64,000 nt of DNA from the IMG/VR virus record IMGVR_UViG_3300030098_001779, positions 18,412 to 82,411 of that record, one strand, 5' to 3'. The notes under the pieces were generated by a model. That model searched no databases and was not told where the DNA came from. It was given only the letters and a program-made list of their open reading frames with translations. Below, one piece after another: positions 1-64,000 of the stretch. This stretch comes from a virus. Positions within the stretch are counted from its first letter, which is position 1. Every line of letters begins with the position of its first letter. The position numbers and the translations under genes were made by a program.

Positions 1-1
1 A

Positions 2-934
2 ATGAGTTCAGCTCAAAGAGCTCACATTAAAGAACAAATAGATGAAGCTAAAGCTAGACTATCTCCAGATGATACAGAAAAATTAGCTAGAGAGATTCAA
101 GATCATAATGATGAAAAAAAGAAACCTAAGAGTGAACAAGACACATCAAAAACTTTCGGTAGTTCAGATTATGAACAAAATGTTTTAGGTCAGACTCCTA
201 AAAAAGAAGATGAGCCTGAAGAAGATAAAGACTACGAAGGTAAAGATATACCACCAGAAAGAAGAGTATATGGTGATCCTCCTGAAGACACTAATGTAAA
301 AACTTATCAAGGACCAGAAGGTGGCTCTTTTTACGATAGAGATGAAGCTGAATCTAAAGAAACAGGTGATGATAGTGCCACAGGTGCAAAAGGTGAAGAT
401 GGAAAAGCAGTTCCACCACCAGTAAGAGAAGGTGATAAAGTTTCTCAAGATGCTCCAGTAGGTCAAAAAGCTGAACAATGGGGTAAATCTAAAAAAGGAT
501 TTATAGCAAGATTTCTAGAAGCTGAAAAAGCAGGATATGAAGCAGCAAAGAAAGAAGATAAAAAAGGTGACTTAAAAGATATATTTAGGCGTGATATTAA
601 AGATGCAGTTACAGGAAAAAGTTTAGTAGACCAACTAACTTACTCTATAGCTAGATCAAGAGGATATGATAAAAAATCTGCAGAAACTGCAAAACTGTCA
701 AATCAGGTCAGAGCATTAGTGAGAGCTACACAAATAGGTAAAGTAATTGCTAGAAAGACTCCGGGTTTTGAAGCCGAAGCAAGAGTCGCTGCTGGAGCAG
801 AGGCTAGGCAGAATAAAGAAGCCTTAAATAGAGAGATGAAAATAGCTAGACAACGAAGAGATGGACAGCTAGATACTAAACTAGATAAGGGTGAAATAAA
901 AAAACTACAGGATTTTCTAAGAAAGCGAGTATAA
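2..934 (+). CDS. Hypothetical charged protein, possibly 5'-truncated
   Basis: Not recognised. The 310-residue product is dominated by Lys, Glu and Asp. The first half looks disordered and acidic; from about residue 160 it becomes basic and helical. The ATG is at the second base of the window, so no ribosome binding site can be seen and the true start may lie further upstream. It is followed after 6 nt by another lysine-rich gene, then by fibre genes, so a virion-internal or DNA-associated role is possible. That is inference from position and composition only. Confidence 0.6.
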   Translation: MSSAQRAHIKEQIDEAKARLSPDDTEKLAREIQDHNDEKKKPKSEQDTSKTFGSSDYEQNVLGQTPKKEDEPEEDKDYEGKDIPPERRVYGDPPEDTNVKTYQGPEGGSFYDRDEAESKETGDDSATGAKGEDGKAVPPPVREGDKVSQDAPVGQKAEQWGKSKKGFIARFLEAEKAGYEAAKKEDKKGDLKDIFRRDIKDAVTGKSLVDQLTYSIARSRGYDKKSAETAKLSNQVRALVRATQIGKVIARKTPGFEAEARVAAGAEARQNKEALNREMKIARQRRDGQLDTKLDKGEIKKLQDFLRKRV

Positions 935-940
935 TAGATT

Positions 941-2443
941 ATGGACATATTAAAACGATGGTTAAAATTAAAAAAAGCACAGAGGGTGAGGAATCCTTGG
1001 GCTGTGGCTACGGCTTTAAATCAAGGTAAACACACAGGTAACTCTGGTACATCTAAAGGTGCTTATGTTGCTGGTATTAATAGAAATGAATGGAACTCAC
1101 CAGAAGGTATGGAATCAGCTGCAGAGAGATCTGCTGAATATCATGGCATGAGTCCTAAAAGAAAAAAAGGTCACAAATACTCTGCAGCTAAAAAACAAAA
1201 TGAAAACAAACCTCTAACAGCAAAACAAAGAGCAGCAACACCTAAAACGACTGCAAAAAAGACTACAGCTAAGAAAACTACTACAGCAAAAACTGAACCT
1301 AAAAAATCTAAATCTAAAAAAACTACTACTCCAAAACCTAAAACTAAAGGAGTATTTTCAGATATTAAAATCGCAGATACAAATAGAGATACTATAGACA
1401 AAGTATATAAAGATATAAAAGATAAAATTAAAGAGTTCGGTTCAGCTTCAAGAGGTACTCCTAATACAGCCGCAAAAAGAAAACAAAAAGCAGATGGTCT
1501 TAAAAAGATAACAGATCAAACAAATCAAGATTTAGCGGACTTAGAAGGAGAAATAAAATTTGATCCTAGTGAGAAAAATATTAAAGCCTTTAAAGATTTA
1601 GCTGGTAAAATAGAAACAGCTGCTGATAAATTTAATTCAGATTTCCCTATACAAAAATCATCTACATCTAGAAAACTACTTAATATACTAAAAGAAAGTG
1701 TAACAGTAGACAATGATCAACTAGAAAAAGACTTTACCAGTGCTTTATATCAAGCTATGAAGAAACATAAAAAAGACTTCGGTGTTCCTACTGGTAATAA
1801 TGAAATATTAAAAGGCGTAAAAAATAAACAAAAACCTGAAGAGGTTAAAAAGATTATGGACTTACCTAATTTTACAAAAGTTAAAAATGCACCTCAAGTA
1901 AAAAAAGGTATTACAGATTCATTACTTGCAATGTTAGCTGGATATAAATTAACACCAAAAGTAAATCCGGGTGAAATGACTCCTGCACAACAAAGACAGT
2001 GGGAGAGAACATTACAAAATCAAATGAGAAGAAAGAATATCGATATAGATAAAGATATTTTCAAACAATTACAAAACTTTTATAAAGACAAATCAGATAC
2101 TTATACAAGAAAGAAACCTGCAAAGAACGGAGTCAAGGTAGAAAAAATTCTTACATCACCTCCGTTTCAAGGAGCAGAGTTTGACCCAGTTTCTCACAGA
2201 TGGAAGAAACCGGGAGAAGTTGCAGCTCAAACTGGAAATGTAAATGTAGGTACTGGTGGTAAAAGAAGGGTTAGAGGTGCTGGTACAGGGGCTGCTCAAC
2301 GATCAGTAGGTGGACATGCTAGAGGTATAAGAAGAGCAGAAAGACTAGGAGTAGCTGCAAGAGGTAAAGCTAAAGGAAAATCCGCTTCAGCTAAAAGATC
2401 AGCTAGAATTAAAGCATTTAAGAAATTAACAAGAAAGAGATAG
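941..2443 (+). CDS. Hypothetical lysine-rich basic protein
   Basis: A 500-residue, very basic protein without a recognised catalytic motif. Residues about 15-75 (RNPWAVATALNQGKHTGNSG and onward) look like a short conserved module of a kind I associate with marine phage structural proteins. It is followed by a low-complexity Lys/Thr linker (about 95-135), a helical middle and an Arg/Gly/Ala-rich tail ending in KKLTRKR. The composition suits binding to nucleic acid inside a head or a scaffold-like role. It lies 6 nt after the previous gene and 9 nt before the next. Function is not established. Confidence 0.7.
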   Translation: MDILKRWLKLKKAQRVRNPWAVATALNQGKHTGNSGTSKGAYVAGINRNEWNSPEGMESAAERSAEYHGMSPKRKKGHKYSAAKKQNENKPLTAKQRAATPKTTAKKTTAKKTTTAKTEPKKSKSKKTTTPKPKTKGVFSDIKIADTNRDTIDKVYKDIKDKIKEFGSASRGTPNTAAKRKQKADGLKKITDQTNQDLADLEGEIKFDPSEKNIKAFKDLAGKIETAADKFNSDFPIQKSSTSRKLLNILKESVTVDNDQLEKDFTSALYQAMKKHKKDFGVPTGNNEILKGVKNKQKPEEVKKIMDLPNFTKVKNAPQVKKGITDSLLAMLAGYKLTPKVNPGEMTPAQQRQWERTLQNQMRRKNIDIDKDIFKQLQNFYKDKSDTYTRKKPAKNGVKVEKILTSPPFQGAEFDPVSHRWKKPGEVAAQTGNVNVGTGGKRRVRGAGTGAAQRSVGGHARGIRRAERLGVAARGKAKGKSASAKRSARIKAFKKLTRKR

Positions 2444-2452
2444 GAGATTACT

Positions 2453-2914
2453 ATGGCTATTAAAAAGAATAAAAAGAAAACTACTGAAAAAGTGGTAGAA
2501 AAAAAGCCGAGATATGCAACTTTGGCTCCGCAAGAAGAGATAGAAGAATCTAGAGAAGCTACACTAAAAGCTAAAAAAGCAGAAGATGCAGCTAAAAAAG
2601 AAGAATCTAAAAGATATGAAACGCGAATATTTATAAAGAAAGAACCTATAGCTAAAAATATTCATGTAGCTACTTATGCTTATCATGAATCTAGCAACCA
2701 ATTGTCTATTACATATGGACAAGATGGAGTAGCTGGAGCAGATATAGAAAATTTATTTATAAGTGACGCTTTAATAATTGATCCTGAAACTAATGCTAAA
2801 TCAATGGTAAGTAGAACTGATAATCCAAAATTATGGATACAAAGTTTATACAAAGCTAACTTAGGTAGACCATACATAGCAGAGGAGGCAGTATCATATT
2901 ATGAAACTGAATAA
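2453..2914 (+). CDS. Hypothetical protein, lysine-rich N-terminus
   Basis: 153 residues. The first 60 are a Lys/Glu-rich, probably coiled or disordered segment; residues about 60-150 look like a compact alpha/beta domain (RIFIKKEPIAKNIHVATYAY). The start has a ribosome site (TAGGAG, 6 nt upstream). The 3' end overlaps the next gene by 14 nt, suggesting translational coupling. No family recognised. Confidence 0.75.
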   Translation: MAIKKNKKKTTEKVVEKKPRYATLAPQEEIEESREATLKAKKAEDAAKKEESKRYETRIFIKKEPIAKNIHVATYAYHESSNQLSITYGQDGVAGADIENLFISDALIIDPETNAKSMVSRTDNPKLWIQSLYKANLGRPYIAEEAVSYYETE

Positions 2915-3836
2915 TTTTTTTGAGAAAAGTAAAGTACAAAAAAAGGTAAAACAAGTAATATCGTTCAACAATGAAGCTAAAGAAAACGAATTACAAAATA
3001 CTATCGATTTACTTCATACTGAATTAAAACATTATAAAGGTGTTGAGTCTGCGAATGATCATCTCAGACATACTAACAGCACTTATATGAGGGAAAAATC
3101 AAATTATATAGAAGAAATTGATAAGCAAAATACTGAAATACAAGAATTAAAACTTATTATTAGTGATCTAGAACCGAAAGCAACTGCTGCGGAAGACGCA
3201 ATGAAAAGTTCTAAAAGTCATCAAGATGCTTTAAATCAAGCAAAACATGATTTACAACAAGTAAAAAACAGTAGATTGCAGCAAGATAAAAATATTGATA
3301 TGCTTTCTAAAGAAAGATCTGAATATCAACTTGCATTAAAAAATGTAGAAAAGCAATACGAAATAGAAAAAAGGGCACATAAAGATGTAAATGATAAATA
3401 TCAACATTTACAAAAAGAATACAAAAAGGTGTTCGGTTTTTCAGAAGAAAATAGTAAAATAAATATAGAGGTACAGAAAAAGAATAGGGATTTAGAAAGA
3501 GAACGTAATTTTTTAAGAGATACTTTAGTTGGTATGAAAAAACAACTAGCTCAGAAAGATAAAAATACTATCGATTTAGAAAATTGGGTGACCTCTCTAA
3601 GAGAAACAATCCTAGAAAATGGAGACAAAGATCAAGAATTTACTTATAAAAAGATAAGTGAATTAATTTTTGATCATTATACAAGATACAAGAAAGACTT
3701 AGAAAAGCCTAGATACATGTCGATGGAATCGATAGCTAGAAAGGAAGGGTTTAAAATACCCGGACCTACAGCAGCGAGTAATTATAACAAATTACATCTA
3801 GGTAATGCTAAACCAACATTATTAAAGTTTAAATAA
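2901..3836 (+). CDS. Long coiled-coil protein
   Basis: 311 residues, of which about 20-240 are a near-continuous heptad-like coiled coil rich in Glu, Lys, Gln and Leu. The C-terminal 70 residues are less charged and contain Pro and Gly, suggesting a small globular end. The GAGGAGG-like ribosome site lies inside the end of the preceding gene. Sitting directly upstream of the fibre genes, it could be a fibrous virion component or an assembly factor; the sequence does not decide between these. Confidence 0.75.
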   Translation: MKLNNFFEKSKVQKKVKQVISFNNEAKENELQNTIDLLHTELKHYKGVESANDHLRHTNSTYMREKSNYIEEIDKQNTEIQELKLIISDLEPKATAAEDAMKSSKSHQDALNQAKHDLQQVKNSRLQQDKNIDMLSKERSEYQLALKNVEKQYEIEKRAHKDVNDKYQHLQKEYKKVFGFSEENSKINIEVQKKNRDLERERNFLRDTLVGMKKQLAQKDKNTIDLENWVTSLRETILENGDKDQEFTYKKISELIFDHYTRYKKDLEKPRYMSMESIARKEGFKIPGPTAASNYNKLHLGNAKPTLLKFK

Positions 3837-3846
3837 GGAGAAAACG

Positions 3847-4167
3847 ATGCCAAAACCTTTTCGACAAGAAATCGAATTGCTTCAAAACTATGGTAGTCAC
3901 AAGACGTTTACTTTCACTACGTCTGGTTCCTCTGCTGAAACAGTGGTGGATATTGGATCTAATTTTGAGGAAGTAAATAAAATCTCATTTGTTGTAGAAC
4001 TCGCAGATGCATTTATAGCTTTTGATGAAGATGCGACTACTTCATCTATGCTTATTCCTCAAAACGAGGGATATTTTGATGAAGGAATTTGGATTCAAGA
4101 TAAAATCAGTATTATACGATCTGGTAGCACAAATGCGAGAATCAGAGGTATAGTCTGGGGTAGATAA
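3847..4167 (+). CDS. Small beta-rich hypothetical protein
   Basis: 106 residues, predominantly beta-strand pattern (HKTFTFTTSGSSAETVVDIG), without Cys and with few Lys, unlike the charged genes upstream. A clear ribosome site (AAGGAG) precedes the ATG. Ten nt after the coiled-coil gene and 15 nt before the giant fibre gene, it is probably a small tail or fibre-attachment protein. That assignment is positional inference. Confidence 0.7.
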   Translation: MPKPFRQEIELLQNYGSHKTFTFTTSGSSAETVVDIGSNFEEVNKISFVVELADAFIAFDEDATTSSMLIPQNEGYFDEGIWIQDKISIIRSGSTNARIRGIVWGR

Positions 4168-4182
4168 ATAGGGAGCAACTAA

Positions 4183-7100
4183 ATGCCAAAAAGTAGAGGG
4201 ATACAAGGTGGACTAACCAGAGGTCGACTATTTGATACTAATATAAAAGCAACTCAGATAGATGAAGATATCTTTTCTGACCAAGAGCTATTGTCTTCTA
4301 TTGCAGGAGATGATTTAGTATTAGTTCTTGACGTATCTGAAACACCAGATAAAGTTAAATATATTACTAAAAGTAATTTCGTTACTGGTATTACTGGAGT
4401 AACAGTCACTGATAACGAATCTACTAATGAAGATAATTTACTTACCTTTGTTGCAGATGCAGCTACATCAACTGGATCTCATGAACTTGAAATGGATGGA
4501 GATCTTACTTATAATCCATCTACAGGTAACCTTTCCGCTACACAATTAACAGGTGCTTTACAAACTGCATCACATCCTAATGTGACTACTCTTGCTGGTG
4601 TAACAGCTATGGGTTCAGTATCAAATGCTCTAACTCTTACTTATAGTGATGCAACTTTATTTCACGATGCAAATAATGCAGACACCTCTTTTACAATGGG
4701 TACAAGTGCTACTGAAGCACTAAAAATAGAAGTATTAAATGGTGGATCTAATAAAACTGCAGAGTCTATTGCCTTTACTTCTACAACAGCATCAGGAACT
4801 GGAGATCACGGTAAGTTTACATTTAGTGTTGATGAAGCAACTGCAATGTTTACAATTGATGATGGTGGAGTAAGTATAGCTGAAAGTGGTGCTTATGAAA
4901 TAAATGGCACAGCAATATTATCAGACTCGTCAGGCACTTTAACATTACAAAATGTAGATGCCTTAGATGCTACAACAGAATCAACTATAGAAGCAGCTCT
5001 AGATACATTATCTAATCTAGCTTCTGCTACAGCCTTGACTACAATAGGTTCAGCAGGAGCTACAACAAATTTTGCAGCTGGTGATGTTACCTTCTTTAAT
5101 CCTGTTAACGATGGTAATCCTACACTTAGTTTAGGATCAGATAGTAATGAAAGATTAAAAATAACATCAACTTATGACTCTGGAGCTCAGACATTAGATA
5201 AAGTTACATTTGAGACTGCTGCCGCTTCAGGTAGTTCAGACAAAGGTAAATATGTATTTAACGTGGATGGTACAGATATATTCGATATTGATGATTCAGG
5301 TATAAATTTAACTTCTGGTAAATCAGTTAGAGTAGCTGGAGCAGCTGTTGTAGGTGGCGTTAATGAGTTTGCAGCTGGAGCGGTAGCAGACGGAGATTCA
5401 TTTATATTTTCAGATGCTAATGATAGCAACGCAACTAAAAAAGATGCTATAGCAGATCTTGCAACATTATTCGCAGGAACAGGATTAACAGCATCTAGCT
5501 CTGTCATATCAGTTGATGCAGCACAATCAGGTATTACATCATTAGGAACATTAACAGGTTTAACTTTAGATGGTGATAAAAACGTAACACCGGGTGATGG
5601 TGCTATGATACATCTTGATACATCTACAATTACAGATAATAATACGTCAGGTTCAGGAACTGCGGCATTATATACACATGTAAGATTTGAGGCACCTACT
5701 TTAGCTGCTTCTAATTCATCTGTAACAACAACTACAGCAAGCACTGTATACATTAGTGGTGCTCCATCAGCAGGAACAAATCAAACTGTATCAAATGGAT
5801 TAGCATTATTCGTGGATGCAGGAAATGTAAGATTTGATGGCGACATTATCATGGGGACTAATACTGCTGGTAATTTATTAATTGCTGATGGTAGTAACTT
5901 TAGTTCAACAGCAGTTGGTGATTTATCCGAAATATCTACAGTTGCATCTGACGATGTGTTACTTGCAGTAGATACATCAGGTGGTGGACTAAAGAGAATT
6001 ACAAGGTCAACACTTGTAGCTGGTCTTGCTACAGGTAGTGAAATATCAAATGTTGTTGAAGATACTTCACCACAACTTGGTGGCGACTTAGATGTAAATG
6101 GTAATGGTCTAGTATCTACTTCAAATGGTAATATAGCACTTACACCAAACGGTTCAGGTGTTGTTAGAATAGATGGCTCTAATGGTATTGACATGGAGTC
6201 AGGAGCTATATCAATTAAAAACTCTGGGGCACAGTCTTATGTAAGATTTTATTGTGAAGTAAGTAATGCACATTATGCCCAATTACAAGCACCAGCACAT
6301 GCAGATTTTGGTGGAAATATAACTTTAACTTTACCTGCAACTACAGATACTCTTGCAGGTTTAGCAGCTACACAAACATTTACAAATAAATCTTTTGGTA
6401 GTGATGTAGATATATTTGAAGATGCAAACAACGCTGATGTAACATTAAGAATGGGTACAAGTGCTACAGAATCTTTAGCTATTTCAGTATTGAATGGTGG
6501 TTCTAATAAGACAGCCGAGTCTGTTACATTTACAACTGCTACAGCATCGGGTACAAGTGATCATGGTAAATTTACATTTAATGTGGACGGCTCAGACATT
6601 TTTGATGTTGATGATTCGGGTATTAACTTAGCATCAGGTAAAACATTTAGAATAAATGGAACTGCTATTTCTTCAGCAGTTATCACTGCATTAAATAATG
6701 CAACTGAAAATGAATTAGTAACTATTGGTAGTACAACTACTGAACTAGATGCAGAAACAGCTTTAACATTTGACGGAACTGATTTAAAATTACTTAAAGA
6801 TGCAAATAATGCGGATGTATCATTCGTATTAGGTACAGCTGATGCAGAATCATTGACAATACAGGTATTAAATGGTGGTTCCAACAAGACTGCAGAAGAG
6901 ATACACTTTAGTACAGCGACTGCATCGGGTACAGCCAATCATGGAAAAATGGTGTTTGATATTGATGGAACTGATCAATTTGAAATTAATGATAGTGGTG
7001 TTACAGTTACAGGCGATTTAACAATTACTGGTGATGATTTATTTATGAACACAAACACAGCAGGACACATTCTTGTTGGTGATGATACAAATTACAATCC

Positions 7101-7917
7101 AGTAGCTGTAAGTGGTGATGTTAGTTTAGCATCAAATGGTGCAGTTACAATAGCAAATGATGCTGTTGAGTCAGGAATGTTAAATGACAATATTATATCT
7201 GGGCAAACTGAAATATCATCAGGTCTAGCAGATGCTGACGAGTTACTATATTCAGATGCTGGAACTCTTAAAAGAGTAGGACTAGACACACTTACAGCTC
7301 ACATACAATCAGGTATTGGTGGTGACATTACAGGCGTAACAGCAGGAGTAGGTTTATCGGGTGGTGGTAGCTCAGGTGCAGTAACACTTACATTAGACTT
7401 ATCTGAATTAAGTTCTGTGACACCAGCATCAGGAGATAGTTTGTCTACATTAGATAGTGATGGAGCAAACGAACAACTTACAACAGTTGACAACCTTGCT
7501 ACGTTATTTGCAGGTGATGGTCTAGCAGCATCTAGTGCTGTATTAGGCATAGACTTAGGCACTAACTCTGGACTTGAAATATCAAGTAATAAATTACAAA
7601 TAGCAAAAGGTATATCGCAACACGATGTACCACAGTTTACATCAGGTGTAGCAGATAATGATTTCTTACGAGTAGATGGCACAGTTATTGAAGGTAGAAG
7701 TGCATCAGAAGTCTTATCCGATATAGGTGGTCAAGCAACATTAACATTTGGTATTTCAAACACCAATGCAGTTAAAATTGATAGTGCCAGTGTAGCTGAT
7801 GATGAATACGCTAGATTTACGGCAAATGGTTTAGAAAGTAGAAGTACAACAGAAGTAGCTTCTGACATAGGAGCTTCTACTAAAGGATTTGCTGTGGCAA
7901 TGGCTATAGCATTATAA
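4183..7917 (+). CDS. Giant repeat-containing tail fibre protein
   Basis: 1244 residues, Gly/Ser/Thr/Asp/Ala-rich and almost free of Cys, Trp and His, as expected for a trimeric beta-structured fibre. A long module recurs: DANNAD-x-MGTSATE, VLNGGSNKTAES, TASG(T/S)-DHGKFTF, VDG-DIFD-DDSGINL-SGK. Full or partial copies begin near nt 4660, 5140, 6415 and 6795. Another recurrent unit is LNGLV-S-like beta patterns with ATLFAG(T/D)GL-ASS. The N-terminus (MPKSRGIQGGLTRGRLFDTN) is the likely virion-attachment end. It opens the fibre region, ahead of the duplicated MAYIGN cassettes. A role in host recognition or as a long side or tip fibre is inferred from composition and context. Confidence 0.85.
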   Translation: MPKSRGIQGGLTRGRLFDTNIKATQIDEDIFSDQELLSSIAGDDLVLVLDVSETPDKVKYITKSNFVTGITGVTVTDNESTNEDNLLTFVADAATSTGSHELEMDGDLTYNPSTGNLSATQLTGALQTASHPNVTTLAGVTAMGSVSNALTLTYSDATLFHDANNADTSFTMGTSATEALKIEVLNGGSNKTAESIAFTSTTASGTGDHGKFTFSVDEATAMFTIDDGGVSIAESGAYEINGTAILSDSSGTLTLQNVDALDATTESTIEAALDTLSNLASATALTTIGSAGATTNFAAGDVTFFNPVNDGNPTLSLGSDSNERLKITSTYDSGAQTLDKVTFETAAASGSSDKGKYVFNVDGTDIFDIDDSGINLTSGKSVRVAGAAVVGGVNEFAAGAVADGDSFIFSDANDSNATKKDAIADLATLFAGTGLTASSSVISVDAAQSGITSLGTLTGLTLDGDKNVTPGDGAMIHLDTSTITDNNTSGSGTAALYTHVRFEAPTLAASNSSVTTTTASTVYISGAPSAGTNQTVSNGLALFVDAGNVRFDGDIIMGTNTAGNLLIADGSNFSSTAVGDLSEISTVASDDVLLAVDTSGGGLKRITRSTLVAGLATGSEISNVVEDTSPQLGGDLDVNGNGLVSTSNGNIALTPNGSGVVRIDGSNGIDMESGAISIKNSGAQSYVRFYCEVSNAHYAQLQAPAHADFGGNITLTLPATTDTLAGLAATQTFTNKSFGSDVDIFEDANNADVTLRMGTSATESLAISVLNGGSNKTAESVTFTTATASGTSDHGKFTFNVDGSDIFDVDDSGINLASGKTFRINGTAISSAVITALNNATENELVTIGSTTTELDAETALTFDGTDLKLLKDANNADVSFVLGTADAESLTIQVLNGGSNKTAEEIHFSTATASGTANHGKMVFDIDGTDQFEINDSGVTVTGDLTITGDDLFMNTNTAGHILVGDDTNYNPVAVSGDVSLASNGAVTIANDAVESGMLNDNIISGQTEISSGLADADELLYSDAGTLKRVGLDTLTAHIQSGIGGDITGVTAGVGLSGGGSSGAVTLTLDLSELSSVTPASGDSLSTLDSDGANEQLTTVDNLATLFAGDGLAASSAVLGIDLGTNSGLEISSNKLQIAKGISQHDVPQFTSGVADNDFLRVDGTVIEGRSASEVLSDIGGQATLTFGISNTNAVKIDSASVADDEYARFTANGLESRSTTEVASDIGASTKGFAVAMAIAL
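4660..6990 (+). repeat. Imperfect protein-level repeats within the giant fibre gene
   Basis: Three full copies of an approximately 75-codon unit start near 4660, 6415 and 6795, with a partial one near 5140. Each carries the key residues NGGSNKTAE followed by HGK(F/M). The nucleotide copies differ at many third positions, so this is an old amplification kept by protein-level selection rather than a recent DNA duplication. Confidence 0.75.
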
Positions 7918-7921
7918 ATAT

Positions 7922-7950
7922 GACGGAAAAAAGACTAATAATAGTATAAT
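7922..7950 (+). promoter_or_regulatory. Candidate class II promoter (GACGGA-N17-TATAAT)
   Basis: AGTATAAT ends at 7950, with GACGGAAA placed where a -35 would be. The same layout occurs before three other genes of the tail region (11489, 16166, 18404), each with G at the first -35 position. The predicted start site falls on or next to the ribosome site of the next gene, implying a 5' leader of about 10-15 nt. There is no TTGACA, so a non-housekeeping or activator-dependent polymerase is plausible. Confidence 0.5.
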
Positions 7951-7970
7951 ATATATAGGAGACTAAATAA

Positions 7971-8297
7971 ATGGCACAAGATTTTGAAAATAGCATAGCC
8001 AGAGATACTGGCACTTCAGGGGCGACCATCAGAACTGCTAATAGTGATGACGCTATTGTAGGATTACGCCTTGCTAATATCCATACAGCAGCAATTACTG
8101 TAGATGTATTTATTGAACGAAGTAGTGCTAATTATTTTTTAGTTAAAGGTGCCACTATCCCTGCTGGCTCCTCTTTAGAACTTATCGATGGGGGAAGTAA
8201 AATAGTTTTAGTAAGTGGTGATGCATTAAAAGTAGACTGTAACACAGACAATGCGTTAGACGTATGGTGCAGTGTAGTAGACACAATTAGCGAATAG
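7971..8297 (+). CDS. Small tail-region hypothetical protein
   Basis: 108 residues with a beta-sandwich-like pattern (AAITVDVFIERSSANYFLVK, then PAGSSLELIDGGSKIVL). This resembles small phage proteins that describe vector-valued attachments on fibres or decorate them, but no family is certain. It is the first gene after a class II promoter and lies 11 nt before the first MAYIGN fibre gene. Ribosome site AGGAG is well placed. Confidence 0.7.
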   Translation: MAQDFENSIARDTGTSGATIRTANSDDAIVGLRLANIHTAAITVDVFIERSSANYFLVKGATIPAGSSLELIDGGSKIVLVSGDALKVDCNTDNALDVWCSVVDTISE

Positions 8298-8308
8298 GAG
8301 ATTGACAT

Positions 8309-9553
8309 ATGGCATATATTGGAAATCAACCTGCTGAAACACCAGTAAAAGAAATTTTAGAAACCGATATAAAAATTGGTGAAGACGATCAAACTAAAAT
8401 TGACTTTGAAACTGCTAATACAATTAATTTTTATGCTAATAACGCTAAAGAAGTTGTCTTAACAGAGAATAGTCTTACGCCGGGCACAAGTGATGGAACA
8501 GCTCTAGGAACTACAAGTCTTATGTGGTCTGATTTGTTTCTTGCTAGTGGTTCAGTAATAAATTTAAATAATGGTGATGTGACATTAACACATTCTGCTA
8601 ATACATTAACAGTTGCTGGAGGCACATTAGCCACAGCAGCACTAACAGCTTCTACAGGTACTTTCTCAGGAATCTTAAAAACTGACGACACTACAGAAGC
8701 AACATCTACCACTGACGGTTCTTTACAAACAGATGGTGGTTTAAGTGTTGCTAAGGATGCAGTTATGGGAGATGATGTGCTATTATTATCAGACAGTGCC
8801 GTGCTTAAGTTCGGAGCTGACTCTGATACTACACTTACTCATACAGACGGAACTGGTTTGACTTTAAACAGCACCAACAAGTTAACTTTTGGGGATGCTG
8901 CTTCTTTTATTCAACAGTCAAGTGATGGGGTATTAAGAATAGATGGTGAGGCTACTGTAGATATTAATGCATCTACAGCAGTAACAATTAGTAATGATCT
9001 TAAACTAGATAGTGATTCAGCTGTGTTGGGGTTTGGAGCTGATAATGATGCTACAATAACTCACGCAGATGATGCAGGATTAACATTTAATTCTGCCACA
9101 ACATTTTCATCATCAATAAATTTAGCTTTAGATGCCCATCTTGATAGCACACCGGGTGATGAAAAAGTATCTGGTATAACTGCTACATTTCAAGCAGGTG
9201 AAGCATTAGAAAGAGGAGAGTGTGTATATTTTAAAGCATCAGATTCTAAGATGCATAAAGCTGTAGCAACAGCATCAGCAACTTCAAGATGTGTTGCATT
9301 AGCAGCAGAAGATCTTTCAGCAGATGCTAATGGTAAATTTTTACTCTATGGTTTTATAGAAGATAATGGTACTTTCCCAGCATATACAGTTGGAGGCACA
9401 ATATTTACACCAGAAGCAGAAACATCTTCTCAAAATGTACCTGAACAAACAGCTCCAGATAGTGATGGAGATTTTGTTCAAGTATTAGGTTTTGCAGTAA
9501 CAGCAAACAAATTATTTTTTAATCCAAGCAACGATGTAATAGAACACGCATAA
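8309..9553 (+). CDS. MAYIGN-type tail fibre protein, copy 1
   Basis: 414 residues. The N-terminus MAYIGNQPAETPVKEILETD is typical of fibre proteins in marine phages. Residues about 50-200 form a stalk with repeats of the type DSAVL-FGAD-D-T-TH-D-GL, present at about 170 and 225. The C-terminal 140 residues form a different, more globular domain containing Cys, Tyr and Phe (RGECVYFKASDSKMHKAV). It is a close paralogue of the gene at 11537: a core of about 47 residues is identical, while the tip domain is much more diverged. Likely host-contact or fibre-core role. The stop overlaps the next start (TAATGG). Confidence 0.85.
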   Translation: MAYIGNQPAETPVKEILETDIKIGEDDQTKIDFETANTINFYANNAKEVVLTENSLTPGTSDGTALGTTSLMWSDLFLASGSVINLNNGDVTLTHSANTLTVAGGTLATAALTASTGTFSGILKTDDTTEATSTTDGSLQTDGGLSVAKDAVMGDDVLLLSDSAVLKFGADSDTTLTHTDGTGLTLNSTNKLTFGDAASFIQQSSDGVLRIDGEATVDINASTAVTISNDLKLDSDSAVLGFGADNDATITHADDAGLTFNSATTFSSSINLALDAHLDSTPGDEKVSGITATFQAGEALERGECVYFKASDSKMHKAVATASATSRCVALAAEDLSADANGKFLLYGFIEDNGTFPAYTVGGTIFTPEAETSSQNVPEQTAPDSDGDFVQVLGFAVTANKLFFNPSNDVIEHA

Positions 9554-10569
9554 TGGCTAACGAAATAGAAAAAGTAAATGCAAAAGCAATAACCAGCATT
9601 GAAACATTAAACGGTAAAACAGACTCTAATATTGAAAAAATAAATGGTTTAGAGTTTACAGGTTTATCTGCTGGTACTTGGTCTAGTAGTAGTGCTGCAT
9701 TAGGTACTGCTAGAACTAGATTTTATTCTGCACAAGGTTCTACAAGAGCTGCTATGGCAGTAATTGGTGGGCTTAATACAAGTGGATTAACAGGTAGATT
9801 AGCTACTGAAGAAGAATATGATGGCTCTGGAGACTCTATAAGTAGTGGGCAATCTATTGGTATTTCAGGAATGATGGGGGGTGCTGGCTCTGCAACAAGT
9901 GCTGTAGTAGTAGGTGGAACTGATAATGGAAGCTATGTGGGTAAAAGAGACTCTTACGAATTTAGTGGTGGTAGTTGGTCCTCTATAACTAATTTAAGCA
10001 AAGTTGTAGGACAAGGACACTACTGTGGTGGTATTTCTGAAAATGATATTATGATGCTTGGTGGTACAGCTAGTGGTGGTTGTGATTTAGACAATACAAG
10101 GTCAGAATCATGGGATGGTAGTAGTTGGACAGTTGAAACTGCCTTTGCTGGAAGCACCTATGGTCCAGCTTATGGATATGGTGGTGGTGCTGGACATAAT
10201 GACTTTAGAATGGCTTGTGGTTATTATACACAAGGCACAGGTGGTTGTAGTAGAGCAAATGGACAACAAAACTATTCTTATGATGGTTCTTCATGGAGCG
10301 ATGATGGAAATGCAACTACAACTGGTAATAGTGGTTGGGGTGGTGGATCTACAAGCTCTTTTGCGTATTATCACTTTAATGGTAGTGGTGCTGCTACAAC
10401 ATATCTTTTTGATGGTTCTGCTTGGTCAGCAGGAGGTGCAAATAGTAATGATAGATATGCACCTGACCAAAATCACCAAACAACTAATGTAGATACAGCA
10501 TCTTTCGGTGGAGGAACAGGAAGTGGATATAGTGCTGCTTCAACAACAATAAGTTTATATGATAGATAA
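9553..10569 (+). CDS. Kelch-like propeller adhesin, copy 1
   Basis: 338 residues. A short N-terminal helical piece (IEKVNAKAITSIETLNGKTD) probably docks it to the preceding fibre. It is followed by repeats of about 45-50 residues with YDGSSWS or FSGGSWSS strands and GG doublets (AVIGGLNTSG, VVGGTDNGS, MLGGTASGG), the pattern of kelch/beta-propeller blades. Very rich in Gly and Ser. The C-terminal part of the gene at 12572 is homologous. A surface-recognition role is inferred. It starts on the stop codon of the previous gene and overlaps the next start, so the cassette is probably translated as a unit. Confidence 0.8.
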   Translation: MANEIEKVNAKAITSIETLNGKTDSNIEKINGLEFTGLSAGTWSSSSAALGTARTRFYSAQGSTRAAMAVIGGLNTSGLTGRLATEEEYDGSGDSISSGQSIGISGMMGGAGSATSAVVVGGTDNGSYVGKRDSYEFSGGSWSSITNLSKVVGQGHYCGGISENDIMMLGGTASGGCDLDNTRSESWDGSSWTVETAFAGSTYGPAYGYGGGAGHNDFRMACGYYTQGTGGCSRANGQQNYSYDGSSWSDDGNATTTGNSGWGGGSTSSFAYYHFNGSGAATTYLFDGSAWSAGGANSNDRYAPDQNHQTTNVDTASFGGGTGSGYSAASTTISLYDR

Positions 10570-10868
10570 TGGCTAAATATTACGAATTTACAAATTTTAC
10601 ATTTACTACAGGGCAATACAATGGTATGAGCCCTGTTATACTTACGCCTACTTTAGTAAGATTAGAAGAAGGTAGAAGTTTAGATAGATGGCTTGCAAAT
10701 AATACAGGCTACACAGAAAAGACCGAAACAGAAGCTAAGGCATTGTGGAAAACTTATGCTGAAGGGCAACTTGATGAAGATACAAGAGCCCCAGAACTTG
10801 ATATTGAACCATCAACACATAGAGTTTTGACTGACTTAGACGGAGCATGGGAGGATATTAATGGATAA
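10569..10868 (+). CDS. Fibre-cassette small protein, copy 1
   Basis: 99 residues, mixed alpha/beta, with an acidic C-terminus. It occupies the third position of the duplicated cassette; its counterpart at 14971 shares the GYT-KT-(T/A)EA stretch and little else. The start overlaps the adhesin stop, and the end overlaps the next gene by 8 nt. Possibly a fibre assembly or capping protein; unproven. Confidence 0.7.
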   Translation: MAKYYEFTNFTFTTGQYNGMSPVILTPTLVRLEEGRSLDRWLANNTGYTEKTETEAKALWKTYAEGQLDEDTRAPELDIEPSTHRVLTDLDGAWEDING

Positions 10869-11481
10869 TTTTCCAGTATTATCAAAAGAACAAAATAAAG
10901 AGCTTACAGAATTAAAACAAGAATTAAAAGAAACAGTAGAAAAAAACCAGATATATAGAACAGAAATTCAAATGAGATATTCTGTTTTGCAAGATGGTAA
11001 GCAACCAACTAATGCTGCTAAATATTGGCAATGTGTTAGAGAACAAGCTGCGATGTATGACGAACTTACAAGAGATTCTTTTGCATTTAGAAATTTAATG
11101 ATTGATTTAGATGAAGCTAAAGATAAATTAAGTAAAGAATCTAATGAATTTGAAAAACGTAGATTAGAAGTAAAAATAGATGAACTTGAATTTAATAAAA
11201 ATACTATACTTAGAATAGGAAAAGATAGATTTAGAGAAATTAAACTATGGTCAAAATTAAAAAAAGAATTTGATGATGGTAGTTTTGATAGCACAAATGT
11301 ACATGAGTTTGATGTGCAAAAAGAAGCACACCAGATAAGATTAGAAAACAGGGCTGTTACATTAACAAATGGTAGTAATCAAGCAGAAGTTTTAAATGTT
11401 GTTGGACCTTTAGCAACTATGAGTGAAGAACACAAGCATTTATTAGATCCGAAAGAGTTTAAAAAACTTAATAAAAAATAG
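10861..11481 (+). CDS. Coiled-coil fibre-cassette protein, copy 1
   Basis: 206 residues, nearly all helical: a charged coiled coil of about residues 5-160, then a short Gly/Asn-containing C-terminus (LTNGSNQAEVLNVVGPLATM). It is a clear paralogue of the gene at 15251; both begin NFP(V/M)L, contain YRTE-(Q/E)MRYSVL and share the NVVGPL/NVLGPL ending. Its constant linkage to the fibre and adhesin genes suggests an assembly chaperone or a structural hinge. No named family recognised. Confidence 0.75.
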   Translation: MDNFPVLSKEQNKELTELKQELKETVEKNQIYRTEIQMRYSVLQDGKQPTNAAKYWQCVREQAAMYDELTRDSFAFRNLMIDLDEAKDKLSKESNEFEKRRLEVKIDELEFNKNTILRIGKDRFREIKLWSKLKKEFDDGSFDSTNVHEFDVQKEAHQIRLENRAVTLTNGSNQAEVLNVVGPLATMSEEHKHLLDPKEFKKLNKK

Positions 11482-11488
11482 TTAAGTA

Positions 11489-11517
11489 GTCGGAAATCTA
11501 TAAAAAATAAGTATAAT
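11489..11517 (+). promoter_or_regulatory. Candidate class II promoter (GTCGGA-N17-TATAAT)
   Basis: AAGTATAAT preceded by GTCGGAAATCT at the -35 position. It matches the sites at 7922 and 18404 in the position of GGAAA exactly 20 nt before the first T of TATAAT. It precedes the second fibre cassette; AAGGAG of the next gene begins 6 nt after the hexamer, implying a very short leader. Confidence 0.5.
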
Positions 11518-11536
11518 AAAACAAGGAGATTTTATT

Positions 11537-12562
11537 ATGGCATATATAGGTAATAAACCACCAGTTGTAGACAATTTAATAACTGATATAAAAATCGGAG
11601 AAGATGACGAAACTAAGATAGATTTCGCAGATGCTAATACTATAAACTTTCATGCGAATAACTCGAAAGAAATGGTATTAGTTGAAAACGCGTTGACTCC
11701 GGGAACAAGCGATGGTATTGCATTAGGTACGACTAGCCTTATGTGGTCCGATCTATTTCTTGCAAGTGGTAGTGTTATAAATTTAAATAACGGTGATGTA
11801 ACACTGACACACTCCGCTAATACCTTGACTGTAGCAGGAGGTACACTTGCGACAGCAGCATTGACTTCAAGCACTATAACTGCGAGTGGTATTATAAAAA
11901 CTGATGATACAACAGAAGCTACCTCTACTACAGATGGATCACTTCAGACAGATGGAGGTTTATCAGTAGTAAAAGACGCAGTATTTGGTGATGATGTCCT
12001 ATTATTGTCTGATAGTGCTGTGCTTAAATTTGGGGCTGATTCAGAAGCAACAATAACTCATGCAGATGACGCTGGATTAACATTTAACTCTACTACAACA
12101 TTTCAAGATGTGGTACTAGCAGATGATAAAACAATTACATTAGCAGATGAAGGTCAATTAATATTTGGGGATACTGCTCCATCAGCAGATCATAAAGCAA
12201 CTGGTGTTGTAGTTTCAATAGCATCAGGTGAGTCAGTAACAGCATTTAACGCTGTATATATTAGAAGCGATGGTGAAGTTGGTCCAGCAGATGCAGATGC
12301 AGCAACAAGTATGCCTGCAATAGGTGTAGCTTTAGAATCAAAGAGTGATGGACAAGCTACTAAAATATTAATATCTGGTGTATTAAGAGATGATACATAT
12401 AACTTTACACCGGGTGCAGATTTATTTATTGGTACAACGGCAGGAGAAATAACTGCAACTGCTCCATCAGGTTCTGGAGATACGGTACAGAAAATTGGAG
12501 TAGCTTTAACAGCAGACTCAATATATGTAAACTTTAATACAACAGAAGTATTATTAGCATAA
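11537..12562 (+). CDS. MAYIGN-type tail fibre protein, copy 2
   Basis: 341 residues. The N-terminal 190 residues repeat copy 1 (8309) closely, including an identical stretch starting GTTSLMWSDLFLASG. The codons differ at many synonymous positions, so the duplication is old or has been kept from recombining. The C-terminal 120 residues (from about 220) are strongly diverged from copy 1 and form a beta-rich capping domain (VYIRSDGEVGPADADAATSM). A fibre variant for alternative receptor contact or a different position in the fibre is inferred. Confidence 0.85.
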   Translation: MAYIGNKPPVVDNLITDIKIGEDDETKIDFADANTINFHANNSKEMVLVENALTPGTSDGIALGTTSLMWSDLFLASGSVINLNNGDVTLTHSANTLTVAGGTLATAALTSSTITASGIIKTDDTTEATSTTDGSLQTDGGLSVVKDAVFGDDVLLLSDSAVLKFGADSEATITHADDAGLTFNSTTTFQDVVLADDKTITLADEGQLIFGDTAPSADHKATGVVVSIASGESVTAFNAVYIRSDGEVGPADADAATSMPAIGVALESKSDGQATKILISGVLRDDTYNFTPGADLFIGTTAGEITATAPSGSGDTVQKIGVALTADSIYVNFNTTEVLLA

Positions 12563-12571
12563 GGAGAACTT

Positions 12572-14965
12572 ATGGCAGATATAAGTAAAGTAAATGGTGT
12601 TGAAGTCGGCAACATTAGTAAAGTAGATAATGTTGAAACTGGTAATGTAAGTACATTGTTATCAGGTGAGTTTCCTGCACAACAATCAGATCCAGCCAAT
12701 GTTGATATGACATCGGGTGATAATGACCATCCAAATGGCAACACTGCATCAGACCAAACATGGGGTCCAGCATCAACTGTCGCTACGATTAGTGGTACAC
12801 AATATCTTTGTGTTGCTTATGGTGACCAAAACGATGGTGATAAAGCAAAAGTTAGAATTGCAACATGGAATGGTTCTGCATTAAGTTGGGGAGATGAAAC
12901 CACTATACATTCATCAGGTTCTTCTTATGCAAATGGTATATGCTTTGACCCGAACAATAATAGAATTATTGGCAGTTTTATGGTTTCTAATGGTGGTCAA
13001 AATTATAACGACTACCATGCTTACGGAGCAGGTATTGCTACATCAGGTAGTGGGGCTCCAAAATTAGAAAACATAGATGATGTGAGTGATGTATATCACC
13101 CATACGATGATGGTAGTAGCACTAACTATAACCAAACAGGTAAACACGTTGGTAATGTGATTTATGACGATAATGCTGACAGAGGTTTAATGTTTTTTGA
13201 AAAAGGTGGTCCTGATAGTGGTTCAAGTCATGGTGGAGATTATCACGATTTCGTAGTGGCTTCCATAACATTTGATGATGTAAGTAGTAACAATAATATA
13301 ACAGTATCAGATTTGTCAGTTGTAAAAGATGAAGGTGACCACGGATACGCAAGTTATGACCAACTTAGGAATAGAGTTGTTTATTTAACACAAGATGAGT
13401 CAGGAACTTATCAAGCAGAAGCAGGTACGATAACAGGTACAGGTGCTACGCATACAATTGCAAGCCCTACACAATACGCAGACCAAAGCGTAATTAATCA
13501 TGGTAATTTTAGTGGTGGTAGTAGTCTTGCTGGTCATGTATCTGATACTCATATGCAAACTATAGTTTTTGATGATACTAATAATGTACATCATGTTCTT
13601 ATGTGGGATGATGTGGTAAATGACTGGGTAGTAACTAATTTTTCAGTAGGTGCAGATAACAGTATTACATGGGCAACTTCTAATGGTCAACCTCTTAGGT
13701 CAAATGGTTTAATAGATCAATTTGCTGGTGCCATGACACAAGGCGAAACAGACCCAACTAATTTTTCGTATAGTCATGGTGATGGGCAACCATATTTTTC
13801 TTTTGGTTTTGGTTATAGTAGCAAGAGAGGTAGATTAGTAATCACGGGTCCATCATCATCTAACAAAACTAATGTCGTAACAAGAGCAGTAGGTTTGGTA
13901 TATAGTCCCACTACTGGTTATAACTATACTGGTAATTATCACGAAATACTTACAAATTCACAAGGTGGGGGTGGTTATCAAATTTCTACACCGAGTGGTA
14001 GTCATGCAACAGATGAAACATTTTTAAGTGGTGGAGTATTATTTTTTCATTACAGGCAAAATAGTGCTGTAGGTGGTGTTGTATATGGTTATGACCCCGG
14101 AGTAGGTCAAAGAACTGCTAGTGGTGGAATATTTAGTGCTTCAAATTCAGTTTTATCTACTGCAAGAACTAGATGTAATGGTTTTGGCACATCAAGAATC
14201 GCTTGTATAGCTGTTGGTGGTTCTAATACAAGTGGTACATATCTAGCATCAACAGAAGAATATAATGGTAGTGTTATAGTGGCAGGTGGTAATATAGCAA
14301 CTGCAAAAAATCAACCGGGCTCATGTGGCACATTAACTGCTGGTTTTGTACATGGTGGTTGGACAGGTAGTGGAAGTAAAACATCAGAAGAATATGATGG
14401 TTCATCTTTTACAAGTGGTGGAACATCAAGTTCAATAGGTGGTGATGGTAGTCGTGTAGCAGGAACACAAACTGATGCGTTAGGAGCAGGTGGATATATT
14501 AGTGTTTATAGAGATGATGTAGAATCATATAATGGTTCTTCTTGGTCTACAGAAGCAGACTCACCGGCAAATATAAATTATGGTGGCATGGCAGGTACAG
14601 GGCATGAAGATGCTTTTTCTTTTGGGGGATATCCGGGTTCTGTTTCATCTGCGACTTACAAATACAACGGCAGTTCTTGGTCAACATTAAATTCAATGTC
14701 TAATGGTCGTTTCAGTTATCAAGGTGGTGGAACAGGAGAAGACTTTTTACTTTTTGGTGGAGATAGAATAGCTAATAATGATGGAGAAATATGGAATGGT
14801 ACAAGTTGGGCAGCTTCTGCTACAAATGGTCTATCTAGTCATGACTTATATTCAGCTACACCAGATACAGACTGTGGTGGAACATCAGCATTAGTATCTT
14901 TTGGTGGCGGTACTGGTACAGCAACTGGCACTGGACAAAATAAAATAGTACATCACGATAGGTAG
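12572..14965 (+). CDS. Large propeller adhesin, copy 2, with extra domain
   Basis: 797 residues. The N-terminus (ISKVNGVEVGNISKVDNVET) repeats a short docking motif twice. Residues about 60-510 form an additional beta-propeller-like domain rich in Trp, His and Asp (CVAYGDQNDGDKAKVRIATW), absent from copy 1. Residues about 515-797 are kelch-like repeats homologous to the gene at 9553 (STARTRCNGFGTSRIACIAV; VGGSNTSG; YNGSSWST). Likely the receptor-binding adhesin of the second fibre; the inserted domain may widen specificity. It lies 9 nt after the fibre gene and 5 nt before the next gene. Confidence 0.8.
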   Translation: MADISKVNGVEVGNISKVDNVETGNVSTLLSGEFPAQQSDPANVDMTSGDNDHPNGNTASDQTWGPASTVATISGTQYLCVAYGDQNDGDKAKVRIATWNGSALSWGDETTIHSSGSSYANGICFDPNNNRIIGSFMVSNGGQNYNDYHAYGAGIATSGSGAPKLENIDDVSDVYHPYDDGSSTNYNQTGKHVGNVIYDDNADRGLMFFEKGGPDSGSSHGGDYHDFVVASITFDDVSSNNNITVSDLSVVKDEGDHGYASYDQLRNRVVYLTQDESGTYQAEAGTITGTGATHTIASPTQYADQSVINHGNFSGGSSLAGHVSDTHMQTIVFDDTNNVHHVLMWDDVVNDWVVTNFSVGADNSITWATSNGQPLRSNGLIDQFAGAMTQGETDPTNFSYSHGDGQPYFSFGFGYSSKRGRLVITGPSSSNKTNVVTRAVGLVYSPTTGYNYTGNYHEILTNSQGGGGYQISTPSGSHATDETFLSGGVLFFHYRQNSAVGGVVYGYDPGVGQRTASGGIFSASNSVLSTARTRCNGFGTSRIACIAVGGSNTSGTYLASTEEYNGSVIVAGGNIATAKNQPGSCGTLTAGFVHGGWTGSGSKTSEEYDGSSFTSGGTSSSIGGDGSRVAGTQTDALGAGGYISVYRDDVESYNGSSWSTEADSPANINYGGMAGTGHEDAFSFGGYPGSVSSATYKYNGSSWSTLNSMSNGRFSYQGGGTGEDFLLFGGDRIANNDGEIWNGTSWAASATNGLSSHDLYSATPDTDCGGTSALVSFGGGTGTATGTGQNKIVHHDR

Positions 14966-14970
14966 GAATT

Positions 14971-15258
14971 ATGATTTATTTTTATGCACAACCATTAGAA
15001 AATTACAAACACACAGATGCAAAAAGATTTAAACTTACAGGATATCCGGGTGGTATATATAAAGCAATAGATAACGCTGATCATGGTGGTGGCATAGAAC
15101 ATTGCACAGAATGGGTAGAAAAGTATGGCTACACAATTAAAACAAAAGCAGAAGCACAAGAATTAGTAAATGCTGGTATAATAACCTTAAATAACTTAAT
15201 GTCAGATGAAACATTAGGTGGGCAAACACCAGTACAAGGAGGGATAACACTTGAATAA
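14971..15258 (+). CDS. Fibre-cassette small protein, copy 2
   Basis: 95 residues, in the third slot of the second cassette. It is only weakly similar to the protein at 10569 (YGYTIKTKAEAQELV versus TGYTEKTETEAKALW). Contains aromatic residues near the N-terminus and an acidic C-terminus. It overlaps the next gene by 8 nt, the same overlap length as in copy 1, which supports positional equivalence. Function unknown. Confidence 0.7.
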   Translation: MIYFYAQPLENYKHTDAKRFKLTGYPGGIYKAIDNADHGGGIEHCTEWVEKYGYTIKTKAEAQELVNAGIITLNNLMSDETLGGQTPVQGGITLE

Positions 15259-15874
15259 TTTTCCAATGTTAAAAAAAGAAGATAATAAATTCTTAAAAGA
15301 ATTAAAAGCAGAATTAGAAGATACGCATAACAAAGCACAGTTGTATAGAACTGAAACTGAAATGCGTTACTCTGTGCTTAATGACGGTAGATTTCCTACA
15401 AAGGCAAGCAAATATTGGCAAGCTGTAAGAGAACAAAATGTATTTTATACTAATCTTAGAATGGAAGCGTATCAATACAGAAAACTTTTAGTTGAAATAA
15501 AAAAACTAGAGAGAAGTATTGAAAAAGAAAGAGATAATTTAGAATTAGAATTACTAGAAATAGAATTAGAAGAAAAATTGTGGGATAAAGATGAAAGAGA
15601 AAGAATGGGTGCTGACAGAGTGAGAGAAATAGAACACTGGTCTAGAATAAAAAAAGAACTAGATGATGGCACATTTGATACACAAAATGTTGATACTCAT
15701 CAAAAAGAATCTCTTAAATTACAATTACAAGAAAGAGCTAAAAACTTGACACCGGGTAGTAGTCAAGGTGAAATGATAAATGTACTTGGTCCACTAAAAA
15801 CAATAGATGAAGACTTCAAAAAACAAATTGAAGCACAAGAAAAGGCGATGTTAAATGGCAAAAATAATAGTTAG
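15251..15874 (+). CDS. Coiled-coil fibre-cassette protein, copy 2
   Basis: 207 residues, paralogue of the gene at 10861: the same NNFP-L start, YRTE-EMRYSVLNDG segment, long charged coiled coil and GSSQGEMINVLGPL end. The start is TTG, supported by AAGGAGGG 7 nt upstream; the next ATG comes only five codons later. It overlaps the following gene by 20 nt. Likely fibre assembly or hinge protein, by linkage only. Confidence 0.75.
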   Translation: MNNFPMLKKEDNKFLKELKAELEDTHNKAQLYRTETEMRYSVLNDGRFPTKASKYWQAVREQNVFYTNLRMEAYQYRKLLVEIKKLERSIEKERDNLELELLEIELEEKLWDKDERERMGADRVREIEHWSRIKKELDDGTFDTQNVDTHQKESLKLQLQERAKNLTPGSSQGEMINVLGPLKTIDEDFKKQIEAQEKAMLNGKNNS

Positions 15875-16157
15875 AAATTCAGATAATAAAGTTCAAGTCC
15901 TTGTTCCTAATAGTTCAGATGTGACATTAACAGATACAGAATGTACTTATGTTAAATCGAATGGCATAAAAACTACTGCTATTGATATAAATAGTACAAC
16001 ACATACTCTAATTGAAGATGTAACAGAACCGACTAAATTTCATGCTAATTGTTTTACATATATTGATGGAACTTGGACAATACTTACTGATGCAGTAACA
16101 AGTATGAATAAAGGTAGAGCCTTATATGATATACCTGAATTAGAAGTAGAACTTTAG
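15855..16157 (+). CDS. Small hypothetical protein closing the fibre region
   Basis: 100 residues, beta-rich (IIVRNSDNKVQVLVPNSSDV), ending with a WTIL strand and a helical tail. Its start lies inside the end of the coiled-coil gene. It is the last gene before a pair of promoters. No family recognised; a small fibre or baseplate accessory is plausible. Confidence 0.65.
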   Translation: MAKIIVRNSDNKVQVLVPNSSDVTLTDTECTYVKSNGIKTTAIDINSTTHTLIEDVTEPTKFHANCFTYIDGTWTILTDAVTSMNKGRALYDIPELEVEL

Positions 16158-16165
16158 AATAAACG

Positions 16166-16194
16166 GTTGTAAATCTGTATAAATTTAGTATAAT
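16166..16194 (+). promoter_or_regulatory. Candidate class II promoter (GTTGTA-N17-TATAAT)
   Basis: TTTAGTATAATAATA with GTTGTAAATCT at -35. AAATCT is also present at the same spacing in the 11489 site. It is followed 12 nt later by a class I promoter, giving a tandem arrangement of the two promoter types ahead of the same gene. Confidence 0.45.
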
Positions 16195-16206
16195 AATAAG
16201 AGGGAC

Positions 16207-16236
16207 TTGACTTGGCTAGGTCAATTATGTTATAAT
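16207..16236 (+). promoter_or_regulatory. Class I promoter with TTGAC-N8-GTCAA dyad
   Basis: TTGACT, an 18-nt spacer containing TGGCTAGGTCAA, then TATAAT. TTGAC (16207-16211) and GTCAA (16220-16224) form a perfect inverted repeat overlapping the -35. The predicted start site lies on the AGGAGG of the next gene, so the mRNA leader would be only about 10 nt. Confidence 0.75.
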
Positions 16237-16252
16237 ACTCTTAGGAGGAGTA

Positions 16253-16618
16253 ATGAAAAAGCTATACAGTAAATGGTCTGGAGAAGAATATCAAGTTCCA
16301 GAGCTAACATATAAAGTTCATTTTAAAAGAACTAAAACAGTAGAAGCAAAAATAAGAAGATATGAAAAGAATAATACTGCTTATTTTTTAACTACAAATG
16401 CTTTAGAAGATAAAAAAATAAAATGGATTGCAAAAGGTAAACATTTTACGCATGAAGGTCTAGATGAAAGAGTTTTTGGTAAAAACGAAGAACTTTTTAT
16501 AGATGGATCTGGATGGGTAAGTCAAAATGGTAAACATTTAATATATGGGAGAACTAAAAAACCCATACATATTAAAAATTTAGTTCCAGAATTATGGACT
16601 ATAAAGAGAAGAAAATAG
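16253..16618 (+). CDS. Hypothetical basic protein
   Basis: 121 residues, basic, beta-rich (YKVHFKRTKTVEAKIRRYEK), with several Trp and Lys and no Cys. AGGAGGAG lies 5 nt before the ATG, immediately after the promoter -10. It is the first gene of the transcription unit that leads into the connector and tail genes. No family recognised. Confidence 0.7.
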   Translation: MKKLYSKWSGEEYQVPELTYKVHFKRTKTVEAKIRRYEKNNTAYFLTTNALEDKKIKWIAKGKHFTHEGLDERVFGKNEELFIDGSGWVSQNGKHLIYGRTKKPIHIKNLVPELWTIKRRK

Positions 16619-16626
16619 GAGGACAT

Positions 16627-16857
16627 ATGTCAGAAATAGATATACAAGGTGATTTAACTTTATTAGAAGCAGAGTTAAAGGCACTAACAGAACAATTGCA
16701 GAAACTAGAAGAACAAAGAGTGCAATTAATAACTAAATTACAACAGTTACAGGGAGCAGCAGCTTATTTAAGAGGTAAACAAGAACCTACACCTGATCAA
16801 ACTGTAGCAGAAGCGTTAGAAGAGAAGAAGGAAGAAGAATCAACTGATAACGAATAG
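16627..16857 (+). CDS. Small coiled-coil protein
   Basis: 76 residues starting MSEIDIQGDL. A heptad coiled coil covers about residues 8-55 (EAELKALTEQLQKLEEQRVQ), followed by an acidic tail. The start was chosen at the ATG 4 nt after AGGAGGA; an upstream in-frame ATG at 16594 lies inside the previous gene without a ribosome site. Ten nt before the connector-like gene. Possibly an assembly factor. Confidence 0.7.
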   Translation: MSEIDIQGDLTLLEAELKALTEQLQKLEEQRVQLITKLQQLQGAAAYLRGKQEPTPDQTVAEALEEKKEEESTDNE

Positions 16858-16866
16858 GAGGGCTAA

Positions 16867-17985
16867 ATGCCATCTACTGTAGAACAATATTTTGATAAAG
16901 TGGAAGTATTTGATGGTAGCTCATTTACAGATAGAACACTAGAGGCACAGTCACCAGCTGGTACAGCATTTGCTATACTAGAGGGAACTGACGACTTCTT
17001 ATATCTAGGAGATGCCTCTAAATTTGATATGGCATTATTTGATATTGCTACAGCTGGTAGTTTAGGAACTCTTAAATATGAATACTTTAATGGATCTGCT
17101 TTCCAAGAATTTATACCCATGTCTGGAACATACCAAAATGATCCTGACGATAATGAAAGCACATCATATGGATTTGGTGAAGATGGAGCAGAACTATTTC
17201 CTGTAAACAGATTAGGAAATTGGGCTGAAACAACTATAAATGGAGAGTCTGCTTTTTGGATTAGAATTAGTAGTCCTACCAGCACATCAACGGCACCTAC
17301 CATAAAGAGTATTAAAAAGCGTGGATTACAAGCATATTGTACTACAGCAGATGTATTTCAACTATTACAGTTAGGAAATGTCATAGGTGGAGATAATTTT
17401 ACTTCATCTACAACACCTAGCCTATCTGCAGTAGAAAACTACATCCACGAAGCCCAAGCTAAAATAGATTACTATACTAGAAAGTCATGGAGACCTAATA
17501 TAGCTTATCAAGAGTACCATGAATTTAACGTAAATGGTTTTAAATTAGATAGGCTTGATCCATATAAATTAGTAAAGCTACAAATTTGGAATGGTGCATC
17601 TTATGATACTAAAGATCAAGGTAGAACTCAAGACTTTTTCTTAGTACCAAATACAGGAATGGTTCAGTTTTCTAGATATTTTTTACTTCCTGCAAGATTT
17701 ACTTCATATAATGCTCCAGTCTTTAGATTTGGAGGAGGTGAATTTACTATGCCTATAAAGGTTACTTATTTTTATGGTCGAGATATAACAACAGACGGTA
17801 GAGATGGAGCTTTAGTAACAGATTTAACTAAAAAATTAGCAGCTATTGATGTTCTTAGACATGCTGACTACGGTGGAGTATCAGTAAGTGGTATGGACAG
17901 AGTGCAAATAGCTCAAAAAATTGATGCATATACTGCAGAAACAGCAGAGCTTCTAGATTCTCTCCGAGCATTTGAGGTATTTTAA
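16867..17985 (+). CDS. Putative head-tail connector/adaptor protein
   Basis: 372 residues. Residues about 155-260 contain YCTTADVFQLLQLGN, then an IHEAQAKIDYYTRKSW helix. This resembles the helical gp6-like head-tail connector fold (a DNA-ring adaptor beneath the portal) fused to an N-terminal beta domain (1-150) and a C-terminal beta/helical part. It starts the run connector, tail terminator, major tail protein, which supports the assignment. Stop and next start overlap by 1 nt. The family match is by eye and moderate. Confidence 0.6.
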   Translation: MPSTVEQYFDKVEVFDGSSFTDRTLEAQSPAGTAFAILEGTDDFLYLGDASKFDMALFDIATAGSLGTLKYEYFNGSAFQEFIPMSGTYQNDPDDNESTSYGFGEDGAELFPVNRLGNWAETTINGESAFWIRISSPTSTSTAPTIKSIKKRGLQAYCTTADVFQLLQLGNVIGGDNFTSSTTPSLSAVENYIHEAQAKIDYYTRKSWRPNIAYQEYHEFNVNGFKLDRLDPYKLVKLQIWNGASYDTKDQGRTQDFFLVPNTGMVQFSRYFLLPARFTSYNAPVFRFGGGEFTMPIKVTYFYGRDITTDGRDGALVTDLTKKLAAIDVLRHADYGGVSVSGMDRVQIAQKIDAYTAETAELLDSLRAFEVF

Positions 17986-18419
17986 TGTCTAATGAACCAA
18001 TGGCAGCTAAAGAATTTATTGATGAATTAAATTCTCAGTGGAATTCAAGTAATGTAACTGAACCTAATTACATCGTAGTTACTGGTGCTAATGAACAAAT
18101 AAGATATGATCTAAATAAAGGTGATTATATTATTGCTAGACCGGGAACTCAACAAGAAATTCCAATAGGTAACTACAAATATGCTGATAGAATATATGAA
18201 GTTGATTTAGAAGTCTATACAAATAATAGTAGACAGAGATTATATAACTTAATGAAAGAAATAAGAAGAATTTGCCATGTCAGAAGACATAGTTTAACTA
18301 ATTTTCAAAGAATTACATTTCAAAACTTTAGAGAAGATATGGATGAAAATGTAAATGTTTGGAGTGCAACTATAGACATAGAGCTAGTAAATAGTGCTAT
18401 TCTGTTGGAAAGTTCGTAA
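17985..18419 (+). CDS. Putative tail terminator/completion protein
   Basis: 144 residues with an alpha/beta pattern expected of tail-terminator (gpU-like) proteins: an N-terminal helix (AKEFIDELNSQW), a strand pair (YIVVTGA; DYIIARPG), a helix with RQRLYNLMKEIRRIC, and a final strand (WSATIDIELV). It lies between the connector-like gene and the major tail protein, the usual place. Sequence evidence alone is weak. Confidence 0.5.
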   Translation: MSNEPMAAKEFIDELNSQWNSSNVTEPNYIVVTGANEQIRYDLNKGDYIIARPGTQQEIPIGNYKYADRIYEVDLEVYTNNSRQRLYNLMKEIRRICHVRRHSLTNFQRITFQNFREDMDENVNVWSATIDIELVNSAILLESS

Positions 18420-18432
18420 AATTTAGTATAAT
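18404..18432 (+). promoter_or_regulatory. Candidate class II promoter (GTTGGA-N17-TATAAT)
   Basis: TTTAGTATAATAATA preceded by GTTGGAAAG, overlapping the last codons of the gene upstream. GGAAA is exactly 20 nt before TATAAT, as at 7922 and 11489. It directly precedes the major tail protein, a gene needing very high late expression. AAGGAG begins 6 nt after the hexamer. Confidence 0.5.
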
Positions 18433-18449
18433 AATATAAGGAGAACAAT

Positions 18450-20204
18450 ATGGCTATACTACGAAGTGATCAATCACAAGTGACATTTGCGGCTGAAGCT
18501 GCCCAAGGAGGAGATCCTGAGTTAAATTCAGGTACTCGTCATACGGGTGGTTTTAATGGGTTAATCAACGACAGTAATGATTTACCTGCAGGAAGCACAC
18601 AAATCACCTACGATAATGGAACTAACACTCTATATGTAGGGGATTTTATTAGAATTGGTAATGTAAATGCAGGAAGTAGTGAGTCTAGCAGTGATGCTGA
18701 CACATCTACAGCTACTGAATATGAAATAAGAAGAGTAGTTCACTTTACAGGAACTACTGCAGGTATTATATTTTTAGATAGACCAACAGCTTTTTTTCAT
18801 GCAAATAACGAAATTATAATAAATATAGAATCTACAGCTAGTACAGGATCTGTAAGTTATATTACAGACGTACCGGGAGTGTATGAAGCAGTTAGCGTGC
18901 CTGATATGGCACCTACTATAGAGCCTAGATACTTCTTAGGCACTACTGCAAAGAGACAACCTGCTGAATTTTATGCTGGACAACAATCATTTTCAGGGGG
19001 TATATCAGATATGGTTTTACTTAACGCAAATCCTTTAAGATTTCCGATAGGTAAAATGACAACTGTACCATCGTCTGTAGCATCTGATACTATTTTACTA
19101 GATGGAGCTGTTAAAAAAGGTGATATTTTTATTGATTGTGATGGAAGTGATGTGGGTAACTTAGCAGTAAACGATTATATCCAAATTACAGATGATTCTG
19201 GAGGCACAGATACTTCAGAAGTTAGACAGATAATTGCAGAACCCGGAACTGATATATTTAGATTAGATAAACCATTAAGGTTTGATCATGCAGATAATAC
19301 TCAAGTTCATGAAGTTTCAGGTGGAGCTTCTCCTACAGGGCATTTTACACATACTATTACTCCTACAAATGACTTAGACACAATCTCTATGCATGTGCAT
19401 ATGAGAGATAGTGGTGAAACTGCAGCAAATGACTTCAATAGAAGATTCTTTGGAGGAATGGTAGACTCAGCTACTATATCTGCAGATGAAGGTGGACTGT
19501 TAGCTTTTGGATGGGATACTATAAACTTCTTAGGTATGACACACAACCAAGCTGATCAAGCTACTGTAGGTAATAATATATACGCTGATGGTGGGGGTTC
19601 AGAAGATGCTGGTATGCCTAAGTATTCTATAATGAATAGTATTACATCTAGTGATATAAACTTCCCTTCAAATAATCCATATTATTTTTCACAAGGATCT
19701 ATCTCATTATTCGGACAAGAAATTGCTAGAATAAGAAGTTTTAACATTAATATTTCTAACTCAACAGAACCTAGATACTATATATCAGGCAGACATGGTA
19801 GAAACAGAGGACCGAATGAAATTAGAGAGGGAAGAAAAGCATATACCATGAGCTGTACATTAGCTCTACCAGATACAACTTCTGCATCAGCAAACACATT
19901 TACTGGTACTACAGGTGCATTAGAAATATTCAAACAGTTGCTTCTTGAAGGTAACTACGGTGATGCAGCTGGAGCCAAAGGTTTCGCGGTGCAAGTAGTA
20001 TTTACAAGAGGAAGTAACGACTCAATAACCATTGATATTCCGGGAGATGGCTCTGCAGGAACTGGTATAAACAATCAAGGAGCATTTATAACAGGTGCTC
20101 CACACAATATTACAGGAGATGGATCTGCGATGCAAGTAGATGTAGATATGATTTTCAGAGATTTGAAAATTACTGTTCTAGATTCTACTCCATCTTATGC
20201 ATAA
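18450..20204 (+). CDS. Putative major tail (tube) protein
   Basis: 584 residues, beta-rich with Ig-like character, low in Lys and Cys. N-terminus MAILRSDQSQVTFAAEAAQG. The C-terminal third (ARIRSFNINISNSTEPRYYI; FAVQVVFTRGSNDSITIDIP) has strands seen in siphophage tube proteins. It has its own class II promoter and a strong ribosome site, and is followed by the chaperone frameshift pair and tape measure, as in lambda-like tails. It is larger than a minimal tube protein, so extra decorating domains are likely. A sheath was considered but no sheath motif or companion tube gene is visible. Confidence 0.65.
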   Translation: MAILRSDQSQVTFAAEAAQGGDPELNSGTRHTGGFNGLINDSNDLPAGSTQITYDNGTNTLYVGDFIRIGNVNAGSSESSSDADTSTATEYEIRRVVHFTGTTAGIIFLDRPTAFFHANNEIIINIESTASTGSVSYITDVPGVYEAVSVPDMAPTIEPRYFLGTTAKRQPAEFYAGQQSFSGGISDMVLLNANPLRFPIGKMTTVPSSVASDTILLDGAVKKGDIFIDCDGSDVGNLAVNDYIQITDDSGGTDTSEVRQIIAEPGTDIFRLDKPLRFDHADNTQVHEVSGGASPTGHFTHTITPTNDLDTISMHVHMRDSGETAANDFNRRFFGGMVDSATISADEGGLLAFGWDTINFLGMTHNQADQATVGNNIYADGGGSEDAGMPKYSIMNSITSSDINFPSNNPYYFSQGSISLFGQEIARIRSFNINISNSTEPRYYISGRHGRNRGPNEIREGRKAYTMSCTLALPDTTSASANTFTGTTGALEIFKQLLLEGNYGDAAGAKGFAVQVVFTRGSNDSITIDIPGDGSAGTGINNQGAFITGAPHNITGDGSAMQVDVDMIFRDLKITVLDSTPSYA

Positions 20205-20231
20205 GAAATAAAGTAAAGATAAGGAGGACAT

Positions 20232-20576
20232 ATGGGTTTCGATTTAGCAAAATATCAAATCAAATCTGATCCTAGTGAAGTAACAGTTGATATCCCTGAA
20301 ACAGGAGATAGCTTTGAAGTGACTGTAAAACCTTTAAGCTGGAGCAAACAGAATCAACTTCTGTCTAATTCAGTTATTATAGGTAAAAATGGAGTCACAA
20401 GTTTTGATGGAGATGCTTATGTTAAAGCATATCTAAAAGAATATATAGTAAAAGCTCCATGGGGACCAACAAATGAAGCCTTTCTAGTATCTATTGATTC
20501 TAGATTAGGTAAAGCACTAGAAAATTTAGTACCAAAAGTTGATGAATTAGATACTGATGAATTAAAAAAAGCGTAG
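20232..20576 (+). CDS. Tail assembly chaperone (gpG-like)
   Basis: 114 residues, starting MGFDLAKYQIKSDP after AAGGAGG. The position between major tail protein and tape measure and the slippery A AAA AAA run at codons 111-113 match the G/GT chaperone system of long-tailed phages. These chaperones hold the tape measure protein before tube polymerisation. The zero-frame product ends two codons after the slip site. Acidic C-terminus (DELDTDELKKA). Confidence 0.8.
   Translation: MGFDLAKYQIKSDPSEVTVDIPETGDSFEVTVKPLSWSKQNQLLSNSVIIGKNGVTSFDGDAYVKAYLKEYIVKAPWGPTNEAFLVSIDSRLGKALENLVPKVDELDTDELKKA
20564..20570 (+). other. Probable -1 ribosomal frameshift site (A AAA AAA)
   Basis: Seven A residues phased as A AAA AAA in the upstream frame, immediately before GCG TAG. 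A -1 slip reads on without a stop into the downstream frame (AGC GTA GAT GCC TTT TTG AAG), giving a fusion of 113 + 83 residues. The arrangement is the one expected for tail chaperones. No stimulatory pseudoknot was worked out. Confidence 0.8.
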
Positions 20577-20584
20577 ATGCCTTT

Positions 20585-20821
20585 TTGAAGGGGCATGATT
20601 CTGATCTACAAAGTGAGGAAAAAGTAATTTTAGGTTATTGGTCTCTCACTATCAGATTGCTTCAATTAGGCATACCTTGGGATTTTATCCAAGAGTTAAG
20701 TTTACCACAAGTTATAATGGTAACAACGCTTGCGGCTTCTATGCTCGAAGTTGAGAAAGAAAAAAACGTAAATGTTGATGCTGCTTATTCAGGAATGGCA
20801 GCCTATTATGGAGGAATGTAA
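20585..20821 (+). CDS. Frameshifted extension of tail chaperone (gpT-like)
   Basis: An open frame of 78 codons counted from a TTG, with no ribosome binding site. It is open and in -1 phase from the upstream slippery site at 20570, so it is most likely translated only as the C-terminal part of a GT-type fusion of about 196 residues. Content is helical (SLTIRLLQLGIPWDFIQELS), ending YSGMAAYYGGM. The tape measure gene starts 3 nt after its stop. Independent translation from TTG is the less likely alternative. Confidence 0.75.
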   Translation: MKGHDSDLQSEEKVILGYWSLTIRLLQLGIPWDFIQELSLPQVIMVTTLAASMLEVEKEKNVNVDAAYSGMAAYYGGM

Positions 20822-20824
20822 CCT

Positions 20825-22006
20825 ATGACCATGGAAAGGGGTGCCGGTAGACTCGGCAGAATTAGAAGAGCGGCTTCAGTTGCGGCTGCAAGTCCGGGTA
20901 GAACTGCGTTAAGAGCAGGAGCTATTGGTGGAAACATAGCTACATTCGGAGCTTCAGGATTTCTTGGTAAAACCTTAATGGGTATTAAGAAAGATATTTC
21001 TAGTCCTAATGGTGGTTTCTTTAAAACTCTTAGTAAAAATAAAGCGTTTTTAGGTATTAACTTTGGAGTAGGTTCACTACTAAAGCAATCACAGGTATTT
21101 ACTGGTATTATAGGATCAATATTACAGATAATTGGTGCAATGGTGGATGCATTTATAGCTCCATTTATAGTCCCATTGTTTGTACCTTTAGCTAAAAAAG
21201 CAGGATCATTCATTCCTAAAATTCAAAAATATTCTCAACAACTAGCAGAAAAATGGGTTCCTAGAATTCAAGAAGCCTTTCAAAATTTAACTGGTGGAAA
21301 AGGACCATTTTTAGAAAGATTAAAAGAATTTATATTTGGTTTCTTAGATGGAGTACCTGAATTCTTAAATGATGTATTCGCTGGAATGGGTTTTGACGAA
21401 TTTGGAGCATCAGTTGAAAGATATTCTCAGATGGTTGCAAATGTATTTAAAGCTCTATATAATATTATTTTTGATTTGATAATACCGGGCTTTGATAAAA
21501 TAGGTGTTTTAATTGGAAATGTAATAGGTGGATTTAATGATTTAGGAAATGCTTTTGAATATGTTATTGCTTTAACTAGAGAAGCATTTGGAAAATTTCA
21601 ATTAGGTATAGAAAATTTATTAGATATAGTAAAATTAGGTAGAATGAGTGATACTGAAGAAGCTATGTTACAATCAGATATAGAAAGATTCGGAGCTACT
21701 AGAGACGAAATAGGAACTGCAATGTCCTTATCTAGACAAATTAGAAACATGGAATTTACTGATGAAGCAAATGCAGCAATGAAGAATAGATATGGTATAG
21801 ATGCTAGAACTGTACATTCAGGTGAAACTAGAGGATTACTGCAAGAAGGATTTACTCAAAGTGAAATACAAAATATGATTCAGGCTTTATTCATGGATAC
21901 GATGAAAACTGGTGGTAATGTTAACTTTAAATTCGGACAAGAAGGTGGTATGTTTAATAACTTTGGATCATTAATGTCAGCAGGATTTAGTAGTAACGGA
22001 AAATAA
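20825..22006 (+). CDS. Putative tape measure protein (short)
   Basis: 393 residues. A basic, Ala/Gly-rich N-terminus is followed by a hydrophobic region at about 85-130 (FTGIIGSILQIIGAMVDAFI) typical of tape measure proteins, then amphipathic helices. Its location directly after the frameshifted chaperone pair is diagnostic. With the usual approximate rule of 0.15 nm per residue, the tail would be about 60 nm, short for a siphophage. Alternatively part of the tape measure function lies elsewhere. ATG with an ACCTATG context; the ribosome site is weak, so coupling to the upstream gene is likely. Confidence 0.75.
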   Translation: MTMERGAGRLGRIRRAASVAAASPGRTALRAGAIGGNIATFGASGFLGKTLMGIKKDISSPNGGFFKTLSKNKAFLGINFGVGSLLKQSQVFTGIIGSILQIIGAMVDAFIAPFIVPLFVPLAKKAGSFIPKIQKYSQQLAEKWVPRIQEAFQNLTGGKGPFLERLKEFIFGFLDGVPEFLNDVFAGMGFDEFGASVERYSQMVANVFKALYNIIFDLIIPGFDKIGVLIGNVIGGFNDLGNAFEYVIALTREAFGKFQLGIENLLDIVKLGRMSDTEEAMLQSDIERFGATRDEIGTAMSLSRQIRNMEFTDEANAAMKNRYGIDARTVHSGETRGLLQEGFTQSEIQNMIQALFMDTMKTGGNVNFKFGQEGGMFNNFGSLMSAGFSSNGK

Positions 22007-22018
22007 ATAAGGAGAATT

Positions 22019-22564
22019 ATGGCAGAAGGAACACTATCAATACTATTAAGAAACGGAACACATGCCGCAGCTACGAAAAGATTAGCTTTGAAATGTGATA
22101 ATATTAGTATTCAATTAGGTAGAACACCTATTCAGGTTCCTATTCCCACAACCACGCCACAGTTAATTGACTTAGGTACTATTAGACCTACAATTTCTTG
22201 TGCTGGATTGGTTGATACTGTAGGTGGAGATACTACAAATACATCAGATACAGCTGAAGTAAGAGGAATGGCTAGTTTTAGTTACAATGATGGATCTAGC
22301 AGTCAGACTTATTTTATACCATATAAAAATTATTTAGAACAATTCATATGTGAAGAACTATATTCTTCAGATAAACTCGTACAAGTACAGATAGGTGATC
22401 CTAGTGTAGGTATTGGTAGTTCAGCTAATGGTTTTTCAACTGGTGGATCTATTTATGAATGTGCTGTACAAAGTTGTAACTTTACATTAGTGCCGGGATT
22501 TGAAGATAGATATCAATTTGCATTACAATTCGTAGCAAAAACTGCAAATCATGTGTTTGACTAG
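22019..22564 (+). CDS. Putative distal tail or tail-tip adaptor protein
   Basis: 181 residues, beta-rich, with IQLGRTPIQVPIPTTTPQLI and several Cys residues. It occupies the slot between tape measure and the large tail-tip protein where distal tail proteins are normally found. Ribosome site AAGGAG is well spaced. No specific family recognised from sequence; the assignment is positional. Confidence 0.55.
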   Translation: MAEGTLSILLRNGTHAAATKRLALKCDNISIQLGRTPIQVPIPTTTPQLIDLGTIRPTISCAGLVDTVGGDTTNTSDTAEVRGMASFSYNDGSSSQTYFIPYKNYLEQFICEELYSSDKLVQVQIGDPSVGIGSSANGFSTGGSIYECAVQSCNFTLVPGFEDRYQFALQFVAKTANHVFD

Positions 22565-22572
22565 GAGAAAAG

Positions 22573-25500
22573 ATGGCAAAATTAGCAGAGCTTTATTACT
22601 GGACAGGAGATAATCCTAACCACAATATTACAGATCAATGGAAGAGAGCAGAAACAGCACAATCTGGAAATGCTCTTAACTATGTTGAATTTACCCATGA
22701 ATTAGGTAATCCTGCAGAGGCATATATTACTTTACTCAATCCAGTCCCTAACCCTTTCTCAGGAACACTAGATAAGAAAACTGGTCCACTAAATATTTTA
22801 ACAGCTTCTGAAGATGATGGCACAGCAAGTGCTGTATTTGCAGATTTACAAAGAGTATATTTAAGAGATCCTGAAACAAAAATTATATTAATAGCAGGGC
22901 GAATATATGATATTGAAAACGATTTTAATAAAATGCAAGGACATACAGTAAATCTTAGAGTAAAAGATGAACTAGAAATGTTAAGAGGTGTATATACCAA
23001 AGATTTAAATGAATTTTCTATAACAGGTGGTAGTACAAAAAGATCAGATGTAATTAAAACATCTCTTATTGGTAATGCTGCATTTAATACACCTGCCGCA
23101 TTAGGACTATCTAATAAAGTAGATACATCAGATTCTAATAGATTCAATGATTCTTTAAGAACTTACCCTACTAATTATGTTGGAAGTATAGATTCAAAAA
23201 AATCCAACTCTAATTTACTAGGTATGATTGCAGAATTAGCTCAAGAAGATCCTAATGATAGTACAAGCACAACTATTGCAGATAATTTTGGATATGATTA
23301 CTATATTGACCATAACTTCCAATCTGTAGACAATAGTGGAGCAGATACAACAACCCCACCAACACCACATTTAAATTATTTTCCAAGAGGAACAAGACCA
23401 AATTCAAATGTATCAAGTTTTGGTTTAACAGTTGAGTTTCCTACAACAGGAACTTTTGCTGAAACAGGGCAGAAAGTGGCAATGTTAGATGACTTTGACT
23501 TTGAACGCCCTAAAAATGAAATATTTACAGATTGTACTTTAGATGGAATTAAAAATAAAGAGGGTGAATTTACTAAAAACTTTGAAGTTATTAATGTTTC
23601 AAGTATAAGTGGTACATTTACATGGTCAGAAAAAGAATTTTCAAACGAAATAGATAGAACAAAAGTTGCTGGTACTTCAGCTGCGGAGACTTTAAATTTA
23701 TTAAATGCAGATGGTTCTGGTACTCCTACACCAGTAGCAACAGTTCAATATCAAAGTAAAACAAGTGGAAGTGGATATTTATTAATATCTGATTTGCTTG
23801 CTGCTTTTCCTTCAGGCACTACACAGGTCATGTTAAAAGGAGCTTCAAGTAATACAACTTGTTTATTTACTCCTAGCACAGATAGACCTAGAGAACAATT
23901 AGGTGTAAAAAGAACTTTTAGAACTAAATATGGATTGGAAACTGATGTAGATAACATTAGAAAAAAGATAGCTGGTAAACTTTCTAGATCAGGAGCAAGT
24001 GGAACAGATATCCTAAGAGGAAGTTTTGCTTTTCCAAGGATGCCATATTTTTTTAAAGATGTAACACCAACTAGCAGTAGTAGCACTGTTTGTAATATGT
24101 CAATTAATCCAGAGTCTTTTGGGTTTGAAAAAGGTATGACAATAGGTACATTAGATTCATCAGGCAATATAGAAGATTTTAGCTATGCCTCAAACACTTC
24201 AAGTAGTTCTATTACTACTACAGGAATATCTGATACTTCTGGAAGTGCTGGATCTTTCTCTGGTTCTACCACAGCAAGATTTTTTGTGCCTGTAAGAGCA
24301 GGAGATATGATATTTGTATCAAATCCAACTGAAAGTGTAACCAGTAATATGTTAGTTACTAAACTTGAGTTCAGACAAGGAGCAGGTTTAGGACATAGTA
24401 CAAGAGTAGAGGTAGTAGGTAAAGATGCAGCTGTTGGTGGCAAGGTGCCTAAGATAACTGTATCTAATGTTGATAATGGTGCAGGTACAGAAGGAACTAG
24501 AGTAGCAAGAGGAACATTTAATTTTAGTTTTCCAGATGATGGTTCAAATAATTCAGTAAAATTTACACCTAATGCATCTAATAAACACGATCAAATTGAC
24601 GTAAGTGCAGGTATATTACTATTTGATAATGGTGAAAAATTTGCTATAAGTGCTCATACTTTAACTTTAGGTACACTTTTTGACCCTGATAATCCTGCTT
24701 CAACAACATTTAATATATATTTTGACCCTGACGCATCTGAAACACAATTTCAAATAGTATTACAGAATGGTTTTGATGCAGTTTCAGATCATAATACAAC
24801 CCTCATAGGTTGGGCAAGAGCTGATGAAGATCCTGCTGGTATAGTTGAATTTTTAATAGGTATAAATCCAGATGGTCAAAGTATTGGACTGTCTACAGAA
24901 ATACATAGCCCGAAAAACTCTGTATCTGTAGACTCAGGTGGATTAACAATAAGAGAGGGTGATGAGACAGATTCTTTCTTAAACTTTACTAAATTAGTTA
25001 GCACCACTGATACTAATGTTTTAAAAATGTTCGTAGCTGATGCTTCTACATTTAATGGTAACACAGCAACAGGAGGTTCAGGTACACCAACTGTAAACAT
25101 GCAAATGTTTCTCGCTAATAGTAATTCAACTATGACTATTGGTAGTCTCGGTAACTTTGTTCTAAGACCTCATGCAAATGATGCTGTATTAGGAACATCT
25201 AGCAGAGGTTGGAACACCATATATACTCAAAATTTATATTCTACTTCAGGTGATTTACAGCTAAAAAGTGGAGTAAGTTCTGCTAGTGGGGTTACTTTTG
25301 GAGATGGAAGCACTGGTGGTATTATAACTATAGGGACTGAAAATTCTTCTCAAAGCACAAGTGGTTTAAGTGAAGGTGGTAAAATCTATGCTAAAACTGA
25401 TAGTAAATTATATTTTAGAGCTCACGGCGATGGCACTGAGTATGATCTAACTGGCGGAGGAGGTGGTGGATCAACTGCATTAGATGATATTACAGCAGGT

Positions 25501-26550
25501 GATGCCGAATCTACACTAGCTACAACAGCAGGTAATATAATAATAGATGCACAGGGCACTGACACTGATGTGATTATTAAAGTGGATGATGCTGATACAT
25601 CAGTCGATGCAGTTACATTTGATGGTAGTAATGCAGGAACAGCTTCATTTAATAATAGAGTAAGAGCTGCTGATGGTAGTGCTAGTTCCCCTACATTTAG
25701 TTTTACTGGGGATACAGATACGGGTATGTATAAATACGCTGCAAATGCACCCGGTTTTTCTACTCAAGGAAGTTTAGTTGCATATTTTGATGATGATTAT
25801 TTCTATGTAAAAGATGGACTTGTTGCTATAGATGACACTAATACATTCATAAATTGGGGAGTAGACTCGACTTTTGGTTTAGCGGATTCAATATACTTTG
25901 TTACAGGTGGCACTACGAATACAGTACACTACAATGGTTATGTATTTGCAGCTGAGGGTTTTATACCTTCTCTCACTGACACAGATACTTATGTAGATAA
26001 TGGTGGGGCAAATGTTTTAAGAATAATAGCAGGTAATGCTACTGCAGCAGAATTCACAAATGATGGTTCAGACAATATGGAAGTGGGTATAGCTGGAATA
26101 CATAGCAATAGCTATAATTTAATAGTTAGAGGAAGTGCTGCTAAAACAGCTGGAGGCACTACATGGGTAGATGCATCTGATGATAGAATAAAAACTGACG
26201 TGTTATCGCTTACAGGTGCAACTGAAACATTAAAAAAATTAAATCCAATATCTTTTAAGTATACAGATGAGTGGAGAACTGCAACAAAGAATAAATCTCA
26301 CACTATGCATGGTTTCTTAGCAAGTGATTATGAGAATACTTTTCCAGATTTTACAGATGTCACTGATTTAAAATTAGTTAAAACAGCCGATGATACTTAC
26401 AAAACAAAAAGTAAAAGTGAAGAAGTGGGAGATGACGAAACTATAATGTATGAGGATGTTAAATTTATTGATACTACCTCATTAGTGCCGCATTTAGTTG
26501 CATCAATAAAAGAATTAGAAGATAGAATAACTAAACTAGAAGGAGAATAA
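22573..26550 (+). CDS. Tail-tip/fibre protein with C-terminal S74 self-cleaving chaperone
   Basis: 1325 residues. About 1-340 looks like a tail hub or baseplate-type domain (YYWTGDNPNHNITDQW; VKDELEMLRGVY). About 380-640 carries further beta domains, and 640-1190 is fibre-like with Gly/Ser/Asp repeats and a TGMYKYAANAPGF strand. The last 124 residues are an intramolecular chaperone (peptidase S74, endosialidase type). Ser1202 and Lys1207 in ASDDRIKTDV form the catalytic pair, followed by LKKLNPISFKY and HGFLASDYENTFPD, and it ends in a coiled coil (ASIKELEDRITKLEGE). By family knowledge the chaperone trimerises the fibre and is then cut off just before Ser1202. Fusion of a hub-like N-terminus to an S74 fibre in one chain is notable. 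Confidence 0.85.
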   Translation: MAKLAELYYWTGDNPNHNITDQWKRAETAQSGNALNYVEFTHELGNPAEAYITLLNPVPNPFSGTLDKKTGPLNILTASEDDGTASAVFADLQRVYLRDPETKIILIAGRIYDIENDFNKMQGHTVNLRVKDELEMLRGVYTKDLNEFSITGGSTKRSDVIKTSLIGNAAFNTPAALGLSNKVDTSDSNRFNDSLRTYPTNYVGSIDSKKSNSNLLGMIAELAQEDPNDSTSTTIADNFGYDYYIDHNFQSVDNSGADTTTPPTPHLNYFPRGTRPNSNVSSFGLTVEFPTTGTFAETGQKVAMLDDFDFERPKNEIFTDCTLDGIKNKEGEFTKNFEVINVSSISGTFTWSEKEFSNEIDRTKVAGTSAAETLNLLNADGSGTPTPVATVQYQSKTSGSGYLLISDLLAAFPSGTTQVMLKGASSNTTCLFTPSTDRPREQLGVKRTFRTKYGLETDVDNIRKKIAGKLSRSGASGTDILRGSFAFPRMPYFFKDVTPTSSSSTVCNMSINPESFGFEKGMTIGTLDSSGNIEDFSYASNTSSSSITTTGISDTSGSAGSFSGSTTARFFVPVRAGDMIFVSNPTESVTSNMLVTKLEFRQGAGLGHSTRVEVVGKDAAVGGKVPKITVSNVDNGAGTEGTRVARGTFNFSFPDDGSNNSVKFTPNASNKHDQIDVSAGILLFDNGEKFAISAHTLTLGTLFDPDNPASTTFNIYFDPDASETQFQIVLQNGFDAVSDHNTTLIGWARADEDPAGIVEFLIGINPDGQSIGLSTEIHSPKNSVSVDSGGLTIREGDETDSFLNFTKLVSTTDTNVLKMFVADASTFNGNTATGGSGTPTVNMQMFLANSNSTMTIGSLGNFVLRPHANDAVLGTSSRGWNTIYTQNLYSTSGDLQLKSGVSSASGVTFGDGSTGGIITIGTENSSQSTSGLSEGGKIYAKTDSKLYFRAHGDGTEYDLTGGGGGGSTALDDITAGDAESTLATTAGNIIIDAQGTDTDVIIKVDDADTSVDAVTFDGSNAGTASFNNRVRAADGSASSPTFSFTGDTDTGMYKYAANAPGFSTQGSLVAYFDDDYFYVKDGLVAIDDTNTFINWGVDSTFGLADSIYFVTGGTTNTVHYNGYVFAAEGFIPSLTDTDTYVDNGGANVLRIIAGNATAAEFTNDGSDNMEVGIAGIHSNSYNLIVRGSAAKTAGGTTWVDASDDRIKTDVLSLTGATETLKKLNPISFKYTDEWRTATKNKSHTMHGFLASDYENTFPDFTDVTDLKLVKTADDTYKTKSKSEEVGDDETIMYEDVKFIDTTSLVPHLVASIKELEDRITKLEGE

Positions 26551-26551
26551 T

Positions 26552-26749
26552 ATGCCAGATATAACAGTAAGTTTTACAGATGCTCAATGGACTAGAATAG
26601 TAGCAGCAACATCTCACATAAAGGGACCATCAATAACAGATAATCCGGGAGATGTAACTGTAGATTATTTTTCTACGTTGTGGAAACAAATGGTTTCTAA
26701 TAAAGTAAAAGAATATGAAAAGCAGCAAGCATCAGTTGATGACTTCTAA
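26552..26749 (+). CDS. Small hypothetical tail-associated protein
   Basis: 65 residues (MPDITVSFTDAQWTRIVAAT start), mostly helical. It begins 1 nt after the S74 protein stop. Proteins with a DITVSFTD-AQW start and a WKQMV-NKVK-YE helix often follow tail fibres in marine phages and may cap or assist them; this is my recollection of context rather than a named family. Confidence 0.65.
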   Translation: MPDITVSFTDAQWTRIVAATSHIKGPSITDNPGDVTVDYFSTLWKQMVSNKVKEYEKQQASVDDF

Positions 26750-27011
26750 ATTTAATAAAGAAAAAGCTCTAAAAAGTTTAGATGTATTATTTGATATATT
26801 TAAAGATATATCTACAAATGCTGACGAAGTTTTTAAAAAGAGATGTCCTTATAAAAATGCAAAGTCTAGATGTACTGCTAAATTTGAATGTAAAAATCAA
26901 TATAATATTAAGAAATTTGGAGAAAGCCCTGTTTGTACAGGATCAGATTTACTTGATTACAGACCAGCGTGGATACCAGATAAAAGATTAAATTCTAATA
27001 ATGAGACTTGA
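26739..27011 (+). CDS. Small cysteine-containing protein, putative zinc binder
   Basis: 90 residues from the ATG at 26739 (MTSKFNKEKALKSLDVLF). An in-frame ATG eight codons earlier (26715) lies deeper in the previous gene and has no better ribosome site. Four Cys within CPYKNAKSRCTAKFECKNQ and ESPVC could bind one zinc. Overlaps both neighbours by 11 nt. Function unknown. Confidence 0.6.
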   Translation: MTSKFNKEKALKSLDVLFDIFKDISTNADEVFKKRCPYKNAKSRCTAKFECKNQYNIKKFGESPVCTGSDLLDYRPAWIPDKRLNSNNET

Positions 27012-27381
27012 TACTAAAGTAATTAAATATAGGAATCAAAACCCTTTTATGTCAACACGTCAGATTGCAAGAGAGGTTGGAGCTTCTGTAAGTTGGGTGC
27101 ATAACATATTAAAAACAGCTAACTTACCTACAAACCCACCTAAGAAGAAAAAGATTACTTATATCTGCCCAGAATGTAAACAACTTGTTAATGCTAGACG
27201 TAAATTCTGTAGTGAAAAATGTAAATACAACTATAGAAATCCTTTACTTACTTGTCATTATTGCCACGCAAAGTTCAGAAGATCTAGGTCAAGAGTAATA
27301 GCAGCCATAAAAAGAGGCTGTGATCACATATATTGTGACCAAAAATGTACAAATAGAGCAAAAAGAGACAAAATTACTTGA
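27001..27381 (+). CDS. HTH plus double zinc-finger DNA-binding protein
   Basis: 126 residues. Residues about 17-42 (STRQIAREVGASVSWVHNIL) form a helix-turn-helix. The rest contains paired Cys motifs: CPEC-x11-CSEKC and CHYC-x17-CDQKC, two zinc-finger-like units in a basic context. A DNA-binding role is well supported; whether it is a transcription regulator or a nuclease accessory is open. It lies immediately upstream of a class I promoter whose -35 overlaps its stop codon, so it could act on that promoter, but nothing shows this directly. Confidence 0.75.
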   Translation: MRLDTKVIKYRNQNPFMSTRQIAREVGASVSWVHNILKTANLPTNPPKKKKITYICPECKQLVNARRKFCSEKCKYNYRNPLLTCHYCHAKFRRSRSRVIAAIKRGCDHIYCDQKCTNRAKRDKIT

Positions 27382-27407
27382 CACGCCTACCCCAAATATG
27401 ATATAAT
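27378..27407 (+). promoter_or_regulatory. Strong class I promoter with extended -10
   Basis: Perfect TTGACA, 18-nt spacer, perfect TATAAT, plus TGA immediately before the -10 (extended -10). The downstream dyad half is degenerate here (CCCAA instead of GTCAA). The predicted start, about 27414, is the first base of the long RNA stem that follows. Confidence 0.85.
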
Positions 27408-27410
27408 TAA

Positions 27411-27546
27411 TAATGTATTAAGGAATAAAGTTATTATTCTGAAGTCGCCCTTGACTACAACTGAGAGTATCAGGGGCAAGAGAGAGAAACTCAGAACTCT
27501 CTCTAAGACATAGTGCGAATTAATAACATTTATTCCATTAATACAA
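27411..27546 (+). ncRNA. Structured leader RNA: 23-bp stem, two hairpins, complementary loops
   Basis: 27414-27436 pairs with 27521-27545 in 23 Watson-Crick pairs, broken only by single bulged A residues at 27528 and 27537. Inside are hairpin B (27447-27454 with 27470-27477, extended by 27456-27458 with 27467-27469) and hairpin C (27479-27486 with 27497-27504, 8 pairs). Loop B contains CTGAG (27461-27465) and loop C contains CTCAG (27490-27494), which can form a 5-bp kissing contact. Helices B and C are separated by a single A. No coding potential is seen. Three-way geometry with kissing loops recalls purine-type riboswitches, but the conserved core of that class is absent. Could be a leader regulator, a stable small RNA or a thermosensor for the heat shock gene downstream. 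Confidence 0.7.
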
Positions 27547-27556
27547 TGATACGGAT

Positions 27557-27595
27557 GGGGAGATGCAGATAAATCATTGGATTACTGCACTCCCC
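27557..27595 (+). promoter_or_regulatory. Stable hairpin upstream of hsp20 ribosome site
   Basis: GGGGAG pairs with CTCCCC and, after one bulged A, TGCAG with CTGCA; an inner 4-bp extension closes an ATTG tetraloop. No T-run follows, so it is not a canonical terminator. It ends 20 nt before the AGGAGGAG ribosome site and may insulate it, halt processing, or form the 3' end of the structured RNA. Confidence 0.65.
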
Positions 27596-27624
27596 TCTCT
27601 ATAAATTAATTATTAGGAGGAGAT

Positions 27625-28035
27625 ATGACAATAGCAACGAAAACAGCTGACCCTTTTGACATTTTTGCAGACTTTTTTAGTGATAAGTGGGTGGGTTCAA
27701 CAATCCACAAGTATCCATTGGATGTAATTGAATCAGATACAGGGTATGAAGTCAAAATTTCACTACCGGGTGTAGAAAAGGGTAACCTTTCTGTAACCTT
27801 AGATAAAGACACTTTAATAATAGAAGCAACAACTTCTGAAACTAAGAGTGATAAGAACAAATATTTATACAGAGGTATAAAGACAGGTTCTTATAAAAAA
27901 CATATTTCAGTAAAAGATTATGGTGTAGATTCTAAGAAGATTAGCTCTAGCTACAAAAATGGAATCTTAACTATAACTTTACCTAAACATAAAGAAGCTA
28001 AACCTCAAACAATACAAGTAGCCATGGAGAGTTAG
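27625..28035 (+). CDS. hsp20: Small heat shock protein (Hsp20, alpha-crystallin family)
   Basis: 136 residues, normal length for the family. The alpha-crystallin domain covers about 30-125: YPLDVIESDTGYEVKISLPG opening strand, then the signature NGILTITLPK at about 112-121. A C-terminal TIQV matches the I-x-I/V anchor. Such proteins are ATP-independent holdases that keep unfolding proteins soluble; marine and cyanophages carry them and they are thought to support virion protein folding. It is preceded by a class I promoter, a structured leader RNA and a near-perfect ribosome site (AGGAGGAG), and followed after 3 nt by the sigma factor gene. Confidence 0.93.
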   Translation: MTIATKTADPFDIFADFFSDKWVGSTIHKYPLDVIESDTGYEVKISLPGVEKGNLSVTLDKDTLIIEATTSETKSDKNKYLYRGIKTGSYKKHISVKDYGVDSKKISSSYKNGILTITLPKHKEAKPQTIQVAMES

Positions 28036-28038
28036 CAA

Positions 28039-28572
28039 ATGGAGATAAACGATGAATTGATTAGGCAATGGGAACCTAAGATTCATAAAATGCTCCAAAC
28101 ATCGTATGTAGTAGGGTATGATCGAGAAGATTTAGCACAAGAACTTAGAATCGCTATTATGAAAGCGGCTAAGGCATATAAAGCAGACAGAGGTAGCATC
28201 TTTCATACCTACTTACATACCACGATGGTAAACACGATCAGAACTTTAATCAGTAAGGCACAGAAAAAGCCTATGACTGTAAGCTATGATGAAACATTTT
28301 TAGACTATGAATCTGATTTTTTACCTGATTTTATAGCAAAAGCTATTGGATATGAGGAAGAATGGGAATTACTAGAACTAAAAGATGAATTATCAAAGTT
28401 TAATTTATCTGAACGTGAGAAAAGATTTGTTGAGTTAAGATTAGAAGGTTGGACTATGGATGAGATATCTGATGATATTGAGAAATCTGCATACAGAGTG
28501 CGTCAAAATCTTAGAACAAAGGTAGAGAAGATATTTTATGGTCAAGAGAACAAAGAAGAAGAGTCAATATAA
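28039..28572 (+). CDS. Phage RNA polymerase sigma factor (sigma-70 family)
   Basis: 177 residues. A region 2-like domain at about 20-75 (YDREDLAQELRIAIMKAAKA, then FHTYLHTTMVNTIR) and a region 4 helix-turn-helix at about 120-168 (LSEREKRFVELRLEGWTMDE, ISDDIEKS, RVRQNLR) make this a compact two-domain sigma of the sporulation/ECF-like type. It would redirect host RNA polymerase to phage promoters; the AGTATAAT class II sites lacking TTGACA are natural candidates, which is inference. Co-transcription with hsp20 from the class I promoter suggests middle expression. The next gene overlaps it by 35 nt. Confidence 0.88.
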   Translation: MEINDELIRQWEPKIHKMLQTSYVVGYDREDLAQELRIAIMKAAKAYKADRGSIFHTYLHTTMVNTIRTLISKAQKKPMTVSYDETFLDYESDFLPDFIAKAIGYEEEWELLELKDELSKFNLSEREKRFVELRLEGWTMDEISDDIEKSAYRVRQNLRTKVEKIFYGQENKEEESI

Positions 28573-28969
28573 TTCAAACGATTTATTTAAAGAATTTGAA
28601 GCGTTATATTCTAAGCAACATAAAAAAGAATATAAGGCTAGAAACTTTATTGGTAATGAAATGAAGTCTTTAAAAAATCTTTTGGAGAAATATTCTGTAT
28701 ATGAGATACTATCAGCAATGTATAATTGCATAATTAGAAATCCTGATAGTATTTCTGTTAACTATTTTGCAAATGGTATTAAGTATTATCTAACAGACTA
28801 CGATCCGCAATTGTATTGGTCTGTTGTATCCTCTCCAGATCCTAGTATGAAAAAGAAGTGGAGAGCTTTTACTATTTTAAATTCTAAATGGTTACCTACT
28901 GCGACAGATAAGAAAAGATTAAAAGCACTAGAAGAGCAATTACAAGGAGCTATAAATGAAGAGAAGTAG
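28538..28969 (+). CDS. Hypothetical helical protein
   Basis: 143 residues, basic and helical at the N-terminus (MVKRTKKKSQYNSNDLFKEF), with aromatic-rich middle (NYFANGIKYYLTDYDPQLYW). No family recognised. It overlaps the sigma gene by 35 nt and the next gene by 14 nt, so it belongs to the same operon. Could be a loader or accessory protein for the replication genes that follow, by position only. Confidence 0.7.
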   Translation: MVKRTKKKSQYNSNDLFKEFEALYSKQHKKEYKARNFIGNEMKSLKNLLEKYSVYEILSAMYNCIIRNPDSISVNYFANGIKYYLTDYDPQLYWSVVSSPDPSMKKKWRAFTILNSKWLPTATDKKRLKALEEQLQGAINEEK

Positions 28970-29192
28970 AAAAGGGGGGTTGACACGGACCCACACAAAA
29001 GTGTATAATAATAATATAAATAATATATATAGAGTTATAAGTATACATAACAAAACTAAACATATAACTATTATTGGAACATATGATTGTATTAATGCAG
29101 CTAAATTAATGGCAGATGATCTAGCTAATAAAGATGTTAAGTGTTATGTACATGGAGATGATAGTAGAGTTTTACACATAGCAGGAGAGTAG
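28956..29192 (+). CDS. Small hypothetical protein containing an internal promoter
   Basis: 78 residues. Start ATG has AAGGAG 7 nt upstream inside the previous gene. The C-terminal part (IDN-type alpha/beta; ITIIGTYDCINAAKLMADDL) looks folded, while the N-terminal 25 residues are basic and Asn-rich because the DNA there also holds a promoter. One nt separates its stop from the helicase start. A short version beginning after the promoter has no suitable start codon. Function unknown. Confidence 0.65.
   Translation: MKRSRKGGLTRTHTKVYNNNINNIYRVISIHNKTKHITIIGTYDCINAAKLMADDLANKDVKCYVHGDDSRVLHIAGE
28980..29009 (+). promoter_or_regulatory. Class I promoter before the replication genes
   Basis: TTGACA, 18-nt spacer, TATAAT, lying inside the coding region of a small gene. 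The spacer (CGGACCCACACAAAAGTG) lacks the GCTA and GTCAA elements found in most sister sites, so this promoter may escape whatever recognises the dyad. It would drive helicase, primase, SSB and polymerase. Confidence 0.7.
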
Positions 29193-29193
29193 A

Positions 29194-30447
29194 ATGGAAA
29201 GTTATGAATACATAGAGTCTGGGATATTACTTAACTTAAATGATAAGGAATCTCTCAAAAAATTTAAACACTCAGCAAAAGATTTTGCTAAACACGGGGA
29301 AGCATTTAAATTCATAAATAAACATTTTGATGATTATGGTACATTTCCATCATCAGATACTTTAGTAGAAAATTATCCTACAATAGATATTACTGCTAAC
29401 AGTCTTAACTTAGATTATGCAATAGATTCTTTCAAGAACCAAGTATTATTTAGGACTATTGTGTCAGCATTTCAATCCAACAAAGAGTTATTGAAAGAAG
29501 ATGCTAAAAAAGCCTTATCACATATACAATCTAACTTAAATGATATTGAAGTTGTATATGATGAAGATGTAGTAGCCTATGATACTTTGGCAGAAGATAG
29601 ATATTCAGAATGGCAAGAAAAAAGTAAGAAGAGAAAAATGGGAGAAGGTATGATGGGTATTCCTACTCCTTTCAAGTCACTAAATAAAACAGGGGTTGGA
29701 TGGATGCCGGGAGAACTTATAGCAATGTTTGCAAGACCTACAGTAGGTAAGACATGGATGTGTATCCAAGTTGCTGCAACTGCAATGATGCATGGACATA
29801 AGACATTGTTAATCTCTACTGAGATGCCTACAAGTGCTATTAGTTTAAGAGCTGATGTAGTGTTAGCTAAGATGATGGGATATAATTTCTCACACTCTGC
29901 TCTTAGAACAGGTAGACCGATAGACGAAGATAAATATAAAGAGTTTTTACAAAAACTAAATGGTAGACCACTATTAATATGTGATCACATACAAGGAGAA
30001 AGTAGCATCTCACTAGAAAGTATTGCTAGTTTGATTAGAAAACACTCTCCTGAGTTGGTTGTATTAGATGGTATATACTTAGTTTCATCAGGCGATGGTA
30101 GAAAAGCAATGTGGGAGCAATCTCATTCATTGTTTTATGGTATGAAAACTCTAGCTCTTAGCACTAATACTCCTGTATTCGTATCAACACAAGCGACTAG
30201 GGAAGCTGCAAATATGTTTGAGCCACCTAGAGCAGATCAAGTAGCCTTTGGAGATGCGTTAATTCGTTCTGCAGATGTTGCTATGGCAATGTGTAGAGTA
30301 GAGGATGAAGAAGATAAGAGATTAATTCAATACCAAAAATACAGAGATGGGGTTCTCGGATCAGATATCTCTATAATGGACTGGAAAGTCGATACAGGAC
30401 ATATAGAAGAGACTGAGGAAGACATTTTTAACAACGGAGACTTTTAA
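29194..30447 (+). CDS. Replicative DNA helicase (DnaB-like)
   Basis: 417 residues, shorter than DnaB (about 470). The N-terminal helical domain is about 1-140; the RecA-like ATPase core begins near 150 (GMMGIPTPFKSLNKTGVGWM). Walker A is ARPTVGKT at 180-187, Ala replacing the first Gly; the LLISTEMP strand and Walker B LVVLDGIYLV follow, then FVSTQATREA. It would form the hexamer unwinding DNA at the phage fork. It opens the run helicase, primase, SSB, polymerase. Ribosome site AGGAG. Confidence 0.93.
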   Translation: MESYEYIESGILLNLNDKESLKKFKHSAKDFAKHGEAFKFINKHFDDYGTFPSSDTLVENYPTIDITANSLNLDYAIDSFKNQVLFRTIVSAFQSNKELLKEDAKKALSHIQSNLNDIEVVYDEDVVAYDTLAEDRYSEWQEKSKKRKMGEGMMGIPTPFKSLNKTGVGWMPGELIAMFARPTVGKTWMCIQVAATAMMHGHKTLLISTEMPTSAISLRADVVLAKMMGYNFSHSALRTGRPIDEDKYKEFLQKLNGRPLLICDHIQGESSISLESIASLIRKHSPELVVLDGIYLVSSGDGRKAMWEQSHSLFYGMKTLALSTNTPVFVSTQATREAANMFEPPRADQVAFGDALIRSADVAMAMCRVEDEEDKRLIQYQKYRDGVLGSDISIMDWKVDTGHIEETEEDIFNNGDF

Positions 30448-30456
30448 GGAGGCGAT

Positions 30457-30648
30457 ATGAAAGTTCTAGGAATGATCATGAAATATTACAGTCTTTTCAA
30501 TAAGTATTCAGATGTGATACCTGAAGTGGTACAACTTGTAGATACTGCAGTAAAAGCAGTAGAAGATAAGAAAATCACTAAGGCAGAACAGAGTGCTTTG
30601 ATGAAAGAGTATTGGAACGTGATTAATAAAATAAAAGAGGCTAAATAA
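30457..30648 (+). CDS. Small helical hypothetical protein
   Basis: 63 residues: MKVLGMIMKYYSLFNKYSDV followed by amphipathic helices rich in Val and Lys. Strong ribosome site (AAGGAGG). It sits between helicase and primase and overlaps the primase start by 1 nt. A helicase-primase accessory role is possible but not shown. Confidence 0.7.
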   Translation: MKVLGMIMKYYSLFNKYSDVIPEVVQLVDTAVKAVEDKKITKAEQSALMKEYWNVINKIKEAK

Positions 30649-31511
30649 TGGTAAATTGGGCACAGTTACTATTAGAAAATGGAATAGACGTACCTAGTGA
30701 GCATGAAGAATTCTCAATTAGGTGTCCTTTCCACAATGATAGTGTAGCTTCGTGTTCAATAAATACTGAGAAAGGCGTATGGATTTGTTTTGCAGGTTGT
30801 GGAGCAGGTTCATTAGAGAGTTTCTTAAAAAGATACTTAAGATCTGATGCTATTGATATAACAAAGTTATTGCTTGAAAGCCAAGCTAACTTTAGTGTTG
30901 ACATATTTGATGATCTAGAGGAGACTATCAAAGGTAGACCTGAGTATTTTATGGAAGCTGATACATCTAGATTCCCAATATGGGCATATGATAGAGGTTT
31001 TACAGAAGAAACTTTGAAGAAGTGGGGATGTGGAAGCACAGAGTATAATGATTTAGTTATACCAATACATGATATAGATGATAGACTTGTAGGATCTGTT
31101 ACTAGAAGGACAAATGCAGTCCCAAAGTATATGTATTCTAAAGGTTTACAGAAGTCTAGAGTCATGTTTGGAGCTAATAAATTAGAAGGACATCATAAAT
31201 ACATTTGTATTACTGAAGGTTCTTTAGATACTATGTGGCTAACACAAAATGGATATCCAAGTGTTGCAATTTTAGGGGCAACCATGTCCAAAGCACAATT
31301 GGATATACTGCGATCATTACAAACAGAGGAATATATCTTATGTTTTGATAATGATGCAGCAGGACAAAAGGCGATATCAAGAGCAATGCTTGACATATCG
31401 ACCAGTTTTATGGTATCATATATAAAGATGCCAAAGAAATATAAGGATGTACAAGATGTACGTTCCGAGGCATTACTCAAAGAAGTAATAGCAAAACGAC
31501 ATTATTGGTAA
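30648..31511 (+). CDS. DNA primase (CHC2 zinc finger and TOPRIM)
   Basis: 287 residues, a compact DnaG-type primase. The CHC2 zinc finger is Cys26, His29, Cys47, Cys51 (CPFH ... CFAGC). The TOPRIM core has the acidic ICITEGSLDTMW motif near residue 187 and CFDNDAAGQKA near 231, the metal-binding Glu and Asp-x-Asp. It makes RNA primers for the phage polymerase together with the adjacent DnaB-like helicase. The usual C-terminal helicase-interaction domain is missing or very reduced. Overlaps the previous stop by 1 nt. Confidence 0.93.
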   Translation: MVNWAQLLLENGIDVPSEHEEFSIRCPFHNDSVASCSINTEKGVWICFAGCGAGSLESFLKRYLRSDAIDITKLLLESQANFSVDIFDDLEETIKGRPEYFMEADTSRFPIWAYDRGFTEETLKKWGCGSTEYNDLVIPIHDIDDRLVGSVTRRTNAVPKYMYSKGLQKSRVMFGANKLEGHHKYICITEGSLDTMWLTQNGYPSVAILGATMSKAQLDILRSLQTEEYILCFDNDAAGQKAISRAMLDISTSFMVSYIKMPKKYKDVQDVRSEALLKEVIAKRHYW

Positions 31512-31524
31512 AGGAGGATTTACT

Positions 31525-32211
31525 ATGTCAGGAATAGCAAAAATTTTGCAAAAACGTGAAGCACTACTAAATCCATCAGAAAATCAATCTCTAGGAAAAG
31601 AGATTTGGTTCAAAGATGGAGATCAAGCATTTCTTACTCCAATTGCTTCAGGAGAAGAAGGGGATGCACTATTAGATGAAATCTATCTGTATACATACAG
31701 GTCAGGAAACCGATGGATTAACTTACTATCAGATGATTCAGTAGACACAAGCTCTGTACCATCTGATTCTAGACCATCACACAAGTTTGCTTTTTGGGCA
31801 TATGTCCATGAAATCTATCACTCTGAAAAGAAAATGGATGATTGGGAGGAAATAGAAGGTCCAGCAGGCAAGAAAATGTATAAGCAAACTGTTAACGATT
31901 TCAAAGTTGTACCTTTAGGCTTCGGAAGAAGTGACTACATTTGGAACCAACTTGTAGATGTCTACAATGATTGGGGTAAATTAGACAAAGGTGTAATTAG
32001 AATTAAAAGAACAGGTGCAGGTATGTATGACACCTCATACACTATCGCAGCTACAACTAGAGATACAGTTGTACCTGAAGATAGAAAAGCTGAAATTAGC
32101 GAATTACCATCTATCAAAGATTACTACATGGATAGATATGGTAACGCACCTGAAGGCGATAACGAAGTTGCTACATTTAGCACTGATGATACAGAGGATG
32201 ACTTATTTTAA
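31525..32211 (+). CDS. Putative single-stranded DNA-binding protein
   Basis: 228 residues. An alpha/beta body with many aromatic residues (KFAFWAYVHEIYHSEKKMDD) is followed by an acidic tail ending DDTEDDLF, the kind of C-terminus that SSB and gp32-like proteins use to contact replication partners. The place between primase and DNA polymerase is the usual one for SSB. Fold assignment is by pattern; no single diagnostic motif. AAAGGAGG ribosome site; the stop abuts the polymerase start. Confidence 0.7.
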   Translation: MSGIAKILQKREALLNPSENQSLGKEIWFKDGDQAFLTPIASGEEGDALLDEIYLYTYRSGNRWINLLSDDSVDTSSVPSDSRPSHKFAFWAYVHEIYHSEKKMDDWEEIEGPAGKKMYKQTVNDFKVVPLGFGRSDYIWNQLVDVYNDWGKLDKGVIRIKRTGAGMYDTSYTIAATTRDTVVPEDRKAEISELPSIKDYYMDRYGNAPEGDNEVATFSTDDTEDDLF

Positions 32212-34182
32212 ATGATAATCAAAGATCAAAATACATTTAATGAGATACTTCCTACGCTGGATAATCATTCAGTTGTGGTGGATGTAGAGACAAATGGTTT
32301 TGATTCCTATGGTATACATCAAATATGTGGAATCGGAATCGGATTTGGTAACAACTCAGACTCGTACTACTTCCCTTTCCGACACCAGCATGTAGGAACT
32401 AACCTTCCTAGCGAGTGTTTGGCAGCCTTAATTGCGTGGCTCAATAAATCCAAACACCTTGTTGGTTATAATATCAAATTTGATCTCCGATTCCTCGAGA
32501 AAGAAGGTTTAGTGGTAAAAGATAAAGAATTAGTAGATGTACTTACTATGGTAAGGCTAACAGAACCATCTACTGTTAAAGATCTAGATCTTACTAACAC
32601 TATAAAAAGAAGCTATGGAGAAAGTCATGCTAGTTATGATATAGAAACTAAGAAACTCTTAAGGTCTAATAAGTGGCATAAGGACTTCTCTATGGCTCCT
32701 GTAGACGTTTTAGGACCTTACTGTGAGAAAGATGTCATCTATACAGCTAAACTGTACAATGACAGGGCGAAATTGATTAAAGAATCAAATCAAAATGACA
32801 TTTGGAAGATGCAGATACAATTAACTAAGGTATTATATGCTATGGAAGGGCGTGGCATAAAGATAAATAACACTTATGTTAAAGAAACTATGACTCAAAT
32901 AGAAGATCGGAAGTCTGAGATAGAAAGTAGAGTCATAAATCTTGCAGGTAAGGAATTTAATCTGAATAGTACGCAACAATTAGGCGAGATACTCAACGAA
33001 AGAGGTATAACATCGCCTGAGAAGACTGCAAAAGGGCAACAATCATGGAATGAGGCAGCGTTAGTACAAATAAATGATCCTATCGCAGGATATGTAAGAC
33101 AATATAGAGCTTTAGAGAAGTTAAGGTCTACATATTTAGAGCCTTTTCTAGAATTAGATGAATTACATACTACTTTTTGCAATTGGGGTACATTGACAGG
33201 CAGATTGTCGTCTAGAAATCCTAATTTACAGAATATTCCTAGAAATCATTTCAATTTAGTTGACAAACAGCTATCTGAAGCCGATAAACAGGAGCTAAAG
33301 GGTAGAATTAACGCTACACTAGCAGCGAAAGGGCAAACAAGTAGAGTAGAAGGACTAAGTGATGAGGTGTTAAACACTTGGACATTCGTTGGGAACGAAT
33401 CTTTTGATAAATCTCAAGAGGGACAGATAGCAATTAGAAATATATTTGTACCTAGAGAAGATTATTCACTTATATCTTTTGACTATTCACAAATGGAAGT
33501 TAGAGTATTCCTAAGCTATCTACAAAACGAAGAAGTAAATCAAATGCTTACAAAGTCTAACGTAGATTTTCATGGAGAAGCTGCAAAACTTGCATTTAAT
33601 GTTACAGAAGATGACGATACATTTAAGATGTTTAGACAAACTGCTAAAAGTATTACCTTTGGAACTATATATGGTATAGGTAATCAGAAGTTAGGTATAC
33701 AATTAGGTGTACCATCACAAGAAGCGGCAGATTATAAGAAAAGATATTTTGATGGGATCAAAGGGTCTAGAGAGTTCTTCAATGCAGTAGTTAGAAAAGT
33801 AGAATTATTAGGACAGATTAAAAATAAATATGGTAGAGTATATAAAATACCTAAGAATTTAGGTTACAAAGGTATAAATTATCTAGTACAAGGCACAAGT
33901 GCTGATATTCTTAACGAAAGAATGATAGAAGTACATGGTTTATTAGAAAATTTTAAGAGTAATCTATTATTACAAGTGCATGATGAAATAATATGTGAGA
34001 TACATAAGGATGAAATAGAGCTATTACCAAACTTAATTAGAGATGTGTTAGTAGAGAATACTCTACGCATACCTTTAGAAGTTGACATAGAGTTATGTGA
34101 GCCATCATGGGCAGTAAAGAAAGATTATGCATATACATTATATCATGAAAAAGAATTAGTAAATAGTATAGATTGGAGCTAA
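32212..34182 (+). CDS. polA: DNA polymerase I (family A) with 3'-5' exonuclease
   Basis: 656 residues: proofreading exonuclease then polymerase, no 5'-3' nuclease. Exo I is Asp24/Glu26 (VDVETNG), Exo II NIKFDLRFL with Asp90, Exo III YCEKDVIYT. Polymerase motif A is Asp424 in FDYSQMEVR, motif B R475-K479-F483 in RQTAKSITFGTIYG, motif C His590-Asp591-Glu592 (VHDE). Phe483 corresponds to E. coli Phe762, a state reported to be frequent in virulent marine phages. Replicative polymerase of the phage. An insert of about 60 residues at about 345-405 separates the TGRLSSRNPNLQNIPR region from motif A. Confidence 0.97.
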   Translation: MIIKDQNTFNEILPTLDNHSVVVDVETNGFDSYGIHQICGIGIGFGNNSDSYYFPFRHQHVGTNLPSECLAALIAWLNKSKHLVGYNIKFDLRFLEKEGLVVKDKELVDVLTMVRLTEPSTVKDLDLTNTIKRSYGESHASYDIETKKLLRSNKWHKDFSMAPVDVLGPYCEKDVIYTAKLYNDRAKLIKESNQNDIWKMQIQLTKVLYAMEGRGIKINNTYVKETMTQIEDRKSEIESRVINLAGKEFNLNSTQQLGEILNERGITSPEKTAKGQQSWNEAALVQINDPIAGYVRQYRALEKLRSTYLEPFLELDELHTTFCNWGTLTGRLSSRNPNLQNIPRNHFNLVDKQLSEADKQELKGRINATLAAKGQTSRVEGLSDEVLNTWTFVGNESFDKSQEGQIAIRNIFVPREDYSLISFDYSQMEVRVFLSYLQNEEVNQMLTKSNVDFHGEAAKLAFNVTEDDDTFKMFRQTAKSITFGTIYGIGNQKLGIQLGVPSQEAADYKKRYFDGIKGSREFFNAVVRKVELLGQIKNKYGRVYKIPKNLGYKGINYLVQGTSADILNERMIEVHGLLENFKSNLLLQVHDEIICEIHKDEIELLPNLIRDVLVENTLRIPLEVDIELCEPSWAVKKDYAYTLYHEKELVNSIDWS

Positions 34183-34183
34183 C

Positions 34184-34360
34184 ATGGATGTTAAATTAAA
34201 GAAAGGCGAAACATTTGAAAAGATGTTAAGACGCTTTAGTAAGAAAGTACAAAAAGATGAGTTGATAGATACTTATAGGAAGAAGCAAGTCTTTGAACCT
34301 AAAAGTATAAAGCGACAACAACAAAAAGCAAACAAATTAAGAAAAAGTAGGGAATCATGA
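34184..34360 (+). CDS. rpsU: Ribosomal protein bS21 homologue
   Basis: 58 residues, starting MDVKLKKGETFEKMLRRF. It follows the bS21 pattern: acidic-aromatic E-x-FE, LRRF-KK, a Lys-rich helix, RKKQVFEPKS-KR and a basic C-terminal helix (QQQKANKLRKSRES). Length is close to bacterial S21 (about 65-70). bS21 sits at the 30S platform near the anti-Shine-Dalgarno helix; phage copies are known from marine and giant phages and are proposed to enter host ribosomes and favour phage mRNAs. It starts 1 nt after the polymerase stop and overlaps the next start (ATGA). Confidence 0.88.
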   Translation: MDVKLKKGETFEKMLRRFSKKVQKDELIDTYRKKQVFEPKSIKRQQQKANKLRKSRES

Positions 34361-34680
34361 ATCTACACGATAAATTAACTGAATACTTAGAGCCGAGTGA
34401 AGAATCGGTTATGTTATATGATGAGTATGAAGATGCTTTTATTGGACTAGGATATAAACAATTTAGAGGTCCAGTAGCAGTTTATGATGCATCAAAGTGC
34501 ATAGACATACTAACAGAACAATTTAAAGAAGATCCTGATTACGATGGAGATGAAATGGATGCTTTAGAAATGGCAGTGGAGTATTTTGATTACAATACAA
34601 TGGGTGCGTGGTATGGAGAAGATACACCAGTCTTTGTAACAGCTACTTTAGAAGAAATAGAAAATAACGTAGGAGAATAA
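34357..34680 (+). CDS. Acidic hypothetical protein
   Basis: 107 residues, strongly acidic (net charge well below zero), with a Tyr/Asp-rich middle (DPDYDGDEMDALEMAVEYFD). Start overlaps the bS21 stop by 4 nt. An acidic, DNA-mimic-like composition is noteworthy but no family is recognised. It may be conserved next to replication genes; unverified. Confidence 0.7.
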   Translation: MNLHDKLTEYLEPSEESVMLYDEYEDAFIGLGYKQFRGPVAVYDASKCIDILTEQFKEDPDYDGDEMDALEMAVEYFDYNTMGAWYGEDTPVFVTATLEEIENNVGE

Positions 34681-34681
34681 T

Positions 34682-35062
34682 ATGACAGCAGGATGGATAA
34701 ACCCAAAAGCTCCTTATGATTTTACACAAGGAGAATGGGAAGATTATAAGAAGAACTACCCAAATTTATCTTGGGGAGAATATAAACAAATGAAAGAATG
34801 GGATGTAGAAAACAGAATGGCAAAAGTGCCTAATAAAAAATATAGCTTTATAGAAGCATACAATAATCCAATTGATCCTGACCATTACTATTTTGAAATA
34901 GAACCATGGGACTTTATACATGCAAATAAACTTGACTTTGCACAGGGTAATGTGATAAAATATATATGTAGGTATAAAAATAAGAATGGTATTGAAGACC
35001 TCAAGAAAGCAAAACAATATATAGAAATGTTAATTGAGAAGGAGCTAAATGGCAAGACGTAA
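34682..35062 (+). CDS. DUF3310-type protein
   Basis: 126 residues. The C-terminal 60 residues match the DUF3310 pattern: HYYFEIEPWDFIHANKL, then FAQGNVIKYICRYKNKNGIE and DLKKAKQYIEMLI. The family is common in phages and sometimes labelled nucleotide kinase-like, without a proven activity. The N-terminal 60 residues are Trp/Tyr-rich and unassigned. Overlaps the next small gene by 14 nt. Confidence 0.8.
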   Translation: MTAGWINPKAPYDFTQGEWEDYKKNYPNLSWGEYKQMKEWDVENRMAKVPNKKYSFIEAYNNPIDPDHYYFEIEPWDFIHANKLDFAQGNVIKYICRYKNKNGIEDLKKAKQYIEMLIEKELNGKT

Positions 35063-35186
35063 TTGGAGAAAATGCTACGACTGTGGCATAAAGATAAATG
35101 TAAAGAAACAAGCAAAGTCTGGACACGATTATGATTGTACAGCTTGCTACTTAAAAGAGAGAAGGAGAGCTAGAAGAGATGGCTAA
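35049..35186 (+). CDS. 45-residue zinc-ribbon protein
   Basis: Very short gene with two Cys pairs: C-x2-C at residues 9-12 and 30-33, separated by 17 residues, in a strongly basic protein ending KERRRARRDG. This is a minimal zinc ribbon, likely nucleic-acid binding. GGAG lies 5 nt before the ATG, inside the DUF3310 gene. Overlaps the next start by 8 nt. Confidence 0.7.
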   Translation: MARRNWRKCYDCGIKINVKKQAKSGHDYDCTACYLKERRRARRDG

Positions 35187-35400
35187 AATAGGCGTAAAAT
35201 TAGGATTCACTTATAGAGTAGGAGACCTAAACAACAATCAATATGGAAGAATAGATCTAGATATACATGATATAGACACTGATCTTCCTTTAGATGAACA
35301 ACTCACTAAATCAAAAGAATATGCTGATAAGATATTTGAATCTGTAAAAGATCAAGTAGATACAAACTTAGATAAGATTTTGGAGGAAACTAATGAGTGA
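35179..35400 (+). CDS. Small hypothetical protein
   Basis: 73 residues, beta start (IGVKLGFTYRVGDLNNNQYG) and helical acidic C-terminus (YADKIFESVKDQVDTNLDKI). GGAGAG precedes the ATG. It overlaps the MazG-like gene by 8 nt. No family recognised. Confidence 0.7.
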   Translation: MAKIGVKLGFTYRVGDLNNNQYGRIDLDIHDIDTDLPLDEQLTKSKEYADKIFESVKDQVDTNLDKILEETNE

Positions 35401-35641
35401 GATGACTAGAGCACAAGTTTTAGAAGATGTTCTAAAAGAACGAGAAAGACAGGACTCCATGTATGGCGACCAGACTAAACATTCAGATATGTATTGGAAT
35501 GTGATTGCCACAGAAGAAAATGGAGAGGTAGCTAGAGCAATATGGGAAGAAGATGATGGACACATGTATGAAGAAATTATACAAGCATGTTCTGTTTACT
35601 TTGCATGGGCAGAAGCTATAAGAGCTAGAGGTGATAAATGA
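35393..35641 (+). CDS. MazG-like NTP pyrophosphohydrolase-fold protein
   Basis: 82 residues. LEDVLKERERQDSMYGDQTK followed by TEENGEVARAIWEED is the pattern of small all-alpha NTP pyrophosphatase/MazG-like phage proteins, EENGE being the metal-binding EExxE-type motif in abbreviated form. Such enzymes hydrolyse (d)NTPs or alarmone-type nucleotides. The protein is at the lower end of family length, so it may work as a dimer or tetramer. Overlaps the RecA gene by 4 nt. Confidence 0.7.
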   Translation: MSEMTRAQVLEDVLKERERQDSMYGDQTKHSDMYWNVIATEENGEVARAIWEEDDGHMYEEIIQACSVYFAWAEAIRARGDK

Positions 35642-36579
35642 AAGATACAGCAGAAAAAGCAATACAAGATTTACTAAAAGACAAGAATCTTAACTTAACT
35701 ATGGGCGACAGTAACGTATTTGACTATGGTAGAATACCTTTTGGTATACCAGCATTAGATACTTTAACAGGTGGTGGCATACCAAAGAAAAGAATGACCT
35801 TAATATATGGTCCGACTAACGTAGGTAAGTCATACTTATCATCTCAGATAGTTGCACAAGTACAGAAACAAGGTGGTAGAGCAGCTTGGATAGATACAGA
35901 ACTATCATGGGATGCTGATTGGATGGCTAAATGTGGTATAGATGCAAGTAAAGTAGTAGTAGGGCAACCATCAAGTGGTGAACAAGCTATGGATTCTATA
36001 AAAGCATTAGCTACATCAGGTGAGTTTGATGTAATTGTATTAGATAGTATAGCAGGTTTAGTTCCTGCTCAGAATATGGATGAAGACTTTTCGTTTAGTC
36101 CTATGGCATGGCAAGCGAGATTTGTTAACTCATCATTACCAAGACTATTACCTAGTCTCCACAATGGTACAGCTTTAGTATGCATCAATCAAGTAAGAGC
36201 TAGTATGGGACCTGTCGCATTAGAAAACATGCCGGGTGGTAAAGCTCAAACTTACTTTGCTCATTTCTTACTAGAAGTTAGAAGAAACGGGTGGATTGAA
36301 GAATCTGGTGAGAAAGTTGGCTTTGATATGCAAGTAAGACTAAGAAAGACTAAAGTAGGTGGACAAAACTGGAAGTCTGCTGCAGTTCCTTTCAGAGTTG
36401 ATGGTGGTATAGATATACTAGAAAGCTACATAAGAGAAGCTATTGAACAAGGATTCATCAAAAAGGCAGGAGCATGGTATACATATGAAGATGTCAAAGC
36501 TCAAGGTATGAATGGTCTTAAACAGATCTTTATAGATACACCTGAGTTAGAGGAGCAACTTATAAATGACATTTCCTAG
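35638..36579 (+). CDS. RecA-family recombinase
   Basis: 313 residues. Walker A GPTNVGKS near 54-61; strand and acidic residue RAAWIDTELSWDADWM; Walker B FDVIVLDSIAGLVP; and INQVRASMG with PGGKAQTYFAHFLLEVRR correspond to the RecA L1/L2 and core region. It pairs homologous DNA during phage recombination and replication restart. Shorter than RecA, missing most of the C-terminal domain, as in UvsX or other phage RecA proteins. Followed directly by three nuclease genes, forming a recombination module. Confidence 0.93.
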   Translation: MKDTAEKAIQDLLKDKNLNLTMGDSNVFDYGRIPFGIPALDTLTGGGIPKKRMTLIYGPTNVGKSYLSSQIVAQVQKQGGRAAWIDTELSWDADWMAKCGIDASKVVVGQPSSGEQAMDSIKALATSGEFDVIVLDSIAGLVPAQNMDEDFSFSPMAWQARFVNSSLPRLLPSLHNGTALVCINQVRASMGPVALENMPGGKAQTYFAHFLLEVRRNGWIEESGEKVGFDMQVRLRKTKVGGQNWKSAAVPFRVDGGIDILESYIREAIEQGFIKKAGAWYTYEDVKAQGMNGLKQIFIDTPELEEQLINDIS

Positions 36580-36874
36580 AGATTATACTGAACAAGAAAT
36601 GAAGGTAGCAGAAGTTCTAGATACAACAGGACTCAGATATGAAACTCAAGCTCCATTTGGTAAATATACTGTAGACTTCTATATAGCAGAAATAGATACA
36701 GTTGTTGAAGCAGATGGAGTCATGGGGCATTTAAGAAAAAAAGATAGGCAAAGAGATGCTGATTTAAAAGAAATGGGTGTAGAACATATTATTCATATTA
36801 GGTCAACTACTAAAAGTAATATCAAGGAGGAAGTATGGCAGGCATTAAACAGCTTGGAAAAAAAGCAAACGTAA
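36566..36874 (+). CDS. Vsr/DUF559-like endonuclease
   Basis: 102 residues. YETQAPFGKYTVDFYIAEID and TVVEADGVMGH fit the PD-(D/E)xK fold of very-short-patch-repair and DUF559-type nucleases (Asp in YTVDFY, Glu in VVEADG), followed by RDADLKEMGVEHIIHI, the conserved strand after the R-D helix. Likely cuts mismatched or branched DNA. Overlaps RecA by 14 nt and the next gene by 40 nt. Confidence 0.75.
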   Translation: MTFPRDYTEQEMKVAEVLDTTGLRYETQAPFGKYTVDFYIAEIDTVVEADGVMGHLRKKDRQRDADLKEMGVEHIIHIRSTTKSNIKEEVWQALNSLEKKQT

Positions 36875-37512
36875 GAGGTGTACAAGATAGATGGTTATTA
36901 AAAGCTATAGATCAACATCTTACTAAAAAGCAAAGTCCTCCAAGAAAAGGTGTATTCTTTCCATCATCGGTTTCCAATCCTTGTGATAGATTTGTCTTCA
37001 TGGCATATAATGGACTATTAGAATCTTCTACAATAGATGGTACTTTGGCTAGAATATTCGATAATGGTGGATTCCTAGAGGACCGAATAAATAAATACTT
37101 TACAAATATGGGTATATTAGAAGGTAGAGAAATATCTTTGAAAAGCACTATGCCACCAATATCAGGTCGTATGGACTTTTTAATTAGACATGAAAAATAT
37201 GGGCAAGTGCCTGTAGAATTAAAGTCTATAAATGCTAGAGGCTTTGAGAGTTTAAAAGAAGCTAAACCTGAGCATGTTTTACAATTACATACTTACATGA
37301 ACTTATGGAATGATAATAACAAATCAACACCTGTAACACATGGAATTGTATTGTATGAAAATAAAAATGATCAGAAACTAAAAGCATTTTTAGAAGAACT
37401 TAGTCCCAAAATTTGGGATGATATATTAACTAGACTACTTAATATAATGGGCATGGCGACCATACCTGAGAAATGTACAGGAAATAAGTGGTGTAAATGT
37501 AAGGAGGTTTAA
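36835..37512 (+). CDS. Cas4/RecB-like PD-(D/E)xK exonuclease
   Basis: 225 residues. ISGRMDFLI provides the Asp and VPVELKSI the Glu-x-Lys of a RecB/Cas4 nuclease; LQLHTYM is the QxxxY motif. One Cys near the N-terminus (SSVSNPCDRF) and three at the C-terminus (CTGNKWCKCKEV) have the spacing of the four-Cys iron-sulphur cluster of Cas4 and AddB. Probably a 5'-3' or end-processing exonuclease working with RecA. The ATG follows AGGAGG; the gene overlaps the previous one by 40 nt. Confidence 0.82.
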   Translation: MAGIKQLGKKANVRGVQDRWLLKAIDQHLTKKQSPPRKGVFFPSSVSNPCDRFVFMAYNGLLESSTIDGTLARIFDNGGFLEDRINKYFTNMGILEGREISLKSTMPPISGRMDFLIRHEKYGQVPVELKSINARGFESLKEAKPEHVLQLHTYMNLWNDNNKSTPVTHGIVLYENKNDQKLKAFLEELSPKIWDDILTRLLNIMGMATIPEKCTGNKWCKCKEV

Positions 37513-38009
37513 TGGAAGACGAGAAATGGACTCCAATAAAAGCTCTAGGAAGAGCTAGAAAATCGATTAGTGAATTAGCTATTAATGAATTAGTGATTGA
37601 CAAATCTGATAAACCTGAATTAATGTTTTCACAAGTATACAACGCTAACAATGAAAAGTTAGAAGAATTTTTAGTGATGTATAGTGGATATAAAGCATAC
37701 TTAGAAACGGAGATTGCAAAAAGAGAATCAGAAAGAAATGCTTTAGAAGCAGCTTTTGAAGAAGGTTACTCTAAAGCAATGTATACTTTGTATCAAGAAA
37801 GAGAAAACGAAGGTAAAAAGAAACCTGTAAAGGATGAAATTAGAGGTGAGATCTTTAGTAAATATCCGGGACTTGAAAACAGGAGAAAAGAAATAATAGA
37901 GAAAGAGATAGCTGTAAAAGAACTATCAGGACTATTGAACACATATACAACTGCATATAACACTATAAGTAGAATTGTAGCTCTACGAACATATGGGGGT
38001 GAGAAATGA
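37512..38009 (+). CDS. Helical hypothetical protein in recombination module
   Basis: 165 residues, mostly helical and charged (LETEIAKRESERNALEAAFE), probably coiled coil in the middle. It lies between the Cas4-like nuclease and the RuvC-like resolvase, overlapping the former by 1 nt and the latter by 4 nt, so it is co-translated with them. No family recognised. Confidence 0.7.
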   Translation: MEDEKWTPIKALGRARKSISELAINELVIDKSDKPELMFSQVYNANNEKLEEFLVMYSGYKAYLETEIAKRESERNALEAAFEEGYSKAMYTLYQERENEGKKKPVKDEIRGEIFSKYPGLENRRKEIIEKEIAVKELSGLLNTYTTAYNTISRIVALRTYGGEK

Positions 38010-38473
38010 TACTCGGATTAGACTGTTCATCAAGAGCAATACATGGTGCTGTTGTTGATGAACATGAAAACTTAGTAATGCAATTTAGGACAGAGAAACC
38101 TGACAATAAAGCTGAATTTAATACTAGATTCTTAAATATTGTTGATAATTTTGCAAAGATATTAAGTAAAATAAATATAGAAAAGGCTTTTGTAGAAGCT
38201 GCGATTTATATACAAAACCCAAAATCCACGATTGAAATAGCTAGGGTTGTAGGTGGTGTTCAAATAACATGTCATAAAAATCGCGTACCTTGTCAATTAG
38301 TAGATAATACAAAGTGGAAAAAAGAAATAGTAGGCAAAGGCAACTGCTCTAAAACACAAATTATGGAATTTGCTGTAGATAAATGGGGAGATGTCTTTTT
38401 AGAACAAGATTATGCTGATGCAGCATGTATTGCATTATATGGATTAAAGGAGAGCAGAGATGGGGATTCCTAA
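38006..38473 (+). CDS. RuvC-like Holliday junction resolvase
   Basis: 155 residues with the RNase H/RuvC fold. MILGLDCSSRAIHGAVV gives the first catalytic Asp (Asp6), KAFVEAAIYIQNP the Glu, and EQDYADAACIALYG the two C-terminal acidic residues. Length is close to RuvC (about 170). It would resolve recombination intermediates or debranch concatemers before packaging. It sits just before the terminase genes. Confidence 0.85.
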   Translation: MILGLDCSSRAIHGAVVDEHENLVMQFRTEKPDNKAEFNTRFLNIVDNFAKILSKINIEKAFVEAAIYIQNPKSTIEIARVVGGVQITCHKNRVPCQLVDNTKWKKEIVGKGNCSKTQIMEFAVDKWGDVFLEQDYADAACIALYGLKESRDGDS

Positions 38474-38960
38474 AGGATATAAGAAAACTAGCGATGATAT
38501 GAAATTTTACTATTCATCACCTAGAAAGCAAAAGAAGACTAAACCTAAAGACAGTTTACCTAAAGGTATGACTGCAAAAGAATTTAAAGAGAAATACGCC
38601 AAAGTAGTTTGGTGTGATTATTATTCTTGTATACATAATGAATCTCCTGAAGGAGCAAGTAGAAAAATAGGAACTATATTAGAAAATCCTAACTATGAAC
38701 CTCTTGGAACTAAAGATGAATCTTGGAGAGGTATATGTAATAAGAAAGAAATAGGTATAAGATTCAAAACTATAACAGGATCAGGTAACTTAAAACACAA
38801 AGTTCCAGAGTGTTTCAATGCCGCATCTAATAAAACAGGTAGAGTTGATATGAGTAAATTTTTACAAGGTGGCTCTGCAATAGGTGGTAGCATAGAATCA
38901 CAAAGTGGTGATCAAGGTTATACAAACTATTCATTTGGTTCTAAATGGGAGGGTAAATAA
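38460..38960 (+). CDS. Hypothetical protein with conserved cysteines
   Basis: 166 residues. A basic N-terminus (PKGYKKTSDDMKFYYSSPRK) precedes a part with four Cys: WCDYYSC, then GICN and PECFN, which could bind a metal. The last 40 residues are Gly/Ser-rich and probably flexible. Overlaps RuvC by 14 nt and shares 1 nt with the small terminase start. Function unknown. Confidence 0.7.
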   Translation: MGIPKGYKKTSDDMKFYYSSPRKQKKTKPKDSLPKGMTAKEFKEKYAKVVWCDYYSCIHNESPEGASRKIGTILENPNYEPLGTKDESWRGICNKKEIGIRFKTITGSGNLKHKVPECFNAASNKTGRVDMSKFLQGGSAIGGSIESQSGDQGYTNYSFGSKWEGK

Positions 38961-39463
38961 TGCCTAAAAACTATCCTGAAGAAGTAAAATTAGCTGCTCT
39001 TGAATTATTTTTAGACAATAAAACAGGGGAACAAATAGCTACAATTGTAAATCAAGAGTTTGATCTTGAATTAAAAGCTCCAACTATATATGCTTGGGCT
39101 AAAAAGTATGATTGGAAAGGTGAAAATGCTTCTATGACAACAAAAGCAAAAGAGATAGTTAAAGAGAAACAAAGTCAAAGAATAGCTAGACTACAAAATG
39201 AACATCTAGATTCTTATGAAAAGATGAGAAAGAAAGCTGAATCTGAACTAGAATTTTTAGATTTTGAAAGAGCTTTTGAAGCAGTTAAAGCTATGGATAT
39301 TGGTATACAAGGTGAAAGAAAAACCATGGAAGGTATGGTAAACTTACAGTTTGTACAAGATGTTCTAAGTGTATTAGTAGAAGAAATTACAGATCCAGAC
39401 GTAATAACAAAAGTTGCAAATAGATTGCGAAGATTAGTTGCGGAGCGAGACGACATTGAATAA
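38960..39463 (+). CDS. terS: Terminase small subunit
   Basis: 167 residues. N-terminal helix-turn-helix (YPEEVKLAALELFLDNKTGE, QIATIVNQEF, APTIYAWAKKYDW) for recognition of packaging DNA, a central coiled coil for ring assembly, and a C-terminal helix likely to contact the large subunit. Position directly before the ATPase subunit is the rule for phage terminases. Overlaps the large subunit start by 8 nt. Confidence 0.8.
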   Translation: MPKNYPEEVKLAALELFLDNKTGEQIATIVNQEFDLELKAPTIYAWAKKYDWKGENASMTTKAKEIVKEKQSQRIARLQNEHLDSYEKMRKKAESELEFLDFERAFEAVKAMDIGIQGERKTMEGMVNLQFVQDVLSVLVEEITDPDVITKVANRLRRLVAERDDIE

Positions 39464-41105
39464 GAAAGATGAATTAGTTACATTTGATGATGCCTTTAGT
39501 AAATTAGCTGAAGGTATTACTACAGGTAATACATCATATCAAGTTGGTAGTTTCTATGAGTTTCTTAGAGATACATGGTCACAAAGTTTTGATAATCCTG
39601 AATACTTTAATGCTTGGCATGTTGGTGTTCTTGCCGATGATATTGAAGATTGTCTAGAAAAAGGTCTAAATTATGTAGCAGTGTTACCACGTTTTCATTT
39701 TAAATCTACTATTTTAGGGCATGCTTTCAGTGTTTGGAGACTATTGAAAGCTAAAAGAGACATGTCTATACTTTATTTATCTTATAGTGATGGTATGGCA
39801 AGATATCATTTACAAGAAATAAATAAAACAATAAATAGAAATCCACAATTGTTGGATATGATGGACAACCGATCTCCAAAAGCAGATTACTCATTTAGAT
39901 ACCATGTAAATAAAAAACCAGTAGAAATCATGCATGGTGGATTATTCTCTTTCAAAAGAGGTATGCATGTTAATGGTGCTTTAATTGCTGATGACGTATT
40001 GAGAGATCCTGAAAACCCTCTTAACACAGGTCAGATAACTAAGGTTGAAGATCATTTTATGACAGAAAGTTTATTCATCCCACTAAAAGGTGTACCTGTA
40101 ATTGTACTAGGTACTCCAATGATGCCGGGAGACTTACTGAGTAATTTACAAAAAGATGACAGATTTAAATCAAGAGTGTTGCCAGCGTTAGATCCAACAC
40201 CAGATAGAAGAGTATTGATGCCAGAACTATACAGTGAGAAGTGGCTACTAGATCAACAAAAAGCAAGACCTAAGTCGTTTGCTTCAGAGTTTTTGCTAGT
40301 ACCTCACTTCGCAACTGAAGCGTACTTTAGTGAAGATGACATTGTAAAATGTGAAGATGAAACACTAAAAAGCTATTCTGCACATCAAACTTTTAAAACT
40401 GAAGCAGGTGACCAATTGTTTGCAGGATTTGATGTAGGTAAAAAGAGACACCCATCTCATCTGGTTATATTTAGAAGAAGGGGTGATAAGATAGAACAAG
40501 TACATCAATCTTGGTTAGATGGATGGAGCTATTCAGATCAGATACAATATTTGAATGAAATAGCTGAAAATTACAACTTAGAGAAAGGTTACATAGATAA
40601 TACAAGAGGGGAACTAGAAGATAGAGGACTAGATCATGTCTGGCACTCTATGACATTCTCACAGAAAAGTAAACGAACTATGGCTCAGATTTTTGAAGAA
40701 TATGTATATTCTGATAATCTAACCTTAATAAAAGATGAAAGACAGAAACAACAAATATTATCTGTTAGTAATGACCTTAAAGCACCAGAGACTCCGATGG
40801 GGCATGGAGATGCGTTCTTCTCAATAGCTATGGCATTACAAGCAGCTTACGAAACAACCCTTTACAGATACGAAAGTTTAGGTAGTGCTACTGATTGGCT
40901 AGAGGCAGTATCACCTGAAGAAAAAAATACTGTAAAAGAACAAACTAAGTTACCTGACCTGTCAAAATGGACAGGAAATGAGTATAATAATAAGACAGAT
41001 AAAATACAAAAAGCCCCGAACCCAAACTGCGATGAGATGGTTTGTATGCCGAGCTTTTGGGTAGAAGAAAGAAATTTATGCCTGTACTGTGGGTACAGAG
41101 GATAG
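39456..41105 (+). CDS. terL: Terminase large subunit
   Basis: 550 residues counted from the TTG at 39456, chosen because GGAGCGAG lies 6 nt upstream; an alternative in-frame TTG is at 39438. ATPase motif PRFHFKST (Arg79-Thr85) is the R-x-H-x-KST variant of Walker A, and Walker B is ALIADDV with Asp179-Asp180. The C-terminal nuclease shows AGFDVGKKRHPSHLVIF and YIDNTRGELEDRG, supplying metal-binding acids. Translocates and cuts DNA into the prohead through the portal. A Cys/Trp-rich end (CDEMVCMPSFWVEERNLCLY) resembles a small zinc knuckle, an unusual tail for this family. Confidence 0.92.
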   Translation: MNKKDELVTFDDAFSKLAEGITTGNTSYQVGSFYEFLRDTWSQSFDNPEYFNAWHVGVLADDIEDCLEKGLNYVAVLPRFHFKSTILGHAFSVWRLLKAKRDMSILYLSYSDGMARYHLQEINKTINRNPQLLDMMDNRSPKADYSFRYHVNKKPVEIMHGGLFSFKRGMHVNGALIADDVLRDPENPLNTGQITKVEDHFMTESLFIPLKGVPVIVLGTPMMPGDLLSNLQKDDRFKSRVLPALDPTPDRRVLMPELYSEKWLLDQQKARPKSFASEFLLVPHFATEAYFSEDDIVKCEDETLKSYSAHQTFKTEAGDQLFAGFDVGKKRHPSHLVIFRRRGDKIEQVHQSWLDGWSYSDQIQYLNEIAENYNLEKGYIDNTRGELEDRGLDHVWHSMTFSQKSKRTMAQIFEEYVYSDNLTLIKDERQKQQILSVSNDLKAPETPMGHGDAFFSIAMALQAAYETTLYRYESLGSATDWLEAVSPEEKNTVKEQTKLPDLSKWTGNEYNNKTDKIQKAPNPNCDEMVCMPSFWVEERNLCLYCGYRG

Positions 41106-41118
41106 GAAGGAGATCACA

Positions 41119-42996
41119 TTGGTCACGCAATTAACACAACAAGCAGAAACAGTTGCATCAAGTCGATACTATTTAAAGGACGAAAACAACGAAGTTATTG
41201 AAACAGCAGATGATATGTTTGAACGAGTAGGTCAAGCAATCGCAAAAGTAGACATGGAACTCTATGGTAAGTTAGCTGCTGAAGCAGCACTAACAGCTGT
41301 AGATTTTACAGACATGATGAAGAAATTAAAATTTGTACCTAACTCTCCTACTTTAATGAACGCAGGGACTGAACAAGGAACTTTATCAGCATGTTTTGTA
41401 TTACCTCTAAAAGATAGCATGGAAGATATTATGAAGACTGCTCATGATATAGCCATGGTACAAAAGTTTGGGGGAGGAACAGGATTTGCTCTTAGTGAAT
41501 TAAGACCAAGAGGTGACCGAATAAAAACAACTCACGGTATTGCATGTGGTCCAATACAAGTATTACAAACACTATCTAGGGTATCATCTATGATTACCCA
41601 AGGTGGTAAAAGAGATGGTGCTAATATGGCAGTGATGTCAGTATACCATCCAGATATATTAGAATTTATTGACTGTAAAAAAGTTGAAGGTGAAATACAT
41701 AACTTTAACATATCAGTAGGGGTAGATGCAGACTTTATGAAAGCAGTACAAGCTAATCTTAAATACCCATTAATCAATCCAAAGAGTAAACAAGTAGTGG
41801 GTGAGTTAAATGCTAGAGAAGTATTTGATAAAATAGTATATGGAGCTTGGAGAAATGGTGAACCGGGCATGATATTCTTAGACAATGTAAACAAAGATAA
41901 TCATGTAAAAGCAGAATATGGCGAAATGATTGCTACAAACCCTTGTGGTGAACAACCTTTACTAGGAAATGAGTCATGTAATTTAGGTTCTATTAATTTA
42001 GCAAAGTTTTTTCATGAAGATTACAATGATGTTGATTGGAGAGAACTAGAAAAAACTGTTAAAAGTGCTGTACATTTCTTAGATAATGTGATAGATGCTA
42101 ACAAATATGCAACCCCTGAGATAGAAAAAATGACTAAATCTACAAGAAAAATAGGTTTAGGCGTAATGGGATTCGCAGATTTGCTAATTCAGCTAAAAAT
42201 TAAGTATAATAGTATAGAAGGGCGTAAATTAGGTAAAGATATTATGTCCTTTATAAGAGACAAAGCTGATGCAGAGTCTAAAAAAATAGCTAATGAAAGA
42301 GGTACTTTTCCTGCATGGAACGAAAGTGACTATGGAGAAGATGAAAAATACAGAAATGCTTGTAGATTAACAGTAGCTCCAACAGGAACTATCTCTATGT
42401 TAGCAGATACTTCTAGTGGTATAGAGCCTACATTTGCTCTAGCTTGGAAAAAGTCAAACATACTAGAAGGACAGACTTTGTATTATGTAAATAAATACTT
42501 TGAGGCAGATGCTAAAAGACATAACTTCTATTCAGAAGATTTGATGGAGCATTTATCTCAAGGCGGTTCTTTACAAACAAGAGAAGATGTGCCACCATGG
42601 GCGAAGGATATATACATCACTGCTCCTGAGATATCTGCTGAGGATCATGTAGAGATGCAAGCAGCTTTCCAAGAGGATTGTGATTCAGGTATATCAAAAA
42701 CAATTAACTTCCCTAATGAGGCAACTATCGCTGATGTTGAAGCTGCTTATGTACATGCTTGGAAGCTAGGTTGTAAAGGTATTACAGTCTACAGAGCTGG
42801 TAGCAGACAGATTGAAGTCTTGGTAAAAGGAACTGAAGAAAAAGAAGAAAACGATAGTACAGAACAAATGAGTTTCTTTGATATGGTTGAGACACCAGAA
42901 TCAACACCTGAGTGTTGTGAGTCTCCTAACATAGTTATGGAGTCTGGCTGTGAAACTTGTAAAGTCTGTGGATGGAGTATGTGCCATGTCGCTTAA
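41119..42996 (+). CDS. nrdJ: Ribonucleotide reductase, class II (B12-dependent)
   Basis: About 625 residues from the TTG at 41119, which has AAGGAG 6 nt upstream; an in-frame GTG at 41089 has no such site. Signatures: [20 protein letters not shown] with an active-site Cys, [38 protein letters not shown] with the Asn-Cys-Glu radical residues, [16 protein letters not shown], and a C-terminal Cys cluster ([12 protein letters not shown]) for re-reduction. Converts ribonucleotides to deoxyribonucleotides using adenosylcobalamin. No partner small subunit is present, agreeing with class II. It sits unusually between terminase and portal rather than with the replication genes. Confidence 0.95.
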
Positions 42997-43219
42997 TAGA
43001 ACCTTTAGTATTTTTACTAATATAATAGAGAAAGCAAAAAAGAAAAAATCATCAGTTAATCAAGCTGGTAATTACACTAAACCTGCTATGAGAAAAAGGC
43101 AGTTCGCTGCTATCAAAGCTGGTAGTAAAGGTGGTGCTCCCGGACAATGGTCTGCTAGGAAAGCACAATTACTTGCACAAAGATATAAGAAAGCTGGTGG
43201 AGGATATAGGAAGAAATAA
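42986..43219 (+). CDS. Small basic protein with GNYTKP/GQWSARKAQ motif
   Basis: 77 residues from the ATG at 42986 (GGAG 8 nt upstream; the ATG at 42950 has none). The core GNYTKPAMRKRQFAAIKAG, then KGGAPGQWSARKAQLLAQRY and GGGYRKK, is a short basic module that I recall from proteins of large DNA viruses and marine phages (DUF5872-like, by memory). Possibly binds DNA in the virion. Overlaps the reductase end and the next start. Confidence 0.7.
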   Translation: MSLNRTFSIFTNIIEKAKKKKSSVNQAGNYTKPAMRKRQFAAIKAGSKGGAPGQWSARKAQLLAQRYKKAGGGYRKK

Positions 43220-43494
43220 TGGCTAAGACTGAAGGACAAAGATCTCTTAGCAGATGGACTGATCAAGATTGGGATTACGTTACTGCTAGAGATAAAAAGA
43301 AACCTAAAAGTAAAAGAGGTAGATATTTACCTAAAAAAGTACGTCAAGGTCTAACTGCGTCACAGAAAGCTGCTACTAATCGTAAGAAACGAAAAGCTGG
43401 TGGTGTAGGTAGTCGTGCTAAATATTCAAAAAAAGTAGCAAGTAGAGTTGGAGCAATTAGCAAACTCTTAAATTATGTAAAAGGACTCAGATAA
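43219..43494 (+). CDS. Small basic protein (RWTDQDWDYV family)
   Basis: 91 residues, very basic. SLSRWTDQDWDYVTARDKKK, then RYLPKKVRQGLTASQKAATN and RKKRKAGG form a recognisable module often found beside the GQWSARKAQ module, as here. Probably a nucleic-acid-binding structural or packaging protein. It ends 3 nt before a class I promoter. The overlap of stop and start with the previous gene indicates coupling. Confidence 0.7.
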   Translation: MAKTEGQRSLSRWTDQDWDYVTARDKKKPKSKRGRYLPKKVRQGLTASQKAATNRKKRKAGGVGSRAKYSKKVASRVGAISKLLNYVKGLR

Positions 43495-43497
43495 TAC

Positions 43498-43527
43498 TTG
43501 ACAAAGCTACGTCAAATATGATATAAT
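43498..43527 (+). promoter_or_regulatory. Class I promoter with perfect dyad
   Basis: TTGACA, 18-nt spacer, TATAAT, with TGA as extended -10. TTGAC (43498-43502) and GTCAA (43511-43515) form a perfect inverted repeat. The spacer end GTCAAATATGA is identical to that at 51600. Drives the portal gene cluster. Confidence 0.85.
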
Positions 43528-43558
43528 AGAGTAAAGTATAGAAAACAGGAGGTCAATT

Positions 43559-44011
43559 ATGGCTATTGGAAGTTTACTAAGAGACAGAGATATACAGTAT
43601 GTTGCAATCAAAGATGATGCAACTAAAACATGGAGAATATTAGATACATGGAGCCCAGCATTAAAGGATTTTGATTCTGAAGATGATATTCCAGATGATA
43701 GTGCTGCAGTATCTATTATAACAGAAGCTGCATTTATTGCATTGATTAAGGAAGCAACTCGTTTAGGTGTGTTAGAAAATGCTTCTTTAGGCGGTGGCGA
43801 AGTAAATGATGAAGATTTACTTGCATTAGAGCGTGAAAATCAAGAATTACACGAAAAACTGTCGAAAATGGAGCAAAATGTAGTAAAATATAAAGAGGAA
43901 CCAAAAAAACCTCAATACTCAGAAAATTATGCGATAAAGGATAGAGCTATTCAAGCTATTATAAATCTTGCAGGTATGGCTGATGTAGAAAAAATAAGTG
44001 AGGATAAATAA
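43559..44011 (+). CDS. Hypothetical protein preceding the portal
   Basis: 150 residues. Residues 1-85 are a small alpha/beta domain (SLLRDRDIQYVAIKDDATKT); 85-115 a coiled coil (NDEDLLALERENQELHEKLS); then a helical end. AGGAGG ribosome site. It is the first gene of the portal operon, 2 nt before the portal gene, so a portal-associated or head assembly role is likely but unproven. Confidence 0.7.
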   Translation: MAIGSLLRDRDIQYVAIKDDATKTWRILDTWSPALKDFDSEDDIPDDSAAVSIITEAAFIALIKEATRLGVLENASLGGGEVNDEDLLALERENQELHEKLSKMEQNVVKYKEEPKKPQYSENYAIKDRAIQAIINLAGMADVEKISEDK

Positions 44012-44013
44012 TT

Positions 44014-45675
44014 ATGGCAAAACTATCAGAATTTCTTCCAGATGTTCCAGAGGTTGCTAAAACAATTGCTAGTTTAAACGAACAAATTAACATGTTGCAG
44101 TTGTCAAAAGCAGCAGGTGATACCGGACAAGCTCCGACTATCGGTCTTGATCATGTTGTAAACACATGGGTCAGACATCAGATGGCATATCGTCAACAAC
44201 TTGTAATGGATTTACAGACTATTACTTATTCTGTACAAGAAATACGAGGTCCGTTGACACATATCACAGGTGAAGTATTTAGACGTGGTATGAAGATAAA
44301 GCCTAAAGTAAAAGATCCTGATAAATCACAATTAGTAAGATTTAGTAAGTTCCTCACTGATTCAAACGTATTTGACCAAAGTCTTGAAGAAGTTTTAAGA
44401 CAATTTCACTATGATTTAAACTCTATTGATGATGCCTTTTTATATTTAGCAAAAGAATATGAAGAACTACCTAATGGTAAACTAGGTGCAAAAGTAAAAG
44501 AAATCAGAAGGTTGAACCCTGCATTAGTAGAATTTGACTTAGATGCAGCAGGTTTACCTAAAAATGCACATTTCTTATGTCCTATAGACAGGACTGATGT
44601 CGCTGAAGAACCGGGTACGTCTAAAAAAGGTTACAAGAGAATACCTGCAATGTATAAGTATTACCACAGAAACCAACACATGTACTTAGCAGATTCAGAA
44701 GTAATACATCTATCTAAGTTCTCACCATCTGAAACTTATGGATGGTCACCTATATTAACAGTATTTGAAAAAGCCTTAACACTTATAGGTATGGATAAAA
44801 ACTTATACCGATACTTCTTTGAAAGAAAGATGCCTGCTTCTATGATCATGGTAACTACTGATGATCCTGAAAGTTTAAGAAGGGAAAGAGCACATATAGC
44901 GGCTCAAACAAGACTTGACCCTAACTTTATACCTATGGTAGCAGTATCATCAAGAAACAATAGAGGTAGAGTTGACATGGTAAGATTGTTCCACACATTA
45001 CAAGAGATGGATTACTTACCAGTAAAACAAGAAATAAGAGAAAGAATTGCATCTATGTGGGGAGTATCTCCTACATGGCAAGGAACACCTGAAGCATTTG
45101 GTGGAATGTCAGCAACTACACAAAACTTAACAGTGATGAGTAGAGTGGTAGAATCAGATCAAAGACTATTCCATGAAAAAGTATTCCCAGAATTGTTAAA
45201 AGCGTTTGGTGTAACTGATTATGAAATAGAATTACCTAGACCTGAAGAAAAAGCAGATGCAACTATAATCTCTCACACTCAACAAAAAGTAGCTATGGCA
45301 AGTCAATTAAGTCAATTAGGATTCACTGTTGAATTAAAAGAGAAAAATGAAACTGACATGCTAGAGATTGACTTCGTAATAAGTGGTGAACCAGTTCCAA
45401 CTGCTAAGATGCAAGGTGAACAACAAGCTATGCAGTTAGAACAACAGCAACAACAGATTGAACAAGCTAAACAACAAGCTGAAATGGCTCAGATGCAAGC
45501 AGTTCTTCAAGAAGAATCTGAAGAGCCTACAGGCGAAGATGATGTTGAAAAGATGGAGAAAGGATATCCATTTAAAAACCTAGATGATTTCTTAGACTAT
45601 GATCCTGAAGAAAAATCAGAAGATGATGAGTATTCTCATATCGAAGAAGTCGATGATGAAGAACATGATGACTAG
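44014..45675 (+). CDS. Portal protein
   Basis: 553 residues. Middle region shows portal-like features: FRRGMKIKPKVKDPD wing, the LNPALVEFDLDAAGLP strand, and the stem/crown helices including MWGVSPTWQGTPEAFGG and QNLTVMSRVVESDQRLF. The C-terminal 90 residues are Gln-rich (EQQAMQLEQQQQQIEQAKQQ) then very acidic, forming a flexible crown or inner tail. The dodecameric portal is the DNA entry channel at one capsid vertex. Located two operons after the terminase, within the head genes. Confidence 0.88.
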   Translation: MAKLSEFLPDVPEVAKTIASLNEQINMLQLSKAAGDTGQAPTIGLDHVVNTWVRHQMAYRQQLVMDLQTITYSVQEIRGPLTHITGEVFRRGMKIKPKVKDPDKSQLVRFSKFLTDSNVFDQSLEEVLRQFHYDLNSIDDAFLYLAKEYEELPNGKLGAKVKEIRRLNPALVEFDLDAAGLPKNAHFLCPIDRTDVAEEPGTSKKGYKRIPAMYKYYHRNQHMYLADSEVIHLSKFSPSETYGWSPILTVFEKALTLIGMDKNLYRYFFERKMPASMIMVTTDDPESLRRERAHIAAQTRLDPNFIPMVAVSSRNNRGRVDMVRLFHTLQEMDYLPVKQEIRERIASMWGVSPTWQGTPEAFGGMSATTQNLTVMSRVVESDQRLFHEKVFPELLKAFGVTDYEIELPRPEEKADATIISHTQQKVAMASQLSQLGFTVELKEKNETDMLEIDFVISGEPVPTAKMQGEQQAMQLEQQQQQIEQAKQQAEMAQMQAVLQEESEEPTGEDDVEKMEKGYPFKNLDDFLDYDPEEKSEDDEYSHIEEVDDEEHDD

Positions 45676-45683
45676 GAGATAAG

Positions 45684-48600
45684 ATGACTTGGTTTGAAAA
45701 ACAAGGTAGAGAAGGTCTAGTTCCCAAGAAAATTACTGAAACTGTACGCCCAAAGCAAGGTCAAACTTACGAAAGACTAACTACAGTTTATGTAAAACCT
45801 GAAGTCCCTGAGTTCGTTAATGATTGGTTAAAGAACTTTGATTCGCAGGTTCCTGTATATTTAGTAGGTGGTTCTGTAAGAGACAGCATATTAGGTAAGG
45901 CTCCAAAAGATATAGATGTAATTACATTTAAACCTAAAGAAGATATAGAGACTAGATTAAAAACGTCTGATACTAAATTTTATCAAGGTGGTAAAAACTT
46001 ACCTAATTTAGTTACAGCTAATTTAGGCAATAATCAACTTATAGATATTATTAGTGTAGATGGTGATATAGAAAGTGAATTAGTTAGAAGAGATTTTACT
46101 ATAAATGCTATGGCACAAAGACCAGATGGTGAAATAATAGATCCTTTTGGTGGTAGAGAAGACTTAAAAAATGGTGTTTTAAAATCTCCAAAAGGTGATA
46201 GTGATAAAGTTTTTAGTGAAGACCCTATTAGAATGTTAAGAGCAGCTAGATTTATAGGAGATTTAAATCTTAAACCAGATAATTCATTAACAGATAGTTT
46301 GAAAAAACAAAAAGACTTACTAGCTGATATGCCGAAAGAAAGAATAGGTATGGAATTTGGTAGGATTATATACTCTAAAGATCCAGTATCTGCGTTAAAA
46401 TTCTTAAAAGAAAACGACTTATTAAAATATATTGATCCAGCTTTACAAAGAACAGTAGGTTTTGTACAAAATTTAGAGGGACATGATTATGATACTTGGA
46501 ATCATACACTAAAATCATTAGAGCATCATATAACTAAAGACAAAGATAAACCTGATCTAGCAACTAGACTAGGTATATTATATCACAATGTGGGAAAACC
46601 TCCTGCGTCAAATTCAAATAATAGTGATTTTAAAAACTATGAAAACATAGGAGCTCAGATTGTAGAGGAAAGTTTAAATAACTTACGTTTTCCATCTGAT
46701 ATAGTAGATGTTGTTAGAAAATTAGTTCAACATCACACATCACCTAGAACTGCAAAAACAGAAGGTGATCATAGAAGAGTACAACTTAAATTAAGAGAGA
46801 ACCTAAATAAACTTAACTTCGTAGCAACTGCTCATGAGGTAGGTAAAGAAGGTAATATAAATGCTGATACTGATCATATCGTATCTTTCCAAGACAGAAT
46901 TGATAAGCTAGATCCAATAGATGTTGAAAATGATAGAGTAAATTTATCTCCTCTAACTGGTAAAGAAATCATGGATGAGTTAGATATTGTGCCTAATAGA
47001 AAAGGTGGTGGTGAAAGAATAGGTAAGATAAAAGACTTTTTAAATCAACTTGTAATTGAAGGCGAGTTAAAACAATCAGATAAAAAAGGAGCTATCAACA
47101 GAGCTAGACAATATCATTCTACATTTACTCAAAAATCTAATAACGTATTAAAGAGCTGGTTAAATATCTTGAAGGCTGAAAAAGATGATGGTTTAAAATT
47201 TGATGCTGATAATAACATAAGTTGGGAAGTTGATAAAGTAGCTCATAGAGAAGCAATAGAAAAGAAACAAAGTGAATTATTTGATGGTAAAAGAAGAAAT
47301 TTAAAATTAGTCCCAAAAAAACTTAGAGATAAAAATGGTAAGGAAGTTACACGATGGTGTAGACCGGGTTGGGAAAATGTACCTCAATCTGAAGGTGGTA
47401 TGGTTACAGATCCTAACTCTATGTATTTCGGAAAGTTTCCCATATCCTCTCATGGACATGATCCTTTAGATCCTAAGTTTAGAGAAAAAAAAGTTAGATT
47501 ACCTCATGTAAATGATGATTTTGATAAACATAAAAACTTTACAGGACATACAGATGAAGAACTAGAACGTGCAAAAAAAGATGGTAATGCGTATAAATCG
47601 GTGCCAGCTAATGTTCATGAACTACATATAAGCCACGATCCGTTTGCTGAATTTCAACATAAAGCTAAAAATAAAGAGAAAGGTACTTTAAGTAGAACTC
47701 AAGGTCCGGGTTATACACATCCAGAAATTAAAGCATTAAAAGATGATCAAAAAGAATATAGAATAAAAGCATTAAGAAAACAGATGCCTTTATTAAATAA
47801 AGAGTTAGAGACTCAATATAACAGTGATAAACCTGATGTAAGAGCTTTAATGACAGGTATTATGATGGAAACAGGGCTTAGGATAGGAAATCCTGATGAT
47901 ACATTTAAGAGCATAAAAGACGCTAAAAAAGCAGAATCATATGCAACTTCTACATTTAAAAAGAAACATATATCAGTAACAGATGATACAATTAAATATA
48001 ATTTTCCGGGCAAAATGAAGACTATACAGTCTGGAACTATAAAAAATGCTGGATTAGCAAAAGGTTTAGAAACTATTTTAAAAAATAAAGAAGAAGATGA
48101 TTTTGTGTTTGAACAGAATGGTAAGTTTTATGATGAAGGTGCTGTTCAAAAATATCATAATGCAGTTATGAAAGTTAAACAGGGTTATGTAATTAAAAAT
48201 CATAGTTTTAGACATTCAAAAGCAACTAACATGACTATTAAAAACATTAGTGACTTTGTGTCTAAAGCAAAAGGTAGTCTAGGTTTTATAAAAACAGAAG
48301 GAGATTTTCAAGATTTTCAGAAACGAATGGCTACTGATGCAGCAAAACAATTAAATCATCCAGATAATAAGGCAGAGTTTTGGGATACAACTATGACTTT
48401 AGATTCGTACATCCTTCCAAATGTGTTTGGATATACTAAAGAAGGTAAGTATGTCTTATTAAAAGATGAGGTAGATAAAGAAAATACTCAACTTTCTTCT
48501 GACTATCAAAATAAAATGCAAGAATTAACAGGATCTAAGAAGTATAATAAAGTAGCTATACAAACTGTACAACTAGATAAAGCATATGATGGTAGAGAAT

Positions 48601-49001
48601 TTGATCCTACTAGAAAAAAAGAGAAAGACTTAGATACATATGGTGAAAACAGGAAAGATAAAGCCGAAGATAGAGACTTAGGATTAGACAAGATACCTCC
48701 ACATATGAGACCAAGACCTAAATATTACGAAGCTAAATTTGCAAAAACATGGATAGAGGATTTAGCTGATAAAGGTTATCAGTCTCCTATGGTAAAAAGT
48801 TCCAATGGTGATGGAACTAAGATATGGTTTATAGATGGAGGAATAGATTATGTAGCAGATGTTGGAGCAACTGGAGTAAGGCATGTTGAGAAGGCAACTT
48901 TTAGACCACTAGCATCTAATGCAACTAATACAATAAGTTATGATCCAACAGGTAATAACATGAGGGAGCCTGATGATAATGAGGAGGAACTCTATGAGTG
49001 A
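45684..49001 (+). CDS. CCA-enzyme/HD and topoisomerase IB-like fusion protein
   Basis: 1105 residues joining parts normally found separately. (a) 55-260: class II nucleotidyltransferase of CCA-adding/poly(A) polymerase type, with GGSVRD (Gly62-Gly63), Asp76/Asp78 in KDIDV, RRDFTINAM and DPIRMLRAARF. (b) 270-350: HD-like domain, with LGILYHNVGKP showing Asn where HD enzymes usually have Asp. (c) about 700-920: topoisomerase IB-like core, Arg733 (ETGLRIGN), Lys777 (PGKMK), Arg843 (HSFRHSKATN), His892 (QLNHP) and Tyr909 (LDSYILP) in family order. (d) 550-690 and 990-1105: unassigned. It lies 8 nt after the portal gene, so it may be a virion or ejected protein. One continuous reading frame; the topoisomerase part could be a related tyrosine recombinase instead. 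Confidence 0.75.
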   Translation: MTWFEKQGREGLVPKKITETVRPKQGQTYERLTTVYVKPEVPEFVNDWLKNFDSQVPVYLVGGSVRDSILGKAPKDIDVITFKPKEDIETRLKTSDTKFYQGGKNLPNLVTANLGNNQLIDIISVDGDIESELVRRDFTINAMAQRPDGEIIDPFGGREDLKNGVLKSPKGDSDKVFSEDPIRMLRAARFIGDLNLKPDNSLTDSLKKQKDLLADMPKERIGMEFGRIIYSKDPVSALKFLKENDLLKYIDPALQRTVGFVQNLEGHDYDTWNHTLKSLEHHITKDKDKPDLATRLGILYHNVGKPPASNSNNSDFKNYENIGAQIVEESLNNLRFPSDIVDVVRKLVQHHTSPRTAKTEGDHRRVQLKLRENLNKLNFVATAHEVGKEGNINADTDHIVSFQDRIDKLDPIDVENDRVNLSPLTGKEIMDELDIVPNRKGGGERIGKIKDFLNQLVIEGELKQSDKKGAINRARQYHSTFTQKSNNVLKSWLNILKAEKDDGLKFDADNNISWEVDKVAHREAIEKKQSELFDGKRRNLKLVPKKLRDKNGKEVTRWCRPGWENVPQSEGGMVTDPNSMYFGKFPISSHGHDPLDPKFREKKVRLPHVNDDFDKHKNFTGHTDEELERAKKDGNAYKSVPANVHELHISHDPFAEFQHKAKNKEKGTLSRTQGPGYTHPEIKALKDDQKEYRIKALRKQMPLLNKELETQYNSDKPDVRALMTGIMMETGLRIGNPDDTFKSIKDAKKAESYATSTFKKKHISVTDDTIKYNFPGKMKTIQSGTIKNAGLAKGLETILKNKEEDDFVFEQNGKFYDEGAVQKYHNAVMKVKQGYVIKNHSFRHSKATNMTIKNISDFVSKAKGSLGFIKTEGDFQDFQKRMATDAAKQLNHPDNKAEFWDTTMTLDSYILPNVFGYTKEGKYVLLKDEVDKENTQLSSDYQNKMQELTGSKKYNKVAIQTVQLDKAYDGREFDPTRKKEKDLDTYGENRKDKAEDRDLGLDKIPPHMRPRPKYYEAKFAKTWIEDLADKGYQSPMVKSSNGDGTKIWFIDGGIDYVADVGATGVRHVEKATFRPLASNATNTISYDPTGNNMREPDDNEEELYE

Positions 49002-50265
49002 TAATATGTACTTAAATATACTTAAACAAAAGTATAAAGGTAAAAGAATTAAAAGTCCAAAAGGTGGATTAACAGCTGCTGGGCGTAAATATTTTAAAAG
49101 AAAAGAAGGTGCTAATCTCAAACCGGGTGTAAAAGGAAAAGCAAATACACCTGAAAAGAAAAGAAGGAAAGGTAGCTTTCTTACTAGATTCTATACTAAC
49201 CCTAGAGGTCCAATGAAGGATAAGAAAGGGCGACCAACAAGATTAGCTTTGGCAGCTAGAGCTTGGGGTGAAGCTGCACCTAGTACAAGACAACAAGCTC
49301 AAAAACTAGCAGCTAAAGGTAGAAGAATGTTGGATAGATATCAAGCATCTAAAAAAACTAAAAAAGCCATATTTAAAGAAGGTGGTGGAGCTGGTGGCGG
49401 CGGTGGAGCTGCTACTTCAGGAGGTTTTGGAAGTGGTGGTGGAACTGTATTCACATCTACTAACTCAGGTATTTTTACTCCTACTTATGGTGGCGGAGGC
49501 TATAAAAGAAGAAAGAATCATATTAGAGAGATAAAAAGAAAGAAGGATAAAAGAAGTGGTATAGAAAGATTATCTAGATTTCTTAGAGAATATACCCCTG
49601 AAAAGAAATCTATAAATGCTACAAAAGAACTAACAGAATTAATTAAATCTGTGACTAAATCACAATATCCTGCTGGTAGAGGGTATGGTGGTAATTTAGG
49701 CATGAAAGTTTTAGATTGGAAAAAACCTAATACAGATGAAGAACCTCCTAAAGTTTCTGAATTTAAAGGAAAAAAACAAGATGAAGATAATAATGATGCA
49801 GTTATTGAGCAGAATTATATGGAACAAAAGATCAAAAATTTAAAGGATGAATCTAGAAAAGAAGGTAGAGATCAAGCTACTGAAGATGAAGTTGTATCTG
49901 CTGCGAATCCGGGATTAGTTACGTTAAAATCTTATTCAAGTGGTGCAACAAGTAGTTTATCACCTACAATGAGAGAGACTAATCCATACAAACGTAGTGG
50001 AGATAAAGATAAAGTTGATGACAATCCAGAAATAGCGAAAGATAAATTAACAGATCTTATAGATAAATTTCTAGATATAGAAAAATATAGTGGTTATAGT
50101 GCCGCAACTACACAAACTACTCTACCAGAAAGAGAGATTCTAGAAGATAAAAAACAAGAGATACAAGTTTTAGATGATGACGATGTAGAGGATCAGGAAG
50201 TCCAACCTCCTAAAGGTCAGAAAAAAACTTATTCAACCGGAGACGGTGGTGGATATAGCATGTAA
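48994..50265 (+). CDS. Basic Gly-rich protein with SPKGGL-AAGR-YF module
   Basis: 423 residues from the ATG at 48994, 6 nt after GAGGAGG (48981-48987). The in-frame ATG at 48973 is not supported. Residues about 18-105 (SPKGGLTAAGRKYFKRKEGA, RKGSFLTRFYTNPRGPMKDK, GRPTRLALAARAWGE) form a module I recall in marine phage and viral proteins (DUF6321-like, from memory). Then comes a Gly-rich linker and a long charged, disordered region. Probably DNA-binding and in the virion. Overlaps the fusion gene by 8 nt. Confidence 0.7.
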   Translation: MSDNMYLNILKQKYKGKRIKSPKGGLTAAGRKYFKRKEGANLKPGVKGKANTPEKKRRKGSFLTRFYTNPRGPMKDKKGRPTRLALAARAWGEAAPSTRQQAQKLAAKGRRMLDRYQASKKTKKAIFKEGGGAGGGGGAATSGGFGSGGGTVFTSTNSGIFTPTYGGGGYKRRKNHIREIKRKKDKRSGIERLSRFLREYTPEKKSINATKELTELIKSVTKSQYPAGRGYGGNLGMKVLDWKKPNTDEEPPKVSEFKGKKQDEDNNDAVIEQNYMEQKIKNLKDESRKEGRDQATEDEVVSAANPGLVTLKSYSSGATSSLSPTMRETNPYKRSGDKDKVDDNPEIAKDKLTDLIDKFLDIEKYSGYSAATTQTTLPEREILEDKKQEIQVLDDDDVEDQEVQPPKGQKKTYSTGDGGGYSM

Positions 50266-50459
50266 TGAATAAAGGTAGATTTATTTATACGCCAAAAGTC
50301 GGGGCGTTAGATAGTAAAGGTGACATACACTTTGACTACGAAATAGACGACAAACAAATAAAAGTTTATGCTACAAAGTATAATCTACAGACACATACAT
50401 TTACAAGAGTAGATGAACCTATTTTTGTAAAAGAGCTAAAGGGGGAGCAAGATGTCTAA
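50265..50459 (+). CDS. Small hypothetical protein
   Basis: 64 residues, beta-rich (YTPKVGALDSKGDIHFDYEI), with a short helical C-terminus. It overlaps the previous stop by 1 nt and the lipoprotein start by 8 nt. No family recognised. Confidence 0.65.
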   Translation: MNKGRFIYTPKVGALDSKGDIHFDYEIDDKQIKVYATKYNLQTHTFTRVDEPIFVKELKGEQDV

Positions 50460-51597
50460 ACTTTTTAAATCAATACTATTACTAGCGATGCTACCACTCC
50501 TATTTTTAGGATGTAATAGTGTAGAGGAAACACAAGAATCAAAAATTGGAATGATTCTAGTAGGTCCAAAAAACGATAAGGGTTGGTCACAAGCCCACTA
50601 CGAAGGTGGTGAATATGCGGCATCTAAATTAGGTGGTGAGATGATCACAGTGGATATGGTAAATCCTGCTGACTCACCAGATTTAACAATACCTTCTATC
50701 GCTGAAGATATGATATCACAAGGTGCAACTATCATATTTGCAACATCAGATGATATGAAAGATGGTATATTAGAAGCTGCTGAGAAGTATCCAGACACTG
50801 ATTTCGTCTGGTCTACAGGTGATAGTGCTTTAGTCGTAGGTAGAGATTACCGAAGCGAATTAAAGAATGTATCTAATGTGATGGGTAAAATGGAATATGG
50901 ACAAATGATAGCAGGATGTGCTGCAGCAATTAAATCTAAAACTGGTAAGATAGGATTCTTAGGACCATTAGTCAATGATGAAACAAGAAGATTAGCAAAC
51001 GCTACTTACTTAGGAGCAAAGCATTGTGCCGAAGGAGACATAGAATTTGATATAACTTGGATTGGTTTCTGGTTTCACATACCGGGTATGACTTTAGATC
51101 CTACACAAGTAGTTAATGACTTCTATGATTCAGGTAAAGATGTTGTGATCTCACACATTGATACTACAGAAGCAGTGGTTGTTACTGGTCAAAGAGCAGA
51201 GAAAGGTGAGGATATTTGGGTAGTTCCTTATGACTATAAAGGAGCTTGTGAACAGGCACCTACAAGATGTTTGGGAGTAAACTACTTTAACTGGGGACCT
51301 GAATATTTAAGTCTAGCTCAAAAAAGTAGGGATGGAGAGTTTACTAATGAGTGGCTATGGATAGGTCCATATTGGAAAGACTTGGAGTCCTCTATGGTAG
51401 GATGGAACTATGGAGAAGGATTAGATGCTGTAGAAAAAGGTAGAGTATCTAACTTTATAGAACAACTAAAACTAGGATTAAATCTATTTACAGGACCACT
51501 TAACTTTGAAGATGGCTCAGTATACTTAGAAGATGGAGAGATTGCATCAGATATTGACATCTGGTACACTCCACAATTACTAGAAGGTATGAAATAG
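50452..51597 (+). CDS. BMP-family substrate-binding lipoprotein
   Basis: 381 residues. A signal peptide (KLFKSILLLAMLPLLFLGC) ends in a lipobox with Cys21 as acylation site. The mature part is a periplasmic-binding fold of the basic membrane protein (BMP/PnrA/Med) family: KIGMILVGPKNDKGWSQAHY, DMISQGATIIFATSDDM, NVMGKMEYGQMIAGCAAAI, KTGKIGFLGPL. Host homologues bind nucleosides or similar ligands for ABC importers. AGG-GGGAG ribosome site. A phage copy would be an auxiliary metabolic gene, for example feeding nucleoside uptake for DNA synthesis alongside the phage ribonucleotide reductase; that is inference. Last gene of the portal operon. Confidence 0.9.
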   Translation: MSKLFKSILLLAMLPLLFLGCNSVEETQESKIGMILVGPKNDKGWSQAHYEGGEYAASKLGGEMITVDMVNPADSPDLTIPSIAEDMISQGATIIFATSDDMKDGILEAAEKYPDTDFVWSTGDSALVVGRDYRSELKNVSNVMGKMEYGQMIAGCAAAIKSKTGKIGFLGPLVNDETRRLANATYLGAKHCAEGDIEFDITWIGFWFHIPGMTLDPTQVVNDFYDSGKDVVISHIDTTEAVVVTGQRAEKGEDIWVVPYDYKGACEQAPTRCLGVNYFNWGPEYLSLAQKSRDGEFTNEWLWIGPYWKDLESSMVGWNYGEGLDAVEKGRVSNFIEQLKLGLNLFTGPLNFEDGSVYLEDGEIASDIDIWYTPQLLEGMK

Positions 51598-51599
51598 AC

Positions 51600-51629
51600 T
51601 TGACACAGCTAGGTCAAATATGATAAAAT
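51600..51629 (+). promoter_or_regulatory. Class I promoter with perfect dyad
   Basis: TTGACA, 18-nt spacer CAGCTAGGTCAAATATGA, TAAAAT; begins 2 nt after the lipoprotein stop. TTGAC (51600-51604) and GTCAA (51613-51617) are a perfect inverted repeat. Serves the zinc-ribbon and phosphoesterase genes. Confidence 0.8.
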
Positions 51630-51649
51630 ATAATAAGAACACTGGAAAT

Positions 51650-51937
51650 GTGTGTGATAAATGCAACGGATTCATGCGTTTTGATGAAGATAATGATTTG
51701 AAATGCATGAATTGCGGAAGAACAATTATTTTAAGGAAAGCAAGGAGCAAACATGTGGAACAAAGGCGAAACAAAAATTCCAACTCAAGCACAGAACGAG
51801 TTGATAAAACGGAGACAAGCGGGAGCAACGTGGACAAGTCTATCGGAGTGGCTAAAAGCGACATACGGGATAGATATACACCGAACCAACATTCAAAGAT
51901 GGTACGACAAAGAGGTTTATTTAGATCAAGAAAATGA
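51650..51937 (+). CDS. Zinc-ribbon protein overlapping the phosphoesterase gene
   Basis: About 95 residues from GTG at 51650. An upstream ATG at 51620 lies inside the promoter -10 and cannot be in the transcript, so it is rejected. CDKC-x14-CMNC near the N-terminus is a good zinc ribbon. The remaining 60 residues are basic, Ser/Asn-rich and overlap the next gene in another frame for 185 nt. Either a true overlapping tail or the ribbon gene is shorter in relatives. Role unknown. Confidence 0.5.
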   Translation: MCDKCNGFMRFDEDNDLKCMNCGRTIILRKARSKHVEQRRNKNSNSSTERVDKTETSGSNVDKSIGVAKSDIRDRYTPNQHSKMVRQRGLFRSRK

Positions 51938-53123
51938 AATGATTGATCCTGATTTAGATCCTAACTACCACGTTAAGATGGGTAAAAAAGCTGAGACTTA
52001 TAAAGCAGAAGCTAAATATTTTAAGAAACTATATGAGACTACAATTAAAGATCAAGCTAAACAAGAGATCTTTGAAGAGTCTATAATGAAGTTAGCACCT
52101 GCATTTAGTAAAGCAAAAAAAGTTAAAATCCGAAAGCCTTCAGGTAAAAGAACTGGTGACAGTGTTCAAAGTATGATTGCTCCTTTAACTGACACCCATG
52201 TTGGAGATAGAGTTGAAAGTGATCAGATGTCAGGTTTGAATCACTACAATATTGATATCTTCAACAGAAGGCTTTATGGATGGGCGAATCAAGTATTAAG
52301 TTTAGCTGAAATGAGAAGAAATACTTCTGAGGTAGGCGAACTTGTAGTTCCAATGCTAGGTGATATGATCAGTGGAGACATACACGAAGAACTAGCTAGG
52401 ACAAATGTAGATAACTGCATGGGACAAATGATCAGAGGAGCTAATCTTATTGCTCAATCATTAATGTTCCTTGCTCCACACTTTGATAAAGTAAGAGTAC
52501 CATGTGTTGTAGGTAACCATGGAAGAATGACTAGGAAACCCCCGATGAAAGATAAGCATCAAGATTGGGATTACATGTTGTATCAATGGATTGCTGCATT
52601 TTGCAGGAACCAAAAGAACATAGAGTTCCATATTCCAAAGACATTCTCTACTACTATTGAAGTTGCTAACAGGCAAATACTACTAACACATGGAGACTTC
52701 ATTAATGGAGCAGGTAGTGGTACTGCTATAACAAAAGGTATACTAAACATGAGGAATGTTCTTCAATTTAGAAGAGGATTAGAGGATGAGATTAGGAATC
52801 TTGATATGACAGAAGGTATAAGCCTTCTAGATGAATCAGGAATGTCTACATACTTTGACTCAGTTTTGATGGGACACTTCCATAGGATAGATGAAATCGA
52901 TATCGGAACAGGTAACATACATATATGTGGTTGCATGAAGGGTGGAGATGAGTTTGCAATGCAGAGAGTACAGGCAATTAATAAGCCAAGACAGCTAGTA
53001 TTGTATTACCACCCAAAATATGGGGAAATTGGGAAAGAAATCATCTATTTAAACAGATATGATGGGGTAAATAGTGAATTTAATGACATTTTACCGGAAG
53101 TTTGGAGCCAAAACTTAGTATAA
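51753..53123 (+). CDS. Calcineurin-like metallophosphoesterase with N-terminal HTH
   Basis: 456 residues. The N-terminus (ELIKRRQAGATWTSLSEWLK, HRTNIQRWYDKE) is a helix-turn-helix resembling terminase-small-subunit-type domains. From about residue 145 the five phosphoesterase motifs appear: DTHVGDR, GDMISGD, GNHGR, LTHGD and MGHFHR. The fold is shared by SbcD/Mre11-type nucleases and other phosphodiesterases. DNA end processing fits the HTH and phage context, but the substrate cannot be read from sequence. AAGGAG precedes the ATG by 6 nt. Confidence 0.88.
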   Translation: MWNKGETKIPTQAQNELIKRRQAGATWTSLSEWLKATYGIDIHRTNIQRWYDKEVYLDQENEMIDPDLDPNYHVKMGKKAETYKAEAKYFKKLYETTIKDQAKQEIFEESIMKLAPAFSKAKKVKIRKPSGKRTGDSVQSMIAPLTDTHVGDRVESDQMSGLNHYNIDIFNRRLYGWANQVLSLAEMRRNTSEVGELVVPMLGDMISGDIHEELARTNVDNCMGQMIRGANLIAQSLMFLAPHFDKVRVPCVVGNHGRMTRKPPMKDKHQDWDYMLYQWIAAFCRNQKNIEFHIPKTFSTTIEVANRQILLTHGDFINGAGSGTAITKGILNMRNVLQFRRGLEDEIRNLDMTEGISLLDESGMSTYFDSVLMGHFHRIDEIDIGTGNIHICGCMKGGDEFAMQRVQAINKPRQLVLYYHPKYGEIGKEIIYLNRYDGVNSEFNDILPEVWSQNLV

Positions 53124-53124
53124 T
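53096..53124 (+). promoter_or_regulatory. Weak candidate class II promoter
   Basis: CTTAGTATAATAATATA at the end of the phosphoesterase gene, identical in the 13 nt TTAGTATAATAAT to the 18404 site, but with GGAAGT rather than a GTYGGA-type -35. A 36-nt leader would precede the first small gene. Confidence 0.4.
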
Positions 53125-53167
53125 AATATAGAGAATCTACATTTATTAAAGGAGATTAAATGAAGAT

Positions 53168-53254
53168 ATGTCAAAAATTAATATTATAAAAATAGCATTT
53201 TTTATATCTATAGTATTATCTATTATGCTAGTTGTAGGAGAATACACTAGCTAG
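53168..53254 (+). CDS. 28-residue single-pass membrane peptide
   Basis: MSKINIIKIAFFISIVLSIM followed by LVVGEYTS: one hydrophobic helix with a basic N-terminal flank. AAAGGAG lies 13 nt upstream; a nearer ATG (53160) opens a 9-codon frame that would overlap it. First of a series of small membrane proteins; holin-like or virion membrane role cannot be told apart. Small size lowers confidence. Confidence 0.45.
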   Translation: MSKINIIKIAFFISIVLSIMLVVGEYTS

Positions 53255-53267
53255 GGGGAAGAATAAG

Positions 53268-54626
53268 ATGAAAATTAGAATACCAAAGCCAAAGATCAAA
53301 TTACCTAGCTTTAGATTGCCAAAACCTAAAGTAAAAGTACCGAGTGTTGTACAAAAAACAGCAAGTGCGACACTAATGACGTTTACTTTCTTGGCAATAC
53401 TGTTAGGAGTAACAGGAATAACACTAACTACAGTTAATCCTGTGAATTTATGGTGGGATATCGCACCAATACAGATAGCATACTTTAATTATGTTATCAC
53501 ATATACTGCAGTAATGAATTACTTAGAGTTCTTGCAGACATGGTATTGGTATTCTGTAGGTATATCAACAGGACTTGTAGTCGCAGGACTAGCTGTACAT
53601 ATTAGAAGTTTAAAACAACTATTTAATATACTAAAAGCTACTCCTATGGCTATATTAAAGTCACCCCTTTACATTTATCAAGATGTAAAAGCGTTTAGAG
53701 ATTGGCTATTTAACAAAATAGAATATTTAAATGGAGAATCAGCTAAGTGGAGAAGGTTCTTCAAAGTAATGAAGTCACCATATTCTCTGTTAAGAGGTAT
53801 GGGATTAAATCCACAAATGGCGGTTGGTCTATTAGTCGCAGGTGGTACAGCTACAACAGCAGTTGCAGTAAATGAGATCGTAGTAGAAAGAAGTTTTGCT
53901 AACGGATCACCGGGTATTTACGCAGCTCCATCTGAATATCCAAGCGAAACATTAGAGAAAGAAATGGCGTGGAGAAAAGATAATCCAGACGACAACACGT
54001 TAAGGATTGTACTTGGAACTACACCAGTAGAAGAAATAAACATCTCTAACGTATCAATTGGTACTGCATATACAGGTTCAACATTACCATCAGGTAAAGC
54101 TGAAGCCATTTTGATTGAGGGGAAAGCAGGAACAACAGCAAGACTAGAGATAGGACAGCTATTGTTTGAAAGAAATACATGTAAGACATTAACATTATCA
54201 GATGTAAATGCCCACAAGATCATAGTTAAAGAAAATATTGCTGATGGATTAAGTATATCACAGACTCTTACAAGTACATTAAGAAACTTAAGAGTATCAG
54301 GTGGTAACTTTATGGCAGATCTACTACAGACTGAAGGTGGTACTTATGACCGAATTTGGTTGGACACTGGTAGTTTAACAAATACTAACGCTAAGATTAA
54401 CAAGTTAGTTCTAAGTAACATAGTATCATCAGGTGGTACATGTGTAATTAGACAAGCTGATATCGGTGAGTTAACAATTCAATTCTCACAGATTGGACAT
54501 GACAGTAACTTAGCAACAAAGGAATTTACTATACAATCTAGCACACTAGCTAGCATATGGGAAGTTAACAATAACTATGAAGTATTGTTATCAGAACCTA
54601 GCCCACCGGGAGGCGTTAGCCCATAG
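53268..54626 (+). CDS. Membrane-anchored protein with beta-helix-like C-terminus
   Basis: 452 residues. N-terminus is basic and Pro/Lys-repetitive (KIRIPKPKIKLPSFRLPKPK). Hydrophobic segments lie near 33-58, 75-92, 97-112 and 182-202 (AVGLLVAGGTATTAVAVNEI). The C-terminal 230 residues alternate short strands and turns (LRIVLGTTPVEEINISNVSI), like a right-handed beta-helix. Ribosome site GGGGG-AAG. Could insert in the host envelope or form part of a DNA-ejection apparatus; no family recognised. Confidence 0.7.
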   Translation: MKIRIPKPKIKLPSFRLPKPKVKVPSVVQKTASATLMTFTFLAILLGVTGITLTTVNPVNLWWDIAPIQIAYFNYVITYTAVMNYLEFLQTWYWYSVGISTGLVVAGLAVHIRSLKQLFNILKATPMAILKSPLYIYQDVKAFRDWLFNKIEYLNGESAKWRRFFKVMKSPYSLLRGMGLNPQMAVGLLVAGGTATTAVAVNEIVVERSFANGSPGIYAAPSEYPSETLEKEMAWRKDNPDDNTLRIVLGTTPVEEINISNVSIGTAYTGSTLPSGKAEAILIEGKAGTTARLEIGQLLFERNTCKTLTLSDVNAHKIIVKENIADGLSISQTLTSTLRNLRVSGGNFMADLLQTEGGTYDRIWLDTGSLTNTNAKINKLVLSNIVSSGGTCVIRQADIGELTIQFSQIGHDSNLATKEFTIQSSTLASIWEVNNNYEVLLSEPSPPGGVSP

Positions 54627-54632
54627 AAAACA

Positions 54633-54869
54633 ATGGATATAAAAGTAGGTAAAAACAAATATCAAGTAACTTTACCCATTGTTTTGACTTTTGGTGCTAT
54701 AATTGTGTCGGCAATAAGTTGGTTTACTATGCTTCAAGTTAACATAGCAACCATGCAATCTGAGATAGATAACTTAAATGTTATTATATTAAATCAAGAA
54801 GATAAAGTCCAAGCGTGTTTAGATGTAGTAGATGATTATTACGAATTAAAACGCAGGATTGAAAATTAA
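54633..54869 (+). CDS. Small membrane protein with coiled coil
   Basis: 78 residues: short beta start (DIKVGKNKYQVTLP), one transmembrane helix (IVLTFGAIIVSAISWFTMLQ), then a coiled coil (NIATMQSEIDNLNVIILNQE). Topology resembles inner-membrane spanins or other lysis accessory proteins, but also virion-membrane tethers. No endolysin gene lies beside it to support lysis. Confidence 0.65.
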   Translation: MDIKVGKNKYQVTLPIVLTFGAIIVSAISWFTMLQVNIATMQSEIDNLNVIILNQEDKVQACLDVVDDYYELKRRIEN

Positions 54870-54890
54870 CAAAACGGAGGAACTTAACTA

Positions 54891-55043
54891 ATGATGGGAA
54901 AACTTAGACCACAAATTTTTCTAGCCATTATAGTGTTAGGTATACTTAGTGCAGTGGGGGTATGGCAAGGCTACACGGAGATCGCCACAGGTTGCACAGG
55001 TGGAATTATAGCACTAGGTATGAAAGTATTAGAATCAGAATAG
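54891..55043 (+). CDS. 50-residue two-segment membrane protein (holin candidate)
   Basis: MMGKLRPQIFLAIIVLGILS then a second apolar stretch (ATGCTGGIIALGMKVLES) separated by WQGYTE. Two short transmembrane segments and a charged end match small class II/III holins, but such tiny proteins are hard to assign. GGAGG is 10 nt upstream. Flanked by other small membrane protein genes. Confidence 0.6.
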   Translation: MMGKLRPQIFLAIIVLGILSAVGVWQGYTEIATGCTGGIIALGMKVLESE

Positions 55044-55056
55044 AAAGGAGATTCGC

Positions 55057-55230
55057 ATGACAAGTAAAGATATAGCAAAAGGAATAGTAAAGAGTTTACC
55101 AGCATTAGGGGCACTTGCATTTGGTGTAGGAGCAACTATGGCTGTATTCAAAAGAGATGCACTAGAGGATAAAGTGTATGATAAATTAACTGCTAGACAA
55201 ATCATAAAAGAAGATATACCTTTACAGTGA
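55057..55230 (+). CDS. 57-residue small membrane-associated protein
   Basis: MTSKDIAKGIVKSLPALGAL, then AFGVGATMAVFKRDALEDKV: one Ala/Gly-rich hydrophobic helix followed by a charged amphipathic C-terminus. GAAAGGAG lies 6 nt before the ATG. Its stop overlaps the GTG start of the next gene (GTGA), suggesting coupling. Function unknown. Confidence 0.6.
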   Translation: MTSKDIAKGIVKSLPALGALAFGVGATMAVFKRDALEDKVYDKLTARQIIKEDIPLQ

Positions 55231-55481
55231 TACGCTTTTATTATCTAGCATTTTTCTTATTTCTATTAATCGCAATTTCAGTAGGCTGGGACGAAAATAA
55301 CGTAAAGTCTGATCTAGAATCTATTAATCAAAACATGGATAAACTAGAGGCAAAAATCGAAAAACTTAGGAAAGATCTACAATCAGAGGGTATATTACCT
55401 TATGACGAAGAAGAAGATTATTGGAAATTATACAATGAGTCTGAAAATCCCTGCATAGAAAGCGTTAAGAAATGTATATAA
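55227..55481 (+). CDS. Small membrane-anchored coiled-coil protein
   Basis: 84 residues from a GTG start. N-terminal transmembrane helix (IRFYYLAFFLFLLIAISVGW), then a coiled coil (LESINQNMDKLEAKIEKLRK) and an acidic end with two Cys. i-spanin-like topology is possible; the Cys pair could form disulphides. Ends the membrane protein run. Confidence 0.65.
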   Translation: MIRFYYLAFFLFLLIAISVGWDENNVKSDLESINQNMDKLEAKIEKLRKDLQSEGILPYDEEEDYWKLYNESENPCIESVKKCI

Positions 55482-55485
55482 AATA

Positions 55486-55514
55486 GAAAAATTTACCATA
55501 AAAAGAGGTATAAT
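55486..55514 (+). promoter_or_regulatory. Doubtful class II site
   Basis: GGTATAATAATTC lies only 5 nt before the ATG of the next gene, so as a -10 it would yield a leaderless mRNA. The -35 region is A-rich (GAAAAA). Listed because the core matches the class; may be chance. Confidence 0.25.
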
Positions 55515-55519
55515 AATTC

Positions 55520-56134
55520 ATGGAAGACGAAATTCTAGAGATAGTTCAAGAACTGGGAGAAGAAGTATTTGAAGAATCTCAAAGACTATGCCCAGAAGGT
55601 TCTGGTTGGCTAAAACGTAGTGGTCAATTAATACCTAATATGGGCGGCTTTGAAATTATATATGAAGCTCCTCATGCTAGATTAATACATGATGGTAAAG
55701 AGCAAGAAGATCAGTATTATGAAATGAAAGTAAAAGAATTTCAAAGAAGAAATAGAAATAGAAAAGGAGCTTTATCTTTCGTAATAGATACGAAAGGAAT
55801 ACAGACAGGTAATCCTGAAAGGCAAAAGCCTAGACAAGGAACATATAGTGATCTAAAGTCACTTTTAAATATAAAGAAACAATCTAATACACATAAAGTA
55901 AAAGCACATACAAAGAAATACTTTGGGCGTAGACCAAGATTAAATACGGAAACTGGTAAGTGGAGCATTGTAAACACTACAGCAAAAGCTCCCGAACCTT
56001 TTATTGATGATGCTTATAGCAAAGTAATAAGAAGAAAAAAGTATAGAGATATTAGTAGAGACTTAGGAATCACCTTTCCAAAGAAGTTGGGAAGGGGAAG
56101 ACAGGAGATTCTAAGAAGATTTTTATCGATTTAA
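55520..56134 (+). CDS. Putative head-tail joining protein (HK97 gp10-like)
   Basis: 204 residues. N-terminal part has the gp10 pattern: EEVFEESQRLCPEGSGWLKR (a helix, then CPEGSG in place of the usual P-x-x-TG), SGQLIP, a FEIIYEAPHARLIHDG strand, and a basic insertion. FIDDAYSKV near the C-terminus matches the PF-x-A-x-end. These proteins join connector and tail. Its distance from the tail genes is unusual, and the basic insert is long. No ribosome site; TTCATGG context. Confidence 0.6.
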   Translation: MEDEILEIVQELGEEVFEESQRLCPEGSGWLKRSGQLIPNMGGFEIIYEAPHARLIHDGKEQEDQYYEMKVKEFQRRNRNRKGALSFVIDTKGIQTGNPERQKPRQGTYSDLKSLLNIKKQSNTHKVKAHTKKYFGRRPRLNTETGKWSIVNTTAKAPEPFIDDAYSKVIRRKKYRDISRDLGITFPKKLGRGRQEILRRFLSI

Positions 56135-56145
56135 AGGAGGCTAAA

Positions 56146-56361
56146 ATGGTAGACGTAAGTAAAGTTACAGCTGAACAAGAATACATTATTGCCAGACATT
56201 CTAGGATGATTGGTAAAGTATTAGATTTAGTTGAAGCATCTATGCCAGAGGGAAACCAACTCGAAAAGCTAAAGAAACTAATTCAAGTTCCACTATATGA
56301 CTACAGGAATGAGATGTTGAAGATGGCTAATGGTGAACTCGTAGAAGATTCAAATGAATAA
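56146..56361 (+). CDS. Small helical hypothetical protein
   Basis: 71 residues (VDVSKVTAEQEYIIARHSRM), fully helical, with an acidic end. AAAGGAGG ribosome site. Lies between the head-tail protein and the capsid operon leader. Proteins of this size in marine phages often accompany head genes; no family recognised. Confidence 0.65.
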   Translation: MVDVSKVTAEQEYIIARHSRMIGKVLDLVEASMPEGNQLEKLKKLIQVPLYDYRNEMLKMANGELVEDSNE

Positions 56362-56396
56362 ATTATAAATTATTTTATAATATTCGTAATATTTAT

Positions 56397-56425
56397 GTAA
56401 AAAATGCCTTTATTTATAGTATAAT
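56397..56425 (+). promoter_or_regulatory. Candidate class II promoter of the capsid operon
   Basis: TATAGTATAATATTA with GTAAAA at the -35 position. Predicted start about 56432, at the foot of a hairpin with a T-run. It precedes the scaffold and major capsid genes by 140 nt of structured leader. Confidence 0.45.
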
Positions 56426-56433
56426 ATTACAGG

Positions 56434-56546
56434 ATAGGCGAATAGTGCCTATTTTTATATTATAATTCTATAGAGGTCGGGGGTGGCTAAGACCAACCTT
56501 GAGAATTAATAAACTTTTAACTTAATTTTTAGTCTGGAATGAGACT
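56434..56546 (+). promoter_or_regulatory. Structured leader with attenuator-like hairpin before capsid genes
   Basis: Three paired elements: ATAGGC (56434-56439) with GCCTAT (56447-56452) followed by a T5 run (56452-56456); AATTCT (56464-56469) with AGAATT (56502-56507), extended by AGGT-ACCT and GG-CC; and AGTCT (56531-56535) with AGACT (56542-56546). The first is a small intrinsic-terminator-like hairpin beginning at the predicted transcription start, so it may instead end transcription coming from upstream. Confidence 0.55.
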
Positions 56547-56570
56547 GGAAAGGACATAGGAGGTCGAAAG

Positions 56571-57488
56571 ATGTCAGAAGAATTCACAAATTTAGAGAAT
56601 CACATGCAAGGTACTAACCTAGCATTATCTGCAGTAGCAGAAGTTCTCGCTAAAATGGACGAAAGACTCACAAAAGAAGAAGAAGACGACAGAATGGAAG
56701 AAGAAGAGAAGGCTTTAGAAGCTGAAAAATCAGAATTAGTAAAAGCAGTCGCATCTGAAGTGGTATCAATGATCAAAGCCGAAGGCGGAGAGAACCCACT
56801 AGGAATGGATGTTGACGGAGCTAAAGAAAGGAAAGCTAAAACAATAACGCAACCTCAATTTGATGATGCTCAAAATGCAGCTAACCCGACTACTAACATC
56901 GAAGATCAACAAGCTACAATACAGGCTGCTGATATGGAAGATGACGATGACAAAGAGAAAGCTATGACTAGAGCTATGCGAAAAGATCATGTACCGGGAC
57001 ACGACTCGGATGATGACAAAGAGAAAGCTATGAAAGAAAAAGCTATGAAAGCTGCTGGTATGACCAGAAAAGCTGATGAAGATGACGATGACAACGGGTC
57101 TGATGAAAAACCTGTTGACAAAGTTTCTATGAAAGCAGATGAAGATGACGAAGATGATGACGGAATGAAGGCAATGAGAAAAGAACTCGATGCTTTGAGA
57201 AAAACTGTTGCAGCTTACGAAGCTAACATGGAGAAAGCCGTTGAAGAACAGTCTGAAGCAAGACTGCGAAAGATGGGCTTTAGAGAAGAGAATGGTTTAC
57301 AAAGACCAGCTCTACTTAACCAAGACGCGTTAGGAACAGATGGAACTACTCCAATTGTAAAAGGTAACGCAACAAGTGGTGATGTGGTAGAAGACCTAAG
57401 TGGTTTGTCTTACAAACAACTAAGGGACTTACAACACAAGATAGATCAAGGTGACACTTCAGGTGTGCCAAGAGAACTACTTGGATAA
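56571..57488 (+). CDS. Putative capsid scaffolding protein
   Basis: 305 residues, highly charged. N-terminal coiled coil (about 20-70), long Asp/Glu/Lys-rich disordered stretch (about 120-210, with DDDDKEKAM repeats), a short coiled coil (MRKELDALRKTVAAYEANME) and a C-terminal segment (YKQLRDLQHKIDQGD). Composition and location immediately before the major capsid gene are those of scaffolding proteins, which shape the prohead and are removed later. GGAGG ribosome site. The name is inferred, as scaffolds share little sequence. Confidence 0.7.
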   Translation: MSEEFTNLENHMQGTNLALSAVAEVLAKMDERLTKEEEDDRMEEEEKALEAEKSELVKAVASEVVSMIKAEGGENPLGMDVDGAKERKAKTITQPQFDDAQNAANPTTNIEDQQATIQAADMEDDDDKEKAMTRAMRKDHVPGHDSDDDKEKAMKEKAMKAAGMTRKADEDDDDNGSDEKPVDKVSMKADEDDEDDDGMKAMRKELDALRKTVAAYEANMEKAVEEQSEARLRKMGFREENGLQRPALLNQDALGTDGTTPIVKGNATSGDVVEDLSGLSYKQLRDLQHKIDQGDTSGVPRELLG

Positions 57489-57526
57489 TAATAAATAATT
57501 TTTGAAAGAACGAGGAGAAATTAATT

Positions 57527-58894
57527 ATGGCTACAAATCCATCATTATCTGAGTATATTGCTCAGTCTCAAAGAGGTCTATACTCGTCTGTATTCGGACC
57601 AGAATACTTACAGAAACAGACTTACTTTACAGTGGACACTGCCACAGGTATTTTTAACACTACCTATGGTAGAAAAGTTTGGCATGCATTAAACAACCAA
57701 ACTCGTTTCTTCAATGCAATCCCAAGAACTGTTTGGGGTAACACAGCTGGTTGGAGAATCAGGACAGACAGAGGTAGTGGAAGATCACGACCTGTGACTG
57801 AGACTGGTGCTCTACCTACAGTTGATGTTTCAGACATCGCAAACGTAGCTAGTTTACCTAGAATCGTTTCAACTACTTTCGGTGCTTCAGTGAAATCAGT
57901 ATTCACTGCACAATTAGAAGGTGGTGTTGGTGATGTTCTTGCATTGGAAAACGAAAACGCACAGCTCGACCACGTTAAAGAAATGAACGAAGAGCTATTA
58001 GCAGGATCAGGATATGTTGTATCCGCTGGTTCAACTACTTCAGGTACTGTACCAGCATCAGTTGCTAAGAACATTAAGGTAGGTGACAAGATTGCTTACT
58101 TCGATACATCTGCAAACGACTACATTGACACATCTGGACTAACAGTTTCAGCAGTAAACACATCTACGGGTGCTATTACTCACGGAACTGCATCGCAAAC
58201 TATTGCTGACGGTGACGGTCTTATCGTTGTAGAAAGAGCAGGACTAACGTCTATTGATGACGTAGTACAATTTGATGGTGCACCAGTAGGTGGATCATTC
58301 GACACAAACGCAAACTTCGCAGCAAACGGTGGAGTAAGGGCGTATGACTTAACATTCGGTGACAGACCTTCCGGACAATGGAACGCTGCTGCTACAGTTA
58401 AGCACAACAGTGGAGTAGGTAGGGAACTATCTCTAAACTTAATTGATGACTGTATTCAATCAGTAAGAAACAATGGTGGAGAACCAAAACTAATCGTTAT
58501 GGGACACGACCAATACTTCAAGCTAGAAAGATTACTACAATCACAACAGAGATACTTAGGACAGGAAGAGTACCAAGTTGGTGTAGGTTCTGAAAGAACT
58601 TTCCCGGGTACAAGAACTGGTCTAGTTCTCGCTACTTACCAAGGTATTCCAATTCTACCAGATGCTGACACACCAAAAGGTGTAGCAACAGATGACTCAG
58701 TATTGGGTTCAAACGTATATGTTTTGGACACAGACTACCTTGAAATAGCTGTGGCACAACCAACACAGTATATAGAAAACAGAGACTACTTCGCAGCTAA
58801 TGCTCTAGTAGTAAGAGGTTTACTATACACTATGGCAGAAATGCGATGTCACAACTTCTTCACACAAGCTAAGATTACTGACTTAAACGCGTAG
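57527..58894 (+). CDS. Major capsid protein (HK97-like fold)
   Basis: 455 residues, the most cytosine-rich third positions of the region and a strong GAGGAG site, as expected for the most expressed gene. Features: helical N-arm (LSEYIAQSQRGLYSSVFGPE), the RTVWGNTAGWRIRTDRGSGR strand, an E-loop-like stretch (TGALPTVDVSDIANVASLPR) and P-domain helices (LNLIDDCIQSVRNNGGEPKL; IVMGHDQYFKLERLL). A beta-insert at about 165-235 carries Ser/Thr/Asp repeats. Followed by a strong terminator and a decoration gene. No delta-domain is evident because scaffolding appears separate. Confidence 0.85.
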   Translation: MATNPSLSEYIAQSQRGLYSSVFGPEYLQKQTYFTVDTATGIFNTTYGRKVWHALNNQTRFFNAIPRTVWGNTAGWRIRTDRGSGRSRPVTETGALPTVDVSDIANVASLPRIVSTTFGASVKSVFTAQLEGGVGDVLALENENAQLDHVKEMNEELLAGSGYVVSAGSTTSGTVPASVAKNIKVGDKIAYFDTSANDYIDTSGLTVSAVNTSTGAITHGTASQTIADGDGLIVVERAGLTSIDDVVQFDGAPVGGSFDTNANFAANGGVRAYDLTFGDRPSGQWNAAATVKHNSGVGRELSLNLIDDCIQSVRNNGGEPKLIVMGHDQYFKLERLLQSQQRYLGQEEYQVGVGSERTFPGTRTGLVLATYQGIPILPDADTPKGVATDDSVLGSNVYVLDTDYLEIAVAQPTQYIENRDYFAANALVVRGLLYTMAEMRCHNFFTQAKITDLNA

Positions 58895-58918
58895 TCTAAC
58901 TTGGAAAGAACATTTTGA

Positions 58919-58950
58919 TGGGTTGGGGAGCTAGTCTCCCCACCCATTTT
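58919..58950 (+). terminator. Intrinsic terminator after the major capsid gene
   Basis: TGGGT-T-GGGGAG pairs with CTCCCC-ACCCA around a CTAGT loop (11 bp, one bulged T), followed by TTTT. It lies between capsid and decoration genes; with only four T it may be leaky and set the capsid-to-downstream ratio. Confidence 0.85.
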
Positions 58951-58970
58951 ATAAAAGGAGAAATTAAATT

Positions 58971-59294
58971 ATGGCAATTACAATCACAAATCCCGGATCA
59001 TCCTCTCCTGTAGTTGGTGTTCCCGGAAACGTAAAGTATGTAATTAAAGATATTACTTTCGATGACTCTTATCCAACTGGTGGTGAAGGACTTTCTGCTA
59101 CTCAATTAGGATTAGAGGAAGTATACATTGTTCTTATTTCACAAAAGTCTGACGGTTATGTAGTACAATATGACTACAGTAACGAAAAGTTAGAGATTTA
59201 TGAAGCAGGTGCAGATGGTGCTGCATTAGACGAACTCGGTGACACAGCAGATGCTAGTGGTATCGGAATCAGACTAATCGCTTACGGAAAATAA
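58971..59294 (+). CDS. Putative head decoration protein
   Basis: 107 residues, beta-rich (GVPGNVKYVIKDITFDDSYP; VYIVLISQKSDGYVVQYDYS), ending in GIRLIAYGK. Size, position directly after the capsid protein and strong AAAGGAG site suit a capsid-stabilising decoration protein. Its codon choice (GAC, AAC, TAC) partly resembles the capsid gene. Alternative: small head-closure protein. Confidence 0.65.
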   Translation: MAITITNPGSSSPVVGVPGNVKYVIKDITFDDSYPTGGEGLSATQLGLEEVYIVLISQKSDGYVVQYDYSNEKLEIYEAGADGAALDELGDTADASGIGIRLIAYGK

Positions 59295-59304
59295 ATAATA
59301 TATA

Positions 59305-59392
59305 AAGAGCTGCCTATATTATATTTGGTGGTATCATCATATAGTTATAAGCTATATGGGCAGCTTCTTAGATATCCTGATAGATTAGGATA
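59305..59392 (+). promoter_or_regulatory. Two intergenic hairpins
   Basis: AAGAGCTGCCTATAT (59305-59319) pairs with ATATGGGCAGCTTCTT (59354-59369), about 15 bp with one wobble and one bulge, around a 34-nt loop. A second hairpin pairs TATCCT (59373-59378) with AGGATA (59387-59392). CTTCTT after the first is a poor T-run, so a weak terminator or an RNase processing/stability element is likely. Confidence 0.6.
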
Positions 59393-59410
59393 GATTTAAA
59401 GGAGAATTAA

Positions 59411-60439
59411 ATGGCAGGATTCACAAACAGCTACTCAAATTCATGGGAATGGAAAGAGTGGAATACTGATCCCAGCACTCGTACCTCAGTTGCACCACTA
59501 GATAGATATGTGGCTCTTAGTGGGTCAGTAGGAACAACAGCCGCAGATGCAGTAAATATTTACGCTGGTCCATATTATAATTTGGATCAAGGAAACACAT
59601 CTGCTAACTTAGAATTAGCTACGACTGGTTCACCGGGAATAAATAGAATATTAAATCCATCAATAGAGAACTCAACTATAACAGAATTTACAGCAGATGG
59701 ATCAGCTATATCAAGAACAACTGGAGCACCTTTCTTAGGGTCAGCAGAACTAACAGTAAACCCAGCGAACTCTGCAGCCAAAGAAGGTTTTTATGTAACT
59801 ACAGATTCTATAGGAGCAGGAGCAGCGGGTGATACATCAGGAAACACCCCGACTTATATTATAGCATCTGGAATGGTAAGAGGAGCATCAGCATCAGGAG
59901 ATGCAGTAATGCAGATTACAGATTCAAGTGGGACTGTATTAGCTACAGGTACAGCAGTTAGTTTAACAACTAGCTACCAAACAATAAAGGTAGCTTATAA
60001 TATACCAGCTGGAACTACACCAGCAACATACAGAGTTAAATGGTGTTCAAGTACGCAACACAACATTAACATGTTATTTGATGCACTTATGTATGACATT
60101 AGACATGATTCACATGTACCAGATTACATAGATGGAAACCTAGCAGGTGGTAATACTTATGAATGGGAAGGCACAGTAGACCTTTCTAGGTCAAGACATA
60201 TCTCACCTATAGGTGTAATAAGACACGTTAAGATTAAAAACACACATGGTTCACAGAATCTGTTCGTTGCATTTGATGCTACAGCAGAAGCCTCTGCTAC
60301 TTGTTTAAAATTAGCGGCAGGTGAATCATTTGAGACAAGCCACCCAATAGATTTTAGGAAGAATATTTCAGTGATCGGTAGTGGCTCATCAACAACTTTT
60401 GAAGGAATAGTATTTGGAATACATACTCCAATAGGATAA
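59411..60439 (+). CDS. Putative head fibre protein with carbohydrate-binding-like domain
   Basis: 342 residues, Ser/Thr/Ala-rich. Residues about 75-235 resemble a CBM4/9-type jelly roll: INRILNPSIENSTITEFTAD, a SGMVRGASASGDAVMQITDS strand pair, then TTSYQTIKVAYNIPAGTTPA. N- and C-terminal parts (HISPIGVIRHVKIKNTHGSQ; NLFVAFDATAEAS) look like attachment domains. Such proteins on heads may bind glycans weakly. It follows the decoration gene after two hairpins. Ribosome site AAAGGAG. Confidence 0.7.
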   Translation: MAGFTNSYSNSWEWKEWNTDPSTRTSVAPLDRYVALSGSVGTTAADAVNIYAGPYYNLDQGNTSANLELATTGSPGINRILNPSIENSTITEFTADGSAISRTTGAPFLGSAELTVNPANSAAKEGFYVTTDSIGAGAAGDTSGNTPTYIIASGMVRGASASGDAVMQITDSSGTVLATGTAVSLTTSYQTIKVAYNIPAGTTPATYRVKWCSSTQHNINMLFDALMYDIRHDSHVPDYIDGNLAGGNTYEWEGTVDLSRSRHISPIGVIRHVKIKNTHGSQNLFVAFDATAEASATCLKLAAGESFETSHPIDFRKNISVIGSGSSTTFEGIVFGIHTPIG

Positions 60440-60443
60440 AATT

Positions 60444-61703
60444 ATGACTACAATGACTGCAGAAAAAATAGTAAATACTAACAGAGACATGTTTCAGAGT
60501 GTTTCTGAGGATGCAACCATCTCTTTATTGGAAAAGGCAGAAGGTGGGAAAGTAACAGTTAAGGACATCACTAATGCATTAGATGAATTTAAAAGACTGT
60601 ATAAAGCTGGAATAGCATCACCTGCAGAAATTATGACATTACACCGAGCTTTCCCAGATAATGAAGTTTATCAAAAGGAAGCAAGGAAGCTGGAAAAACG
60701 AGAAATCGAACCAGTAGTATTAGGAGGTCCCGCCTCTGTTGAATTAGTAGACAGAGAGGGACACCTGATCACAACAGATGCTCTAGGAAGGGCATTTGAA
60801 AACTACATGAAAAGTTTTAGAACTAGGAACGCTATGGTTCTACACTCTGATGTCCAAGTAGGTTGGGCTTTACCAGCTTACATCAATAAGTCTGGACAGA
60901 TATTTAAGAGTGGTGTAAATGAAAATGGTCTATTCTTTATTACTGAAATGAGAAATGATACAAAGATCTCTGACAGAGTAAAGGAACAGATAAACGAAGG
61001 AAAGCTAAAGTCTTATTCTATTGCTGGATCAGCAACTAAGATGCAGAATATGACTAAAGGCTTACAATCTTACATGCAAGTAGATGACTTGGAACTCGCT
61101 GAAGTAACAGTATGTGAAAAGGGAGTGAATCAAGGAGCATCTTTTGACTTATTAAAATCAGAACAACCAGCACAGAAATCATGTGCTGATGGAAGCTGTC
61201 TAACAAAGTCAGCTCCTGAACCAAGAGAGGAAATTAATATGGTATGGAAATCAAATGGAAACGTAGACTTCACCCAGACTTTCTTTAATTGGCTTTCAAA
61301 AGAGAATGGGAAAGCAACTGATCCTTTAGTAGGAGATAAAATGTTTGCTGTTCTTGAAAACTTCAGAGGAAGGGAAAAGGAACACCACAACCAGTTAGAT
61401 AGACAAGGCTTTCCAAAGGAACTAGATCCTGAATTTGCTAGAGTAACACCAGTAATGGAAAACCCTAAATACTTTCCATGGGTTGTAGGAGAAGCAGGTT
61501 CTAAACTTGGACCAAAGAGGTATCAAGGCGGATCGCTACCAGTAACAAAAGCCTTCTTAGAGTGGATGGAAAAGAGAGATAAAGGAGATGCCTTTGCTAT
61601 CGCTACTGCTCAAGCTAAAAAGGAAGGCTTCAAAGACTTTTCTGAAGGAAGCGAAGGAAGGGAAAAAAGGAACGAACTAGCTGAAAAATTAAAGGAAAGC
61701 TAG
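60444..61703 (+). CDS. Putative prohead protease (XkdF/serine-protease-like)
   Basis: 419 residues. The core at about 95-240 is typical: LGGPASVELVDREGHLITTD, NAMVLHSDVQVGWALPAYIN (an HS-x-D context with the candidate catalytic His), GKLKSYSIAGSATKMQ with a Ser in S-Y-S-I-A-G, and LELAEVTVCEKGVNQGASFD. These match phage XkdF-like assembly proteases. Residues 265-419 form an extra domain with KRYQGGSLPVTKAFLEW, not assigned. Protease downstream of the capsid gene, rather than upstream, is unusual. No good ribosome site; probably coupled. Confidence 0.75.
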   Translation: MTTMTAEKIVNTNRDMFQSVSEDATISLLEKAEGGKVTVKDITNALDEFKRLYKAGIASPAEIMTLHRAFPDNEVYQKEARKLEKREIEPVVLGGPASVELVDREGHLITTDALGRAFENYMKSFRTRNAMVLHSDVQVGWALPAYINKSGQIFKSGVNENGLFFITEMRNDTKISDRVKEQINEGKLKSYSIAGSATKMQNMTKGLQSYMQVDDLELAEVTVCEKGVNQGASFDLLKSEQPAQKSCADGSCLTKSAPEPREEINMVWKSNGNVDFTQTFFNWLSKENGKATDPLVGDKMFAVLENFRGREKEHHNQLDRQGFPKELDPEFARVTPVMENPKYFPWVVGEAGSKLGPKRYQGGSLPVTKAFLEWMEKRDKGDAFAIATAQAKKEGFKDFSEGSEGREKRNELAEKLKES

Positions 61704-61711
61704 GAAAGGAG

Positions 61712-61888
61712 ATGTCATCTTACTACGACATCTTAAAAACTCTTTTTCTTAAAGATGGAGCAGAAACTGTTATCTATGAAATCAAAACGAATAAAAGGAA
61801 ACCAAGAACTACTGGGAAGAAGAATATAGGGATTGGAAGGGGAAGCTATTCCAGAGGAAACAAGAGAACACGCTATGGCACTTATTAA
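61712..61888 (+). CDS. Small basic hypothetical protein
   Basis: 58 residues: SSYYDILKTLFLKDGAETVI followed by a basic Arg/Gly-rich end (GIGRGSYSRGNKRTRYGTY). GGAAAGGAG directly upstream of the ATG. Overlaps the next frame by 56 nt. Function unknown. Confidence 0.5.
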   Translation: MSSYYDILKTLFLKDGAETVIYEIKTNKRKPRTTGKKNIGIGRGSYSRGNKRTRYGTY

Positions 61889-62045
61889 GAAAACAAAGAA
61901 GTGGGGAACTCACCCTACACAAATAACTAAGTATGATATCCAAAAACAAATAAGGGAAAGGGAGTCAAAGGAAAGCTCTCTTGATATTTTTAATGGGAAA
62001 CCGATAGGAAAGGAAGCGAAAAATGAAACCGACAAACTGTCATGA
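61833..62045 (+). CDS. Small hypothetical protein, TTG start
   Basis: 70 residues, charged: EAIPEETREHAMALIKKTKK, then WGTHPTQITKYDIQKQ. Begins at TTG with only TAGGG nearby; an ATG in the same frame at 61875 is possible. It overlaps both neighbours. Content looks like a genuine helical protein rather than noise, but confidence is limited. Confidence 0.5.
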   Translation: MEGEAIPEETREHAMALIKKTKKWGTHPTQITKYDIQKQIRERESKESSLDIFNGKPIGKEAKNETDKLS

Positions 62046-62163
62046 TGAAGAAAAATGTTGCCAAGATGAAGATGTCAGTTGCGACCAAGATGAATGTACT
62101 TGTGAAAATGATGAGGAGATAGAAAAAGGTTGTTGTGGTGGTGAGTGTGGTTGCCAAGATTAG
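62023..62163 (+). CDS. Cysteine-rich peptide, metallothionein-like
   Basis: 46 residues with 10 Cys: CC pairs at 12-13 and 37-38, C-x-C at 25-27 and 42-44, plus 6 and 20. The remainder is mostly Asp, Glu and Gly. Such density suggests binding of several metal ions, like metallothioneins or small metal chaperones, though no family is matched. GGAAAGGAAG precedes the ATG. Near the end of the head operon. Confidence 0.6.
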   Translation: MKPTNCHDEEKCCQDEDVSCDQDECTCENDEEIEKGCCGGECGCQD

Positions 62164-62193
62164 ATTAATAATAAACTAATCAAGGAGATATTT

Positions 62194-62331
62194 GTGAGAG
62201 TTAATATACTACAAATTATTTGGGAAGTGTTGACTGAATTTATTACTGGAATAATAGAAACAGTCGTAGACTTAATACTAGGAATACTAGGAAAGGTCAA
62301 GTGGATAATAAAGAAGATCCTACCCTTTTAG
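62194..62331 (+). CDS. 45-residue hydrophobic/amphipathic peptide
   Basis: RVNILQIIWEVLTEFITGII and VDLILGILGKVKWIIKKILP: one long amphipathic-to-hydrophobic helix with basic C-terminus. Starts at GTG 6 nt after AGGAG; TTG at 62192 is less well spaced. It resembles membrane-active small peptides, so a holin or pinholin candidate. Last gene before the terminator. Confidence 0.55.
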   Translation: MRVNILQIIWEVLTEFITGIIETVVDLILGILGKVKWIIKKILPF

Positions 62332-62346
62332 AACTTTCAAACTTGT

Positions 62347-62376
62347 CCCCTACTGTAAAAGGTAGGGGATTTTTTT
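62347..62376 (+). terminator. Strong intrinsic terminator ending the head operon
   Basis: CCCCTAC pairs with GTAGGGG, 8-nt loop, then seven T residues (62370-62376). It begins about 15 nt after the last small gene and is directly followed by a class I promoter, so it cleanly separates two transcription units. Confidence 0.93.
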
Positions 62377-62381
62377 ATTGC

Positions 62382-62411
62382 TTGACATGGCTATATTCAA
62401 TTTGCTATAAT
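62382..62411 (+). promoter_or_regulatory. Class I promoter of the accessory operon
   Basis: TTGACA, 18-nt spacer with TGGCTA, TATAAT, TGC as extended -10. The GTCAA half-site is degenerate (ATTCAA). Directly after the terminator at 62347. Confidence 0.85.
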
Positions 62412-62445
62412 TCACTTATAAGATATAAATTAGTATAGGAGATTT

Positions 62446-62841
62446 ATGCAAACTTTTATGCCATACGCTGACATAGATAAAAGTGTCAGATGTTTAGATT
62501 ACAGAAGATTAGGTAAGCAAAGAGTAGAAGCTATGCAAACTTACAATCAGATTACAAAAGGTAAAGGTGGATATCCACACCACCCTGTAAATAGAATGTG
62601 GGAAGATTATCCTGATGCGTTAGCATACTATCACAACACTTGTATAGATGAGTGGATAGATAGAGGATACAATAACACTATGAAACATATTCCACATATC
62701 ATGAATTTTGATATGCCCGATTGGATCGGAGATGAGAAAGTCCATGCTTCTCACAGATCAAATCTTTTAAGAAAAGACTATGGCTTTTATAGTCAATATG
62801 GTTGGGGAGAACAATTAGACATGGACTATCATTGGATTTGA
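62446..62841 (+). CDS. Pyrimidine-dimer DNA glycosylase-like protein
   Basis: 131 residues, about the size of T4 endonuclease V. Motifs: MQTFMPYADIDKSVRCLDYR, RLGKQRVEAMQTY, HHPVNRMWEDYPDALAYYHN and CIDEWIDRGYNNT, the signature of the pyrimidine-dimer glycosylase/MSMEG_6728-like family. It may repair UV damage, useful for a surface-water phage. The catalytic threonine of T4 DenV at residue 2 is not conserved (Gln2-Thr3), so exact chemistry is uncertain. Well-spaced AGGAG. Confidence 0.78.
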   Translation: MQTFMPYADIDKSVRCLDYRRLGKQRVEAMQTYNQITKGKGGYPHHPVNRMWEDYPDALAYYHNTCIDEWIDRGYNNTMKHIPHIMNFDMPDWIGDEKVHASHRSNLLRKDYGFYSQYGWGEQLDMDYHWI

Positions 62842-62867
62842 CATGGCTAATTCATTTATGATAGACT
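62838..62867 (+). promoter_or_regulatory. Candidate class I promoter with poor -10
   Basis: TTGACA, 18-nt spacer starting TGGCTA, TAGACT with TGA before it. It overlaps the glycosylase stop. The perfect -35 and shared GCTA core argue for a member of the family despite a 4/6 -10. Confidence 0.55.
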
Positions 62868-62904
62868 GTATTAGAGATATACAAATTAGTAAAGCGAGGT
62901 TTTA

Positions 62905-62994
62905 TTGAATTTTAGTAATCCACTTTCAGCATTATTTTGGATAATGTTTTTAGGTTTAATAGCAAGTGCAACAGAAGGGTGTATGATAATATGA
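62905..62994 (+). CDS. 29-residue membrane peptide, TTG start
   Basis: NFSNPLSALFWIMFLGLIAS with a short ATEGCMII end: one transmembrane helix. CGAGG is 5 nt before TTG. Its TGA overlaps the next ATG, forming a coupled chain of three. Tiny size keeps confidence low. Confidence 0.4.
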   Translation: MNFSNPLSALFWIMFLGLIASATEGCMII

Positions 62995-63071
62995 CAAAGA
63001 CAGAAATATACATGAAGATATTAGTTTACTTATCCATATTTGGATTAGTGATTGGAGTAATTAGATTATGA
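62991..63071 (+). CDS. 26-residue membrane peptide
   Basis: MTKTEIYMKILVYLSIFGLV, then IGVIRL: a second single-helix peptide, overlapping both neighbours by 4 nt (ATGA). The repeated ATGA junctions at both ends are the main support. Confidence 0.4.
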   Translation: MTKTEIYMKILVYLSIFGLVIGVIRL

Positions 63072-63574
63072 GTTTACAACAAGAAGAACGAATGTATCTA
63101 TCAAAGGACTCTCAAATTTTAATGAGTGATGTTTTAGATGCAAGAGAATGTTACTTTTTTAAGATGGGTGGCGATAGTGATTATCATGAATACAATTTAA
63201 CAGATAGAGCCTATGGAGATATCATTACATTTAAGAATGTATTTGAGATGTGGGTAAATTCATCTGATAGTAATTGGCATCTTGGTAGCCACAAAGACGA
63301 TTGGTTTAGTGGGGACTTTAGTGAGAGCCATATTGAATATGAGAACCATCATCTAGTTGATGAGATTGGCGAAACATATGCTGATACTAGAGTCAATTCT
63401 GACTTTTGGTTGACAATGGATTTTAATATGATAAGTGGTGCTAATGGGCAAGTTGGATTTCATACTATGCCTGTAACTGCAAAATTCTTCATGCCTGATA
63501 TCTTGTGTAGAACAAATGATTGGATCAAAGTAATAGAAGAAAGTTTATATGATTGGTGGTATGAGAATGACTAA
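63068..63574 (+). CDS. Hypothetical acidic protein
   Basis: 168 residues, acidic and rich in Trp, Tyr, Asp and His (VNSSDSNWHLGSHKDDWFSG), likely alpha/beta. The C-terminus has WIKVIEESLYDWWYEND. Coupled to the small membrane peptide upstream. No family recognised. Confidence 0.65.
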   Translation: MSLQQEERMYLSKDSQILMSDVLDARECYFFKMGGDSDYHEYNLTDRAYGDIITFKNVFEMWVNSSDSNWHLGSHKDDWFSGDFSESHIEYENHHLVDEIGETYADTRVNSDFWLTMDFNMISGANGQVGFHTMPVTAKFFMPDILCRTNDWIKVIEESLYDWWYEND

Positions 63575-63752
63575 ACATAAAACTAACTTAATATGTACAA
63601 TATGTAATAGTACAGATCTATCTTATAAAGTATGGGTAGATAAGAACTTTGAAATGGAGAATGATAGTATTTGGTGCGATACAGATGTGTGGTGTGAGAA
63701 GTGTGGAGAACTTATGACATATAGTAATTTGAAAGAGGTAGAGAATGTTTAA
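63567..63752 (+). CDS. Zinc-ribbon-like small protein
   Basis: 61 residues from the ATG at 63567, overlapping the previous stop; ATGs at 63549 and 63561 are in frame but lie deeper in that gene. CTIC near the N-terminus and WCEKCGELM near the end form two Cys pairs about 30 residues apart, plus one extra Cys. Probably zinc-stabilised. Overlaps the next start by 8 nt. Confidence 0.6.
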   Translation: MTKHKTNLICTICNSTDLSYKVWVDKNFEMENDSIWCDTDVWCEKCGELMTYSNLKEVENV

Positions 63753-63975
63753 GAAGATATTAAGTCAATGGACTGAACCTACATCAACAAAGCAGTATCA
63801 GTTTTATCGTGATGGTATAACTGATGCTTTGCTTCATGGTCGTAGAGATGAGAAGAAATTAGATGAGTTCTTCTTTAGCCATTTTTATAAAAGAGGTTAT
63901 GACTTTGGTATGTGGTTGTGGAATGAACAAGATGAAGATGCTAAAGATGAGAAAGATTATGGAGATAGAATATGA
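63745..63975 (+). CDS. Hypothetical protein
   Basis: 76 residues, starting FKKILSQWTEPTSTKQYQFY, acidic at the end (EQDEDAKDEKDYGDRI). GAGGTAGAGA upstream serves as ribosome site. Stop overlaps the next ATG (ATGA). No family recognised. Confidence 0.6.
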   Translation: MFKKILSQWTEPTSTKQYQFYRDGITDALLHGRRDEKKLDEFFFSHFYKRGYDFGMWLWNEQDEDAKDEKDYGDRI

Positions 63976-64000
63976 ATGAAGTAGAGAAAGCAGAGAAATT
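63972..64000 (+). CDS. Partial gene at window end
   Basis: ATG overlapping the previous TGA, preceded by GGAGATAG; reads MNEVEKAEK and runs off the window. Support is the overlap and ribosome site only. Confidence 0.4.

Follow-up and report, generated by a model that had tools for sequence, protein, structure and literature searches.

A clade-specific structured leader RNA ahead of the hsp20-sigma operon in marine phages

The hsp20-sigma operon and its promoter

The window, the 64,000-nucleotide stretch of the viral record IMGVR_UViG_3300030098_001779 analysed here, contains an operon encoding a small heat-shock protein and a sigma-70-like factor. Between its promoter and the first ribosome site lies an RNA element built around a three-way junction, followed by one further hairpin. 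The features of the locus are listed below, all on the + strand.

27378-27407, +, hsp20-sigma promoter, TTGACA-18-TGATATAAT (consensus match 12/12)
27414-27545, +, structured RNA element, P1 closing a three-way junction (folding, compensatory changes)
27414-27439, +, P1, 5' strand, pairing with 27517-27545 (double changes at 27429/27529 and 27430/27527)
27444-27446, +, junction-closing helix, 5' strand (27446/27507 double change, C-G to A-U)
27447-27477, +, P2 hairpin, loop AACUGAGA (folding; loop invariant in all carriers)
27479-27504, +, P3 hairpin, loop AAACUCAGAA (folding; matched insertions give 8 or 9 bp)
27517-27545, +, P1, 3' strand; U27520, A27528 and A27537 bulged (folding)
27553-27598, +, last hairpin, GC-rich, with three double-change pairs (folding; kept in L010 and L011)
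27615-27620, +, ribosome site AGGAGG, not in any leader helix (sequence, folding)
27625-28035, +, hsp20, small heat-shock protein (PF00011, E 2e-19; phrog_432)
28039-28572, +, sigma-70-like factor (PF04542, E 1e-10; phrog_351)

The hsp20 promoter, TTGACA-18-TATAAT, has an extended -10 in addition to its complete match to consensus. The -10 hexamer TATAAT occupies 27402-27407, and normal promoter spacing predicts transcription from 27414, where the pairing of P1 begins, in agreement with the initial annotation. Four perfect TTGACA-18-TATAAT sites occur in the window, against 0.2 expected by chance; the other three are at 28980-29009, 43498-43527 and 62382-62411. The promoter at 43498 has AATATGATATAAT in common with that of hsp20, and a textbook terminator, near 62345-62376, immediately precedes the one at 62382.

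Upstream, 27001-27381 encodes a protein of 126 residues whose tail is rich in Cys and which matches a transposase-type HTH weakly, below the cut-off of PF01498. Even where relatives lack hsp20, its gene still adjoins that for sigma. Separating this HTH gene from the hsp20 promoter in L010 (266-532) and L017 (2281-2487) is an additional small Cys-containing ORF of 68-88 codons, not present in the window. No terminator was found downstream of either 27545 or the last hairpin, and no convincing one within the hsp20-sigma operon.

Fold of the leader

The 23 bp of P1 fall into segments of 8, 8 and 7 bp (27414-27421/27538-27545, 27422-27429/27529-27536 and 27430-27436/27521-27527), interrupted by the bulged residues A27537 and A27528. 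This long helix with two bulged A residues, enclosing two hairpins with complementary loops, had been described from the sequence before, and both the sequence and the predicted fold bear out that description to the base. Folding extends P1 inward by 3 bp (27437-27439/27517-27519), past a bulged U27520. An internal loop, UGAA opposite AUAGUGC, separates P1 from the short helix GUC/GAC (27444-27446/27507-27509) that closes the junction, whose strands measure 0 nt before P2, 1 nt between P2 and P3 and 2 nt after P3.

P2 has 11 bp with a bulged C27455, and its loop, AACUGAGA, carries CUGAG at 27461-27465. P3 has 8 bp, and its loop, AAACUCAGAA, carries CUCAG at 27490-27494. The two pentamers are exactly complementary in all carriers. 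Complementarity over five bases is expected by chance in approximately 2% of random loops of the same size, and in 0.08% at the loops' own composition, and kissing between P2 and P3 is plausible on this model of the fold.

At -69.6 kcal/mol (z -8.55), the element stretch is more stable than every one of 200 dinucleotide shuffles, which average -36.6 +/- 3.9, and it is the strongest GC-corrected local fold among 1,597 windows over 64 kb. The reverse strand folds as well (z -7.3), since the element is a near-palindrome, and any such sequence folds on both strands. Folding, together with compensatory changes in homologues, therefore identifies the element as a genuine structured RNA, and confidence in the structure is high. 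The proposal of a new structured RNA is thus upheld by the z-score, by these compensatory changes and by the lack of any Rfam match to the window at gathering scores.

The GC-rich hairpin that follows was also correctly recognised in the initial annotation, but it has 18 pairs in the predicted fold, not 11. A candidate leader peptide within it (ATG and 13 codons in the window) was rejected, the frame being lost in L007 and L010. In the predicted fold, AGGAGG pairs with the coding region, not with the leader. Over five temperatures, its predicted accessibility in the window goes from 0.14 at 10 C to 0.18 at 45 C; in L008 it goes from 0.33 to 0.55.

Distribution among relatives

Relatives were gathered through the downstream sigma gene, which yielded 25 viral contigs. 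The search for homologues in marine viral sequences suggested in the initial annotation finds the element in eight other marine phage contigs (L001 and L003-L009), with leader identities of 92-94%. Two alleles can be distinguished: A, in the window and L007-L009, and B, in L001 and L003-L006. The L002 contig starts within the leader, 45 nt ahead of hsp20 and directly 3' of the structured element, perhaps due to assembly trouble at the variable hairpin.

Other relatives have different leaders. L010 and L011 lack approximately 108 inner nucleotides; their promoter and operon are kept, and their leader retains both the base of P1 (GTATTAAGGAATTCTATTAATAC) and the last hairpin. In L012-L021, whose sigma factors are 75-77% identical, hsp20 and its promoter are present with a leader of 34-41 nt that forms a single short hairpin. 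In L022-L025 (sigma 39-44% identical), there is no hsp20 at the locus. A sigma profile scan added 59 more distant relatives (sigma 47-57% identical). Within 900 nt upstream of sigma, only L148 among them has a promoter of the hsp20 kind, at another position, and none of the 59 combines that promoter with the leader described here where upstream DNA is present.

No further carrier emerged when 2.9 million viral contigs were scanned with three patterns. In these contigs, the loop 16-mer ACAACTGAGAGTATCA matched the carriers and otherwise only coding sequence by chance; a gapped pattern of both loops, searched in the viral contigs and in 84,980 prokaryote genomes, likewise found carriers or chance coding matches only; and a pattern of outer P1 with a free interior found carriers and chance matches in the viral contigs, with no unseen allele. 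A covariance model of the element detected no second copy in 29 virus records, and DNA and sigma-protein searches gave no match among named phages, so that these include no close isolate. Across the sequences searched, the element is a clade-specific leader rather than a widespread class.

Covariation and mosaic history

In the alignment of the junction element, which comprises four distinct sequences, 98.1% of cells are paired. Double changes are present at 27429/27529 (A-U to U-A), 27430/27527 (G-C to A-U) and 27446/27507 (C-G to A-U); slid controls have zero. The observed paired percentage, double-change cell count and covariation score were reached by 2/500 shuffles. The evidence from these alignments is good yet limited, because the count of double-change pairs was reached by 287/500 shuffles and that of pair types by 420/500. 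The carriers amount to four or five distinct sequences, and the covariation rests on few events. Covariation had been proposed as a check in all three helices and in the kissing pair, and it is seen in part of them: double changes occur in P1, in the junction pair and, at three additional pairs, in the last hairpin. P2 shows only a U-A/U-G change, P3 shows G-U changes and lengthens from 8 to 9 bp where both arms carry matching insertions, and both hairpin loops are invariant across carriers, so that the kissing pair never varies. Most departures from pairing are G-U when read on the + strand, in favour of an RNA of that strand.

Divergence is unevenly spread along the locus. Between the window and L004, 3 of 1,068 aligned positions differ over the promoter, last hairpin, hsp20 and sigma, compared with 13 of 132 in the element; between the window and L008, hsp20 and sigma differ at approximately 8% of positions and the element at 7 of 132. 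Element and flanks therefore have separate histories, and the simplest reading of these sequences is that element alleles have been exchanged by recombination.

A possible role at the 5' end

The element is proposed, with moderate confidence, to be a cis-acting structured 5' leader of the hsp20-sigma mRNA, serving as a 5'-terminal clamp or a processing element. Transcription would start on the first paired base of P1, as predicted from the promoter. The nascent RNA forms a helix of 23-26 bp closing a three-way junction with two hairpins, with another hairpin preceding the free ribosome site, a structure that folding and covariation both show. Most likely, it would enclose the 5' end within a helix and so shield the mRNA from 5'-end-dependent decay by RppH and RNase E or their equivalents. 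The long P1 may double as an RNase III-type processing site, and the complementary loops would lock the two hairpins together, within or between molecules. The large element would represent an elaboration of the simpler 5' hairpin that occupies the equivalent place in relatives.

In favour of this proposal are the stable fold, the covariation, the promoter with its predicted start on P1, the ribosome site left free by the leader helices, and the leaders of relatives. Four types of hsp20 leader can be recognised (the full element, the reduced form in L010, and those of L012-L017 and L018-L021), and their sequences are largely unrelated. Counted from the predicted +1, 0 nt are unpaired before the helix in the element and L010, and 1-2 nt in L012-L021, so a stable helix stands within about 0-4 nt of the predicted 5' end, as in stabilising leaders. 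Mononucleotide shuffles give whole-leader z-scores of -4.1 to -8.8 for the four types. Other consensus promoters of these phages are not followed by such a helix: in a set of 18 distinct leaders with consensus promoters, drawn from the window and its relatives, those of other genes all score -1.1 or weaker over their first 40 nt. The helix at or near +1 in all four types therefore points to closure of the 5' end of the hsp20-sigma mRNA, and what the relatives keep, in the modelled folds, is the closed 5' helix rather than the three-way junction itself. That each group of relatives has its own helix at the hsp20 transcript start hints at selection to keep the 5' end of this particular mRNA closed. 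The operon persists in L010 and L011 without the inner element, which can thus be dispensed with; this fits a role in stability or processing, since elements of that kind can be dispensable. RppH prefers unpaired 5' nucleotides, and the ompA and papA mRNAs of E. coli are stabilised by 5'-terminal stem-loops (PMC3997798 and papers in the reference list).

It may be, instead, that the hsp20 promoter gives rise to a discrete small RNA, released by processing or termination after P1 and acting in trans, for example via its loops. The 5' and 3' ends of the element pair exactly in P1 with the predicted start on the first pair, the loops are invariant while the stems vary, and element alleles move independently of their flanks. 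Such an RNA is nevertheless unlikely given that no terminator follows 27545 or the last hairpin, that the element always occurs in an hsp20 leader, and that close relatives have lost it while retaining the operon. Less probable again is a new phage RNA class, expressed from a strong promoter, in which loops kissing within or between molecules would create a discrete particle or switch, with exchanged alleles and possibly a binding motif shared with Ocean-VII. Kissing of CUGAG and CUCAG between molecules, as in the phi29 packaging RNA, could also yield dimers or rings, an idea encouraged by exact loop complementarity in all carriers and by a three-way junction on a long closing stem. Self-association of this kind is very unlikely, as Rfam gives no pRNA match, the phage is not phi29-type (it has a family A polymerase and an ordinary terminase), and the loop pair, being invariant, lies outside the reach of covariation.

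Three further readings concern control of the operon or the DNA itself. A polymerase-binding antitermination RNA acting right after the promoter has a precedent in HK022 putL, two stem-loops just after PL (PMC9378689), and here too two stem-loops, 1 nt apart, lie directly 3' of a strong phage promoter. However, the operon that follows has no convincing terminator, relatives without the element retain the operon, and the long P1 encloses both hairpins, unlike put; the probability of this reading is correspondingly small. A riboswitch or RNA thermometer governing hsp20 would suit the position ahead of that gene, and the three-way junction with complementary loops recalls purine riboswitches. Both ligand and temperature sensing had been suggested for this RNA, and neither suggestion holds up well: there is no terminator or ribosome-site switch, the ribosome site lies outside the leader helices with a predicted accessibility in the window that is nearly flat from 10 to 45 C, no purine riboswitch is matched at E <= 10, and near relatives with the same genes lack the element. 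A sensor is thus highly improbable, and the free ribosome site and missing terminator together argue against thermometer, riboswitch and antiterminator alike. Least probable is a DNA-level element, either a cruciform or a small palindromic mobile element. The sequence is near-palindromic, folds on both strands, and its presence is all-or-none at the tip of the smaller palindrome of L010 and L011; however, neither the 29 records nor the public collections scanned by pattern yielded a second copy, no target duplication is seen, the mostly G-U departures on the + strand would be tolerated by an RNA and not by a cruciform, and the element sits exactly at the predicted transcript start.

Through swapped leaders, the naturally empty alleles of the operon make the effect of the element directly testable. 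Whatever its function, which is inferred here, the element is a previously uncatalogued, clade-specific structured leader RNA of marine phage, a well-formed, covarying RNA of uncultured viruses that belongs to no Rfam family at threshold.

Comparison with known systems

The only Rfam match below E = 1 in the leader stretch is Ocean-VII (RF03092), at 19.5 bits and E 0.0015 against a gathering score of 53.5; L007 and L008 score 18.5 bits, and the best E in a control stretch of the window is 0.85. The value stands out without amounting to proof, and it is treated as a weak lead, with no membership claimed. Ocean-VII also occurs in marine virus contigs. In both it and the element, GAGUAUCAGGG, a purine-rich arm of a hairpin and AGAC follow one another in this order, either by coincidence or, perhaps, as a binding motif common to the two. 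True Ocean-VII loci, however, form the 3' end of a conserved RNA that is larger and folds differently. Such loci were located in L052 (about 8501-8650, -), L053 (about 196-345, -), L055 (about 4910-5060, +) and L056, and the 41-nt Rfam model covers just the 3' part of a conserved RNA of approximately 150 nt with a closing helix, of the form CUAGU.ACCUAC ... UUCGACUAAGGGACA ... GUAGACGGC.GAUGU.ACGG ... GAGAUGAGUAUCAGGGAUCAGAG hairpin CAGAC. The L052 contig also encodes several tRNAs. Elsewhere in the window, the intergenic stretch 56390-56509 forms a strong hairpin around GGATAGGCGAATAGTGCCTA (z -2.8) that matches no Rfam family.

The phi29 pRNA combines a long closing helix, a three-way junction and two complementary hairpin loops. 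The element resembles pRNAs of this type (RF00044) in all three respects, but it lies in an mRNA leader, is missing from near relatives and belongs to a phage with a family A polymerase; no RF00044 match was obtained at E <= 10. Purine riboswitches (RF00167) likewise have a three-way junction and two loops able to kiss, and the initial annotation was right that the shape is similar while the class core is absent. There is no RF00167 match at E <= 10, the junction strands are 0, 1 and 2 nt, P1 is far longer, and the leader contains no expression platform in the form of a terminator or a masked ribosome site. Nor does the leader sequester the ribosome site at low temperature, as thermometers of the ROSE, fourU and hsp17 types do. 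HK022 putRNA also has two stem-loops immediately downstream of a strong phage promoter, whereas in the element these lie within a long helix, the whole is about twice as long, and no terminators to overcome were found.

The leaders of ompA and papA are similar in placing a helix no more than 2 nt from the mRNA 5' end (predicted in the present case) and leaving the ribosome site free downstream. They are, however, simple hairpins, whereas the element is a three-way junction with complementary loops on a stem of 23-26 bp, and for it stabilisation is inferred. A simple hairpin would be enough to protect an end, and the three-way junction and invariant complementary loops suggest something more; it may be that the junction adds rigidity, or a contact with protein or RNA. 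If the loops truly kiss, the element adds a natural loop-loop three-way junction within an mRNA leader.
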